Source: Candidatus Thiodiazotropha sp. (GTDB taxonomy: Bacteria; Pseudomonadota; Gammaproteobacteria; Chromatiales; Chromatiaceae). From it: 49,798 nucleotides of DNA. Location: NCBI GenBank assembly GCA_023838465.1, contig JAIVEQ010000004.1, positions 99,379 through 149,176 on the forward strand, in the 5' to 3' direction. This document shows positions 1 through 49,798 of the stretch, piece by piece. The notes beneath the pieces were generated by a model. The model worked only from the letters and a program-made list of their open reading frames with translations. It ran no database searches and was not told the origin of the DNA. The stretch's first letter is position 1. The number at the start of each line of letters is the position of its first letter. Position numbers and translations under genes: made by a program.

Positions 1-9
1 ACTCAGCAT
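1..9 (-). CDS. start of next operon gene, cut by window edge
   Basis: An ATG on the minus strand (9..7) lies one base after the stop of the FAD/NAD-binding subunit, in the sequence TGACATG. Only three codons are inside the window, so the product cannot be read. In group 3b hydrogenase operons the next gene is usually the small hydrogenase subunit, which would fit, but that is inference from gene order only. Confidence 0.4.
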
Positions 10-10
10 G

Positions 11-844
11 TCAGAACCCCTTTGACCCCAAAAAGTCAGCCAGTTCCGAATAGCAGAAGACAGGACCGTCCCTGCAAACCAGCTTCGGCCCTATCTGACA
101 GTGCCCGCACTGACCCATGCCACACTGCATATTGCGCTCCATACTGAACCAAATCTGGCTGTCAGGCAGTCCGAGTGACCGCAGATTGGCAATGGCGGCC
201 ATCATCATCAATTCCGGCCCGCACAACAGGGCGATGATTCGGCCGATTCGTAGGCTGAGTTGGTCGATCAACTCGGTCACCATACCTTGTTGACCTTGCC
301 ATCCCTGGGTCGCCACATCTGCAGCAAGCAGAACTTTGACATCCTTTTCCTGTATCCATTTTTCATACTGTTCACGCCATATCAGGTCGTTGGCATGCTT
401 AACACCCTGCAGGATATTGATGTGTCCAAATTGGTCCCTTCGATTCATCAAATATCGAATCACCGAAACCAACGGAGCACAACCCAATCCACCAGTAACC
501 AACAATACATCCCGACCCTGTGCCTCTTGCAGCGGCCATCCCCGTCCAAATGGGCCACGAATACCTACATGATCACCCGACTTAAGTTTCGACAGCCCTT
601 CAGATACCCGGCCCACGATGCGGATGGTGTGATCGAAAAAATGGCTATCCAGCGGATCACTGACAATGGAGATAGCAATCTCACCGACACCAAACAGCGT
701 AACCATATTGAACTGGCCGGGTGAGAAGCTAAAAGTCTCCTGAGCATCGCTATCTTCAAACTGCATACGCAGCGTAAAAATATTTGATGACTCCTGCGTC
801 TGTTGGTCAATCACCGCAACCCGCGGCAGGAACAGATCAGACAT
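11..844 (-). CDS. hydG: hydrogenase/sulfhydrogenase gamma subunit (FAD/NAD(P)-binding, 2Fe-2S)
   Basis: A 277-residue protein of the ferredoxin-NADP reductase superfamily that should move electrons between NAD(P)H and the iron-sulfur subunit encoded just upstream. An FAD-binding beta-barrel comes first (motif GPFGRGWP near residues 97-104), then a nucleotide domain with VTGGLGCAPL (around 117-126) and CGPELMMMA (around 208-216). The C-terminus carries four cysteines (CGMGQCGHC, then a later CRDGP) that bind a 2Fe-2S cluster as in PyrK and HydG. Its start overlaps the preceding gene by 8 bases, indicating translational coupling. The hydrogenase assignment is by family and neighbour; a related reductase for another iron-sulfur enzyme is possible because the catalytic subunits are outside the window. 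Confidence 0.85.
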   Translation of the reverse strand: MSDLFLPRVAVIDQQTQESSNIFTLRMQFEDSDAQETFSFSPGQFNMVTLFGVGEIAISIVSDPLDSHFFDHTIRIVGRVSEGLSKLKSGDHVGIRGPFGRGWPLQEAQGRDVLLVTGGLGCAPLVSVIRYLMNRRDQFGHINILQGVKHANDLIWREQYEKWIQEKDVKVLLAADVATQGWQGQQGMVTELIDQLSLRIGRIIALLCGPELMMMAAIANLRSLGLPDSQIWFSMERNMQCGMGQCGHCQIGPKLVCRDGPVFCYSELADFLGSKGF

Positions 845-1994
845 CGAGACTACCCTCCCATAGAATCGTTTCAGCTTCCTCGGTCAAATCGATACCAACC
901 GGGCACCAGGTGATACAACGACCACAACCAGTGCAACCGATGCGTCCCTGCTGCTCCTGCCACCCCGCCAGTTTATGAGTCAACCACTGTCGATAGCGTT
1001 GCATGGAGTTTGTACGCACCTGAAATCCGGTCATGCTGCTATGACCGGCACTGAAACAGGAGCTCCACTGGCGCACCTTTTGTGCACTCTTGCCATCCAA
1101 TGCCAGCGCGTGCTGCGTGTCATAACAGAAACAGGTTGGGCAGACCGCTGTACAGTTGCCACAGGAGAGGCATCGTTCAGCCACTTCCCACCAATGGCCA
1201 TGCTCTAGCCGCTGATAAAGCCCCATCAACAGATCTGCCTCTGGCAGCTGACGCTGTTGTGCTTCGGTGGCCTGTGTGGTCATCTGAAGCATCTGCTCCA
1301 GTTGCCTGTCTTCGGCTGGTTGCAGTGACAATTTGTGAACAATCTGCTTGCCTTTTGTACTCCCGGACCAGATCAGAAACCCCTCATTCAATTCACTCAG
1401 GCCTATGTCGTATCCCTTGTCCAATGCTGGACCATCGCCTGTGGAGACACAAAAGCAGGTCTCCGCCGAGTGGCTACAATCCACGCCAATCAGCAACAGC
1501 TGTTCGCGCCGCTTCTGGTAGTGCGGATCAGCTGCTTCACCCTCTAAAAAGTGTCTATCCTGAATGGCCAGGGCCGCTAGATCACAGGCCCTGACACCTA
1601 TCACAGCAGTCAGTTTCTGTTGTGGCAACTCTAACTGAAAACCCAATCCTTGATGCTGTTCGGACCAGAGGTGTTCTTTCGGTGCAAAACAGAGAGGCTT
1701 GAGACCCTGTGGACCGTGATTCCATGCAAACACACTTGATCCAGCACCCGTCTGTAGACGATAACGGCCTGGCTGCTGCTGATTACCAACCCCGTGGGGA
1801 AGCCTCTCCACAGCGGTTATTTCCGAAAACTGAATGACGCCATCCCTGACCACCGGGCCTAAAATGCTGTAACCGCTTTGTAATATGAGATCGAACAGTT
1901 CCTGCAATCGATCACGCGCAAGAAATCCCGGTCGACGCTCAACATCAGTGACATGTGGGTTCACGGCTTCTCCACTGCGGGGCTTGGTCATCAT
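837..1994 (-). CDS. hydB: 4Fe-4S dicluster protein, hydrogenase beta-subunit type
   Basis: An iron-sulfur electron-transfer subunit of about 385 residues. The C-terminal half holds two 4Fe-4S motifs: CLSCGNCTAVCPTCFC and CTGCGRCITWCP. The N-terminal half (FLARDRLQELFD, then a conserved GP.VRDG segment) matches the beta subunit of group 3b NAD(P)-linked hydrogenases and related sulfhydrogenases. The frame is open up to an ATG at 2060, but family members start close to the RDRLQ segment, and an AGGA lies just before the ATG pair at 1994/1991, so the shorter start is preferred. It is the first gene of the visible operon and is divergent from nifJ. Confidence 0.82.
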   Translation of the reverse strand: MMTKPRSGEAVNPHVTDVERRPGFLARDRLQELFDLILQSGYSILGPVVRDGVIQFSEITAVERLPHGVGNQQQPGRYRLQTGAGSSVFAWNHGPQGLKPLCFAPKEHLWSEQHQGLGFQLELPQQKLTAVIGVRACDLAALAIQDRHFLEGEAADPHYQKRREQLLLIGVDCSHSAETCFCVSTGDGPALDKGYDIGLSELNEGFLIWSGSTKGKQIVHKLSLQPAEDRQLEQMLQMTTQATEAQQRQLPEADLLMGLYQRLEHGHWWEVAERCLSCGNCTAVCPTCFCYDTQHALALDGKSAQKVRQWSSCFSAGHSSMTGFQVRTNSMQRYRQWLTHKLAGWQEQQGRIGCTGCGRCITWCPVGIDLTEEAETILWEGSLDV

Positions 1995-2357
1995 CCTGAT
2001 TGAGCGTAGAGTAAAATCCAAAGCTACGGCATGGATGGGGTGGAAATCATTCCCACCCACGTATAAGTCTAGACAATGAACTGCGACTTTTTTGTCTTAC
2101 TGATAGCATGGAAACTCACACTAAAATAACAATGGACTCATCACTCAATCACCCGATCAATAGCGGCTAACTGTTGTGACAATATTGATAGTGAATGCCT
2201 GCCTGAAAACGTCTTGCAGACGTGTAGATAGCGGGCAGGATGCCGCATTTCCAGGAATCAATAGTCAGGATGAGTGCTAAACCGGTAAAAACCATACTTT
2301 CACGAATACCTGGGTCAACAAATTCAGGTAGTAATAAACGAATCAGGAACAGAGGAT
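1995..2357. other. divergent intergenic region between hydB and nifJ
   Basis: This gap must contain promoters for both flanking operons. The nifJ leader can fold: a perfect ACGTCT/AGACGT hairpin (about 2210-2224) sits inside an outer CCTGCC/GGGCAGG stem (about 2198-2240). No poly-T tract follows, so a terminator is unlikely. The FNR-like half sites present (TTGAT, ATCAA) are not correctly spaced. Confidence 0.45.
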
Positions 2358-5300
2358 ATGTCCGATAAAATGGTCACTATCGACGGCAATGAAGCCGCTG
2401 CCCATATCGCCCACCTTACCAATGAGGTGATCGCCATCTACCCCATCACCCCCGCTTCACCGATGGGAGAGTGGTCCGATGAGTGGTCTGCCAAAGGAAT
2501 AAAGAACATCTGGGGTACTGTACCGGATGTGATCGAGATGCAGAGTGAGGCAGGTGCAGCAGGAACGGTGCATGGCGCCTTGCAGGCCGGTTCACTCTCA
2601 ACCTCGTTTACCGCCTCCCAGGGCCTGTTACTGATGATCCCCAACATGTACAAGATCGCTGGTGAGCTGACACCGACGGTACTGCATGTCTCTGCACGTT
2701 CCCTGGCAGCTCAGGCCCTCTCCATTTTCGGTGACCACAGTGATGTGATGGCCTGTCGTGCCACCGGCTATGCCATGCTCTGCTCCGCCAGTGTGCAGGA
2801 GGTGGCAGACTTTGCCCTGATCGCGCAAGCGGCCACCCTCGAGAGCCGCATTCCTTATCTTCACTTCTTTGATGGGTTTCGCACCTCCCATGAAGTGAAC
2901 AAGATCACCCTGCCCGAACATGACATGATTAAGGCGATGATCGACGAAGAGCTGGTGACTGCCCACCGTGAGCGGGCGCTATCACCGGATCATCCAGTGA
3001 TCCGTGGCACCTCGCAGAATCCGGATGTCTATTTTCAGGGACGCGAAACGGTCAATCCCTTCTATGCCGAAGCACCGGATATATTGCAGGCATCGATGGA
3101 TCGGTTTGCCCGACTCACCGACCGACACTACAGCTTGTTCGAATATATCGGTACGGAGCAGCCGGAGCGCCTGATCGTACTGATGGGCTCAGGTATCGGT
3201 GCAGCACAGGAGACAGTGGAACACCTGGTCGCGGAAGGCGAAAAGCTCGGCATGCTCAAGGTGCGTCTGTTCCGCCCCTTCTCTGCCGATCGACTGCTGA
3301 ACGCAATACCCGATTCCGTGCAGAAGATCGCCGTACTCGATCGCACCAAGGAGCCAGGAGCTGACGGGGAACCGCTCTATAAGGATGTCCTGGGGGCCTT
3401 CGCTCAGGCCTACAGTGACGGACGACGCAGCCAACTACCCCGTATCACCGGCGGTCGCTACGGACTTTCGTCCAAGGAGTTCACCCCGGCGATGGTTAGA
3501 GGCATCTTCGATGAGTTGAGCAAGGAGAAACCCAGAAACCCCTTCACTGTCGGCATTATCGACGATCTCAGCAAGACCAGTCTGCCTTGGGACAGCCGCT
3601 TTCGACCCGCTGCCAGCCGGGGGGTTACCGCCTGTATCTTCTATGGCCTGGGCGCAGACGGCACGGTTTCGGCCAATAAGAACTCCATCAAGATCATTGG
3701 CGAGGAGACTGAAAACCATGCCCAGGGCTATTTTCAATATGACTCCAAAAAGTCCGGTGCTGTCACAGTCTCTCACCTGCGATTCGGCCCCGACCCAATC
3801 AACAGTACCTACTTGATAGACGCCGATGAAGCGAGCTTCGTTGGCTGTCACCAACCCATCTTTCTCGATCGTTATCAGATGCTCGACAAGGCAAAACCCG
3901 GCGGCGTGTTTCTGCTCAATACCAGTATCGAGCCGGAACAGGTATGGGACAGCCTACCGGGAGAGATGCAACAGCAGATGATCGCGAAGGCACTCAGTTT
4001 TTATATCATCGACGCCTATAAAATAGCGGCGGATACCGGCATGGGCCGGCGCATCAACACCATCATGCAGACCTGCTTCTTTGTCATATCCGGTCTTCTC
4101 GATCAGCGCAGAGCCATCGCATTGATCAAAGAGGCGGTGAAAAAGAGCTACGGCAGAAAAGGCGCCCGCCTGCTGGATCGCAACTACGCCGCCATCGATG
4201 CCACATTGGCCGGTCTGCATCAGGTCCCTCTCTCCCAGACAGTCACTCAGCAAACTCCACACAAACCAGCTGTGCCGACCAGTGCCCCAGCCTTTGTACA
4301 GCAGGTCACCTCTCTCATCATTGCCGGTAAGGGGGATTACATTCCGGTCAGCCTGATGCCGGCGGACGGCACCTGGCCCCTGGGCACCACTGCCTATGAA
4401 AAACGCAATATTGCCCTGCAGCTGCCGAAGTGGGAGATGGACCTTTGTACCCACTGCGGCAAGTGCCCATTGGTCTGCCCCCATGCCGCCATCCGCTCCA
4501 AGGTATTTCCGGAAGCCATCACCGAGAACGCGCCGGAGAGCTTCCTGCACGTTCAGGTCAAGGGTGGCAAGGATTTCGAACCCGGTACCCACATCAGTTA
4601 CCAGGTAGCCCCCGATGACTGCACCGGTTGCGGCCTCTGTGTCGAGATCTGTCCCATTCGGGATAAGAAGAATCCACAGCGTAAGGCCCTGAATATGGTT
4701 GAGGATCAGGCCTATCATGAGCAGGAACGTACCAATTGGGACTTCTTTCTCGGCCTACCGGAATATGATCGCAGCCGTCTGAAGGAGACCACCCTCAAAG
4801 GAGCGATGATCATGCAGCCCCTGTTCGAGTTCTCCGGCGCCTGCGTCGGTTGTGGCGAGACCCCTTACATCAAACTGGCCACTCAGCTGTTCGGTGATCG
4901 GATGTTGATCGCCAACGCCACCGGCTGCTCATCGATCTATGGTGGCAACCTACCCACCACCCCCTACACCACCAATCCCGCAGGGCGAGGACCAGCCTGG
5001 TCCAACTCCCTGTTCGAGGACAATGCTGAGTTTGGCCTGGGTATGCGAATCGCCATCGACAAGCAGAGAGAGCATGCCAAAGAGTTGGTTGCCGTGATGG
5101 CTGATCAGCTGGGTGATGAACTCACAGTGGCACTGCTCAGCGCCGATCAACATAGCGAGGCTGCCATCTTTGAGCAGCGTGAGCGAATCGAAATCCTGAT
5201 GGAGAAATTGGGTCAGATCGGCACACCCCAAGCCAGAAGTCTACTGGCGGTTGCTGACAACCTGGCGAAGAAGAGTGTCTGGTTGGTAGGCGGCGATGGC

Positions 5301-5933
5301 TGGGCTTATGACATCGGCTATGGTGGTGTCGATCATGTGCTCTCCACCGGACGCAACGTCAACATCCTGTTACTCGATACCGAGACCTACTCCAACACCG
5401 GCGGGCAGACTTCCAAGGCCACCCCATTGGGGGCAGTGGCCAAATTCTCGGCCGGCGGCAAACCGACCAACAAAAAAGATATCGCATTGATGGCCATGGC
5501 CTATGGCAATGTCTATGTGGCCCAGGTCACTTTTGGCGCAAAGGATGTACACACCCTGCGTATCTTTCTGGAGGCCGAGTCTTATGATGGCCCGTCATTG
5601 ATTATCTGCTATTCGCCCTGTATCGCCCATGGTGTCGACCTGTCAAACAACATCCGGCAACAGGAATTGGCGGTCGACTCGGGTCACTGGCCCCTGTTCC
5701 GCTACGACCCACGTCGCAGCGAAAAGGGAGAAAACCCCTTGAAGATGGATTCCAAGGAGCCCTCCATACCCTATCGGGATTTTGCTAGCACAGAAACTCG
5801 ATTCAGTGTGCTACAGCGAACCCACCCGGAGGCTTCTGAACGTTTTCTGCGACAGGCACAGCAGCAGATCAAAACCCGCTATCAGCTTTATGAGCAACTG
5901 GCGCAGTTGGCGACGGGAGAAGCCAAAGGTTAA
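2358..5933 (+). CDS. nifJ: pyruvate:ferredoxin (flavodoxin) oxidoreductase
   Basis: A 1191-residue single-chain enzyme that interconverts pyruvate plus CoA with acetyl-CoA and CO2, reducing ferredoxin or flavodoxin. The domains are in the usual order: pyrimidine-binding TPP domain starting MVTIDGNEAAAHIAHLTNEV, domain with ITPASPMGEWSDEW, gamma domain, a 2x4Fe-4S ferredoxin domain (CTHCGKCPLVCPHAAI and CTGCGLCVEICP at about 4447-4657), a further CVGCGE cluster motif, and the TPP-binding half ending with GDGWAYDIGYGGVDHV and LLDTETYSNTGGQ. The length fits the family. GAGGA precedes the ATG. It stands alone, divergent from the hydrogenase genes, which could share its ferredoxin or NAD(P)H pool. 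Confidence 0.97.
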   Translation: MSDKMVTIDGNEAAAHIAHLTNEVIAIYPITPASPMGEWSDEWSAKGIKNIWGTVPDVIEMQSEAGAAGTVHGALQAGSLSTSFTASQGLLLMIPNMYKIAGELTPTVLHVSARSLAAQALSIFGDHSDVMACRATGYAMLCSASVQEVADFALIAQAATLESRIPYLHFFDGFRTSHEVNKITLPEHDMIKAMIDEELVTAHRERALSPDHPVIRGTSQNPDVYFQGRETVNPFYAEAPDILQASMDRFARLTDRHYSLFEYIGTEQPERLIVLMGSGIGAAQETVEHLVAEGEKLGMLKVRLFRPFSADRLLNAIPDSVQKIAVLDRTKEPGADGEPLYKDVLGAFAQAYSDGRRSQLPRITGGRYGLSSKEFTPAMVRGIFDELSKEKPRNPFTVGIIDDLSKTSLPWDSRFRPAASRGVTACIFYGLGADGTVSANKNSIKIIGEETENHAQGYFQYDSKKSGAVTVSHLRFGPDPINSTYLIDADEASFVGCHQPIFLDRYQMLDKAKPGGVFLLNTSIEPEQVWDSLPGEMQQQMIAKALSFYIIDAYKIAADTGMGRRINTIMQTCFFVISGLLDQRRAIALIKEAVKKSYGRKGARLLDRNYAAIDATLAGLHQVPLSQTVTQQTPHKPAVPTSAPAFVQQVTSLIIAGKGDYIPVSLMPADGTWPLGTTAYEKRNIALQLPKWEMDLCTHCGKCPLVCPHAAIRSKVFPEAITENAPESFLHVQVKGGKDFEPGTHISYQVAPDDCTGCGLCVEICPIRDKKNPQRKALNMVEDQAYHEQERTNWDFFLGLPEYDRSRLKETTLKGAMIMQPLFEFSGACVGCGETPYIKLATQLFGDRMLIANATGCSSIYGGNLPTTPYTTNPAGRGPAWSNSLFEDNAEFGLGMRIAIDKQREHAKELVAVMADQLGDELTVALLSADQHSEAAIFEQRERIEILMEKLGQIGTPQARSLLAVADNLAKKSVWLVGGDGWAYDIGYGGVDHVLSTGRNVNILLLDTETYSNTGGQTSKATPLGAVAKFSAGGKPTNKKDIALMAMAYGNVYVAQVTFGAKDVHTLRIFLEAESYDGPSLIICYSPCIAHGVDLSNNIRQQELAVDSGHWPLFRYDPRRSEKGENPLKMDSKEPSIPYRDFASTETRFSVLQRTHPEASERFLRQAQQQIKTRYQLYEQLAQLATGEAKG

Positions 5934-5960
5934 TTTTGAATTATAAGTTTTGAGTTGAAC
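5931..5960. repeat. AT-rich dispersed repeat fragment
   Basis: A short AATTTTGAATTATAAGTTTT-type sequence at the end of nifJ. It resembles arms of the longer inverted repeat at 36733-36859 and the motif at 10381-10411. It is probably a remnant of the same small repeat family, judged by eye only. Confidence 0.4.
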
Positions 5961-5983
5961 AAGCGAACAATATAAACAGTTTG

Positions 5984-6316
5984 TTATGAAGTGCCAGATG
6001 TTGATGAAACCAATTTTAATCCCACGATCCCTGATACAATGAGAAGCAAGCAAACTATTCTCAGGATGTCTCGTGATTCACCTAACAATAGCATACCTAA
6101 TATCGCGACTCCTACCGCACCAATTCCCGTCCAGACAGCGTACGCAGTGCCTACAGGAATGGTTTTCATGGCTATCGAAAGAAGCAAAAAACTAATGGCC
6201 ATAGCAGAGATAGTAAGAAGCGAAGGAAAAAGTTTAGTGAAACCATCAGTGTATTTAAGTCCGATCGCCCATCCACATTCGAACAAGCCAGCGACTACCA
6301 GATAAATCCATGCCAT
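5984..6316 (-). CDS. sugE: SMR-family transporter, SugE/Gdx type
   Basis: A 110-residue small multidrug resistance protein with four predicted membrane helices. The first helix carries the essential glutamate in [15 protein letters not shown], the pattern that separates SugE/Gdx guanidinium exporters from EmrE. The third helix has [14 protein letters not shown], typical of the family. AAAGG lies 8 bases before the ATG. I saw no guanidine riboswitch in the leader (6317-6470), so substrate specificity rests on the protein motif alone. Confidence 0.9.
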
Positions 6317-6476
6317 AGTTATACCTTTTATAAAATACCCGTTGACTCATAAAGCACTAGCACTACTTTACAGTGTCCCAAACTTGAGTGATTGGTTAGG
6401 CCAAATACTGTACTAATCAGCGTGCAACGAAACGGAGCTTCCGTGTGAATGACAGTTAACTGTTTTTAGTAATTGG

Positions 6477-6887
6477 TTAGAGCATTCCAAGTAGTTCACC
6501 TAAGCTCATCACTAGCTGGCCCTGACCTTTGTTAAGGTAGATTCCAAACTGGGCAATCAAAGAATAAGCAAATGCAAACTGAGCCAAAGCATAACCAGCA
6601 ATAGTGAACTGACTAATGCTCACAACCCCTACACCAAATTGGGACAGGGTAAAGATGCCATAGGCAAACTGACCGATAGCAAATACACCTCTTGCTGGTA
6701 CTGGGACACGATTTGGACGAAATTTAAAAGAAACATGAAGCAATGGTAACCCAAAAAATGTGGTTTCAGATTTGTATTCAAAACCCCATCCGTCCCATTT
6801 TTCCTTTGCCGGATAAGGAGCGCCGCAGCTAGGGCAGGCCGTTGCCTGTTCGGATACTTTATGCTGGCATTCTCGACATAGTTTCAT
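6477..6887 (-). CDS. zinc-ribbon protein with ten-residue QF repeats
   Basis: A 136-residue protein. Residues 1-25 form a zinc ribbon (CRECQ..., CPSCGAPYP). After a linker, five QF dipeptides follow at exact ten-residue intervals (GQFAYGIFTL, SQFGVGVVSI, SQFTIAGYAL, AQFAFAYSLI, AQFG), all in a glycine-rich, hydrophobic background. The spacing suggests a regular fold such as stacked beta turns or a membrane-associated sheet. The function is unknown. It stands alone between sugE and a truncated chrA. Confidence 0.7.
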   Translation of the reverse strand: MKLCRECQHKVSEQATACPSCGAPYPAKEKWDGWGFEYKSETTFFGLPLLHVSFKFRPNRVPVPARGVFAIGQFAYGIFTLSQFGVGVVSISQFTIAGYALAQFAFAYSLIAQFGIYLNKGQGQLVMSLGELLGML

Positions 6888-7001
6888 TTTTTATTGCTCA
6901 ACTTTAAAGTTCACCCACGGCAATGAAATACAGCGGAATTGTTGTTCGAGTGTAGCACCTTGTCAGCCCGTCACATGACATTTACAGAAATAAAGTACTG
7001 C

Positions 7002-7223
7002 TCAAGCCAATAACAGCACATGCACCAACCATCCGATATATGTGGTCAATTGTTGCGCATCAGGACCAGGCAGAACCATTGTGTAATTAAGGGCATGTAA
7101 AATGCGACGTTCAGAAATCCATCTCCGTTTTTCAACCAATTCCTGATGCATCATACTTATTTGGCCAGCAGGCCCACTGAAACAGATAAATCCCAATTTC
7201 AACCAATAGACAAATGCCAGCAT
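7002..7223 (-). pseudogene. chrA: chromate transporter ChrA, N-terminal fragment
   Basis: A 73-residue frame matches only the start of ChrA chromate/sulfate antiporters: [20 protein letters not shown], then [14 protein letters not shown] and [18 protein letters not shown]. ChrA proteins are usually around 400 residues; the remaining transmembrane part is absent downstream, and the frame ends soon after YIGWLVH. The frame also runs a little upstream without a convincing start. It is almost certainly a non-functional remnant left by a deletion. Confidence 0.8.
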
Positions 7224-7365
7224 AAAAAGTATTTCATTAGGTTGTTTTTCTAATTCTTCTGTAGTTATTGACGTTCAATATTACACTCAAGTTATTGCGT
7301 TCTTGTTTTTATGGGATACCATTGCAAATCAGATGCAGGTTTTCGGGCCAGCTGCATTACCATGA

Positions 7366-7989
7366 TTAGACCTCTATTACGCCCAATAGCTTTAAACCAT
7401 CAATAAAAAGCACGAGTGCTAAAACAACCAATATCAACCCAAGGAAACGCATTGTGTATAGGTACGTATTACCACTCAAAAAAGATTTTGATTTTCCAAC
7501 CAATACTGCCAACACAATTTTCGATCCTACTAGAAAAATATAAAAACCACTAATAAACAACAAAGGCGAAATAATATTGATACTCAGTGCCTTCGTCATC
7601 ATTGGAGCACCTACACTAAGCCAAAACAAATAAGGGTGTGGGCTTAGCGCATTAGTTAATATCCCTTTTATCAATGACTTAGACTTTGGCTGTTGAAGAT
7701 TGAGCTCATTTCCTTTTAAACGCAGACTTTCATACCCCATATACAAAACAAAGCAGCTGCCAACCAATGAAACCACCCCTAGTATGTTATGAAAATTTGA
7801 TAGCTGTGCAAAAACAAATAAAGTTAAAATAATTATTGGCAAATCAGTGATAATTGGAGCGAGTGAAACTTTAACTCCTGATTTAATATCATGCTCTAGA
7901 GTTTCAGAAATCACCAGGGCTAAAAGTGGGCCCGGGGCAAAACCGGCAGATAAACCTAAAATAATTCCAATAGTCAAATAATAAACCAT
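7366..7989 (-). CDS. LysE/RhtB-family exporter
   Basis: A 207-residue membrane protein with about six hydrophobic segments. The N-terminus has the LysE-family motif GLSAGFAPGPLLALV, followed by helices and a lysine-rich cytoplasmic loop near residues 70-105. The C-terminal helices (FLGLILVVLALVLFIDGLKL) fit the family, which exports amino acids or related metabolites. The substrate cannot be told from sequence. The codon use is AT-rich compared with nearby core genes, so transfer is possible. Confidence 0.8.
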   Translation of the reverse strand: MVYYLTIGIILGLSAGFAPGPLLALVISETLEHDIKSGVKVSLAPIITDLPIIILTLFVFAQLSNFHNILGVVSLVGSCFVLYMGYESLRLKGNELNLQQPKSKSLIKGILTNALSPHPYLFWLSVGAPMMTKALSINIISPLLFISGFYIFLVGSKIVLAVLVGKSKSFLSGNTYLYTMRFLGLILVVLALVLFIDGLKLLGVIEV

Positions 7990-8199
7990 TTCTCGTTATC
8001 TGCCACTGATGGTATATAGCCCGCTGAAATTGTAGTGTGGTCTAACGAACCCGTCGAAAATCCTGTTTTTGGATAACAGATTTGTAGCCGGTTGATTCTC
8101 GACTTTGCTCATTCATTGTTTTACGTATTTATCTGTAATTTACTAGCTAAACGAATTCAATCCATCCTATTCCTCGTTTCTATACCCATTCCCATCCAT

Positions 8200-8575
8200 A
8201 TCGGTGGATCTTCAGGATATTGTTCAACATCATCGACAATTTCCATTACCCGTCAACCTTGCGTTTCCCCCTGAGACTGAATCACTTTATCCCTATGGCA
8301 TCAGTGATGAGACCAAACACCGGTTATACTGTACCCAATTGCTGACTGTAAATGTGCCGCCCTTCAGGACTGTCGATGTTGCGCTTCAATCATTCGATGA
8401 TCCCTGCCTTCTGCTCTTTAGTCATGTCCAGCGCTACATTGATCTGTCTTGGCATACGTTGCTTCTCACTCCTCAAACAACGCTTTCTGAGTCCACACTC
8501 GTTGCAGTCTTCCCATAAGCCTGAAACTGCACGAACAGATGATGATCGATTTTGGCACGTATTGCATTTAACCAT
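8200..8575 (-). pseudogene. decayed IS1182-type transposase, C-terminal remnant
   Basis: Reading the minus strand through stops gives a recognisable IS1182-like tail: CNECGLRKRCLRSEKQ, then IDSPEGRHIYSQQLGTV, PVFGLITDAIGIK, FSLRGKRKVDG and WKLSMMLNNI. These motifs are in the right order but are broken by at least one frameshift and several stop codons (for example GTV-stop-PVFG). It is a non-functional insertion-sequence fossil. The plus-strand open frames here are shadows. Confidence 0.75.
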
Positions 8576-8639
8576 ATCGACTTACCTGCCGGACAACTTC
8601 TTGCTTGAACTCATCAGCGAGTTTTCCGTTTCCCATCAT
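8568..8639 (-). pseudogene. IS3-family OrfA, N-terminal fragment
   Basis: A 23-residue open frame, MMGNGKLADEFKQEVVRQVS followed by RYG and a stop, matches the helix-turn-helix start of IS3-family OrfA proteins, which typically begin with a ...FSDEFKQEVVRQV... segment. It breaks off exactly where the IS1182-like remnant begins, so two unrelated elements are joined here. GGAGG lies just upstream. Confidence 0.6.
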
Positions 8640-8740
8640 CTGTGCCTCCCATGGTTTAAATTAAACTATAGGAGTGTCTGCAGGTTTGGAGGAAGTCCAA
8701 CAGTTGGTACTCGCGAATACAGAGAAACTGAATAACACCA

Positions 8741-9436
8741 TCATTTGTTGACTGCGTGGGCAATAGCCGAGGGTGTATCGCAACCAACTATCGCAGGAGC
8801 CTCTTGAATAAGTCCATCATTCTCAAGAGCCTCAACCATAAATAGGGCAAAGTCCACTCTGCGAGTAATGTTGCTTTTTAGTATAGGGTCACCCACATGA
8901 TGGCTCCATACCGGTAGCCCCTGACTTTCTCCCTCTTCGAGGTCACTGCCACGCACAACCGTCCAACGGGTATCACTGGCAAATACCCTCCGGCATGCTT
9001 CTACCTGATCGTCAATGTCTACTAAACGAACTAATCTCGCAATCCAACCAAAGACCTTCACGAGCGTTTTAAAGGTTATTGAGTAAACATCCTTTCCATC
9101 ACGTGTTATATGCCAGCCACAGGAAAAGATAAGGCGTGCATCAGGTCGTGCGTGATCCAGTACGGCCTGAGCTGTTCCAGTCGAGTAGTGCAGAATACCC
9201 CAAGGGACCAGAACAGTTAGCACACCATCACAGCCTGCCACCGCTTCTTTGATAATCTCATCATCATTTGTCGCACCCGGTATAATGGTGATTCGTCCCT
9301 TGAATGCATCGAGTTTATCCACACTACCTTCCCGACAAACGCCAACTACCTGGTAGCCTCGATCCAGAGCATGCTGAACCATGTACCGGCCAAGCTTCCC
9401 TGATGCACCCACAATACAGACTTTAGACATAGTCAT
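8741..9436 (-). CDS. NAD(P)-binding oxidoreductase, atypical SDR/NmrA type
   Basis: A 231-residue single-domain Rossmann protein. The N-terminus VCIVGASGKLGRYMVQHAL contains the GxxGxxG dinucleotide motif of atypical short-chain dehydrogenases, followed by an acidic and aromatic-rich sheet pattern typical of NAD(P)H-binding NmrA-like proteins. AGGAG lies nine bases before the first of two closely spaced ATGs. No catalytic YxxxK is evident, so a regulatory or unusual reductase role is as likely as a classical dehydrogenase. The substrate is unknown. Confidence 0.75.
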   Translation of the reverse strand: MTMSKVCIVGASGKLGRYMVQHALDRGYQVVGVCREGSVDKLDAFKGRITIIPGATNDDEIIKEAVAGCDGVLTVLVPWGILHYSTGTAQAVLDHARPDARLIFSCGWHITRDGKDVYSITFKTLVKVFGWIARLVRLVDIDDQVEACRRVFASDTRWTVVRGSDLEEGESQGLPVWSHHVGDPILKSNITRRVDFALFMVEALENDGLIQEAPAIVGCDTPSAIAHAVNK

Positions 9437-9501
9437 CCTTTCACTCCTTGGGATACCAGCTTATTTATGCAGTAAACTGCTCTCCTTTGAAGTGGTGCCA
9501 A

Positions 9502-10293
9502 CTAACGCCAATTAGACATAACCCAACTAACACCTTCAATCACTCTCTCTGGCTCCTCCTTATGGACATAATGACCTGCACGCTTTGCAATCAGGTGCTG
9601 ACTCCGTTCGCTTAGCTCGGACAGCCCAACCTGCATTTCTTGCCACAATGTCTGCCAGGCATCTGATTCCTGACCCTGGTGCGGTGTCCTGCTGACAACT
9701 ACAAGCAGTGTATCACCCATCGTTACAGGCATCTTGGCTTGTTGTGCGTCATCATATTCATGTTTGACGTGGGATGGCAGTAGTGCATACATGACCGAAG
9801 GCAGCTTACACTTGGATAGTCCTTGTTCAAGGCAGGCTTGAGTTAATAGTGGATGACGGGTTTCTACCAGCACCACACCAGCCACTTCCTCGGGAAAGCG
9901 CTCAATATAATTGAGCATATAGATACCTCCCAGTGAGTGCCCGACTAAAATATAGGGCGGAGAATTCCCCGAACGCTTCAATAGCTGACGAAGATCGTCG
10001 ACGATCTGTTCAGCAGTGCGTGGTCTGGATGTTGCGCTGCTGGGTGCATAACCTGGTCGACTATAGGCAAACACTTTTGTGATTGATGACAGCTCTTCAA
10101 AGATCCCATCCCAACTCCCCATTCCGTCACCCAAACCCGCTTCGAGAACAATCGTCAATGGTCCCTCACCAAGGGTGGCATAGGTAACTCTCTCATTGTC
10201 AATCTTCACGGTTTTGCTATGACGTAACGTCGTGCATGAAGTCACCAGGAAGCAGCAAACCAATAGTGAAAACATATTTTTCAATTTTTGCAT
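9502..10293 (-). CDS. alpha/beta hydrolase, predicted lipoprotein
   Basis: A 263-residue alpha/beta hydrolase with a lipoprotein signal (FSLLVCCFLVTSC, lipobox cysteine about residue 20). The oxyanion region is EAGLGDGMGSW, the nucleophile elbow is VGHSLGGIYML, and a C-terminal AGHYVHKEEPE supplies the likely catalytic histidine. The longer frame up to 10401 adds 36 residues with no signal character, so the internal ATG preceded by AAGG is preferred. It is the last gene of the ABC/two-component cluster, about 120 bases after the permease, and may act on an envelope substrate. Confidence 0.78.
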   Translation of the reverse strand: MQKLKNMFSLLVCCFLVTSCTTLRHSKTVKIDNERVTYATLGEGPLTIVLEAGLGDGMGSWDGIFEELSSITKVFAYSRPGYAPSSATSRPRTAEQIVDDLRQLLKRSGNSPPYILVGHSLGGIYMLNYIERFPEEVAGVVLVETRHPLLTQACLEQGLSKCKLPSVMYALLPSHVKHEYDDAQQAKMPVTMGDTLLVVVSRTPHQGQESDAWQTLWQEMQVGLSELSERSQHLIAKRAGHYVHKEEPERVIEGVSWVMSNWR

Positions 10294-10380
10294 TTTTTCA
10301 GCCTTAAAAAATGAATCGTTAACTCTATAACCACTCACCAAAAAGCAAGTGAACAAATAAGCCGTGCGCAAAGCGCACAC

Positions 10381-10411
10381 ATTCAATTCAAAATTCACCA
10401 CTCAAAATTTA
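10381..10411. repeat. AT-rich dispersed repeat fragment
   Basis: A run of AATTCAAAATTCACCACTCA type directly beyond the permease stop. It resembles the arms of the inverted repeat at 36733-36859. It may be part of a small mobile repeat. Confidence 0.4.
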
Positions 10412-11656
10412 CTATTCACGTCTCAAAGCCTCCACCGGCAGAAACGCAGCAGCCCGACGTGCCGGATAGTAACCGGACGCCAACCCCACCAGTACGGAAA
10501 CCGTTAACCCAGTTAGGATGCCGCTTGGGGTAGGTATGAGTGGAAATCCGGTCACCAGATCCAATAAGCCACCCAGCAACAGACCAACAAACAGACCGGC
10601 GATACCACCTATCACACTGATCAGCACTGCTTCTGCCAAAAATTGAAATAGAATATGACGACGGTTTGCACCTATTGCCATTCTCACCCCGATCTCCCGG
10701 ATACGTTCTACAACCGCTGTACTCATTATTCCCGCCACACCGATCCCACCCACCAATAGGGAGGTGGATGCAGCCACCACTCCCATGGCGGTGATACCAC
10801 CCAATATGCGATCCACTGTCTTCAAATAGGAAGCAAGTGTTACTTGTGTATATTGATAGGCGCCACGATAGCGTCGTTCCAGCACCTGTTTGAGTTGTGC
10901 GGCTGCTCGCTCTGCCTGATTCAGTGATACGGCTTCTGCCTGTAGATAACTGATCTCCTGGTTACCGTTGATCTGTTGCACCAAGGTATAGGGCAACAGG
11001 ATGCGATTGTTGGCATCCTCGCCACCCTCCGAACCAATACTGGCAAGCAGATCCCTGCTTTTATATTGCAACACACCGATGACCCTGTACTTACGACCTG
11101 CGATACGAAAATGACGGCCTAGTGGGTTTCCCGTTTGTGGAAACAGATCTTTACTGACGGTTTCCCCGACCAGGACCACCGGACGACGACTGTAGATATC
11201 CTCTTGCCTGAAACCGCGCCCAAGTTTCAAACGATCGTTATTGATGGCTAGATAGCTTGCGTTTACCCCTTTGATTTCTGCATTGCTGTAGCGATTACCC
11301 CATTGAATAATGGGATCGTTTTCCACCAACGATACCGGGCTGAATCGATGTACCGCCGGACAGCATTCGCCACTCAGTATGGCCAGATCCTGTTCCACCA
11401 GCCCCGATCCCTGACGTACCCGCCGATTGGGATCTTTGTCGGCATAGTCTCGAAACACCCATACCGAGCGTAGCCCGAAGGTCTCCAGCTCTTTAATCAC
11501 AAACGCCTTGCCGCCGCTACTGACGGCACTCACTGTCATCACCGCTGCAATCCCGATGGCGATACCGACCACACTCAACAGGGATCTCAACCGGTTATCC
11601 CTGAGCGCCAAAAAAGCCTCACCCAGTAACTCGATATAGATATGTAAACTGTTCAC
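10412..11656 (-). CDS. MacB-like ABC transporter permease
   Basis: A 414-residue permease of the FtsX/MacB family: one N-terminal membrane helix (LRSLLSVVGIAIGIAAVMTV), a periplasmic MacB-type domain of roughly 200 residues, and three C-terminal helices including ERIREIGVRMAIGANRRHIL, the family's coupling segment. It overlaps the ATPase gene by four bases. With the ATPase and the HlyD-like adaptor it should form a tripartite mechanotransmission pump that exports a periplasmic substrate (peptide, macrolide or lipid). The substrate is unknown. Confidence 0.92.
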   Translation of the reverse strand: MNSLHIYIELLGEAFLALRDNRLRSLLSVVGIAIGIAAVMTVSAVSSGGKAFVIKELETFGLRSVWVFRDYADKDPNRRVRQGSGLVEQDLAILSGECCPAVHRFSPVSLVENDPIIQWGNRYSNAEIKGVNASYLAINNDRLKLGRGFRQEDIYSRRPVVLVGETVSKDLFPQTGNPLGRHFRIAGRKYRVIGVLQYKSRDLLASIGSEGGEDANNRILLPYTLVQQINGNQEISYLQAEAVSLNQAERAAAQLKQVLERRYRGAYQYTQVTLASYLKTVDRILGGITAMGVVAASTSLLVGGIGVAGIMSTAVVERIREIGVRMAIGANRRHILFQFLAEAVLISVIGGIAGLFVGLLLGGLLDLVTGFPLIPTPSGILTGLTVSVLVGLASGYYPARRAAAFLPVEALRRE

Positions 11657-12315
11657 GACACTACCGCGCCATCACTTAATATCACTACCCGATCCGCCCT
11701 CTCGCCAATGGCGGGATCATGGGTCACCATCACTAAAGTGTGTCCCTCGTCATGCAACTCTCTGAACAGGGTCATGACCTGGGAACTGTTATGGCTGTCC
11801 AGTGCACCTGTCGGCTCATCTGCGATCAGCAATCGGGGTTGATTGACCAGGGCACGGGCGATTGCCACCCGTTGCTGCTGACCGCCGGAGAGTTGACTGG
11901 GCAGGTGTGCCGACCGATCTGTCACACCGACACGTTGCAAGGCGCTTCTTGCACGGCTGTTGCGTGCCGACCGGGTCATCCCCTGATAGAGCAGAGGCAG
12001 TGCCACATTGTCCAGAGCGCTCCGGGTAGGGATAAGATTGAAGGATTGGAAAACAAATCCGATATATCGAGCCCGTAACCGGGCCAGATGATGGGGAATA
12101 CCAGGGTCCACAGTCTGCCCATCCAGCTGGTAGTGACCACGATCCGCGATATCAAGACAGCCAATAATATTCAGCAGTGTACTTTTGCCCGAACCGGAAG
12201 GTCCCATAATGGCAATGAACTCACCTTCAGAAACAGCCAGATCGATATCGTGAATGACCACTAACTCAATACCTGATCGCCAATACGACTTGTAGAGTCC
12301 CTCGATCTGGATCAT
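11653..12315 (-). CDS. ABC transporter ATP-binding protein, MacB/LolD type
   Basis: A 220-residue ABC ATPase. It shows Walker A GPSGSGKST (about residues 39-47), Q-loop FQSFNLIPTRSA, signature LSGGQQQRVAIARALV, Walker B LLIADEPTGALD and switch histidine MVTHD. These are the features of LolD/MacB-type ATPases. Its ends overlap the genes on both sides by four bases, so expression is tightly coupled with the permease and adaptor. Confidence 0.95.
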   Translation of the reverse strand: MIQIEGLYKSYWRSGIELVVIHDIDLAVSEGEFIAIMGPSGSGKSTLLNIIGCLDIADRGHYQLDGQTVDPGIPHHLARLRARYIGFVFQSFNLIPTRSALDNVALPLLYQGMTRSARNSRARSALQRVGVTDRSAHLPSQLSGGQQQRVAIARALVNQPRLLIADEPTGALDSHNSSQVMTLFRELHDEGHTLVMVTHDPAIGERADRVVILSDGAVVS

Positions 12316-13388
12316 GGCGTTTCTCCTTCCGTCACCAGCGCACCGGCTTCAAGGATATCGCCGTCCAGGCGAACCACTTTGACACCCTCAGAGAAACTGC
12401 TGATCAGTTCCACATGGGTGTCTCCCTCCAATCCGATTTCAATCGGTCGGTAGTGCAGCTGGCCCGACTCGATGAGTGCTACTTCAAAGCCCTCATCGCT
12501 TTCACGTAGTGCAGCAAAAGGTAGTTTCAATATGTTGTGACGATGATCCACAAGGATCTCTAAATCCAGTTGCTGTCCTAACAGCAGGGGTGGAGGTGTT
12601 TCACCCAGACCGAGGCGCACGCGAAAGGTGTTGAGTCGTTTATCCTTCTCACGTTCCACACTGGGACCTATCCAGCTGAGGGTCGATTGCCAGACCAGAC
12701 CGGGAAAGGCATCACAACGGATCGTCACCAGTTGACCCAGTTTCACCCGACCGCTGTCCACCGCATCCACATGGGCCTCGATCTCCCACTGGTCCAGGGC
12801 CACCAGGGAAAACAGTTTGGTCCCGGCTTCGACCCACTGCCCTACTTCAGTCGACTTCCCCACCACAACTGCCGCAAAAGGGGCACGTACCTGTTGCCAC
12901 TCCTGAGCCACTTCAGCAAGATGCAGATCGGCCTTTGCCACTTGCCAGGCAGCTGTCGCCGCCTCCCAATTGAGTTTCGCCTCCTCCAGCTTCTCTTGTG
13001 AGACAGCACCCTTATCCGCCAGCTTCTTCAGTCGCTGATAGCGCAGCTGCTCTTCGCGACGCCGTACCGCCTCCTGCTGCATATAGGCTTCCGCCCGTTG
13101 CAGACGCGCAGCGGCCGCCCGATTATCCATGGAGGCAAGTACCTGAGTGGCCTCAACCCGCTCACCCATAGCTGTAGCGACACGATTCACTTGACCGTCC
13201 ACCAGCGCAGTCAGGGTTACACTGCGATCATTGATCACTTCACCGGTTACCCTGATCAACAGTTCCAGATCACCTCGTTCAACAGTGACTGTCTCAACCT
13301 GCTGAGCCTGATCCATATAGCGGACAAAGCCACCAACCAGGATCAGCAGGCCTACGGTCAGAATCGTCATACTAAAAAGCAGATTCAT
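12312..13388 (-). CDS. periplasmic adaptor (HlyD/membrane-fusion protein)
   Basis: A 358-residue protein with one N-terminal membrane anchor (MTILTVGLLILVGGFVRYMD). It has a lipoyl half-domain around VTVERGDLELLIRVTGEV, a coiled-coil hairpin of about 75 residues (around 95-170, with many Glu, Arg, Ala and Leu), a second lipoyl half (VRAPFAAVVVGKSTEVGQWV) and beta-barrel domains. It links the MacB-like permease to an outer-membrane channel. No TolC gene is present nearby; the adjacent MipA-like protein is not a TolC homologue. Confidence 0.9.
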   Translation of the reverse strand: MNLLFSMTILTVGLLILVGGFVRYMDQAQQVETVTVERGDLELLIRVTGEVINDRSVTLTALVDGQVNRVATAMGERVEATQVLASMDNRAAAARLQRAEAYMQQEAVRRREEQLRYQRLKKLADKGAVSQEKLEEAKLNWEAATAAWQVAKADLHLAEVAQEWQQVRAPFAAVVVGKSTEVGQWVEAGTKLFSLVALDQWEIEAHVDAVDSGRVKLGQLVTIRCDAFPGLVWQSTLSWIGPSVEREKDKRLNTFRVRLGLGETPPPLLLGQQLDLEILVDHRHNILKLPFAALRESDEGFEVALIESGQLHYRPIEIGLEGDTHVELISSFSEGVKVVRLDGDILEAGALVTEGETP

Positions 13389-13399
13389 CCAGGCCAGCC

Positions 13400-14206
13400 T
13401 CAGAAACGATACATCAGACCGAGATACCCCCCACCGACATTACGCTCATCGACAATGGGACTATCGCTGATGCCATCTCCGAGGCGTCCAATACCGACAC
13501 CGCCAATCAGATGAGTCTGCTGAGTAAACGCATATTCAACCTGCACACCGGCAAAGGGAGTAACTGTAGACTTACCCTCGTAGGCCGATCTGCTCGCAGT
13601 CACTTCGTCGCTTTGCACACCGAAGTAGTAATCGGTTAAATCACTGCTCTGCCAGCTAATGCCCACTTCAGGCCGCAGTGTCCAGTTGCCCTGGGTCATC
13701 GGATAGGCATAGCTGAATATCGCTTCCTGACCCTTGGAACGATTACTGACATCGGTCAACAATTGTGCATTCAACTCACCATAACCGGTATCCCATCTTG
13801 CATTGACCCCGGCATCGAAACCGGCTTTACGTTCATGTAATCCACGCAATTTGGAATTGTCATCGGGATCTAGCCCCATTGCACGGATCTTGCCAACCAG
13901 ATCGATATTGTAGTGATCGCCCTTGAAGACGCTGTAACCCAGCCCACCGAAATCGGCGTTGCCGTTAAAGAATGAGAGTCCGGGATTTCCCAGGTTGGCG
14001 TAAAACCTCTCTCCTTTGTAGGCCACAACCGGGAACAGAGCCGCAACCCCATCCTCACCCACGATGGGGCTGCGTCCACCCAGGACGTTAGCACCCACAC
14101 TCCATTCGCCTGCCGATGCGTTATCAGACACAGCGATCAGAACCGTGGCAAAAACCAGTACCGGCACAACAGCAGTGAAGGTTTGTTTATTAAGTCTAAA
14201 AGACAT
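13400..14206 (-). CDS. MipA/OmpV-family outer-membrane protein
   Basis: A 268-residue protein with a signal peptide (cleavage likely after DNASA) and an alternating beta-barrel pattern ending in an aromatic residue (GLMYRF), a signature for outer-membrane assembly. Segments such as GGRSPIVGEDGVAALFPVVA, LGYSVFKGDHY and PFAGVQVEYAFTQQ are those of MipA/OmpV scaffold proteins. It lies between the two-component genes and the export genes. In relatives this family is often controlled by a neighbouring two-component system, which fits. Confidence 0.88.
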   Translation of the reverse strand: MSFRLNKQTFTAVVPVLVFATVLIAVSDNASAGEWSVGANVLGGRSPIVGEDGVAALFPVVAYKGERFYANLGNPGLSFFNGNADFGGLGYSVFKGDHYNIDLVGKIRAMGLDPDDNSKLRGLHERKAGFDAGVNARWDTGYGELNAQLLTDVSNRSKGQEAIFSYAYPMTQGNWTLRPEVGISWQSSDLTDYYFGVQSDEVTASRSAYEGKSTVTPFAGVQVEYAFTQQTHLIGGVGIGRLGDGISDSPIVDERNVGGGYLGLMYRF

Positions 14207-14308
14207 GATGTCGTCTCCATTGTTTTAAGTGACAACATCAGGTTATAAAAGAATGTAACGACGGTCTGTGGCAGTCTTGTATGGGATTGTATCAGGCTGT
14301 AACAGGCC

Positions 14309-15907
14309 CTAATTTTGTGTAACAGGCCAGCAAATAACAAAGCGAGCGCCACCAAGTCTGGAGGTCTCCACCCATACCTTTCCATCATGCCAACGGGTGA
14401 TCTGATTGACGATAGCAAGCCCCAGGCCGACTCCCCCCGACTCCCGGTCACGGGCAGCATCCAGCCGGGCAAAGGGAGCAAAGATACGCTCCCGCTCCTC
14501 TTCTGGCACACCTGAACCATCATCCTCGACTACAATTCTGGCCTGCCCATCCTGGCAATCACCACTCAACAGCATCCGCTGTGAGGCATGGCGACGACCG
14601 TTGCGGATTAGATTTTTAACAGCACGCCCCATCAATCTGGAATCAAGGGTCACCTGTTTCGAAGCGTTTGCTGGCATGGGTTCAAACTCAACATTCACCG
14701 TCGATAACTCTTCCTCCAGCTCAATAAGCAGGGCACTCAACCAGTCACCCAGCGACACCGACTCCATCACCAGGTCAGGCCGTTCACGGTCAAGACGGGA
14801 GTAGCTGAGTGACTCGTTGACCAGCTCTTCCAGCTCCACGATATCCTTGCGCATGCCAGTGATATGCCGCTGCCTATCAGTATTGCTGAGTGGCTCCTCC
14901 AACATATCCACTCTGAAACGCAACCGGGCAATGGGCGTACGCAGCTCATGAGAGACGGCACCCGTCAGCTCCCGATGAGAATGGATCAAACGCTGCATGC
15001 GCTCTGCCATGGCATTGAAGGTATCGGCCAGAGAGCCTAATGCCGAACCTTTGCTGACGAGTAAGCGGGTATCCAGATCGCCGGTACCGAAATGACGGAC
15101 CCCATGATCGAATCGATTAAGATCACGCCAAACCGGGCGGACCCAGACATAGACAGCCAGGGCAATCAGCAATGCCAGTAATAGCAGAATGACTAGATTA
15201 AAGTAACGTAGGATCGGAGGAACCTCAAAAGGTCCTGCACGAAACACCTGATCAGAATCCCCCAGTCGCTTGAAATAGGTCTCCTTTCCCTCTTCCAGAC
15301 CCAGCACGATAATTTTACCCGCTTTAATTTCAACCAGTCGATCAGCTGGCAGTGCCGAATCATCAACAGAGAGCATTGCCAAAGGCATGTCAAACATCTG
15401 GCCCAAATCAGTCAGTGTCTCAGGCCAGGTCAATCTATCGCTCTGCAGAAAACGGGACTCGATCAGATAGACGATACCCTCAACCTGGTCGATCTCCTCC
15501 TGTTGTGGATCGGGACCCAGCACCATCATCAGATAACGGTCGGAATCGGGTACCCGTTTGAAAAACTGGGTCTGCTCCCCCTCCTCCTGAAATATCAGCA
15601 ACCCATCTCTAAGCCGTTGTTGTTCCGGATCTTCGATTTCCAGCCTATCCAGGTCATCTACGCCATACAGTGCAAGCCCATAGCGAAAATGGGGTTCCAA
15701 TTCATCGATCACCTCATTCCACTGGGACTGGGGACGTGCTGCCAGTTGATCTTCTACCAGGTGGTAAGCACCGATCAAGGCCCGTTCATAGTAGCGCTGG
15801 ATAGTGCCATGCAATGCCAATTCCGGCAGCCAGGTCAGACCTGCGATAAACAGTGCGCAGGTAAGAAATAATACGCCATACAGGGTGAGGTAGAGACGGG
15901 CCAACAA
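14309..15907 (-). CDS. sensor histidine kinase, RstB-like
   Basis: A 532-residue membrane kinase. It has an N-terminal helix (YLTLYGVLFLTCALFIAGLT), a periplasmic sensor domain, a second helix near residues 232-252 (VILLLLALLIALAVYVWVRP), a HAMP segment (FGTGDLDTRLLVSKGSALGSL), the H-box GAVSHELRTPIARLR, the N-box KNLIRNGRRHA, and the G boxes DDGSGVPEEERERIF and GGVGLGLAIV. It follows its regulator with three bases between the genes. The N-box residues and length place it near RstB. The signal is unknown. Confidence 0.93.
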   Translation of the reverse strand: MLARLYLTLYGVLFLTCALFIAGLTWLPELALHGTIQRYYERALIGAYHLVEDQLAARPQSQWNEVIDELEPHFRYGLALYGVDDLDRLEIEDPEQQRLRDGLLIFQEEGEQTQFFKRVPDSDRYLMMVLGPDPQQEEIDQVEGIVYLIESRFLQSDRLTWPETLTDLGQMFDMPLAMLSVDDSALPADRLVEIKAGKIIVLGLEEGKETYFKRLGDSDQVFRAGPFEVPPILRYFNLVILLLLALLIALAVYVWVRPVWRDLNRFDHGVRHFGTGDLDTRLLVSKGSALGSLADTFNAMAERMQRLIHSHRELTGAVSHELRTPIARLRFRVDMLEEPLSNTDRQRHITGMRKDIVELEELVNESLSYSRLDRERPDLVMESVSLGDWLSALLIELEEELSTVNVEFEPMPANASKQVTLDSRLMGRAVKNLIRNGRRHASQRMLLSGDCQDGQARIVVEDDGSGVPEEERERIFAPFARLDAARDRESGGVGLGLAIVNQITRWHDGKVWVETSRLGGARFVICWPVTQN

Positions 15908-15910
15908 TGA

Positions 15911-16687
15911 TTACTCCCAGGCATCAGGCACAAAAAGATAACCACGCCCACGCACGGTTTTAATTCGATAGGGGTGATTGGCATCATCACTGAGCTTACG
16001 TCGTAACCTTGAGATACCAATATCCACGGAACGATCCAGACCATCGTAGCCAAAACCACGCAGGCTTTTCAGCGCACTGTCACGCTCAACCACTTTTCCC
16101 GCCATACTGGCCAACAGCCAGAGCAGATCGAATTCACCGGTTGAGAGTTCAATCGCCTGATCGTTAAGAGACGCCGCTCGCGCACTGGCATCGATATGCA
16201 ACTGTCCGAAACTCAATTTATCTTCAGCGGCTTCCGACTGATTCGCATCCGTTGGGCGGTAACGGCGTAGCAGCGAACGGAGCCTGGCCAGCAGTACTCT
16301 CGGTTCAACCGGTTTAGTCAGATAGTCATCGGCACCCAATTCAAGGCCTACGATTTCATCCACATCCTCATCCCTGGCAGTAAACATCACGATCGGCCCC
16401 TGAAACTCCATGCGTAACTCTCTACATATCTCCAGTCCATCCCGTCCAGGCAGATTCAGATCAAGTACCAGAATATCGGGGTTTTGCTGACGCACACGAT
16501 CGGGGGCCGTATCGCCACGATGCTCGAGACTCACCACAAACTCATAGCGCTGCAAATATTCCTGTACCAGCTCCGCGAGCTGCACATCATCTTCCACCAG
16601 CAGGACCTGTGACGGTCCGGGATCGCTATTGACCTGCATTGGATTTGCGACTCCTGTTAACTCCATCTTTACATTAGCACTGTACAA
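15911..16687 (-). CDS. OmpR-family response regulator, RstA-like
   Basis: A 258-residue regulator. Its receiver domain begins VLLVEDDVQLAELVQEYL, with the phosphoacceptor aspartate in ILVLDLNLPGRDGLE and the conserved lysine in DDYLTKPVEPRVLLARLR. A winged-helix DNA-binding domain follows (ELSTGEFDLLWLLASMAGKV ... DIGISRLRRKLSDD ... KTVRGRGYLFV). It heads the minus-strand cluster with its kinase, mipA-like gene and ABC genes, so it probably controls them. The first 25 or so residues are poorly conserved and a later start is possible. Confidence 0.93.
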   Translation of the reverse strand: MYSANVKMELTGVANPMQVNSDPGPSQVLLVEDDVQLAELVQEYLQRYEFVVSLEHRGDTAPDRVRQQNPDILVLDLNLPGRDGLEICRELRMEFQGPIVMFTARDEDVDEIVGLELGADDYLTKPVEPRVLLARLRSLLRRYRPTDANQSEAAEDKLSFGQLHIDASARAASLNDQAIELSTGEFDLLWLLASMAGKVVERDSALKSLRGFGYDGLDRSVDIGISRLRRKLSDDANHPYRIKTVRGRGYLFVPDAWE

Positions 16688-16757
16688 GGTGTATGGCTGT
16701 GACGGTGCGTATTCGACTGTAACAGAGTGTAACCATCTGCGTTGATCAAATAGATTT

Positions 16758-16776
16758 GGTGGGGCAGGCCCCCACC
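16758..16776. repeat. REP-like palindrome GGTGGGGC...CCCCACC, copy 1
   Basis: A 19-bp near-palindrome (GGTGGGG, short loop, CCCCACC) upstream of the two-component genes. The same palindrome with a different loop occurs at 31907-31925 and 45194-45212. All three copies lie between genes. Confidence 0.6.
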
Positions 16777-16914
16777 AATCCCAACCGAATAAAGCCGCTG
16801 ACAGTCAAACTTCAGCTACTAAGCAATTGCCATTCGTATCTGACCTATACAGTCGTTTCATGCTATATACCCTCTAATTAATATCTAAATCCCCCTCGCA
16901 CAAAGAGAAGCGAT

Positions 16915-17925
16915 ATGGACCTCACAACCGAATACCTGGGCATGCAACTGAAGAACCCACTGGTGCCTTCTGCATCACCCTTATCCCGCAGCATCGATGA
17001 TGCCCGCCGCATGGAAGATGCCGGGGCGTCGGCCATTATCATGTACTCACTGTTCGAAGAGGCGGTTACTGCCGAAGAGGAGACCATGGTCCGGTTTCTA
17101 CACCATCAGGACACCGGGTTTGCTGAAGCAGATAGTTTTCTGCCCAATCACTACGACTTCTCCAATGGTCAGGAACGTTACCTGGAAAACCTGCAGGCGC
17201 TGAAACAAGCACTGGAGATTCCGGTCATCGCCAGTCTCAACGGCACCACACCGGGAGGCTGGATCACCCATGCCGAAGAGATGGAGCAGGCCGGTGCCGA
17301 TGCCCTGGAGTTGAATATCTACCAGGTTGCCGCCGATATCGAGATCAGCGGCAGCGAAATCGAACAGCGTTACATTGAACTGCTGACCCAGCTGAAACAG
17401 CAGGTATCGATACCGATCAACATGAAACTATCGCCCGCTTTCAGCTCAATGGCCAACATGGTGAAACTGCTGGAGATGGCCGGCGCCAGCGGGGTCTCTC
17501 TGTTCAACCGATTCTATCAACCCGATATCAATATCGATAACCTACGTCTGACCACCAACTTGCAGACTTCCACATCTGCCGAGGCGCTGCTGGCGATGCG
17601 CTGGATCGCAATTCTGCATGGCCGCACGAAGCTCTCCCTCGGTGCTACAGGCGGTGTACACAACCAGGATGATGCCATTAAATTACTGTTGGCTGGAGCC
17701 GATGTGGTCCACCTATGCAGCCTTTTGCTTGAGCAGGGTCCCCAGGCAATCGCATCCATCATCACAGGCATCGAAGCGTGGATGGAGGAGAAGGGATTCG
17801 AGACGGTCGAGGAGTTTCGTGGCCGGGTCAGCCAGATCAGTGTCACCGACCCGACAGAGTTCGAGCGGGTCAACTATGTCAATATTCTCGATAGTTTCAG
17901 CATCGGTCCTGGTGTACGTGGTTGA
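16915..17925 (+). CDS. dihydroorotate dehydrogenase-like FMN protein
   Basis: A 336-residue TIM-barrel protein related to class 1 dihydroorotate dehydrogenases. It has MDLTTEYLGMQLKNPLVPSA at the start, IASLNGTTPGGWI, NMKLSPAFSSM and a phosphate-binding end (LGATGGVHNQDDAIKLLLAGAD) that would hold FMN. This subfamily, annotated as DHODH-like, often occurs in genomes with pyruvate:ferredoxin oxidoreductase and is probably not the pyrimidine enzyme: the substrate-binding pattern is divergent. AAAGAGAAG precedes the ATG. It is monocistronic. Confidence 0.85.
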   Translation: MDLTTEYLGMQLKNPLVPSASPLSRSIDDARRMEDAGASAIIMYSLFEEAVTAEEETMVRFLHHQDTGFAEADSFLPNHYDFSNGQERYLENLQALKQALEIPVIASLNGTTPGGWITHAEEMEQAGADALELNIYQVAADIEISGSEIEQRYIELLTQLKQQVSIPINMKLSPAFSSMANMVKLLEMAGASGVSLFNRFYQPDINIDNLRLTTNLQTSTSAEALLAMRWIAILHGRTKLSLGATGGVHNQDDAIKLLLAGADVVHLCSLLLEQGPQAIASIITGIEAWMEEKGFETVEEFRGRVSQISVTDPTEFERVNYVNILDSFSIGPGVRG

Positions 17926-18224
17926 AGGCTTATATTCCTAGATTCCGCAGTTGACCGCTGATACCTGACGTAAGGGAATGATATGCCGGATCATGTATTG
18001 AATTTTTCCCGCACCCACTGGGTGAGTTGTGGAGCATTACATGAATAGGTAAAAAATCCATGTTCAACTACGGATTCTAGGATGATGGTTGTTGCAAACT
18101 CGATAACAAAAACGTGAGTAATGACCGATTCAGGTTAGCAGTAATGTCTCAGCCCTGACATAATCAGCGCTGATCCTGATAACCACCCCACTCATTCAAC
18201 AGCTAATGGAAAGACTGATCTCTC
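17926..18224. other. intergenic, no gene seen
   Basis: 299 bases between the DHODH-like gene and zapD. No open frame with coding character, no clear hairpin-plus-T terminator and no known RNA motif was recognised. Confidence 0.4.
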
Positions 18225-18992
18225 GTGACCGATCTGATTCACTTTGAGCATCCGTTGAACGAAAGGATTCGTACCTTTCTTCGACTTGAGCACCTTTTTC
18301 TGCAGGTGGATCATTTTCGTCCGCTGGCTGACAGCTGGAGTAACAGGGCAGCCATTCAGGGTCTCCTCAGCATGGTTACCATTTTTGGACGCTCTGATCT
18401 AAAGACAGAGATCCTTAAAGAACTGGAGCGTCATACCAGTAATCTGGAGCGGGTTCGCCAACAACCCGGTGTCAACATGGAGGCCCTGGGACAGGTGCTG
18501 GATGATCTGGAACAGGCCATCCATCAGGTCTACCGCATGGACGGGCAGATTGCCCGAAGATTGCGTAGCAACGAGTTTTTGACCGCTATCCTGCAACGTA
18601 GCAGCATCCCAGGCGGTGGCTGTAATTTCGATCTACCCCAGTACCACTACTGGCTCAATCAACCCTATGAGGTCCGCCAGGGTCAAATGAGTGAGTGGAT
18701 GCATGATCTGCATCCGGTACGTGAAGCGGTAGTATTGTTACTCAACCTGGTCCGCGGCAGCCACTTGCCTACCCAGGAAAAGGCCCACCAGGGCTTTTTC
18801 CAAAAAACCCTTGAGAGCTCCTCGCCCGCTCAGTTGATCCGGGTGGGACTGCCCAGAAGTTCCTCGATGTTTACTGAGATCAGCGGCAACAAACACCGCT
18901 TCAGCATACGCTTCCTTGAAGCAGTCGATAGCAGTAAAGCTGTCCAGACCTCACACGAGGTGGATTTTCAGCTCACTGCCTGTATTTTTTAA
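18225..18992 (+). CDS. zapD: cell division protein ZapD
   Basis: A 255-residue all-helical protein that cross-links FtsZ filaments at the division site. The N-terminus [20 protein letters not shown] matches ZapD (YacF), as do [12 protein letters not shown] and the final beta-rich segment. The start is GTG: an ATG 20 bases upstream is in another frame. It is followed six bases later by yacG, the standard proteobacterial zapD-yacG order; coaE and pilD are not in the window upstream. Confidence 0.95.
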
Positions 18993-18997
18993 AAGTC

Positions 18998-19192
18998 ATG
19001 AATCCCGGCGATAAAAAAACAGCGGTCCCATGCCCGACATGTGGCAAACCGGTCATCCTGTCCGAGGCCTCCAAATGGCGACCCTTCTGCAGCGAGCGCT
19101 GCCGCCTCATCGATCTGGGGGACTGGCTGGATGAAAGCCACCGTATCTCCGAACCCCTGGATGACCATTCCGAAAAAGAGTATCCCGATTAA
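18998..19192 (+). CDS. yacG: DNA gyrase inhibitor YacG
   Basis: A 64-residue zinc protein. The cysteines are CPTCGK (residues 12-17) and [14 protein letters not shown], giving the CxxC...CxxxC zinc site and the RLIDLGxW motif that defines YacG. It binds GyrB and inhibits gyrase in E. coli. It follows zapD directly and converges with the next gene, overlapping its stop by four bases. Confidence 0.95.
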
Positions 19193-19857
19193 CCGCCGGC
19201 CAGCCTTTTACTGATCTGTTTATTGAGCTTCTCCACCTCTAGATACCAGGCATTGATCTGCTGATTCTCCGGCTGATAACTCCTTAATACCTTTTTCAGG
19301 TGTTCACAATGCCATAGTGCCTGATGAATCTGGTCACTGTTCGCCAGTCGATTCGCTTCAGGAAGATGGTGGTTATAAAGTGATTCAGCCCGTCGCATCC
19401 TCATCAGCTCCAATAACTGGGCGCCCTCTTCAGGGGAAACAGGGATTAGTAATCTTTTCTCTTGAACCAGCCACTCGATTTCACCCGTCAGTCGAGTCAA
19501 CCGCACCAGCTGCTGCTCGTTAAGATGGGTGGATGCCGGCTTTGCCGATACCTGCTCAAGGGTTTGCTGTGCCTCCCGGATCATGCGATCGATGCCATCG
19601 TATCGGGCATGAATCCCCTTCAATGCCTGTAGGCGGGCAATAATATCCCGCCGCAGGATCTGCTCTGCCTCAATCGGCACCGGCAGGCCGGTCATACGCT
19701 GGATGATTCCATCTATCTCACCCACCCGCTTCAGGATACGCTGTACATGTTGACGCCGTTCTTCGACAAAGGCGTGATAACGCTGGGCTATGCTTGCCAA
19801 TACCAGGGTGAGGATTAATAATCCTCCCACCACCATGAAGAGCGTCATCTGATCCAT
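19189..19857 (-). CDS. membrane-anchored coiled-coil protein, unknown function
   Basis: A 222-residue protein I do not recognise. Residues 4-22 form one membrane helix ([20 protein letters not shown]). The rest is charged, helical and rich in leucine, glutamine and arginine, with probable coiled coil around 25-115 and 140-222. It has no cysteine cluster or enzyme motif. It is convergent with zapD-yacG, and a neighbour link with division is only a guess. Confidence 0.7.
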
Positions 19858-20081
19858 TTATCAACCCTGTTTTTTTGTACGAATAGCTGCATTGTATAAC
19901 CGATACCCTTAATTTGGTCTGTCACCGATCTGCAATCTGCCACCCAGCTTAAACCTGAATCCATGGGTTGGGATACAAGCGGTCTATTCACTGCACCCCT
20001 CCATCAGCAATGCGCCTGGTATCCTTTCAAAGTGATATTGTATCTGGCACTCTTCAAAAAACCATCAGGGAGTCTTACCAC

Positions 20082-20465
20082 ATGTCCTGGTTAATGATTG
20101 TCTTATTGTTGATTGCAAGTTATCTCATTTTACTGCCGTTACTCAGCTATCTCTCTGCAAAACGCCTGGTTGGTAGAATGATAGAGAGCGATTTGACCAG
20201 TGAGACGAGCGGTAATCGAATGATCTATTTCTATAGTCAGAACTGCCCCCCCTGTCGTAGCATGACCCCTATCATCGATCATCTTTCTGAAAATCATGAC
20301 ACAGTCGTGAAGGTCGATGTACAGAGTGACCCTGAAACAGCGAGGGTATTCAATATCCGAGCCACCCCGACAACCCTACTGATGAAAGACAATAAAGTGA
20401 CCGAAGTTTGTTTGGGTGCAAAGAGTCAAAAACAGCTGGAAACCCTATTACAGAAGATCACCTGA
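20082..20465 (+). CDS. membrane-anchored thioredoxin-like protein
   Basis: A 127-residue thioredoxin-fold protein with an N-terminal helix (WLMIVLLLIASYLILLPLLS) and the active-site CPPC in FYSQNCPPCRSM (about residues 55-58). The cis-proline region is RATPTTLLM. The frame extends upstream to 19968, but GGGAG nine bases before the ATG at 20082 and the start of the membrane helix support the shorter form. Its stop overlaps the start of the hydrolase (TGATG), so both are translated together. Confidence 0.88.
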   Translation: MSWLMIVLLLIASYLILLPLLSYLSAKRLVGRMIESDLTSETSGNRMIYFYSQNCPPCRSMTPIIDHLSENHDTVVKVDVQSDPETARVFNIRATPTTLLMKDNKVTEVCLGAKSQKQLETLLQKIT

Positions 20466-21103
20466 TGCACTACCGAATTATCCCCGTCACCCCCTTTCAG
20501 CAAAACTGCACCCTGTTCTGGTGCGAGAAAACCCGCCATACGGCGATCATCGATCCGGGGGGGGACAGCCAAAAAGTAATCGACCAAATTAACGCCATAG
20601 AGCTGATCCCGGAGTGCATTCTCCTCACCCATGGACATCTGGATCATGCCGGTGGCGCCAACGAACTGGCTCAGAGACTGCAACTACCCATCATTGGCCC
20701 TCATCGGGAGGATGCGTTTCTGCTGGACAATATGGACCAGCAAACGACGATGTTTGGTTTTGGTGATGCGATCGCCTGCAAACCCGATCGATGGCTGAAC
20801 CAGGGTGACGAAGTACCCGTGGGGGAGGAACGTCTAGAGGTCTATCACTGCCCGGGCCATACACCGGGGCATATCATCTTTTTCCATCGCAACGATCAAC
20901 TCGCACAAGTGGGCGATGTGCTTTTCAGCGGATCTATCGGGCGTACCGATTTCCCCCGCGGCGACCACAGTACCCTCATTCACTCCATTCGGGATCAACT
21001 ATGGCCATTGGGTGATGATGTCAGGTTTGTCCCTGGCCACGGTCCTGAATCCACCTTTGGCGAGGAGCGTCGAACCAATCCCTTTGTGGGTGACGGCCGC
21101 TAA
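20465..21103 (+). CDS. metallo-beta-lactamase-fold hydrolase, YcbL/glyoxalase II-like
   Basis: A 212-residue metallohydrolase. The metal ligands are in THGHLDHAGG (HxHxDH), HCPGHTPGH, and a later GDVLFSGSIGRTD and PGHGPESTFG. This is the YcbL/GloB pattern of hydrolases acting on thioesters or similar substrates. A longer frame from 20408 exists, but the ATG overlapping the upstream stop is the natural start because the family begins with a short VTPFQQNC strand. It forms a two-gene unit with the thioredoxin, suggesting a thiol-related role. Confidence 0.92.
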   Translation: MHYRIIPVTPFQQNCTLFWCEKTRHTAIIDPGGDSQKVIDQINAIELIPECILLTHGHLDHAGGANELAQRLQLPIIGPHREDAFLLDNMDQQTTMFGFGDAIACKPDRWLNQGDEVPVGEERLEVYHCPGHTPGHIIFFHRNDQLAQVGDVLFSGSIGRTDFPRGDHSTLIHSIRDQLWPLGDDVRFVPGHGPESTFGEERRTNPFVGDGR

Positions 21104-21321
21104 CCCGTTCGACTCAATCGCTTATTCAATATTTGCAAGCCCACCTAATGGGTGCGGCGGGTCGCACCCAAAAATAGGGGATATCTAGGGCGCAGCCATG
21201 CCGCACCGTAATGAATCCCCTTCACGCTTCAACGAAGTGGTGTGCACATCTGTTAGCACACAAAATCAACACACACTGCCAGAAATCCAGCCTGCAACAA
21301 CGCAGCAGGTTTGATTATGAC

Positions 21322-21335
21322 TTGACATTGATCAA
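21322..21335. promoter_or_regulatory. FNR/ANR-type site upstream of nrdD
   Basis: The sequence TTGACATTGATCAA matches the FNR consensus TTGAT-N4-ATCAA with one mismatch in the left half. It lies 97 bases before the nrdD start and just before paired NrdR boxes. This predicts oxygen-responsive control of anaerobic ribonucleotide reductase. Confidence 0.7.
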
Positions 21336-21350
21336 ATGAAATCGCTCACA

Positions 21351-21398
21351 ACACAATATATAGTGCTTTAATAAATATAAGACCACCATATATGGTAT
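21351..21398. promoter_or_regulatory. paired NrdR boxes upstream of nrdD
   Basis: Two 16-bp NrdR-type palindromes, ACACAATATATAGTGC (21351-21366) and CCACCATATATGGTAT (21383-21398), start 32 bases apart, three helical turns. This is the known spacing for NrdR repressor dimers. The same spacing recurs before nrdA. Confidence 0.8.
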
Positions 21399-21431
21399 AC
21401 TTAATATTATAATATAGGAGGATTACCGGCT

Positions 21432-22160
21432 ATGTCAGCGATTGCCGTTCAACAGACACTCTGCACACCCACAAAAGTTCTCAAGCGTGACGGTTGCGAA
21501 GTTGATTTCGACACCAGCAAGATCCAACTCGCCATCTTCAAGGCCGGTCAGGCGAGCCAGGAGTTCGATAGCAGCGAGGCAAGACTGCTTTGCGCACAAG
21601 TGATCAAGGTTTTGACCCACACCGGTTATCGGGAGCAGACCCCCGGTATCGAGCGTATCCAGGATATCGTTGAGCAGGTATTGATCAGCGCCAACCATCT
21701 GAAGACGGCCCGCGCCTATATCGTCTACCGTGAACAGCATAAGAAGCTGCGTGAGGATCGCCGCACCCTGCTGGATGTCTCTGCCTCAGTGAGTGAATAT
21801 CTGCAGCGCTCCGACTGGCGGGTCTCTGCGAATGCCAACCAAGGTTACTCCCTGGGTGGTCTGATCCTTAACGCTTCAGGCAAGATGATAGCCAATTACT
21901 GGCTCAATCATGTCTACCCCCCCGAGATCGGCGAAGCTCACCGACAGGGTGACATCCATATTCATGACCTCGACATGTTGGCCGGTTATTGCGCCGGCTG
22001 GTCCCTCCGCACGTTGCTCCACGAAGGGCTGAACGGGGTGCCGGGAAAGGTCGAGTCGGGACCGCCAAAACATCTATCCAGCGCTGTCGGTCAGATAGTC
22101 AATTTCCTCGGCACCCTGCAGAACGAGTGGGCGGGTGCCCAGGCGTTCAGCTCATTCGAT
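21432..22160 (+). CDS. nrdD: anaerobic ribonucleoside-triphosphate reductase NrdD, part 1 (5' of inserted element)
   Basis: The first 243 codons of a class III ribonucleotide reductase. Residues about 14-105 form an ATP-cone (VLKRDGCEVDFDTSKIQLAI ... ARAYIVYREQHKKLR), the allosteric activity site. The catalytic barrel begins with LILNASGKMIANYWLN and HIHDLDMLAGYCAGW and breaks at NEWAGAQAFSSFD. A 283-bp element follows immediately, and unspliced reading meets a stop two codons later. The second half resumes in frame at 22444 with TYMAPFVRIDNLSY. AGGAGG precedes the ATG. Without removal of the element the enzyme would be truncated and inactive. Confidence 0.93.
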
Positions 22161-22443
22161 CGCTGAGCGCCAAGGAAGGCTGAAAGCCGAGGCGGTTAGT
22201 CCCCGGTAGGCGTGAGGCGAGACTGTAGACCCGTCGTGCCTTGCGCCAGAGGGGATGCAAAGCGAGCATCCGAACACGGCGTCCAGTCATTTGGGAACTG
22301 ACGGCGGAGTGGTCACGAGCTTGCGATGTGATCACGTAGTGTCAGTGACCAGGACCGTCCGGGGCACTAATAGGTTGTCAAAGATCGAGTGTCTTTTAGG
22401 CCTGGGACGCCTAAAAGACATCACGAGATCGAAGACTCACTTG
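22161..22443 (+). mobile_element. 283-bp structured insertion (intron-like), copy 1, inside nrdD
   Basis: A non-coding block beginning CGCTGAGCGCC and ending GACTCACTTG, in the nrdD sense orientation. It is repeated at 42339-42621 and 44175-44457 with the same length and no difference that I could see. Predicted stems include CGCC/GGCG (22168-71/22191-94), GGCT/AGCC (22178-81/22185-88), CGTCGTG/CACGGCG (22232-38/22275-81), GGATGC/GCATCC (22253-58/22266-71), GTGGTCAC/GTGATCAC (22309-16/22328-35), TAGTG/CACTA (22337-41/22365-69) and a perfect 12-bp hairpin (22390-22401/22409-22420). It has no target duplication and no clear terminal inverted repeats. I could not find the conserved P, Q, R, S core of group I introns or a group II domain V. 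Open frames inside it are not protein-like. Confidence 0.85.
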
Positions 22444-23760
22444 ACCTATATGGCCCCTTTTGTACGCATAGACAATCTCAGCTACTCACAGGTCTACCAG
22501 TATATTCAGGAGTTGATCTACAACCTCAATGTGCCCTCCCGCTGGGGTACCCAGACCCCTTTCACCAATCTGACCTTCGACTGGGTATGCCCACAGGATC
22601 TGCGCGAACAGATCCCCATCATCGCGGGTGAAGAGATGTCCTTCAGCTACGGTGATCTACAGACAGAGATGGACCTTATCAATCGCGCCTACATCGAGGT
22701 GATGACCGCAGGTGACGCTAAAGGCCGGGTCTTTACCTTTCCCATTCCGACCTACAACATCACCCCAGATTTTCCCTGGGAGAGCGAGAATGCTCAACGG
22801 CTGTTCAAGATGACTGCCAAGTATAGTCTGCCCTATTTCCAGAACTTTCTCAATTCAGAACTGAGCCCGAATATGGTGCGTTCCATGTGCTGTCGACTGC
22901 AACTTGACCTGCGTGAGTTGCTGAAACGGGGCAATGGTCTGTTCGGTTCAGCGGAGCAGACCGGTTCACTGGGTGTGGTCACCATCAACTGCGCCCGCCT
23001 GGGTTACCTCCACAATGGGAACGAAACCAACCTGATGGCACGCGTCGATGAACTGTTGCGACTGGCGTGTAACAGTCTGGAGATCAAAAGGAAGGTCATT
23101 CAACGCCACATGGATGCAGGACTTTTCCCCTATACCAAACGCTATCTTGGCACCTTGAGAAACCACTTCTCGACCATTGGCGTCAACGGCATCAATGAGA
23201 TGATCCGCAATTTCAGTAACGATAAATTCGATATCAGCCATACTGAAGGGCAGGCGCTCGCGACCCGTTTTCTCGACCATATTCGTCAACGTATGGTGGC
23301 CTTCCAGGAGGAAACCGGCAACCTCTACAATCTGGAGGCTACACCCGCAGAAGGGACCACCTACCGCTTCGCCAAAGAGGACCTCAAACGCTACCCCACG
23401 ATCTTTCAGGCCGGCACTCCGGACAAACCCTACTACACCAACTCCTCTCAGCTCCCGGTAGGCTTTACCGACGATCCCTTTGCCGCCCTGCAGCATCAGG
23501 AGCCACTACAGCGAAAATATACCGGCGGCACAGTACTTCACCTCTATATGAACGAGCGGATCAGCAGCACCGAAGCGTGTAAAAAACTGGTCAAACGCTC
23601 TCTGGAGAACTTCCGCATCCCCTATTTGACCATTACGCCGACGTTTTCCATCTGCCCGGTACACGGTTACCTCAGCGGAGAGCAGACATTCTGCCCCAAA
23701 TGCGACCAAGCACTCATCCAACAGAAACAACAGGAGATCAACCATGCACACACCCATTGA
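22444..23760 (+). CDS. nrdD: anaerobic ribonucleoside-triphosphate reductase NrdD, part 2 (3' of inserted element)
   Basis: The remaining 438 codons of NrdD; with part 1 the enzyme is 681 residues. It contains NVPSRWGTQTPFTNLTFDWV, the active-site cysteine region MVRSMCCRLQLDLREL, NCARLGYL, and a C-terminal zinc-type motif CPVHGYLSGEQTFCPKC (three Cys, one His). It ends soon after this motif, before the glycyl-radical segment that normally completes NrdD; that segment is the next gene. The open frame could be extended back to 22255, but that part lies inside the inserted element and is not NrdD-like. Confidence 0.93.
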   Translation, partial: TYMAPFVRIDNLSYSQVYQYIQELIYNLNVPSRWGTQTPFTNLTFDWVCPQDLREQIPIIAGEEMSFSYGDLQTEMDLINRAYIEVMTAGDAKGRVFTFPIPTYNITPDFPWESENAQRLFKMTAKYSLPYFQNFLNSELSPNMVRSMCCRLQLDLRELLKRGNGLFGSAEQTGSLGVVTINCARLGYLHNGNETNLMARVDELLRLACNSLEIKRKVIQRHMDAGLFPYTKRYLGTLRNHFSTIGVNGINEMIRNFSNDKFDISHTEGQALATRFLDHIRQRMVAFQEETGNLYNLEATPAEGTTYRFAKEDLKRYPTIFQAGTPDKPYYTNSSQLPVGFTDDPFAALQHQEPLQRKYTGGTVLHLYMNERISSTEACKKLVKRSLENFRIPYLTITPTFSICPVHGYLSGEQTFCPKCDQALIQQKQQEINHAHTH

Positions 23761-23956
23761 ACTGAGAGACGAAGAGCGCACCCGATGCGAGGTCTGGACC
23801 CGGGTAATGGGCTATCACCGCCCTATCTCTGCATTCAATCCCGGCAAGCAATCCGAGCAGGCGGAACGGCTCTATTTCAAAGAGCTGAAGATCGACCAAG
23901 GCACCCGTGAGATCCACCCTGCCAACTCATACGATTACAACGGGATAGCTGGCTGA
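23744..23956 (+). CDS. NrdD glycyl-radical domain on a separate gene
   Basis: A 70-residue protein with the class III signature RVMGYHRPISAFNPGKQSEQ. Gly23 of the GY pair would carry the radical, produced by the NrdG activase encoded next. The gene overlaps the end of nrdD by 17 bases in another frame and has its own GGAG seven bases before the ATG, so separate translation is more likely than a frameshift product. Similar short proteins named anaerobic ribonucleoside-triphosphate reductase occur elsewhere, I believe, but I cannot check which taxa. It would complement NrdD as GrcA (YfiD) does pyruvate formate-lyase. Confidence 0.88.
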   Translation: MHTPIELRDEERTRCEVWTRVMGYHRPISAFNPGKQSEQAERLYFKELKIDQGTREIHPANSYDYNGIAG

Positions 23957-23959
23957 GCC

Positions 23960-24595
23960 ATGCCCTATCCCCCTCTACAGGTGGGGGGGCTGACCCCCAT
24001 AACCACCATTGACTACCCGGACCACCTATCTGCGGTGATCTTTTGCCAGGGTTGTCCGCTACGCTGCCACTACTGCCAGAATAGTGAGTTGTTACCCCGC
24101 CATGGGGGTCTGAATATACCTTGGGAAGCGGTTCTCGATTTTCTCGAAAGCCGTCGAGGTTTACTGGAAGCGGTTGTGTTCAGCGGTGGGGAACCGACCC
24201 TCCAGGCCGCTTTGCAGGATGCTGTGAAGGCGGTCAAGGCAATGGGGTTTTTAGTGGGGCTGCACACGGCCGGCATCTACCCGGACCGTTTTGCCCGACT
24301 GTTACCTTATCTCGACTGGGTCGGCCTGGATATCAAAGCCCCAGTGGAAGACTACGAGGCACTCACCGGCGTTCCGGGAGTGGGAGAATCGGCCTGGCAA
24401 TGTGCCCGTTTGCTGGCACTCAGCGGTCTGCCTCATGAAATTCGCACCACCCTCTATCCCACAATCGATACACAAGAAAAAAAAGAACACCTGAGCAGAG
24501 CACTCAGTTCCCTGGGCGATATCAACCATGTCTGGCAAGCGTGCAGAGATCAAAATTTTCAGTCACAGGACTCGATCTCCGGTAGCCTAAATTAG
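23960..24595 (+). CDS. nrdG: anaerobic ribonucleotide reductase activating enzyme NrdG
   Basis: A 211-residue radical-SAM activase. It starts with GGLTPITTIDYPDHLSAVIF and has the 4Fe-4S motif CPLRCHYC (CX3CX2C, residues about 34-41), followed by FSGGEPTLQ, a SAM-binding GGE motif, and the helix EEVLDFL-like segment. It makes the glycyl radical on the small NrdD domain, which it follows by three bases. The nrdD, glycyl-domain and nrdG genes are one operon. The last 30 residues are weakly conserved. Confidence 0.94.
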   Translation: MPYPPLQVGGLTPITTIDYPDHLSAVIFCQGCPLRCHYCQNSELLPRHGGLNIPWEAVLDFLESRRGLLEAVVFSGGEPTLQAALQDAVKAVKAMGFLVGLHTAGIYPDRFARLLPYLDWVGLDIKAPVEDYEALTGVPGVGESAWQCARLLALSGLPHEIRTTLYPTIDTQEKKEHLSRALSSLGDINHVWQACRDQNFQSQDSISGSLN

Positions 24596-24773
24596 TTTAG
24601 GCTAATAATATCATATGCATTTGTTTACAGTGTCTTTTTGCATTGATATACGACTTGACGTAACATCCCTCAGTCAAGAAAAATCACCCGACCTAAAGGA
24701 AATAGACGGGCATAGTTAAAAAAGACACTTGAAAAGCAGTTTGCTTTTCCTGACAGAATTTCGAGGGTGGAGT

Positions 24774-25340
24774 ATGTTCAGACGACGTGCTGGCAGTAAG
24801 TCCGCGGGTAAAATTTCTATAATCCTCGCGGGTATCATTTTTGTTGCCGGTATTATTTTTACCGGTCTATTCAATATGGGTCTTGCCTTTACCAATGAGA
24901 TGGATTTTTGTACTTCCTGCCACACCATGAAGGTCAATTTGGAGGAGTACAAAGAGACCCTTCATTATAAAAATGCATCCGGCGTACGAGCCACCTGTTC
25001 GGACTGCCACGTTCCCAAACCCTTTATTCCCAAGATGATCGCCAAAGTCATGGCCGCCAAGGATGTCTATCACGAGATCATGGGCACCATCGATACCAAG
25101 GAGAAATACGAGGCCCTTCGCTGGGATATGGCCAACCGGGTATGGGAAAAAATGCGTGCTTCAGATTCTCGTGAGTGCCGCTCCTGCCATGAATTCACCA
25201 GCATGGACCTGAGCGAACAGGATCGCAGTGCCCGTAAACGTCATCCCAAAGCGATGGATGAGGGTGCAGCCTGTATCGATTGCCACAAGGGCATAGCTCA
25301 TGAGGAACCGGATGAGCCCGATGAGCCTGACCCATCATAA
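24774..25340 (+). CDS. NapC/NirT-family tetraheme cytochrome c
   Basis: A 188-residue membrane-anchored cytochrome. After an N-terminal helix (KISIILAGIIFVAGIIFTGL) it has four CxxCH heme sites: CTSCH, CSDCH, CRSCH and CIDCH. The axial pattern and length match NapC/NirT/NrfH quinol dehydrogenases, which pass electrons from quinol to periplasmic reductases. The frame is open from 24729, but GGAG before the ATG at 24774 and the family start support the shorter form. No reductase lies beside it, so its partner is unknown. An ankyrin protein follows. Confidence 0.92.
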   Translation: MFRRRAGSKSAGKISIILAGIIFVAGIIFTGLFNMGLAFTNEMDFCTSCHTMKVNLEEYKETLHYKNASGVRATCSDCHVPKPFIPKMIAKVMAAKDVYHEIMGTIDTKEKYEALRWDMANRVWEKMRASDSRECRSCHEFTSMDLSEQDRSARKRHPKAMDEGAACIDCHKGIAHEEPDEPDEPDPS

Positions 25341-25409
25341 AATCAGGTCTGATATAATCTGTTGGCTTCGCTAATGAAACTTGTTGTTTAGCCTCGTGAC
25401 AGGAATTCA

Positions 25410-26339
25410 ATGAATAAAACCAGACTGTTCCTATCGGTTCTTGCACTACTCTTGACGGCACCACTGTATGCCGGCGATACGCAGGATGATAAAGATCTTC
25501 GACTATACGCCAATGTCGGTGATGTAGAGACGATGACTGTCCTTCTGGACAAGGGTGTGCCTGTCGATAGTGAAAATAAATTCGGCAAGAATGCACTGAT
25601 GATGGCGGTCGAGAATGACAATTTCGAGGCTGTTGTGCTCCTGTTGAGTCGGGGAGCCGACGTCAATGCACGAACAAAAGATGGTTGTACAGCGCTGACC
25701 TTTGCCGCTGAAAACGGTCATCCAGCACTTACCGCCATGCTGTTGGAACGGGGTGCAAACCTGCATGACCGCACCAGAGCAGGATGGGATTCTCTGATGA
25801 TCGCCTCCCGCTATGGCATCACCGATATGGTAGAACAGCTATTATACAAGGGCGCCGACCCGAAGGCATCGGACAAATATGGCCGAAATGCACTGATGAT
25901 GGCTGCAGAAAAAGGGTATGTCGCTACCAGCGTCATGCTGTTGAAACATGGTGCGGACAGTGCAAGCCGGGATAAGAACGGTTCCACCGCCTTGATATTG
26001 GCGGCAGACAGTGGGCATAACGACGTCGTCAAGGCCCTGTCGGATCACTACGCCGACGTCAACGCTCAGGACAATGATGGCGCAACTGCCTTAATATGGG
26101 CGGTTGGTCAAGATAGAGCTGATACAGCACAGATTTTGATAGCAGCGGGCGCGGATGTAAACCTGGCGGATGTGGATGGTATCACCCCGCTGATGGAGGC
26201 TGCCCGCAAAGGATCAGAACAAACGGTGAAGCTGCTGCTTCAACATGGTGCTGATAAAACACATAAAGATAAGGAAGGCCACACAGCCGCGGACATTGCC
26301 AAAAAGAAAAAGCATGCCAAGGTTTTGAGTCTTCTGTAA
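25410..26339 (+). CDS. secreted ankyrin-repeat protein
   Basis: A 309-residue protein with a signal peptide (TRLFLSVLALLLTAPLYAGD) and about eight ankyrin repeats of the form GADVNARTKDGCTALTFAA. Repeats run from residue 30 to the end. It probably acts in the periplasm as a protein-binding scaffold. In other bacteria ankyrin proteins next to cytochrome or catalase genes support heme or redox enzymes; here the neighbours are NapC-type cytochrome and FccA, so a redox chaperone role is plausible but inferred. Confidence 0.88.
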   Translation: MNKTRLFLSVLALLLTAPLYAGDTQDDKDLRLYANVGDVETMTVLLDKGVPVDSENKFGKNALMMAVENDNFEAVVLLLSRGADVNARTKDGCTALTFAAENGHPALTAMLLERGANLHDRTRAGWDSLMIASRYGITDMVEQLLYKGADPKASDKYGRNALMMAAEKGYVATSVMLLKHGADSASRDKNGSTALILAADSGHNDVVKALSDHYADVNAQDNDGATALIWAVGQDRADTAQILIAAGADVNLADVDGITPLMEAARKGSEQTVKLLLQHGADKTHKDKEGHTAADIAKKKKHAKVLSLL

Positions 26340-26531
26340 TACAGAGCATTGCCCAGATGGTGGACAGCATAGCTGCCTGGATTGATGCCACGCTTGTGGC
26401 ATACAGGATCACCATCTGAGCTTACTGCAACAGGAGCAGTCCTAAAATTAAGCTGCTCCGCTCAAGTGACAGGGTGCACTTTGTACCCTGTACTTACAAT
26501 GTAAGCCTGTTTTAATTCCAAAGGAGGTAAC

Positions 26532-27149
26532 ATGGCGTACAACAATCTAAAGAAAGCCCTGATAGGCGCACTGGTTCTCAGTGCATCGTCCGCGGCCTTC
26601 GCGGCTGACAAAAAGCCCCTGATGACCGGCGCCAGCGCCGGCATGCTGGCAAATACCTGCGCTGGCTGCCATGGTACTAACGGCGCAAGTGCAGGTCCGG
26701 CAACACCCAGTATCGGCGGTATTTCCGCTGTATATTTCGAAGAGGTGATGGCGGGCTTCAAAGACGGTTCAATCAAATCAACCATCATGCAACGAATCGC
26801 TAAAGGTTATTCCGAAGACGAGATCAAAGCGATGGCCGAGCTGTTCAGCAAACAGCCGTTTGTCATGGCCAAGCAATCTTTCGATGCTGACAAGGCAAAG
26901 AAAGGCGCTAAACTGCATGACAAATATTGCGAAAAATGTCATGCCGAAAACGGCACTTCTGCCGAAGACGATTCTGGCATTCTGATGGGACAGCTGACAC
27001 CTTATCTTCATTACACAATGACCGACTACAAGGCAGGTGATCGAGAGATGACCAAAAAGATGAAGAAAAAAGTTAATCAGATGATCAAGAAAGAGGGCGA
27101 TGCCGGGTTTGACGCACTGCTCAACTTCTACGCCCAAGGCAAGCAATAA
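26532..27149 (+). CDS. fccA: sulfide dehydrogenase cytochrome subunit FccA
   Basis: A 205-residue diheme cytochrome c with a signal peptide ([18 protein letters not shown]) and two heme motifs, CAGCH (about residue 43) and CEKCH (about 135). It starts 17 bases before the FccB start codon region and has AAAGGAGG before its ATG. Paired with a flavoprotein of the FccB type immediately downstream, it is the electron-accepting subunit of flavocytochrome c sulfide dehydrogenase, which oxidises sulfide to sulfur in the periplasm. Confidence 0.93.
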
Positions 27150-27165
27150 GAGGGGAATGAGAAAC

Positions 27166-28464
27166 ATGAAAATTACCCGAAGAGGTTTTGTTAAAGGCGC
27201 AGGTGCGGCAACAGCCATCGGCATGATGGGCACACCTTATATCGCCCTCGGCGCATCCAAAAAGGTTGTTGTCGTCGGTGGTGGTACCGGTGGCGCCACT
27301 GCAGCGAAATATCTGCGTATGGCCGATCCGACCATTGAGGTCACACTGATCGAAGCCAACAAGCACTACTACACCTGCTACATGTCCAACGAAGTGTTGG
27401 GTGGCGGTCGTAGTATCGATTCCATCAAGTTCGGTTATAGCGGACTCGGTTCACATGGCGTCAAGGTAGTCCATGACGTAGTCACCGCAATTGATGCCAA
27501 AGGTAAGATGGTGAAGACGGCAGGTGGCGAAAGCTTCCCTTACGACCGTTGTATTGTTGCACCCGGTATCGACTTCAAGTGGGACAGCATCGATGGTTAT
27601 GACGCCAAGGTTGCCGAGGATATTCCTCACGCCTGGAAAGCCGGCTCTCAAACCGTCACCCTGCGCAAGCAGCTTGAAGCGATGAAGGATGGTGGCACAG
27701 TGGTTATCGCACCACCCGGCAATCCTTTCCGCTGTCCTCCAGGACCCTATGAGCGTGCCTCTCAGATTGCTCACTATCTGAAACAGCACAAGCCTAAATC
27801 GAAGATCCTGATCCTCGATCCGAAGCCTAAATTCTCAAAGATGGGTCTCTTCACCCAAGGTTGGAAAGCGCTGTATGGCTACGAGACCGACAATTCCATG
27901 ATCGAATGGCGTGGCAGTGCTCAGGGTTCCAACGATAATGCCGTGGTTAAGGTTGATGCTGGCTCTAGAAGTGTCACCACAGGTTTTGATGACACGGTGA
28001 AGGCTGATGTGTTGAATGTCATTCCGAATCAGATGGCGGGTAAGATCGCCTTTGCTGCCGGCCTGACCAATGACAGCGGCTGGTGCCCCATTAACCTGCA
28101 CACTTTCGAATCCACCATGCACAAGAACATTCATGTGATTGGTGACGCTTCGATAGCCAAAGGTATGCCGAAGTCCGGTTATGCGGCCAACTCTGAAGCA
28201 AAGGTCTGCGCAGCAAGCGTAGCTGCCCTGTTGAACGGTCAGGAGCCTGGTACGCCAGCCTACGTCAATACATGCTACTCAATTGTCGGTAAGGATTGGG
28301 GTATCTCGGTGGCAGCTGTCTATCAGCTGGCTCAGGATGGATCCAAGATCACCAAGATATCTGGCGGTCTGACACCCACTGACGCAACAGCGGAGATGCG
28401 TGCTCGCGAAGTCAAGTACGCCCACAGCTGGTTTACCAATATCACCAACGATATTTTCATGTAA
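27166..28464 (+). CDS. fccB: sulfide dehydrogenase flavoprotein subunit FccB
   Basis: A 432-residue FAD protein. A twin-arginine signal ([20 protein letters not shown]) exports it folded. The FAD site [19 protein letters not shown] follows, and the CPPGPYERA segment contains a cysteine that fits the redox-active disulfide. [20 protein letters not shown] binds FAD near the C-terminus. The length matches FccB. The spacing from fccA is about 16 bases, so both form one transcript. An upstream extension to 27100 overlaps fccA and is not signal-like; GAGGGG supports the ATG at 27166. Confidence 0.95.
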
Positions 28465-28474
28465 ATCAACTGCC

Positions 28475-28495
28475 GGCCAGGGATTGGCCTTTTTT
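28475..28495 (+). terminator. terminator after fccB
   Basis: A GGCCA...TGGCC stem with a five-base loop followed by six T residues, 11 bases after the fccB stop. It is a clear rho-independent terminator for the fccAB transcript. Confidence 0.85.
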
Positions 28496-28509
28496 ATGTT
28501 GTCTATTTT

Positions 28510-29286
28510 TTATCTTGGACGGCTGGGTCTGGTTGGCCGTTGATCGATCATATACCCAGCACCGGAATGCATTGTTGATGGCCGTGCAAAATTGGGGAAA
28601 TCCGGATTGTGCCAACCCTCAGTTGCCAGTTTCTCCTTAGGTGGCTTGATCCGTGACACATAGTCGAGCACCGCACGAATATCGCGATGGGTAAAGCGGT
28701 GGATCTGTTTGACCATTTTCTTATCTGCATTTCTGCGCCTCTCCATCTTGATCCACTCGAACTGGCGCAACAGATAGCGATAATGCTGACCATAAATTGC
28801 GGGAATATGGTCATCCAGAATACCCTCACCCGTCTCGCCGTGGCACTCGGTACAGTTATCCTTGTAGAGTTGTTCACCTAATGCCAGATCGATGCCTGGC
28901 CCCACCCCATTATGGGGACTCATTGGTAACTGAGCGATATAGGCTGCCACATCGGCGATCTCCTGGGCGCCACCGAGCAGTTGCGGCGATGTAAAGGGCA
29001 CCATGGTGGGATTATCTCTGTTCCTCGCACGGATATCAGCCAGTTGCTTAATCAATACCGTGGCCAGTTGTCCGGCAACCTGAGGATAGGCGCCGCTGTC
29101 TAGTCCCCATCCCTCGGGTGTATGGCAGACAGCACAGATTCGATAGACCTTTCTGCCGTTTTCCAGATCAGGCGTCATCTCCATCGCCTGCTCATATTCA
29201 CGCATTGCTGCTCCCGATGGCTCAGCAATGCATTGACCTGCCACCATCAAGCTAAAAAAGGACATTGCCCAGATAGACTTTCTCAT
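28510..29286 (-). CDS. diheme cytochrome c, c4-like
   Basis: A 258-residue secreted protein with two CxxCH hemes, CAVCH (about residue 53) and CTECH (about 147), and repeated cytochrome domains. The signal peptide (MSFFSLMVAGQCIAE) sits after the ATG at 29286, which has GGGAG six bases upstream; the longer frame to 29322 is not preferred. Segments MVPFTSPQLLGG and the IPAIYGQHYRYLLRQFE part match c4-type diheme proteins near sulfide dehydrogenase genes. It likely takes electrons from FccAB. Confidence 0.88.
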   Translation of the reverse strand: MRKSIWAMSFFSLMVAGQCIAEPSGAAMREYEQAMEMTPDLENGRKVYRICAVCHTPEGWGLDSGAYPQVAGQLATVLIKQLADIRARNRDNPTMVPFTSPQLLGGAQEIADVAAYIAQLPMSPHNGVGPGIDLALGEQLYKDNCTECHGETGEGILDDHIPAIYGQHYRYLLRQFEWIKMERRRNADKKMVKQIHRFTHRDIRAVLDYVSRIKPPKEKLATEGWHNPDFPNFARPSTMHSGAGYMIDQRPTRPSRPR

Positions 29287-29898
29287 TGAGACTCCCATGG
29301 TGTTAATCGTCATATACAACACCTTCGCAAACTGAAAGGATTGGCGGATATAAATATCTAAGTTGATATGCTCAATCGTCGTCGTTGTATCCTGAAATCA
29401 TGATCCAGGCTTTTTTTAAGTTCCGTAACATTTAATATAGCGAGGCAAGTGCTCAGGCACAATAAAAAAACAGCTTTATTTCACTCATTACACAGGATTG
29501 CCATAAAACCATCTTGACTATAAACCACATAACCATGGGTGAGTTTCTTGCTGTTTGATCATAATCAATTTAAACATCTCCACTCCATGTCGGCTCTTTA
29601 ATTACCCCACTTCTGGTAGCGTAATGATCATTGAAAGATCAGGTCTGTTTTGTGAAAATGCCTGCGGATAAAAAAAGCAACAAACCACAGGGGAATCATG
29701 CGCAAACAACCAATTAAAACAATGGAGCATGCGCCTCTCAACCGGAGGAGAACTTTAATTCTTTAATTCCCAAATCGCTCAATTCAACAGACCGGTTTTA
29801 TTTGGAATCCAACCGCTTGTCACATGTGGTGGTGTCGATTGCCAATACATGCTGAAGACTTTCATAACGACCTTAAAGAAACCTGGAGCCACAATAAT
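29287..29898. other. divergent intergenic region with FNR site
   Basis: 612 bases between two cytochrome genes transcribed in opposite directions. It contains a perfect FNR palindrome at 29555-29568. No ORF in it has coding character, and no tRNA was seen. The first 75 codons of a frame from 29824 lead into the next gene but lack a ribosome-binding site. Confidence 0.55.
29555..29568. promoter_or_regulatory. perfect FNR/ANR site between two cytochrome genes
   Basis: TTGATCATAATCAA fits TTGAT-N4-ATCAA with no mismatch. It lies roughly midway between the divergent cytochrome genes and could control either or both in response to oxygen. Confidence 0.75.
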
Positions 29899-30510
29899 AT
29901 GAAAAGGCTATTGATAACCCTTTTACTCACCTTCCCGATAGTCACACAGGCAGTTGACTTGGAAAATGGTAAGAAGCAGGCAAGAAGCTGTGCACTTTGC
30001 CATGGTCATTACGGTCAGGGCACTCCGGGGCCCGCGTCACCGCGACTCGCCGGCACACCGGCCGGTTATATGGTTAAACAGATCGAAGCATACATCAATG
30101 AGGAACGGATCAACCCGCGCATGGTGATCACCTCTTCTCTCCATTCCATCAGCGAAGAGGAGATCGATGATATCGCCGCCTATTACGAAAGCGTCAATCT
30201 TGAGAAGATTAACCCGATATTGAACAGGATCCCTGCCTGGCCAGGTAACATTGAACTGGGATCAGAACTCTATAACGGCGACTGCAAGAGCTGCCATCGT
30301 AAAAACGGTATGGGAAAATCACGCAAGAGTATACCGGCACTGGCACTGCAATACCCACGCTACCTGTTCCGCCAGATCAAGATGTTCCAATGGGATAAAC
30401 GGGTCCACGATGACGACCCTGAAGATGAAACATTCGATGAGCTGAAGGACCAGGATATTGAAGCACTGCTTGCCTATATATCGTCACTGGCGCCCAGCAA
30501 TAAAAAGTAA
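29899..30510 (+). CDS. diheme cytochrome c, c4-like
   Basis: A 203-residue protein with a signal peptide (LLITLLLTFPIVTQAVDLEN) and two heme motifs CALCH (near residue 35) and CKSCH (about 131). The domains are of class I cytochrome c type (GQGTPGPASPRLAGTPAGYM, IPALALQYPRYLFRQIK) and resemble the product of the divergent gene at 28510. GGAG lies 11 bases before the ATG. The next gene, a DUF302 protein, starts 53 bases after its stop. Confidence 0.87.
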   Translation: MKRLLITLLLTFPIVTQAVDLENGKKQARSCALCHGHYGQGTPGPASPRLAGTPAGYMVKQIEAYINEERINPRMVITSSLHSISEEEIDDIAAYYESVNLEKINPILNRIPAWPGNIELGSELYNGDCKSCHRKNGMGKSRKSIPALALQYPRYLFRQIKMFQWDKRVHDDDPEDETFDELKDQDIEALLAYISSLAPSNKK

Positions 30511-30562
30511 ACGGACTCACTGATAATAATTTCACGAACCGAACAATACTCGGGAGAAGATA

Positions 30563-31072
30563 ATGAAATCGATTAAAGCACTGGCACTCGTTTTTGTGCT
30601 ATGTCTTACCATGACTGCCACAACCCTGGCGTCAGATCAGCCAGAAATCAATATTACCGATATCAATCAGACCGTGGTGCAAATGAGCGTCAAAGACGGG
30701 GTCACAAAAGATGATGCCGTACAGGCCTTGATGTCCCGCGCTGCTGAAATCAATTTGAAGTATGTCGCCAGACAGCAGGTTTCAAAGGAGCTGGAGGCAC
30801 GCGGACTCAAGACACCCTACCTTGACATCTTTCAGTTCTGTAATCCGGAAGATGCGCGAAAGATGATCATGCACGATCCGATCTATGCCGCTTATATGCC
30901 TTGTCGCATTGCAATGGTGGAGGACAAGGAGGGCAAACTCTGGCTGATGATGCTGAACCTGGATATGCTGATCAACAGTGAGCTGCTGCCACCAGAACTC
31001 ACCGAGATTGCCATTCGGGTAAACCAGGCCATGCTTGATGTGATGGTCGCTGGAGCCACTGGCGAATTCTGA
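30563..31072 (+). CDS. DUF302-family periplasmic protein
   Basis: A 169-residue protein with a signal peptide (ALALVFVLCLTMTATTLASD). Its core has the DUF302 pattern: IFQFCNPEDARKMI, YAAYMPCRIAMVEDKEGKLW and LMMLNLDMLI. DUF302 proteins occur next to cytochrome and sulfur-oxidation genes, but their activity is not established. It follows the diheme cytochrome gene and ends 16 bases before a strong terminator, so the two genes form one unit. Confidence 0.82.
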   Translation: MKSIKALALVFVLCLTMTATTLASDQPEINITDINQTVVQMSVKDGVTKDDAVQALMSRAAEINLKYVARQQVSKELEARGLKTPYLDIFQFCNPEDARKMIMHDPIYAAYMPCRIAMVEDKEGKLWLMMLNLDMLINSELLPPELTEIAIRVNQAMLDVMVAGATGEF

Positions 31073-31087
31073 ACTGTAACCGATAAT

Positions 31088-31123
31088 AAAAACCCCGACG
31101 CCCTGCGGGCTCGGGGTTTTTTT
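31088..31123 (+). terminator. rho-independent terminator
   Basis: A strong stem AAACCCCGA...TCGGGGTTT, with an inner GCCC/GGGC pair, runs into a T tract. It lies just after the DUF302 stop. On the minus strand the flanking A's would serve the opposite direction less well. Confidence 0.9.
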
Positions 31124-31181
31124 ATGCTGACTCGATCAAACCGGTTTCCGGCCGGTAGGATGAGGCGAGATCTCTAATCCT

Positions 31182-31640
31182 TCAAGGCTTACACAAATTG
31201 TCAGCAAGATTGGCCTGAAAGATAGCCTTGTGAATATCACCCAGACTAAGCATGCCCACCAAGCGGCCGGCATCGGTAACCGGAATGCGACGGAATTTAT
31301 GCCGCACCATAATAGTAGCTGCACGCAACACATGCATATCGGGGTTAACTGAGATCACATTGGCAGTCATCACATCGGACACCTTGAGATTCACTACATC
31401 TTTATACTGCGACATCATACTGTCGTAGTCGGGTGCAGACATACCATCCATGATATCTTCCAGGGAGGGAAACATCCGGTGCAATACATCCTTCTCCGCG
31501 ATAATCCCTGCCAACTTGCCGTCTTCCTCAACCGGAAGGCCGCTGTAACGAAACAGGCACATCAGAGAGACTACCTCCAGAAGCTTGGCATCCGGGGTCA
31601 CCGTTTTAGGTGATCTTGACATTATTTCGCTTACCAGCAT
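31182..31640 (-). CDS. CBS-domain pair protein
   Basis: A 152-residue protein made of two CBS domains: EIMSRSPKTVTPDAKLLEVV ... GLPVEEDGKLAGIIAEKDVL and VSDVMTANVISVNPDMHVL ... FRRIPVTDAGRLVGMLSLGD. Such stand-alone Bateman modules bind adenosine nucleotides and regulate partner enzymes. No enzyme domain is attached. The neighbours are a DUF302 gene and the nrdA control region, so the partner is unknown. Confidence 0.9.
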   Translation of the reverse strand: MLVSEIMSRSPKTVTPDAKLLEVVSLMCLFRYSGLPVEEDGKLAGIIAEKDVLHRMFPSLEDIMDGMSAPDYDSMMSQYKDVVNLKVSDVMTANVISVNPDMHVLRAATIMVRHKFRRIPVTDAGRLVGMLSLGDIHKAIFQANLADNLCKP

Positions 31641-31906
31641 CGAAACAACTCCTCATCAGTTCAATTGTAAAAAGTGACCACTCAACAGTCCCAGCTTGTA
31701 GAACAGGTGAAGAGTGACTTCCTTGGGATTCGGGGTTTTCACCAGTGCCACACAATACCCATTATGGGTGTGGTTGCCAACCCTTTTCCCAATCCCAAGC
31801 AGCTGAACTAGCAGGACAATTCAACGCTGATATCGTTACCCCATGCTGGTTGGTCAGGATCATTGACAAGCTTCATAATAATCTTTGTCTCATTCATCAA
31901 AAGATA

Positions 31907-31925
31907 GGTGGGGCAGAGCCCCACC
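31907..31925. repeat. REP-like palindrome GGTGGGGC...GCCCCACC, copy 2
   Basis: GGTGGGGC-AGA-GCCCCACC, a perfect 8-bp inverted repeat with a three-base loop. It is the same palindrome as at 16758 and 45194. Confidence 0.65.
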
Positions 31926-32227
31926 CTGCACCTCGAAATGGATCGTAGATACCATCTCTCCCAGCCCCACCGTAAGCTGCTGAAAGTTTAAGTCGTATCC
32001 GTGATTTGTCGTGACCAAACAAAGACGCTGCCTTAGCGTCAGGCAAAAGGAGGAGCGGTTATCAAATTCAGGGCCGAAAAAGAATTAGATTCCCGGAATG
32101 GAGGAAGATCTCAAACAGCCTATTTTGTTTACAAAAAACCAACCTCCAATCACCCCCCCTGAAGGAAATAATTACCCAGTGATGTAAGCCAATGATTTGC
32201 CGGTAAAAGCACACAATAATCCATAAC

Positions 32228-32268
32228 TTATCCACAATTGACACACAGACAAGCCCCCCTTTTCCACA
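32228..32268. promoter_or_regulatory. DnaA boxes upstream of nrdA
   Basis: TTATCCACA (32228-32236) is a perfect DnaA box, and TTTTCCACA (32260-32268) is a one-mismatch box 32 bases later. In E. coli nrdAB is activated through DnaA boxes in the same place, so a link with replication timing is plausible. Confidence 0.65.
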
Positions 32269-32275
32269 GCTTCAT

Positions 32276-32323
32276 ACACAATATCTTGTGGTTGACATCG
32301 GCGAAATTGGATATATATTGTGT
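32276..32323. promoter_or_regulatory. paired NrdR boxes upstream of nrdA
   Basis: ACACAATATCTTGTGG (32276-32291) and TGGATATATATTGTGT (32308-32323) start 32 bases apart, as do the two boxes before nrdD. This is the spacing needed for NrdR. Both reductase operons therefore seem to be repressed by NrdR. Confidence 0.8.
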
Positions 32324-32606
32324 TTACTGGTTTTGAAAATCGGATTTGACTCCTCATCTCAACAACCAGCCCGAAAGGCCGGAAAAATAATCGGCCAACG
32401 GATGAAAAAACGGTTTCAAGGATGGCAATTCCCGCACCATGAGACCGCTTTAAGACAGGGCAGGCAACGACACGCAACAGCCGGCGGTCCTGTCACTATA
32501 AATAGACAACAACCTAGAGACCACCTTAGACATTCGAAAGCCTGGGCAGCCTATTCACAGTCCCGGAGCAGCGATGGCTACTAAGCGAACATATTCAGGA
32601 GAAGAG

Positions 32607-35492
32607 ATGGCCACACAAGCAGCCAACGGCGACGCATCCATTGCAGTTACCCAGCCACCTGTGATGCAGGAATCCGCACACCCGGCCCAGCCCGCCAGCA
32701 CGAGCGGCATCCAGGTCATCCGCCGCAATGGCAAAGTCACCCATTTCGACCCTGGCAAGATCGCAGTCGCAGTGACCAAGGCCTTTCTTGCCGTCGAAGG
32801 GGGCAATGCTGCAGCATCCGGGCGTATCCACGACACCGTCAAGGCACTCACTGACCAAGTGGTCAGCGCCCTGACTCGACGCATGCCCGATAACGGCACC
32901 GTCCATATCGAAGATATACAGGACCAGGTGGAACTGTCGCTGATGCGCTCCGGTGAGCACAAAGCCGCCCGCGCCTATGTACTCTATCGTGAAAGTCAGA
33001 CCCAGAAACGGGCCGAAGAGGCCGCCAAGCGCGCCGAGATCGAAGGTATTCCCGAGGAGCATCGGGTCAACGTCACCCTGGCTGACGGCACCACCCGCCC
33101 CCTCGACATCGAACGCCTGCAGGCGCTGGTCAACGAGGCGTGTAACGGTCTGGCTGAAGTCGATCCTGCACACATCCTGCAGGATGCCTGTCGAAATCTG
33201 TTCGATGGTGTGAAAGAGAGCGATGTCTCCCAGACCCTGGTGATGAGCGCCCGCACCCTGATCGATCAGGAGCCCAACTACTCCCAGGTCGCCGCCCGGC
33301 TGCTGCTCGACATCCTGCGTCGTGAAGCCCTCGATTTTCTCAATATCGGCACCCGGGTCAATACCCAGGCGGAGATGGCCGAATGCTATTGCAGCTACTT
33401 CAAACGCTACATCCAGCAGGCCGAAGAGCTGGAACTGCTCGACGGCCGTCTCGGTCAGTACGACCTGGATCGACTGATTGCTGCGATGAAACCGGAACGG
33501 GATCTGCAGTTTACCTATCTGGGTTTGCAGACCCTCTATGACCGCTACTTCATCCACAGTGAGAGCGGTATTCGTTTCGAGATGCCCCAGGCCTTCTTCA
33601 TGCGAGTCGCGATGGGACTGGCGATCAACGAGATCGACCGGGAGGCCCGGGCCATCGAGTTCTACAACCTGCTCTCCTCCTTCGATTTCATGAGTTCGAC
33701 ACCGACCCTGTTCAACGCCGGCACCCTGCGGCCGCAGCTCTCCAGCTGCTACCTGACCACCGTCGCCGACGATCTGGACGGTATCTACAGCAGCATCAAG
33801 GATAACGCCCTGCTCTCCAAGTTTGCCGGTGGTCTGGGCAACGACTGGACCCAGGTACGCGGCCTCGGCGCCCACATCAAGGGCACCAACGGCAAGTCCC
33901 AGGGCGTGGTGCCCTTCCTCAAGGTGGCCAATGACACTGCGGTGGCCGTCAACCAGGGCGGCAAGCGCAAGGGCGCGGTCTGCGCCTACCTGGAGACCTG
34001 GCACGTCGACATCGAGGAGTTCCTCGAGCTGCGCAAGAATACCGGTGACGAGCGCCGCCGCACCCACGACATGAACACCGCCAACTGGATCCCCGACCTG
34101 TTCATGCAGCGGGTCGCCGAAGATAAAGAGTGGACCCTGTTTTCCCCCAACGAGACCCCGGACCTGCACGACCTGACCGGCAAGGCCTTCGAAAAGGCCT
34201 ATGTCGCCTACGAAGAGAAGGCGGCCCGTGGTGAGATGGATGTGGTGAAGAAGGTCAAGGCGAACGATCTGTGGCGTAAGATGCTCGGTCTGCTGTTCGA
34301 GACCGGCCATCCCTGGATCACCTTCAAGGATCCCTGCAACCTACGCTACACCAACCAGCACATGGGTGTGGTACACAGCTCCAATCTCTGTACCGAAATC
34401 ACTCTGCACACCAATGATCAGGAGATCGCAGTCTGCAACCTGGGCTCGGTCAACCTGACCGCCCATGTCAGCGAACAGGGTCTCGATATGGAGAAGCTGC
34501 AGAAGACCGTGACCACGGCGATGCGCATGCTCGACAATGTCATCGACTACAACTTCTACAGCGTCCCCCAGGCACGCCACTCCAATCTGCGTCACCGCCC
34601 GGTGGGACTCGGCATCATGGGTTTCCAGGACGCCCTCTACAAACAGCGTATGCCCTATACCTCCGATGAAGCCCTGAGCTTCGCCGACCGTTCCATGGAG
34701 GCAGTCAGCTACTTCGCCATCCAGGCCTCTTCCGACCTCGCTGCAGAGCGTGGCCGCTACTCCACCTATGAAGGCTCCCTGTGGAGCCAGGGCATCCTGC
34801 CCATCGACTCCCTCAAGCTGCTCAAGGCGGAGCGTGGCGACTACCTGCAGGTGGATGAGAGCCAGACCCTCGACTGGGACGCCCTGCGTGACAAGATCAA
34901 GACCCAGGGTATGCGCAACTCCAACACCATGGCGATCGCCCCCACCGCGACCATCTCCAACATCTGCGGTGTCAGCCAGTCGATTGAGCCCACCTACCAG
35001 AACCTGTTCGTCAAATCGAACCTCTCCGGTGAGTTCACCGTGGTCAATCCCTACATGGTCCACGACCTGAAGCAGCTCGACCTGTGGGACGACGTGATGA
35101 TCAACGACCTCAAATACTATGACGGTTCCCTGCAGCCCATCGACCGTATCCCTGAAGAGATCAAGGCGGTCTACGCCACCGCCTTCGAGATTGACGCCCG
35201 CTGGCTGGTGGAGGCCGGTTCCCGTCGCCAGAAATGGATCGACCAGGGCCAGTCCCTCAACCTCTACATGGCAGAGCCCTCCGGCAAGATGCTCGACAAC
35301 CTCTACAAACTGGCCTGGGTGCGTGGATTGAAGACCACCTACTACCTGCGCTCAATCGGCGCCACCGGTGCGGAGAAGACCTCGGTCCAACAGGGTGGCA
35401 GCAGCGGCAGTGTCGACCTGATCGGCGCCAGCGGCAGCGAAGCACCCAAGGCCTGCTCGATCCTCGACCCGGACTGCGATGCGTGCCAATAG
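32607..35492 (+). CDS. nrdA: class I ribonucleoside-diphosphate reductase alpha subunit NrdA
   Basis: A 961-residue aerobic reductase subunit. Two ATP-cone-like domains lie at the N-terminus (IQVIRRNGKVTHFDPGKIAV, and the VNVTLADGTTRPLDIERLQA segment). The catalytic barrel holds the redox cysteine in SSCYLTTVADD, the NLCTEITLHT active-site Cys-Glu pair and MGFQDALY. The C-terminal swinging-arm cysteines are in LDPDCDACQ. A start at 32574 is possible, but AGGAGAAGAG directly precedes the ATG at 32607. nrdB follows after 55 bases. Confidence 0.96.
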   Translation: MATQAANGDASIAVTQPPVMQESAHPAQPASTSGIQVIRRNGKVTHFDPGKIAVAVTKAFLAVEGGNAAASGRIHDTVKALTDQVVSALTRRMPDNGTVHIEDIQDQVELSLMRSGEHKAARAYVLYRESQTQKRAEEAAKRAEIEGIPEEHRVNVTLADGTTRPLDIERLQALVNEACNGLAEVDPAHILQDACRNLFDGVKESDVSQTLVMSARTLIDQEPNYSQVAARLLLDILRREALDFLNIGTRVNTQAEMAECYCSYFKRYIQQAEELELLDGRLGQYDLDRLIAAMKPERDLQFTYLGLQTLYDRYFIHSESGIRFEMPQAFFMRVAMGLAINEIDREARAIEFYNLLSSFDFMSSTPTLFNAGTLRPQLSSCYLTTVADDLDGIYSSIKDNALLSKFAGGLGNDWTQVRGLGAHIKGTNGKSQGVVPFLKVANDTAVAVNQGGKRKGAVCAYLETWHVDIEEFLELRKNTGDERRRTHDMNTANWIPDLFMQRVAEDKEWTLFSPNETPDLHDLTGKAFEKAYVAYEEKAARGEMDVVKKVKANDLWRKMLGLLFETGHPWITFKDPCNLRYTNQHMGVVHSSNLCTEITLHTNDQEIAVCNLGSVNLTAHVSEQGLDMEKLQKTVTTAMRMLDNVIDYNFYSVPQARHSNLRHRPVGLGIMGFQDALYKQRMPYTSDEALSFADRSMEAVSYFAIQASSDLAAERGRYSTYEGSLWSQGILPIDSLKLLKAERGDYLQVDESQTLDWDALRDKIKTQGMRNSNTMAIAPTATISNICGVSQSIEPTYQNLFVKSNLSGEFTVVNPYMVHDLKQLDLWDDVMINDLKYYDGSLQPIDRIPEEIKAVYATAFEIDARWLVEAGSRRQKWIDQGQSLNLYMAEPSGKMLDNLYKLAWVRGLKTTYYLRSIGATGAEKTSVQQGGSSGSVDLIGASGSEAPKACSILDPDCDACQ

Positions 35493-35547
35493 GCAGAACC
35501 GTGATGAACAACACCCAAGTGAAAAGAATCAGAGAGGGGAATAGACA

Positions 35548-36708
35548 ATGTTGAACTGGGACGACCCACTCGCCAAACCGGCGCCGATAGAGACCACCCC
35601 TGCGCCAACGGTAGCCGACAAACAACCCACCCATCCCCATGTGGTGGAAGAGGCCGCCAAGGCCCTGCAGGCTGAACCGGTCGTCGAGACACCAGCGGTG
35701 GATATGAAGCCGGTCAACCCGGATGACAAACGGGTCGTCAACGGTATGACCGACATCAACCAGTTGGCGCCCTTCAAGTACCCCTGGGCCTGGGAGTACT
35801 TCCTCAACGGCAACAAGAACCACTGGACGCCGCTGGACATCAACATGGCCCAGGACGTCCACGACTACCAGCGTAAACTGACCCTCGAAGAGCGTCATGT
35901 GTATGAGAACGTGCTCTCCTATCTCACCACCTCCGACATCCTGGCGATGCGCAACATCGGCCTGGCGGTGATGGAGAAGATGAGCGCCCCCGAGTTGCAG
36001 ATCTACCAGGCCCGTCAGGTCTATGAAGAGTCCCTGCACACCTGGACCTACCAGCATTGCATCGAGACCATCGGCCTTGACCAGGGTGAGATCTACAATC
36101 GCTACCGGGTGGTGCCGGAGATCAACAAAAAGATCCAGATCACCAACCGCCGCCTCTCCTCCATCCTGCGCGCCGACATCAACCTGCGCGACCCGGACGA
36201 GCTGCAGAACTTCGTCATGGCCTACATCTTCTTTGCCGCCATCTTCGAAGGTTGCTGGTTCTACAACGGCTTCAGCCCGATCTTCGCCCTGCAGCGTCGC
36301 GGCCTGATGAAGGGTACCGCCGAGCAGTTGCAATACATCATGCGCGATGAAGTGCTGCACGCCTCATTCGGTATCCGGGTCGTCAAGCAGATTATCCTGG
36401 AAGAGAATATCACCCTGGATAAAAAAGCGTTGCGCGTCATGTGGGACGAGGCAGAGGCCGCCGAGGTCGGCTATGCCGGTTACATCCTGCGCGATCCGAT
36501 ACTGGGTTACTCCAAAGAGGATCACATCGGCCAGTTCCGGTTCACCGCCAACCGTCGTGCACGGCAGTTGGGAATCGATGAACCTTTTCCTGGCGCCGAG
36601 GCAACTCTGCCTTGGTTGGATGAGCAAGCCAATCTTCGCAAGGAGAAGAATTTCTTTGAGACACGTGTTACCGAATATCAGACCGGTGGCGCGTTGAAGT
36701 GGGATTGA
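35548..36708 (+). CDS. nrdB: class I ribonucleoside-diphosphate reductase beta subunit NrdB
   Basis: A 386-residue ferritin-like radical-generating subunit. The metal and radical motif is ESLHTWTYQH (ExxHxxxY, with tyrosine as the likely radical site), followed by EGCWFYNGF and the second ExxH in MRDEVLHASFG. The first 55 residues are proline-rich and not conserved. It is translated from the nrdA transcript and ends at a terminator. An NrdB with a conserved radical tyrosine indicates a normal class Ia-like enzyme. Confidence 0.96.
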   Translation: MLNWDDPLAKPAPIETTPAPTVADKQPTHPHVVEEAAKALQAEPVVETPAVDMKPVNPDDKRVVNGMTDINQLAPFKYPWAWEYFLNGNKNHWTPLDINMAQDVHDYQRKLTLEERHVYENVLSYLTTSDILAMRNIGLAVMEKMSAPELQIYQARQVYEESLHTWTYQHCIETIGLDQGEIYNRYRVVPEINKKIQITNRRLSSILRADINLRDPDELQNFVMAYIFFAAIFEGCWFYNGFSPIFALQRRGLMKGTAEQLQYIMRDEVLHASFGIRVVKQIILEENITLDKKALRVMWDEAEAAEVGYAGYILRDPILGYSKEDHIGQFRFTANRRARQLGIDEPFPGAEATLPWLDEQANLRKEKNFFETRVTEYQTGGALKWD

Positions 36709-36733
36709 TCGGCAATAGCCGATTGTTTTTTTT
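36706..36733 (+). terminator. terminator after nrdAB
   Basis: ATCGGC, loop AATA, GCCGAT, then TG and eight T residues. The hairpin begins inside the nrdB stop region. Confidence 0.9.
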
Positions 36734-36859
36734 AATTATGAATTTTGAATGCTGAATGTTGAATTAACGTGCTCGCTTTGCTCGCGCTTATTTAGAAATG
36801 AAGACGTGAGTACAGCGAACACCCACAATTCAAAACTCAAAATTCATCATTCAAAATTA
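36733..36859. repeat. inverted-repeat element, MITE-like
   Basis: A 127-bp block bounded by imperfect inverted arms of about 32 bases (left 36733-36764, right 36827-36859), both of the AATTTTGAAT type. The centre (ACGTGCTCGCTTTGCTCGCG...) is GC-rich. Similar arms occur alone at 5931-5960 and 10381-10411, so this is a dispersed non-coding repeat. Confidence 0.55.
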
Positions 36860-36873
36860 CCCGGAGGGTACAC

Positions 36874-37065
36874 ATGCATTGTTCACACTGTTCTTCGTTG
36901 ATGGCCGAAGTTGAGACCCAGAAAGAAGGGCGGACGGAACAGTCACGGTTCGAGTGTCCGGTTTGTGGGCGGACACAGTTGATTACCAGGACGTTGGATC
37001 AATGGAAAGAGAATTTAACTTTACAGATGGGACGCCTTGCGAGACAGGCGCTTCGACAGACTTAA
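36874..37065 (+). CDS. small zinc-ribbon protein
   Basis: A 63-residue protein with CSHC and CPVC pairs (MHCSHCSSL ... FECPVCGRTQL), a zinc-ribbon. The rest is basic and helical. GGAGGG is close before the ATG. It follows the nrdAB terminator and a repeat, and could be a small DNA- or RNA-binding protein. No specific family was recognised. Confidence 0.65.
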   Translation: MHCSHCSSLMAEVETQKEGRTEQSRFECPVCGRTQLITRTLDQWKENLTLQMGRLARQALRQT

Positions 37066-37293
37066 AACAGTTTCACCTCCTCTCCTCTGAACCTGCTGTT
37101 GCGGGTGGGCTTTGGCGCTTTGCGCCATTGCCTGGTTTTTCTTTTCTTTTGTTTGATTCTGTTTATCTTTTATTGGCTGGCTTATCAACCAGCTGTGTTG
37201 CTATTGGTATTTTTGATTGGACAGAAATGGCCTTACGCAGCAGGACAGTTTAGGGGTTGAGTTGTAGTTATATTTAAAAGGAGTATGCGAGTA
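37066..37293. other. intergenic at the edge of the accessory region
   Basis: A T-rich stretch with hairpins GGCGC/GCGCC (around 37112) and GCTGG/CCAGC (around 37177-37194). No gene. Base composition becomes AT-rich here, a likely junction between core and accessory DNA. Confidence 0.4.
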
Positions 37294-38942
37294 ATGACAA
37301 AAAGATGCGTCAATGAAGAGACTTTTTGTTTCTCTCGACATGATGATATCGGTGCTGCTGCAGCTGAAGATGACAGTGAGTATCTAGGGCCTTGCCATGT
37401 GGATACAGGCGACCTTGAAGTCATATTAAATCCCGACAATCCAAAGCGTGTTGTTGTAGGCAGGACTGGGGCAGGGAAAAGCGCCCTCTTGAATCATATT
37501 AACACACGGAAGAAAACGTAATCTCTCTTTCACCTCACTCGCTATCATTGAATTACATTGCCAATAACAATGTTATAGGGTTCTTTGAAGAAGCCGGGGT
37601 TAGTCTTTATGTTTTTTATGCATTGCTCTGGCGTCATATTTTGGTAGTCGAACTCCTCAAGAAAAAGTTTAACATTACAAATGAAAACGCACAAAAAGAC
37701 TACACAAGACACATCAGAAAACTGCTTTATAAGAAAGATAAGTTCAAAGAGATGGCAGTTGACTATCTCGAACAATGGGGCAACAAATTTTGGCTAACAA
37801 CTGAAGAGCGGCTCCATGAACTAACCAAGAGAATAGAAAGCAACCTATCCGCATCAATTGGTGGCGCACTACCAGGAGTGGATTTGAGTGCAAAAGGTGC
37901 TCAGTGCTTATCTGAAGAACAGAAAATACAAGTTGTTAATGTTGGAAAGAAAGTCGTCTCAGAGATACAAATCAGAGAGCTAGAGAATATCATTGCCGTC
38001 CTTGGGGAAGACATCTTTGCCGACAGGCAGCAACGTTATTTCTTAATTATTGACGGACTTGACGAGGAATGGGTTGACGAAAGAATAAAATATAGTCTAA
38101 TCAAATCATTGATTGATACAGTGCGGAGGTTAAAGAAAATTCCCGCTGTAAAGATATTAATCGCAATGCGCCAAGATTTATTAGACAAGGTGGTTCACTC
38201 AAGTAGTGATCTTGGATTCCAAGAAGAAAAATATGAATCCCTTTATCTTCGACTGGGGTGGTCTAAATCTCATTTACAGAAATTAGTAGAAAAAAGAATA
38301 TCCTTCTTAGTCAGGCGCAAATATACGAGCAAGCCTGTAACTTGGGAGGATATCTTTCCTGTTCATGTGGATAAATTAAATACCATTGAATATATATCTG
38401 AAAGGACACTATACCGACCAAGAGATATGATAGCATTCATGAATGAGTGCGTAAGAGAGGCAGCTGGAGAAAATAAAATAACTGCCCATACCATTAAAAT
38501 AGCAGAAGAAAAATACTCTTATGATCGCCTTCAATCTTTAGCTACTGAATGGCAAATAATCTACCCTGAACTATTCGACGTTGCTCAAATGTTTTACGGT
38601 ATGAAATCAAGTTTTCATCTGAGCGAAATTTCCACCTCTTGGTTGGAGGAGAGATATATTGACATTGTTGACAACCTATCCAACAAGAAAGGCCCATTAT
38701 CCCGATTGCTTGATAGCCTTTATAGTGCTTCAGGAAACTTTAGCTCCGTTCGAAGCTCACTTGTCAGAGAGTTGCACAGCACTGGGCTTTTTGGGATTAA
38801 ACCTGGACCTAGTTCAACCATAAACTGGATGCATAAGGGAGGCCGGTCAATATCTCACGGCCAGCTAAAACCCAGTTCCCAGATATTAATTCACCCTATG
38901 TTTTACCGAGCACTTGGAATAACCATAAAAAACCGACAATAA
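37294..38942 (+). pseudogene. P-loop ATPase of the Sll1717 type, frameshifted
   Basis: About 549 residues if one base is restored. The first frame gives the Walker A motif VVVGRTGAGKSALLNHI and ends at a TAA soon after. The second frame, from 37548, continues LNYIANNNVIGFFEEAGVSL, with Walker B RYFLIIDGLDEEWVDE. Joining needs one added A in the AAAA run at 37513-37516. GGAG ten bases before supports the ATG at 37294. Such ATPases are large and uncharacterised and share a layout with STAND/KAP-type NTPases, sometimes near defence genes. Low GC suggests transfer. The change could be real decay or a run-length error. Confidence 0.78.
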
Positions 38943-39205
38943 ATGAAAAACACTAAGGGAGAAAAAGGGTCAAGTCTGTACTTATAGCAATTAATCCATG
39001 GATAACACAGTGACACCCAACATTTTCTTTTCTTCTAATTACCTTAATATCTAGAACTTAAACAAGTTTAACTATTTAAACCAACCAGTTGCTATTCATC
39101 TGTTTCCTGGTGTTTTAAACGATAGCTGCCTCTATTTTCCCATGGCTACCCTGGTGATCAAATGTACGATTTGACATGTACACCGATTGTGCATACAGTT
39201 TACTT

Positions 39206-39487
39206 ATGGAATATGAGTGGGACCCAAGGAAGGCCAAGAGTAATCTACTTAAACACGGTATAGATTTTGCCGATGCCGTAATCGCTTTGGAAGATAAAAA
39301 TGCACTAACAATCGAAGACAAAGATCATCATGAGGTTAGATTTAAGACGCTTGCTATGGGGCCATATATTAATGTTCTATATATCATCCATGCCGAAGCA
39401 TCTAAACATTGCATTCGAATCATTTCTGCTAGAAAGGCCAATAAGATTGAAATTAGATATTACTTCCAAGGGTTAGACGATGAGTGA
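39206..39487 (+). CDS. brnT: BrnT-family ribonuclease toxin
   Basis: A 93-residue RelE-like toxin. Motifs MEYEWDPRKAKSNLLKHGID (typical BrnT opening), FADAVIALEDKN and RIISARKANKIEIRYY are all present. The frame extends upstream to 39176 but the internal ATG fits the family. It overlaps brnA by eight bases, so the antitoxin is translated from the same transcript, and BrnA would repress the operon. Confidence 0.93.
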   Translation: MEYEWDPRKAKSNLLKHGIDFADAVIALEDKNALTIEDKDHHEVRFKTLAMGPYINVLYIIHAEASKHCIRIISARKANKIEIRYYFQGLDDE

Positions 39488-39728
39488 AGATTTTTCCAAA
39501 GGTAAACGAGGAGCCATTGTTAAACCTGACCCAACCAAGCAACGAATTACTATTCGACTTGATGCTGATGTCATTGAGCATTTTAAGGGAAAAGTACACG
39601 AAGCCGGTGGCGGAAATTATCAGACCCTAATTAATGAAGCGTTACGCGATTATATAGCGGCGCATGACCACGCACTTGAAGAAACATTACGTAAAATAAT
39701 TCGTGAGGAACTATTAAAGGCGGGGTAA
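39480..39728 (+). CDS. brnA: BrnA-family antitoxin
   Basis: An 82-residue antitoxin with the ribbon-helix-helix DNA-binding domain ITIRLDADVIEHFKGKVHEA and the helix QTLINEALRDYI. It binds BrnT and its own promoter. A repeat that also looks like a terminator follows it. Confidence 0.92.
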   Translation: MSEDFSKGKRGAIVKPDPTKQRITIRLDADVIEHFKGKVHEAGGGNYQTLINEALRDYIAAHDHALEETLRKIIREELLKAG

Positions 39729-39765
39729 TTCCCTGCAGTTACTGGGTCTAAGGGTAAAGGATAGT

Positions 39766-39819
39766 AAAGGGGTATGGATCACTCCATCCCCCTTTTCATC
39801 ATGCCGTGTTCTGCTCAGT
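39766..39819. repeat. terminator-like repeat, copy 1
   Basis: An AAAGGGGTATGGATCACTCC hairpin (39766-39796), closing on CCCCCTTTT, followed by CATCATGCCGTGTTCTGC. The same 55-bp block recurs at 42739-42793 with a few changes. Here it lies between brnA and the convergent pseudouridine synthase gene, and could stop both. Confidence 0.7.
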
Positions 39820-39887
39820 ATTAAATCGGGTAAAACGGGGTTTGTCTTTCCGTAAATTAATGGTTGTCCGCCGTTGGCTGTTTCACC

Positions 39888-40778
39888 TTATTTCAACGAT
39901 AAGTTACTGTCATAACTAAATGACCTTGGATGTTGAGTCACTGGGTCAATGAACTGAAGTTCCTTTGCCAGTAACTGCAATGGTGCTGAATAATTGTCTG
40001 CTGATAGCGGCTGTAACTGCGGGTAGTATTTGTCATTCAGTATGGGCCAGCCCAGTGCCTGCATGTGAACTCGTAATTGATGGGTTTTACCAGTAACTGG
40101 GTTTAATTCAAATAACGCCTCCTGAGCAGATTGTTGTATGCATCGAATCACAGAGTGGCTATTGGCTTCTCCCTCGGTCACACGCATGCGAAAGCGTTGT
40201 TCGGATTGCACGATACGATTTTTAATATCCCACTCCTGGCCTATAAGGTTCGCACCGTCACTAATTTTTGCAATTGCCTGGTATGTTTTGTGTATTTGTC
40301 GTGTTTTAAATAATTGATGGTATTGATGACGGGTGTCAGGGTTAACCGAGAATATGACCAAGCCTGCTGTAACTCTATCCAAGCGGTGTAGCGCTTGTAA
40401 GGCCTCAATGCCTGTGCTGCGTCGTAAGCGATTTTGCAAGCATTCATTCACATAAATACCGCCGGGGATTACTGCAAGAAAATGGGGTTTATAGGCCACT
40501 AAAATATGCTGATCCTGAAATATAATCGTTTCCTTAAAGGGGATGCTAGGCTCGCTTTCGACTTCCCTGTAATAGTAAACCCGTTGCTGCGGTTGAAAGA
40601 GCGATTGTGTCGTTATCAGTGAGCCGTCGTGGCAGTGTACCTTGCCATCGGCGATGCGCTGCCGCCAAATCTGAGCATCAATATATGGAAATTTAATAAT
40701 CAGGTATTCCAGCACTGTGGCAACGCCGGGATTAGTCTGCGGTAAACTCAGCTTTGAAGGGTGCTCGGAAATTGCCAT
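39888..40778 (-). CDS. RluA-family RNA pseudouridine synthase
   Basis: A 296-residue enzyme. The catalytic aspartate lies in ALHRLDRVTAGLVIFSV, and the C-terminal GKTHQLRVHMQALGWPI is the family's RNA-binding strand. It isomerises uridines in rRNA or tRNA. The N-terminal 60 residues are S4-like. The target cannot be told (RluA/RluC/TruC-like). It sits in the accessory region, convergent with brnTA. Confidence 0.9.
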   Translation of the reverse strand: MAISEHPSKLSLPQTNPGVATVLEYLIIKFPYIDAQIWRQRIADGKVHCHDGSLITTQSLFQPQQRVYYYREVESEPSIPFKETIIFQDQHILVAYKPHFLAVIPGGIYVNECLQNRLRRSTGIEALQALHRLDRVTAGLVIFSVNPDTRHQYHQLFKTRQIHKTYQAIAKISDGANLIGQEWDIKNRIVQSEQRFRMRVTEGEANSHSVIRCIQQSAQEALFELNPVTGKTHQLRVHMQALGWPILNDKYYPQLQPLSADNYSAPLQLLAKELQFIDPVTQHPRSFSYDSNLSLK

Positions 40779-40845
40779 TTAGAGGCCCAAATTTTTGACT
40801 ATAGCATGATCTTAATAGTGCTAGGCTGTGGAGGTATCTATTAAG

Positions 40846-41639
40846 AAAAGGGGTCAGTACCCTTTAACCGATTTTTTCAGTACAGTCATACTTTATTAAC
40901 TATCTGAACAAGGACGTTCAAATACCAAGAAAACCCGTTTTTATTTGCAGGGCATCCCGGTTCATGTGATCAAATGTGGCAATAGCCGCCAACCGGTATT
41001 CTTTGAATCCGATGACTATCAGACCTATTTAGCTTGGTTAAAAGAGGGTGCGGACAAACACGGTTGTGCCATCCACGCCTATTGCTTAATGACCAACCAT
41101 GTCCATTTGCTTCTGACGCCGGAATCCCCGGAGGCTATCAGCAAAACTATACAGTTCGTAGGCCGTCAATACGTTCCCTATATCAATCATACCTACGGAA
41201 AATCCGGTACCTTGTGGGAAGGACACCACAAGGGCTGTGTGATCGATAGTGATGCATATCTGTTGACTTGTATGCGTTACATTGAACTCAATCCGGTTCG
41301 GGCGGGCATGGTACAAAAACCCATTGATTATCGTTGGTCCAGTTATCGGGGTAATGCGGCCCAATACACTGATAAACTGACTATTCCTCATGCCTTGTAT
41401 CGACAACTAGCCCAAGATCTCCTGTGCAGGCAGTTTGCCTATCGTGAATTGTTTCGTAATGCGCTAGAGGCAGATCAGGTCCACGCTATCCGTGTGGCAG
41501 TTCAAACTGGTACTCCCCTAGGTAATACTCGCTTTTGTGTGCAGATTGAAAAGCGGCTAAAGTGTAAAGTTGGCAAGGCCAGAAGAGGACGCCCGAAGGG
41601 AAGGAAAACGGTAAGAGAAAAAGGGTACTGACCCCTTTT
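40846..41639 (+). mobile_element. RAYT transposon with inverted ends
   Basis: The sequence AAAAGGGGTCAGTACCCTTT at 40846-40865 and its exact reverse complement at 41620-41639 bound a transposase gene. Each end is itself palindromic around GGGTCAGTACCC. This is the usual form of a REP-associated tyrosine transposase (RAYT) unit with REP-like ends. Confidence 0.75.
40945..41631 (+). CDS. REP-associated tyrosine transposase (HUH)
   Basis: A 228-residue transposase. The HUH motif is MTNHVHLLLTP, and the conserved GIPVHVIKCGNSRQPVFF and GTLWEGHHKGCVIDSD segments identify the RAYT family; the nucleophile tyrosine probably lies in FVGRQYVPYINH. Its 5' end is damaged: the first recognisable residues, PRKP, are in a different frame from RFYLQGIP, which fits a one-base loss, and ATA sits where ATG should be. 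TTG at 40945 is the earliest usable start in frame. It may be inactive. Confidence 0.8.
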   Translation: MQGIPVHVIKCGNSRQPVFFESDDYQTYLAWLKEGADKHGCAIHAYCLMTNHVHLLLTPESPEAISKTIQFVGRQYVPYINHTYGKSGTLWEGHHKGCVIDSDAYLLTCMRYIELNPVRAGMVQKPIDYRWSSYRGNAAQYTDKLTIPHALYRQLAQDLLCRQFAYRELFRNALEADQVHAIRVAVQTGTPLGNTRFCVQIEKRLKCKVGKARRGRPKGRKTVREKGY

Positions 41640-41655
41640 TGAGCACAACGATTAG

Positions 41656-42066
41656 GTGACAAAGGTGCCTGCTGAATCGATCTACTTACTAGCAGCAGAT
41701 GCGATTATTGTGGCCCATGTACTTTTTGTAGCATTTGTGGTGCTCGGAGTATTGGCCATTTACGCTGGCTATTTGTTGTCATGGACGTGGGTAAGGAACT
41801 ATTGGTTTCGCTTGTTTCATTTAGTTGGAATCGTCTTTGTTGTACTTGAATCGTGGGTTGGCATTATTTGCCCGCTTACTACATGGGAAATGCATCTAAG
41901 GGAGAAAGCGGGTGGAGAAACATACAGCGGCTCCTTCATTCAGCACTGGTTGCAATCCATTCTCTACTATGAGGCTCCTGAATGGGTTTTTGTGATCGTC
42001 TACACGCTTTTTGGCGCCTTGGTACTTGCGAGTTGGTTTATTGTCCCGCCTAGGCGCCATGAATGA
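41656..42066 (+). CDS. DUF2784 membrane protein
   Basis: A 136-residue membrane protein with four hydrophobic segments. The tryptophan- and histidine-rich pattern (WFRLFHLVGIVFVVLESW, CPLTTWEMHLREKAGG, FIQHWLQSILYYEAPEWVF) is that of DUF2784. The function is unknown. The start is GTG. Confidence 0.8.
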   Translation: MTKVPAESIYLLAADAIIVAHVLFVAFVVLGVLAIYAGYLLSWTWVRNYWFRLFHLVGIVFVVLESWVGIICPLTTWEMHLREKAGGETYSGSFIQHWLQSILYYEAPEWVFVIVYTLFGALVLASWFIVPPRRHE

Positions 42067-42185
42067 CTTATGTCACCTAACAAACAATTCCAGTCGCCCG
42101 CGTTGCGGGCTGGGACGTCCCACCGCTGCGCGGTGGGCCGACCCTGAATAAAGACATTAGCGCTAGTAATACCGTGCCATAGATA
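42067..42185. repeat. palindrome CCCACCGC...GCGGTGGG
   Basis: The segment contains a perfect CCCACCGC/GCGGTGGG hairpin (about 42119-42137), just beyond a CCCGCGTTGCGGG hairpin. It is REP-like. No gene was seen. Confidence 0.5.
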
Positions 42186-42332
42186 ATGAAAGACGCGATG
42201 GAAAGTACATTCAGAACCAAGGCGCTAGAACATGCCTTAATTTACGAACACGTGGTTAAAAAGACACCCACTCAAATGCACGACATGCCCCGTTGCGTAC
42301 GCCGCGCCTTTCTGCGTGGTGAGAATAAGTAA
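42186..42332 (+). pseudogene. N-terminal fragment of a second RAYT-type transposase
   Basis: A 48-residue frame ends with MPRCVRRAFLRGE, followed by NK and a stop. This matches the start of long (about 340 residue) RAYT proteins, which read PR-VRRAFLCGED. The rest is missing. Element copy 2 lies six bases after the stop. The part reading KTPTQMH spans a GACACCC motif shared with seven other sites. Confidence 0.55.
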
Positions 42333-42338
42333 TAAACA

Positions 42339-42621
42339 CAAGTGAGTCTTCGATCTCGTGATGTCTTTTAGGCGTCCCAGGCCTAAAAGACACTCGATCT
42401 TTGACAACCTATTAGTGCCCCGGACGGTCCTGGTCACTGACACTACGTGATCACATCGCAAGCTCGTGACCACTCCGCCGTCAGTTCCCAAATGACTGGA
42501 CGCCGTGTTCGGATGCTCGCTTTGCATCCCCTCTGGCGCAAGGCACGACGGGTCTACAGTCTCGCCTCACGCCTACCGGGGACTAACCGCCTCGGCTTTC
42601 AGCCTTCCTTGGCGCTCAGCG
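42339..42621 (-). mobile_element. 283-bp structured insertion, copy 2
   Basis: Same element as at 22161-22443 on the minus strand, with no difference that I could see. It is not in an intact gene. The left flank ends AATAAACA at 42331-42338, and the same eight bases occur four bases beyond the right end (42626-42633), which may be chance or a target repeat. The flanks of the other two copies show no such repeat. Confidence 0.85.
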
Positions 42622-42738
42622 GAAGAATAAACAGGGACATTAATGTTTGATCTGCCCTCATAATTCGTATGCGCGCAGAGAGGCGTGCCGGAATCATAGT
42701 CGGCTGAGTAAACAGGAGGCACACCACGGTTTCAAATG

Positions 42739-42793
42739 AAAAGGGGGATGGATCACTCCATTCCCCTTTTCCATCATACCGTGTTCTGCACAG
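42739..42793. repeat. terminator-like repeat, copy 2
   Basis: Closely related to 39766-39819: hairpin AAAAGGGGGATGGATCACTC closing on CCCCTTTT, then CCATCATACCGTGTTCTGC. It lies just past the end of the coiled-coil gene on the minus strand and could terminate it. Confidence 0.65.
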
Positions 42794-42823
42794 AGCGTGT
42801 GGTACACGCTGAATCGCTGCTCT

Positions 42824-43426
42824 TTACGCAGCAATCTCTTCCTCAGGCTCTTCCTGCGTTGCCTGCAGTTCCTTCAAGCTCTGCTCAAGTTTCTGCTTTT
42901 CCTTGCGCAAGGTGGCGAGGGCTTCTTCCGCCTTTTTGCGGGCCTCAGACTCATCCATTTTCTGCTTTTTCAGTCCCTTTAGCTTCTTCAGAACGTTTTC
43001 TGGTGTGTCAGACAGGGTTGTGCTGATGGCCTTGATTGCGCGCTCCTTCTCCGCCAGTTGCTCCTTGAGTTTTTTCAGTTGCTGCCCATGGTTGGTGCGG
43101 TCGGTGATGAGCTGCTGCTGAAGTTGCTGCACATTCGCTTGCGCCTCGGCGAGGGCGGCTTCAACGGTTTTCAGGGATTTTTGGCTATCTGCCAAATGCT
43201 GTTCCACCTCGGCGACAGCAAGCTTGGCCTGCTCCTGGGCATTACTCAGCTCGAGTTCGGCTTTGGTGGAGTGCTTGATAGTTGCTTCGAGTGCGAGTTT
43301 GAGCTCTTCCGGGGTGCAATCTTTGTCGAGCTTCAGGGCATCAGTCGCTGCCATCATTAACATCTGCTTGCTTATCGCGAGTTCTTTCCAGACTCTGAGT
43401 TGTAGCTCTGCTTCGGTTTCAGTCAC
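42824..43426 (-). CDS. coiled-coil protein, unknown function
   Basis: A protein of about 200 residues, mostly long coiled coil rich in Glu, Lys, Ala, Gln and Leu (residues about 45-200), with a short globular head RVWKELAISKQMLMMAATDA. The start is taken as GTG (43426) because AGGAG stands six bases before it; a longer ATG frame reaches 43462. No membrane segment or enzyme motif. Similar small coiled-coil proteins exist but I cannot name a function. Confidence 0.65.
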   Translation of the reverse strand: MTETEAELQLRVWKELAISKQMLMMAATDALKLDKDCTPEELKLALEATIKHSTKAELELSNAQEQAKLAVAEVEQHLADSQKSLKTVEAALAEAQANVQQLQQQLITDRTNHGQQLKKLKEQLAEKERAIKAISTTLSDTPENVLKKLKGLKKQKMDESEARKKAEEALATLRKEKQKLEQSLKELQATQEEPEEEIAA

Positions 43427-43767
43427 ATGTTCTCCTGGGATATTTGAAGAGGATATAGGCACTAAACGGGATTCAACCCCGTATTATTCCATGACACACA
43501 CATATTGTCACGTTAAATCAACGTGACAGGCAGTCTTACCTTTGTGCGATTTAGGGAAAGTTAACTGGACGGGGTCAATAAGACACCCTTTCAGATAATG
43601 AAGAAGCTGGGTGGTGTAAAAAGTGACATCCGCTACATCCAATAGCACTCAACTTATTCACTTTTCAGAAGTCTTAAGTGGGCAGTGACAAGTGATAATC
43701 CTTTTAATCTTCAGTTATCACCACCCCCTTTAGTGCTCCTCCGTGGCTCACTTAATCACTCGACAAC
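43427..43767. other. intergenic, remnant-like
   Basis: About 340 bases with no gene. It contains one AGACACCC motif (43581-43588), part of a repeated set in this end of the window. Confidence 0.4.
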
Positions 43768-45010
43768 TCACTGGATGTGACTTTTTTCAGGGTGAGGCAC
43801 AACCGTCGCGAGAAGTGTCTGAATTGCCTGCTCCAAGGCCCAGTTGAACTCGAGCGGACGGTTCATCATCAGAAAATGGTCCGCACCTTTCAAAATGATG
43901 GCATCGTAAGAAGGCATGTGCCTCCGGTTGGCCTCATAGTCGATGGGCCACAAATCTGCATTCACGGATATGACGGGAACATGGATATCTTCAAATATCT
44001 TGGCTGCATCTCCGGTGATGTACTGGGACATCATCTCTTCGATAGCGCTCAGAGCGACAGAACTCGGAGCGGAAGCCATGTCTGAGAGAATCCACTCTGC
44101 AAGTGTTGGATCGGTACCCGGTAAAATCATCGGTTTTACGAACTGACGACTGCCGTTTTTGAAGTCCGCTTTCACAAGTGAGTCTTCGATCTCGTGATGT
44201 CTTTTAGGCGTCCCAGGCCTAAAAGACACTCGATCTTTGACAACCTATTAGTGCCCCGGACGGTCCTGGTCACTGACACTACGTGATCACATCGCAAGCT
44301 CGTGACCACTCCGCCGTCAGTTCCCAAATGACTGGACGCCGTGTTCGGATGCTCGCTTTGCATCCCCTCTGGCGCAAGGCACGACGGGTCTACAGTCTCG
44401 CCTCACGCCTACCGGGGACTAACCGCCTCGGCTTTCAGCCTTCCTTGGCGCTCAGCGAGGGTGCCGCCATTTGCTCGTACTCCTCGGCGGTCATTGGGTA
44501 TTCGACATTTCCAAGTGTATCGACGCCTATCAGCCCTTTGACGCGCTTCGGCATAAGATGGGCTGCCTCAGCGATGACCGCCCCGCCCATGGAGTGCCCG
44601 ATGAGAATGACCTGTTCACTCTCTGTCGCCTCTACCACCGCCCGTACATCTTCCCCAAACGCTCTCATCGTATAACGTGATCAGCTCAAACCCGAATGGC
44701 CATGGCCAGCAAGATCCAGGGTGACAACCCGATATTTATTGGAGAACACAGGCCGTTGCATGCGCCAGTATCTGGCATCGCAACTCCACCCATGGACGAA
44801 CACGAGCGTTGTCTGGCCACTGCCGTAAATCTCGTACGAGATCGGCGTGCCATCTTTGGAAAGGGCTACCCCGGGCCATACTGTGTCCGCGTGAACTGCA
44901 CCACTGAACAACATTAAAGCCAAGACAGAGATGACTAATCCCGACAGCTTTTTCACAACCGCTGCGCAGTATTGTCCTTTCACTCTACCTGTGCTGCTTT
45001 TTATTTCTTT
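43768..45010 (-). pseudogene. secreted alpha/beta hydrolase interrupted by the 283-bp element
   Basis: Exons 45010-44458 and 44174-43768 together give 320 codons and an open frame except for one TGA. It has a signal peptide (VISVLALMLFSGAVHAD), the oxyanion region VFVHGWSCDARYWRMQ, the nucleophile elbow IGHSMGGAVIAEA and a histidine in GADHFLMM. The element falls between MAAP and KADFKNG, splitting a codon after its first base; removal gives TTG (Leu). An in-frame TGA (44683-44681) sits between GHGHSGLS and SRYTMRAFG, probably an old CGA (Arg). Two faults make it a likely pseudogene, unless the element is spliced and the stop is read through. Confidence 0.8.
44175..44457 (-). mobile_element. 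283-bp structured insertion, copy 3, inside hydrolase gene
   Basis: Same element as at 22161, in the sense orientation of the hydrolase. The preceding exon base is T, as in nrdD, and the following exon begins TG. Excision gives an exact frame. No target duplication is seen. Confidence 0.87.
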
Positions 45011-45277
45011 CATTACCTGTATTCCTTTATCCATGTAAAAGGAATCCGTGACAAATGTCAGTCTGTTGTAGACCAAGGGGCGAAATACTTGAAAGGCACG
45101 TAATTAAGATTACTTCTGAACTGTTACTCTATTCAACCTTCTTTCACACCCATCTTTTTAAAAAAACGGATCTGCGAATAATACCAAATTGATGGTGGGG
45201 CATGGCCCCACCCTACACGCTAAACCACAGATCATGCGAAAGGCCAAGGGGAGTGTGTAACTGCCTTGCTTGGCTGC
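45011..45277. other. intergenic with REP-like palindrome
   Basis: Between the hydrolase and the TonB receptor. It holds GGTGGGGC-ATG-GCCCCACC (45194-45212), the third copy of this palindrome. No gene was seen. Confidence 0.5.
45194..45212. repeat. REP-like palindrome GGTGGGGC...GCCCCACC, copy 3
   Basis: A perfect 8-bp inverted repeat with loop ATG, followed by CTAC. Same palindrome as at 16758 and 31907. Confidence 0.65.
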
Positions 45278-47170
45278 TTAAAACCTGCCGGTGTACCCGG
45301 CATAGAGATAGCGCCCGCCTGGGTCGTCTGGATAGCCGAAGGTCGACATGTTATAGGGGATCTCCTTGTCGCTCAGGTTGTCGACGCCGAAAAAGAGTTC
45401 GTGCTCACGGCTCAGACGGTGGGAGAACTTGAAGTCGAGCACCGAGTAGTCTGAAGAAACCGGTACGCGATTCTCGTCATTTGCGTAGTAGTCGTCGAAC
45501 GCCCGGTAGTTGAGGTAGAGGGTATTGTCGCCGAAGTCTGTGCTGAAGCCGATTTTGGCGGACAATCGCGCATAGTCGGTCAATCGTTCGTCAGTTTCGG
45601 TATCGGTCTTGTCCAGATATTCCAGCGATCCATTGAGAGAGATCCTCTCTGTGATCTCCGTCGACAGGGTGAACTCCGCGCCTTCGATCATGGCCTTGTC
45701 AACGTTGTCATACTCGATCTCGACCGGAGGTGGGAATCCGCCCACTGTCACGCTTGTGATCATGTCCTCAATCCTCGACTTGTGCAGCACAAGCTCCATC
45801 TCAACCGCCTGCATGCGATAGCCCACGGCGAATTCCAGGGTCTTGGAGGTCTCTGGCTGCAGGTCCGGGTTACCGGAAATCTCGTAGGGGCCCCTAAAGA
45901 AGTGGCCGTAGAGATGGGTGAAATTGGGCGCCTTGAAAGCGGAGCCATAGCCAAACCGGGTGCGCCAGCCGCCGCTTTTCCAGCTGAGGGTCGCCCGTGG
46001 GTTGGTAGTGTTGCCGAAATCGCTGTAGTCGTCATGGCGCACGCCCAGGATCAGGGAGAGCTGTGGCGTTAACTCCCATTGATTCTGCAACAGCAGATAG
46101 TAGACGTCCCGATCGGGCTTGGCGGTCAATGCGGTCAGGTCGATGGACTGGTGGTTGCCGCCGAGACCGATGGTGGTGATGTGGCTGTCTCCCGGAAACA
46201 GGGTCAGATAGCTGTTGAGTTCGGTCTGCGAATAGTCGGTGGTCTCGGTTTCGCCTGTGCCGCGATCCACGTCGGCGTCACTGTGACCGTAGGAGAGGTT
46301 GACGCTGAGAGAGGAACGTTCCATCTCCTGACGGTATTCTGCGAAATAGTTTTGACGTTTCTCCTCCTCAAAAATCTCCCGGTTGGTATCGTCGACCCCC
46401 GCATCGTCCTGTCTGGCATATTCAACACCGAAGTTGAGACTGGCGGTGCCTGAGAACGCATAGTTACCCTTGTAGGAGAGAAACACCCTGTTCTCATCGC
46501 GCAGATTGTCCGTCATGGCATCCGCTTCCTTTTCGTATTCATTTCTGTCCTTGATCTCATAGGTGATACGGTTACTCAGCTTGCCCTGGGTGGCAAAATT
46601 GACGCTACCCTTGAGGATGGCAGTCTCCCTGCCTCCCCCATCCACCGCGCCACCGATGAAGGTGGCGTTCACCGATCTGCCTTGAGTGGGCTTTTTGGTA
46701 ACGATATTGATCACACCCGCCATCGACTCCGAGCCGTAGAGGGCTGACATGGGTCCCCGGACGATTTCGATGCGTTCGATGTCCTCCAACTGAATGCCGT
46801 TGAGTTCGCTGGAACCGTACTTGCCGGTGCGACGCATGCCGTCCACCAGTAACAGCACATGATCGTCGGAGAAACCCCGCATGACCACACTGGAATTGCT
46901 GCCGCTGTTTTTCACATAGACGCCCGCGGCCTGTTGCAGCACCTGTGCGAGGTTTCTGCCCGAGAACGCTTTGATCTTCGCTTCATCGATGACTTCAATC
47001 GTGGCCTGAACATCGTCGATATGTTGCTCAATACCTGGCGCGGTAACACTGATGACCGGTATATCCTCAGTGCTCAAGACCGGATGGGCAAAAGTGACAA
47101 GGCTAAGCCTGAAAATGGCAAACTTCTTATGAAAAAAACCATGCAGGCGCATGGAAGACAAAGGGTACAC
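45278..47170 (-). CDS. TonB-dependent outer-membrane receptor
   Basis: A 630-residue receptor. The plug domain includes VISVTAPGIEQHIDDVQATI, RGFSDDHVLLLVDGMRR, RIEIVRGPMSALYGSESMAG and VINIVTKKP, the standard plug motifs. A 22-strand barrel follows and ends in an aromatic residue (YTGRF). It resembles the CirA/BtuB colicin-siderophore group, but the ligand is unknown. The start is GTG with GGAGG close upstream. The leader is not a recognisable cobalamin riboswitch. No ABC or TonB genes are near, so the receptor must rely on systems elsewhere. Confidence 0.93.
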   Translation of the reverse strand: MYPLSSMRLHGFFHKKFAIFRLSLVTFAHPVLSTEDIPVISVTAPGIEQHIDDVQATIEVIDEAKIKAFSGRNLAQVLQQAAGVYVKNSGSNSSVVMRGFSDDHVLLLVDGMRRTGKYGSSELNGIQLEDIERIEIVRGPMSALYGSESMAGVINIVTKKPTQGRSVNATFIGGAVDGGGRETAILKGSVNFATQGKLSNRITYEIKDRNEYEKEADAMTDNLRDENRVFLSYKGNYAFSGTASLNFGVEYARQDDAGVDDTNREIFEEEKRQNYFAEYRQEMERSSLSVNLSYGHSDADVDRGTGETETTDYSQTELNSYLTLFPGDSHITTIGLGGNHQSIDLTALTAKPDRDVYYLLLQNQWELTPQLSLILGVRHDDYSDFGNTTNPRATLSWKSGGWRTRFGYGSAFKAPNFTHLYGHFFRGPYEISGNPDLQPETSKTLEFAVGYRMQAVEMELVLHKSRIEDMITSVTVGGFPPPVEIEYDNVDKAMIEGAEFTLSTEITERISLNGSLEYLDKTDTETDERLTDYARLSAKIGFSTDFGDNTLYLNYRAFDDYYANDENRVPVSSDYSVLDFKFSHRLSREHELFFGVDNLSDKEIPYNMSTFGYPDDPGGRYLYAGYTGRF

Positions 47171-47479
47171 ACAAACCTCCGTTACTCGTTAGCAAAGACC
47201 GCACAAAAAACCGTATTTCGTAACCGTTGCAGTTAAGCAGGTTACGTGCCGTTTGCTAGGCTGTTGATTTAAAGAAGAAAATACAGCCTGGTTATTATGT
47301 AACTGTGGGATACTCCCGGTTACATACGGCATATGACACAACAATGAGATTGGATGTGTAGTTTGAGACCGGGGATCAGGGGGCAGCGTACTTGAAATAG
47401 GGTAACGTATAAAAAAGTCTGATATGGACACCCACCCATAATAAATCGAAATTTGAAAGGGTGCCCGGTTTAAGGTTTG
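47171..47479. other. intergenic upstream of TonB receptor
   Basis: About 310 bases holding a GGACACCC...GGGTGCCC hairpin (47426-47464), one member of the repeated GACACCC set, and GTTAC-rich inverted segments near 47290-47325. No riboswitch family was recognised. Confidence 0.4.
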
Positions 47480-47764
47480 GTATATAGTTATACTGAATTA
47501 CTGGTCCGCCTGACTAAGATCGATGCCCTGGTCCTGAATGATTGGAGCCTGGCCAACTCATTGACGAACAGCAGCTTGACCTGTTGGAAAATCCCGATGA
47601 CAGGCATGATAACCGTAGGATTAATAGCATCACATAAGCGATTATCCAACACTGGCTGATGCCATTATGGGTCACCATGCACACAACGCTTATAAAATTA
47701 ATTTGAGGGGAGACCCCATGCGAAATAATAAAACACAGTTGACAACACCAACCCAATCGGAATA
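47480..47764 (+). pseudogene. istB: IstB (IS21 helper ATPase) remnant
   Basis: Read across frames, the plus strand gives pieces of IstB: IDALVLNDWSLA, LTNEQQLDLLENPDDRH (with frame changes), LADAIMGHHAHNAYKIN and the ending GDPMRNNKTQLTTPTQSE. At least three frameshifts or stops break it. No istA partner is nearby. It is a decayed IS21-family insertion. Confidence 0.7.
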
Positions 47765-47890
47765 ACAATACAGTACTCCGCATCGCTGTCGCTCCGTTGG
47801 GTGGCAACCTTCACTGGATTACGCAAATATGCTCAGACACTAAATATGCTAGGAATATGGTCTATGTTTGAATGTATCTGGAGAAATGTC

Positions 47891-48196
47891 ATGAAGCATC
47901 TGATTTACAAATTTTGGGTGCTTCTACCAACTATCCTTATGATGCCATCTGAGAGCTTTGCGAATTCATGGACTTGTCACTATGCGGATCTAACAAGGAA
48001 CGTCGTTATCTTCTACCCAAATGAACCCGCCAGATTACCCTGCAAAGTCTACTATACCAAGCCAAAAGAAAACGTAATGCCGCGTACATTATGGAAAGCT
48101 GAAAATGAAGAAAATTATTGCGCACGAAAAGCTGTTGAGTTCATTAATGCATTAGAATCATGGGCCTGGCAATGTTCCAGTGACAATGATCAATAA
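47891..48196 (+). CDS. small secreted protein, unknown function
   Basis: A 101-residue protein starting at ATG 47891, with GGAG nine bases before it. A signal peptide (FWVLLPTILMMPSESFANSW) precedes a small domain with four cysteines (WTCHYADLTRNVVIFYPN..., LPCKVYY, NYCARKAVEF, AWQCSSD), probably two disulfides. The domain recurs in marine proteobacteria, I believe, but has no named function. A longer frame to 47801 is not favoured. Confidence 0.65.
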   Translation: MKHLIYKFWVLLPTILMMPSESFANSWTCHYADLTRNVVIFYPNEPARLPCKVYYTKPKENVMPRTLWKAENEENYCARKAVEFINALESWAWQCSSDNDQ

Positions 48197-48846
48197 CCCA
48201 CTCGATTACATTCAATTGATATTCAAGATATAAACAAATAAACAAATAAACAAATAAACAAATAAACAAATAAACAAAATAAATAAGACACCCTATTCTT
48301 AATAACACCAAGGTAATTGAATATGGGAATTCGAGAACTTAATGGGAAATTTGAATAAGTATCTTGTTTTTTTGTTTCAGTAAAGAGTAAACGGATCATT
48401 TTTTGGGGCACAGAACCTGAATCAATACTAAGTCATGTCACCAAAAGACACCCTCATACCGCGAGATGGTTCAAGCCAGCGCCCAGGTTGAGCATTCGCT
48501 GATAACCTAATCGCTGCACGACACTATTAATTTACGGCTTGTACCCGACAAACGTAGACACCCATCCATAATTCATGAAGTACCACCTGTTAAAGATCAC
48601 TTTTCCCGCTATCCGAAGAAACTATTTTACCATTCTGAACGTATATAAAGTTAAACGTTGCGGCTGGAATCAAAAAGCCAACTCACTCCCTAGGCTTAGT
48701 TTCATACAAAGCCGCAGCCCATAGTGTACTGCTGACTCTTACAAGAGATAATCCATAGAAGCAGTACCTCCTACATATTCACCCTGCTTTTCTTTGCGGT
48801 GAAAAAGATAACTTAACCCCATTAAGTTAATGATGGAGAGTGAATC
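48197..48846. other. long intergenic region with repeats
   Basis: 650 bases with an AAACAAAT microsatellite (48232-48279) and three AGACACCC motifs (48286, 48446, 48556). No credible gene; the short minus-strand frame over the microsatellite is repeat-driven. Confidence 0.5.
48232..48279. repeat. tandem repeat, six units of AAACAAAT
   Basis: Five exact 8-base AAACAAAT units and a sixth with one change (AAACAAAA). Copy number may vary between strains by slipped-strand replication. It lies between two secreted-protein genes. Confidence 0.9.
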
Positions 48847-49353
48847 ATGACTATGACAAATTGTTTTCGATGTACTATAACGGGTGCAGTAATCAGCCTA
48901 ACTTTTTTTGCACCATTACCTGCAATGGCGGACGGTGGTATCGAGCTTGGCGTACTTACGTGCAAATCCATACCGGGTACGCATAGCTACTACGTCATAC
49001 ACCATTCTGTTGGTGTCGATTGTATTTTTAATCATACCTATGGCCAGGAAAGCTATAAAGGTAGAGCCGGTATAGGCTTTGGACTCGATCTGAACTGGCG
49101 ACAGACAGAAAACATGGCTTTTTTAGTGATTGGGGGAACCAGTGATGTGGATCCCAGCGCACACAGCCTTGCAGGTCGATATGTAGGCGCACAAGCTTCA
49201 GCAACGCTTGCTGTCGGTGCTAATGTCGCAGTACTAGTCGGTGGCGGTCACAAGAACGTCAGTCTGCAACCGATCGCTTTGGGTGTAAATACCGGGCTTG
49301 GCGCAGCGCTTGGAATCGGCTATATCTCTCTCGATCCATCAATCGATTCGTGA
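48847..49353 (+). CDS. DUF992-family secreted protein
   Basis: A 168-residue protein with a signal peptide (VISLTFFAPLPAMADGG). The mature part matches DUF992: IELGVLTCKSIPG, VGVDCIF, YKGRAGIGFGLDLNW, SLAGRYVGAQASATLAVGAN and VLVGGG..NVSLQPI. The last segment forms a repeated glycine-rich beta pattern. The family is best known in alphaproteobacteria, so transfer is possible. GGAGAG is seven bases before the ATG. Confidence 0.85.
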   Translation: MTMTNCFRCTITGAVISLTFFAPLPAMADGGIELGVLTCKSIPGTHSYYVIHHSVGVDCIFNHTYGQESYKGRAGIGFGLDLNWRQTENMAFLVIGGTSDVDPSAHSLAGRYVGAQASATLAVGANVAVLVGGGHKNVSLQPIALGVNTGLGAALGIGYISLDPSIDS

Positions 49354-49798
49354 GTTAAGGTTCTGCAGGACAAGGTTGCAAATAGCTACATAAGGTAGGG
49401 TGGTTATAATCACCCTAATTACCAGGATATTCAATCCAAATATGTTGCTAATGAAACCGACCATATGCGGGCTTAAATGTGGTATGGACACCCACACCAA
49501 TCTTTTGTTGATGCAATATTTGGGTGGGTGTCTTGATTACGCTTTTTCCGCCCCACTGGGCCACTGATGTGCGTGTTATGGTCGCGCATTTATTCATGTT
49601 ATGAATGAATTTCGATAAGCCAGTAGCAGAAAAACCATAAGGAAATACATGCTGGTGCGCGTAACCTATTTTGATATTAATTATGAGCTTCATTTACAGC
49701 AACAAGTAAAAGGCTATATCCGGATTTCGCAACGACATAATATTCAATTATGTGCAGCATAGTATAGCCTTGTAGGCATTTACAGTGTACGAAATTTA
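49354..49798. other. window end, repeat-rich, no gene
   Basis: Contains the palindrome GGTAGGGTG...CACCCTA (about 49394-49419) and an inverted pair GGACACCCA (49486) / TGGGTGTCT (49525) separated by about 30 bases. The 49448-49693 minus-strand frame contains KTPTQILHQQ, similar to KTPTQMHDM in the RAYT fragment at 42186, so it is repeat-derived and not a real gene. Confidence 0.5.

Follow-up and report, generated by a model that had tools for sequence, protein, structure and literature searches.

A scarless 283-bp mobile element with a covarying whole-length fold and no recognised gene in Candidatus Thiodiazotropha and other Gammaproteobacteria

Group I and group II introns and HYER elements are structured, insert scarlessly and can lack a protein, and elements of the HEARO/IscB omega RNA type, which have a right-hand target motif, can lack an open reading frame (ORF). 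The Rfam model RF02033 matched 65% of HEARO nuclease 5' UTRs in the portion of the study cited here (PMC9755519), so a missing match is no proof of absence. For IS110 elements with their bridge RNA, the cited excerpt describes targets in which 11 positions around a CT core are set by RNA guides (PMC11208160). In the IS200/IS605 model, according to PMC6006769, a tetranucleotide in the target borders the left end, and the same role falls on the other side to the last four bases of the right end. For TnpA-REP, PMC8266576 describes cleavage at CT or CA, guided by GTAG. A separate abstract describes REP elements as palindromes of 20-40 bp. Here, we describe a family of mobile elements represented in a 49,798-nucleotide stretch of the Candidatus Thiodiazotropha genome (henceforth termed the window). 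Topic and motif searches of the accessible part of the open literature returned no description of it.

The window contains three copies of the element, at 22161-22443 (+), 42339-42621 (-) and 44175-44457 (-), which are 100% identical over 283 bp. Their left end, CGCTGAGCGCC, and right end, GACTCACTTG, are those given in an initial annotation of this DNA, which had also proposed counting the copies genome-wide. The genome holds 79 complete copies, each with its own flanks and none differing from the window copy, although this identity is an upper bound because the assembly of short repeats may smooth single differences. Genome-wide, 81 left ends (80 exact, one with a single mismatch at a contig edge) and 83 right ends (all exact) were found. 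Copy 1 lies in sense orientation inside nrdD, and the piece that follows it matches the Pfam family NRDD (3.3e-131), showing that the gene is interrupted. Copy 3 sits in sense, as first reported, inside a 209-aa joined frame, but the name 'hydrolase' given to this frame gained no confirmation, since its tested piece had no Pfam match. Exact removal of the element restores both frames, in agreement with the initial annotation. Copy 2 lies outside long reading frames, its longest joined frame being 94 aa. An ATG within the element opens a 501-aa frame (22255-23760, +) that runs in frame into the remaining nrdD, which makes a fused product conceivable.

Insertion is scarless and occurs three bases after a C. 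Identity between left and right flanks is near chance, with 29, 7 and 2 of the 79 copies agreeing at 1, 2 and 3 bases and none beyond. The left flank of the nrdD site is present in 14 of 21 other genomes and the site is empty to the base in all 14, the nearest being 98% identical there (G011). Such an exact empty site means that insertion adds precisely 283 bases, with no duplication and no loss. The lack of a target duplication noted at the outset is thus borne out, as is the mobile element inserting without duplication that had been offered as one of two options. Read on the element strand, C occupies position -4 in 79/79 own sites, C is found at -5 in only 2, and T precedes the element in 58. 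At copy 1 the left target tetranucleotide is CGAT (22157-22160, +) with its invariant C at -4, and the element's own final tetranucleotide, CTTG (22440-22443, +), again has C at -4. Among relatives, 187 left-end matches, less six with another start, merged from 181 into 163 distinct sites; these carry C at -4 in 162 cases, C at -5 in 4 and T before the element in 62. The T that the initial annotation had taken as resembling an intron boundary is therefore no rule, whereas the C at -4 is invariant. The right flank of the own sites gave no clear signal and no conserved right-hand target motif. The right end of the element, (A/G/T)CTTG, repeats the left-target pattern, and 157 of 159 distinct full elements longer than 200 nt (79 own and 80 others) end in A/G/T-C-T-(T/A)-(G/A), the remaining two being cut at contig edges. 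The same rule appears in three distant subfamilies, whose starts, set by eye from comparing copies, are TGACTGAG (G170), GAAGGAGC (G181) and CGCTGCTAACC (G140), two of them with quite different first bases. For these genomes 17 loci were retrieved, of which 14 supplied 15 rows (three divergent or edge copies were omitted, and one row carries a misassigned right end); C stands at -4 in 15/15 and a base other than C at -5 in 14/15.

The element is predicted to fold along nearly its whole length. The minimum free energy of its RNA fold is -121.1 kcal/mol, compared to -97.5 (sd 4.8) for 200 dinucleotide shuffles (z = -4.9). For 15 diverse members, RNAalifold returned a structure of 61 pairs in 11 helices, extending from element base 2 to 7 bases before the end. 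In this structure 94.7% of cells are paired versus 36-42% in slid controls, a comparison that favours the structure because it was derived from the same alignment. Changes on both sides are seen in 28 of the 61 pairs, a value reached in none of 500 shuffles, a control that the relatedness of the sequences weakens; by both controls the number of double-change pairs is high. Alongside this covariation over the whole length, conserved unpaired stretches are apparent. G.U-type cells outnumber A.C-type cells by 74 to 8, identifying the folded strand as the one reading CGCT...CTTG. The left-end helix P1 (22162-22200, +) comprises 10 pairs with compensatory changes in three, and a G.U pair at its columns 2-40 is kept in 14/15 members. 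The long-range helix P2 (22201-22364, +; 22201-22207 with 22358-22364) encloses a branched core, and the right-end helix (22377-22436, +) contains the perfect 12-bp hairpin mentioned in the initial annotation, which we place at 22390-22420.

We assigned each copy an orientation relative to the longer frame that crosses the empty site, provided this frame reached 150 aa. The own copies divide into 31 sense, 32 antisense and 16 outside such frames, and the relatives, mostly from the Sedimenticola symbiont, into 21, 23 and 15, with nine more dropped for short flanks. Without a sense bias, splicing is neither needed nor suggested. Pfam searches with one one-sided piece each for 60 of the 63 long-frame cases matched 44 host genes. 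These are, in our reading, mostly accessory in both orientations and include chemoreceptors, flagellar hook proteins, efflux systems, sensors and polysaccharide genes. Genes for PEP carboxylase, SufBD and glutamate-cysteine ligase are among the antisense hosts, and sense copies sit in nrdD and in flagellar and regulator genes. The element strand coincides with the G-rich strand in 48/77 own copies (p 0.04, mostly from 20-kb stretches) and in 45/65 relatives (p 0.003), while own copies with 3-kb flanks gave a non-significant 41/71 (p 0.24). The GC skew behind these counts is coherent within contigs. Any preference for the lagging-strand template is mild at best.

Relatives of about 220-310 nt occur in clam symbionts, in Thiorhodococcus and on a phage contig. 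A left-end pattern gave at least 110 matches in named genomes, and among the matches listed are Ca. Thiodiazotropha, Ca. Sedimenticola endophacoides, Solemya symbionts, Thiorhodococcus minor and gammaproteobacterial MAGs; the record of T. minor DSM 11518, a culturable host, has at least one left end. A covariance-model search, one of the follow-ups first proposed, used a model (R1) built from the last 83 nt, i.e., the right end; with rough E-values up to 0.001, it matched 40 of 369 genomes of the class and 33 of 271 genera. Among the best 30 R1 loci, one per genome, 12 also match a left-end profile at E below 0.05; of the others, some lie at contig edges and some have a different left end, and a few (L344, L346, L348) resemble right ends alone. 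Many genomes, two single-contig ones included, carry several copies, and in the Sedimenticola symbiont 51 distinct sites share one identical 300-nt sequence, among 60 sites with 300-nt sequences. In one locus a complete copy is followed directly by a second that lacks the first third (L223, 1439-1934). The phage contig carries the element at 12487-12630 of locus L229, which also encodes a phage terminase and a primase, and is a possible route between hosts. The own element had no match in plasmid and phage collections. Two distant subfamilies had none among plasmids except one weak partial, a similarity of one of them to a Ca. Methylocalor plasmid (OZ026885.1, 13398-13484).

No form of the element that carries an ORF was found among left-right end pairs up to 5 kb apart, and no pair exceeds 309 nt. 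With overlapping loci counted more than once, 180 of 184 end pairs lie 260-309 nt apart, the other four being two internal deletions, a pair containing a stretch of Ns and a pair at the edge of a contig. Unpaired ends comprise 95 left and 30 right, and since 117 of these 125 are no more than 330 nt away from the edge of a contig or locus, a long form might be hidden in assembly gaps. The longest ATG-start frames of family members range from 37 to 95 aa with no shared length, and in copy 1 neither of two roughly 60-aa frames gave a Pfam match at E up to 1. Nor did a common helper emerge: none of Y1, IscB and reverse transcriptase is universal among the carriers searched, although missing matches leave room for a diverged or different enzyme. 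Y1_Tnp matched in 30 of 39 carrier genomes, namely 12 of 12 in one set, 8 of 11 in a second and 10 of 16 in a third, the last chosen from the 40 R1 genomes mainly by copy number and including G044. Three of the nine carriers without a Y1 match belong to a collection with no contigs shorter than 3 kb. The nine also include G075 (100% complete, about 10 contigs) and G068 (99% complete, 11 matches), whose collection states no contig-size limit. RRXRR (IscB) was detected in 1 of 16 carriers searched and RVT_1 reverse transcriptase in 9 of 16. Two genomes (G057, G058) gave no match to any of the three, in a collection that omits contigs under 3 kb.

Our preferred explanation, held tentatively and at somewhat less than even probability, is that the element moves as a folded single strand with an enzyme supplied in trans. 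The strand would fold at the replication fork, where an endonuclease would recognise the end structures and make its left cut behind D-C-N-N-N and its right cut behind D-C-T-T-G, D being any base but C. The donor would rejoin cleanly, and the excised strand or circle would be pasted after another D-C-N-N-N; the moving strand may be DNA or RNA. By analogy, this anatomy, with scarless insertion, a left target and right end whose tetranucleotides follow one rule, end hairpins and a weak strand bias, appears most to resemble the single-strand transposition of IS200/IS605 elements such as IS608 and ISDra2, which share the end hairpins and perhaps a slight lagging-strand preference. Unlike them, the element has no ORF, one invariant left base rather than four and a fold that spans its whole length; P1 starts at base 2, and no guide tetranucleotide could be made out by eye 5' of the end hairpin. 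Because the geometry is that of single-strand transposition while membership fails on the enzyme, we describe the element as one that would work like a peel-and-paste element. Against this explanation count the nine carriers in which Y1, the enzyme of the IS200/IS605 mechanism, went undetected, and the weakness of the strand bias. In addition, conservation of the fold throughout the interior exceeds what a DNA element mobilised in trans should need, which keeps an RNA-based mechanism alive.

Such a mechanism would rest on a mobile RNA that works without protein or as part of an RNP: transcribed from the element itself, it would serve as catalyst or guide, be freed at both ends and join into DNA, with host enzymes then copying it. 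We consider this doubtful, though a genuine possibility. The covariation and conserved unpaired stretches speak for it, as do the conserved G.U pair in P1 and the failure to detect each of the three usual drivers in some or most carriers. Two internal-deletion forms with both ends intact, of 115 nt (L130, 2845-2959) and 174 nt (L185, 1113-1286), were each seen once, a rarity that would fit a need for the interior in cis; the junction string of L130 also occurs inside one complete element (L343). On the other side, half of the gene-borne copies are antisense to their gene, the fold begins so close to the left end that little room is left for a promoter of its own, and reverse transcriptase went undetected in 7 of 16 carriers. 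Single-stranded DNA also tolerates G.T pairs, which further counts against an RNA. Moreover, Rfam searches of the window and 20 other loci at gathering and permissive thresholds gave no match to the element, whether group I, group II, HEARO or other; the by-matches were a sub-threshold Guanidine-I hit overlapping copy 1, a neighbouring tRNA and a sub-threshold RsmW hit beside an element. A bolder claim strikes us as rather unlikely: an RNA of about 300 nt, distinct from group I and group II and carrying no protein, would mobilise itself by insertion into DNA after C-NNN and would have spread through the Gammaproteobacteria, as either a natural ribozyme or an RNA-guided recombinase RNA of a new class.

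Another alternative, a non-autonomous IS200/IS605 or REP element moved by a Y1/RAYT transposase of the host, we judge unlikely. Scarless insertion, end hairpins and the tetranucleotide rule fit this proposal, as does the Y1 match in most carriers. The genome's only Y1_Tnp match, a REP-type gene at 40945-41631 (+) that scores below the NCBIfam cut-off, adjoins copies 2 and 3, 0.7 kb from the former. However, it is flanked by inverted repeats of about 20 bp, AAAGGGGTCAGTACCCTTT-like, that look like its own and are unrelated to the element, and the nine carriers without a Y1 match, G075 and G068 among them, again weigh against the proposal. REP elements of TnpA-REP (RAYT) are alike in their many copies, lack of an ORF and proposed host-encoded single-strand nuclease. 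They differ in that our element is a 283-nt branched fold instead of the short palindrome of the excerpted descriptions, has most of its copies inside reading frames and would be cut three bases after C. Cleavage at CT or CA, as given in PMC8266576, does not fit the insertion sites, where C at -4 is the sole fixed base.

A HEARO/omega-type guide RNA carried by the element, with a nuclease acting from elsewhere, would account for a structured, mobile and scarlessly inserted sequence of about 300 nt without an ORF, and RF02033 does miss part of the known HEARO RNAs. We nevertheless consider it very unlikely, since RF02033 did not match, RRXRR went undetected in 15 of 16 carriers, and the target rule lies on the left flank with no conserved right-hand motif. 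IS110 also joins a structured RNA to recombination of target and donor, yet our element fixes a single target base compared to the 11 guided positions of the excerpted account. A self-splicing mobile intron, the other option initially offered, is extremely unlikely: the restored frames and the copies lying in sense within nrdD and within flagellar and regulator genes suit it, but group I and group II introns and HYER differ from this 283-nt element, which shows equal orientations in own copies and relatives, lies outside long frames in 16 cases and has no Rfam intron match at E up to 5 for copy 1, where no group I core or group II domain V had been seen, or up to 0.5 for relatives. An autonomous transposon with the same ends, named alongside equal orientations as what would speak against an intron, was not found.

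The combination of a covarying whole-length fold, no gene found and no standard driver in all carriers searched is why this element family matters: the discovery of either a transposition enzyme of wide distribution or a catalytic RNA still lies ahead. Small carriers such as G075 (1.4 Mb) and G068 (1.8 Mb) make the question of the driver testable. The family has reached about one in ten genomes of the class in our sample, and in two hosts or more a recent amplification has produced tens of identical copies, with 79 in the genome studied here and 51 in the clam symbiont.
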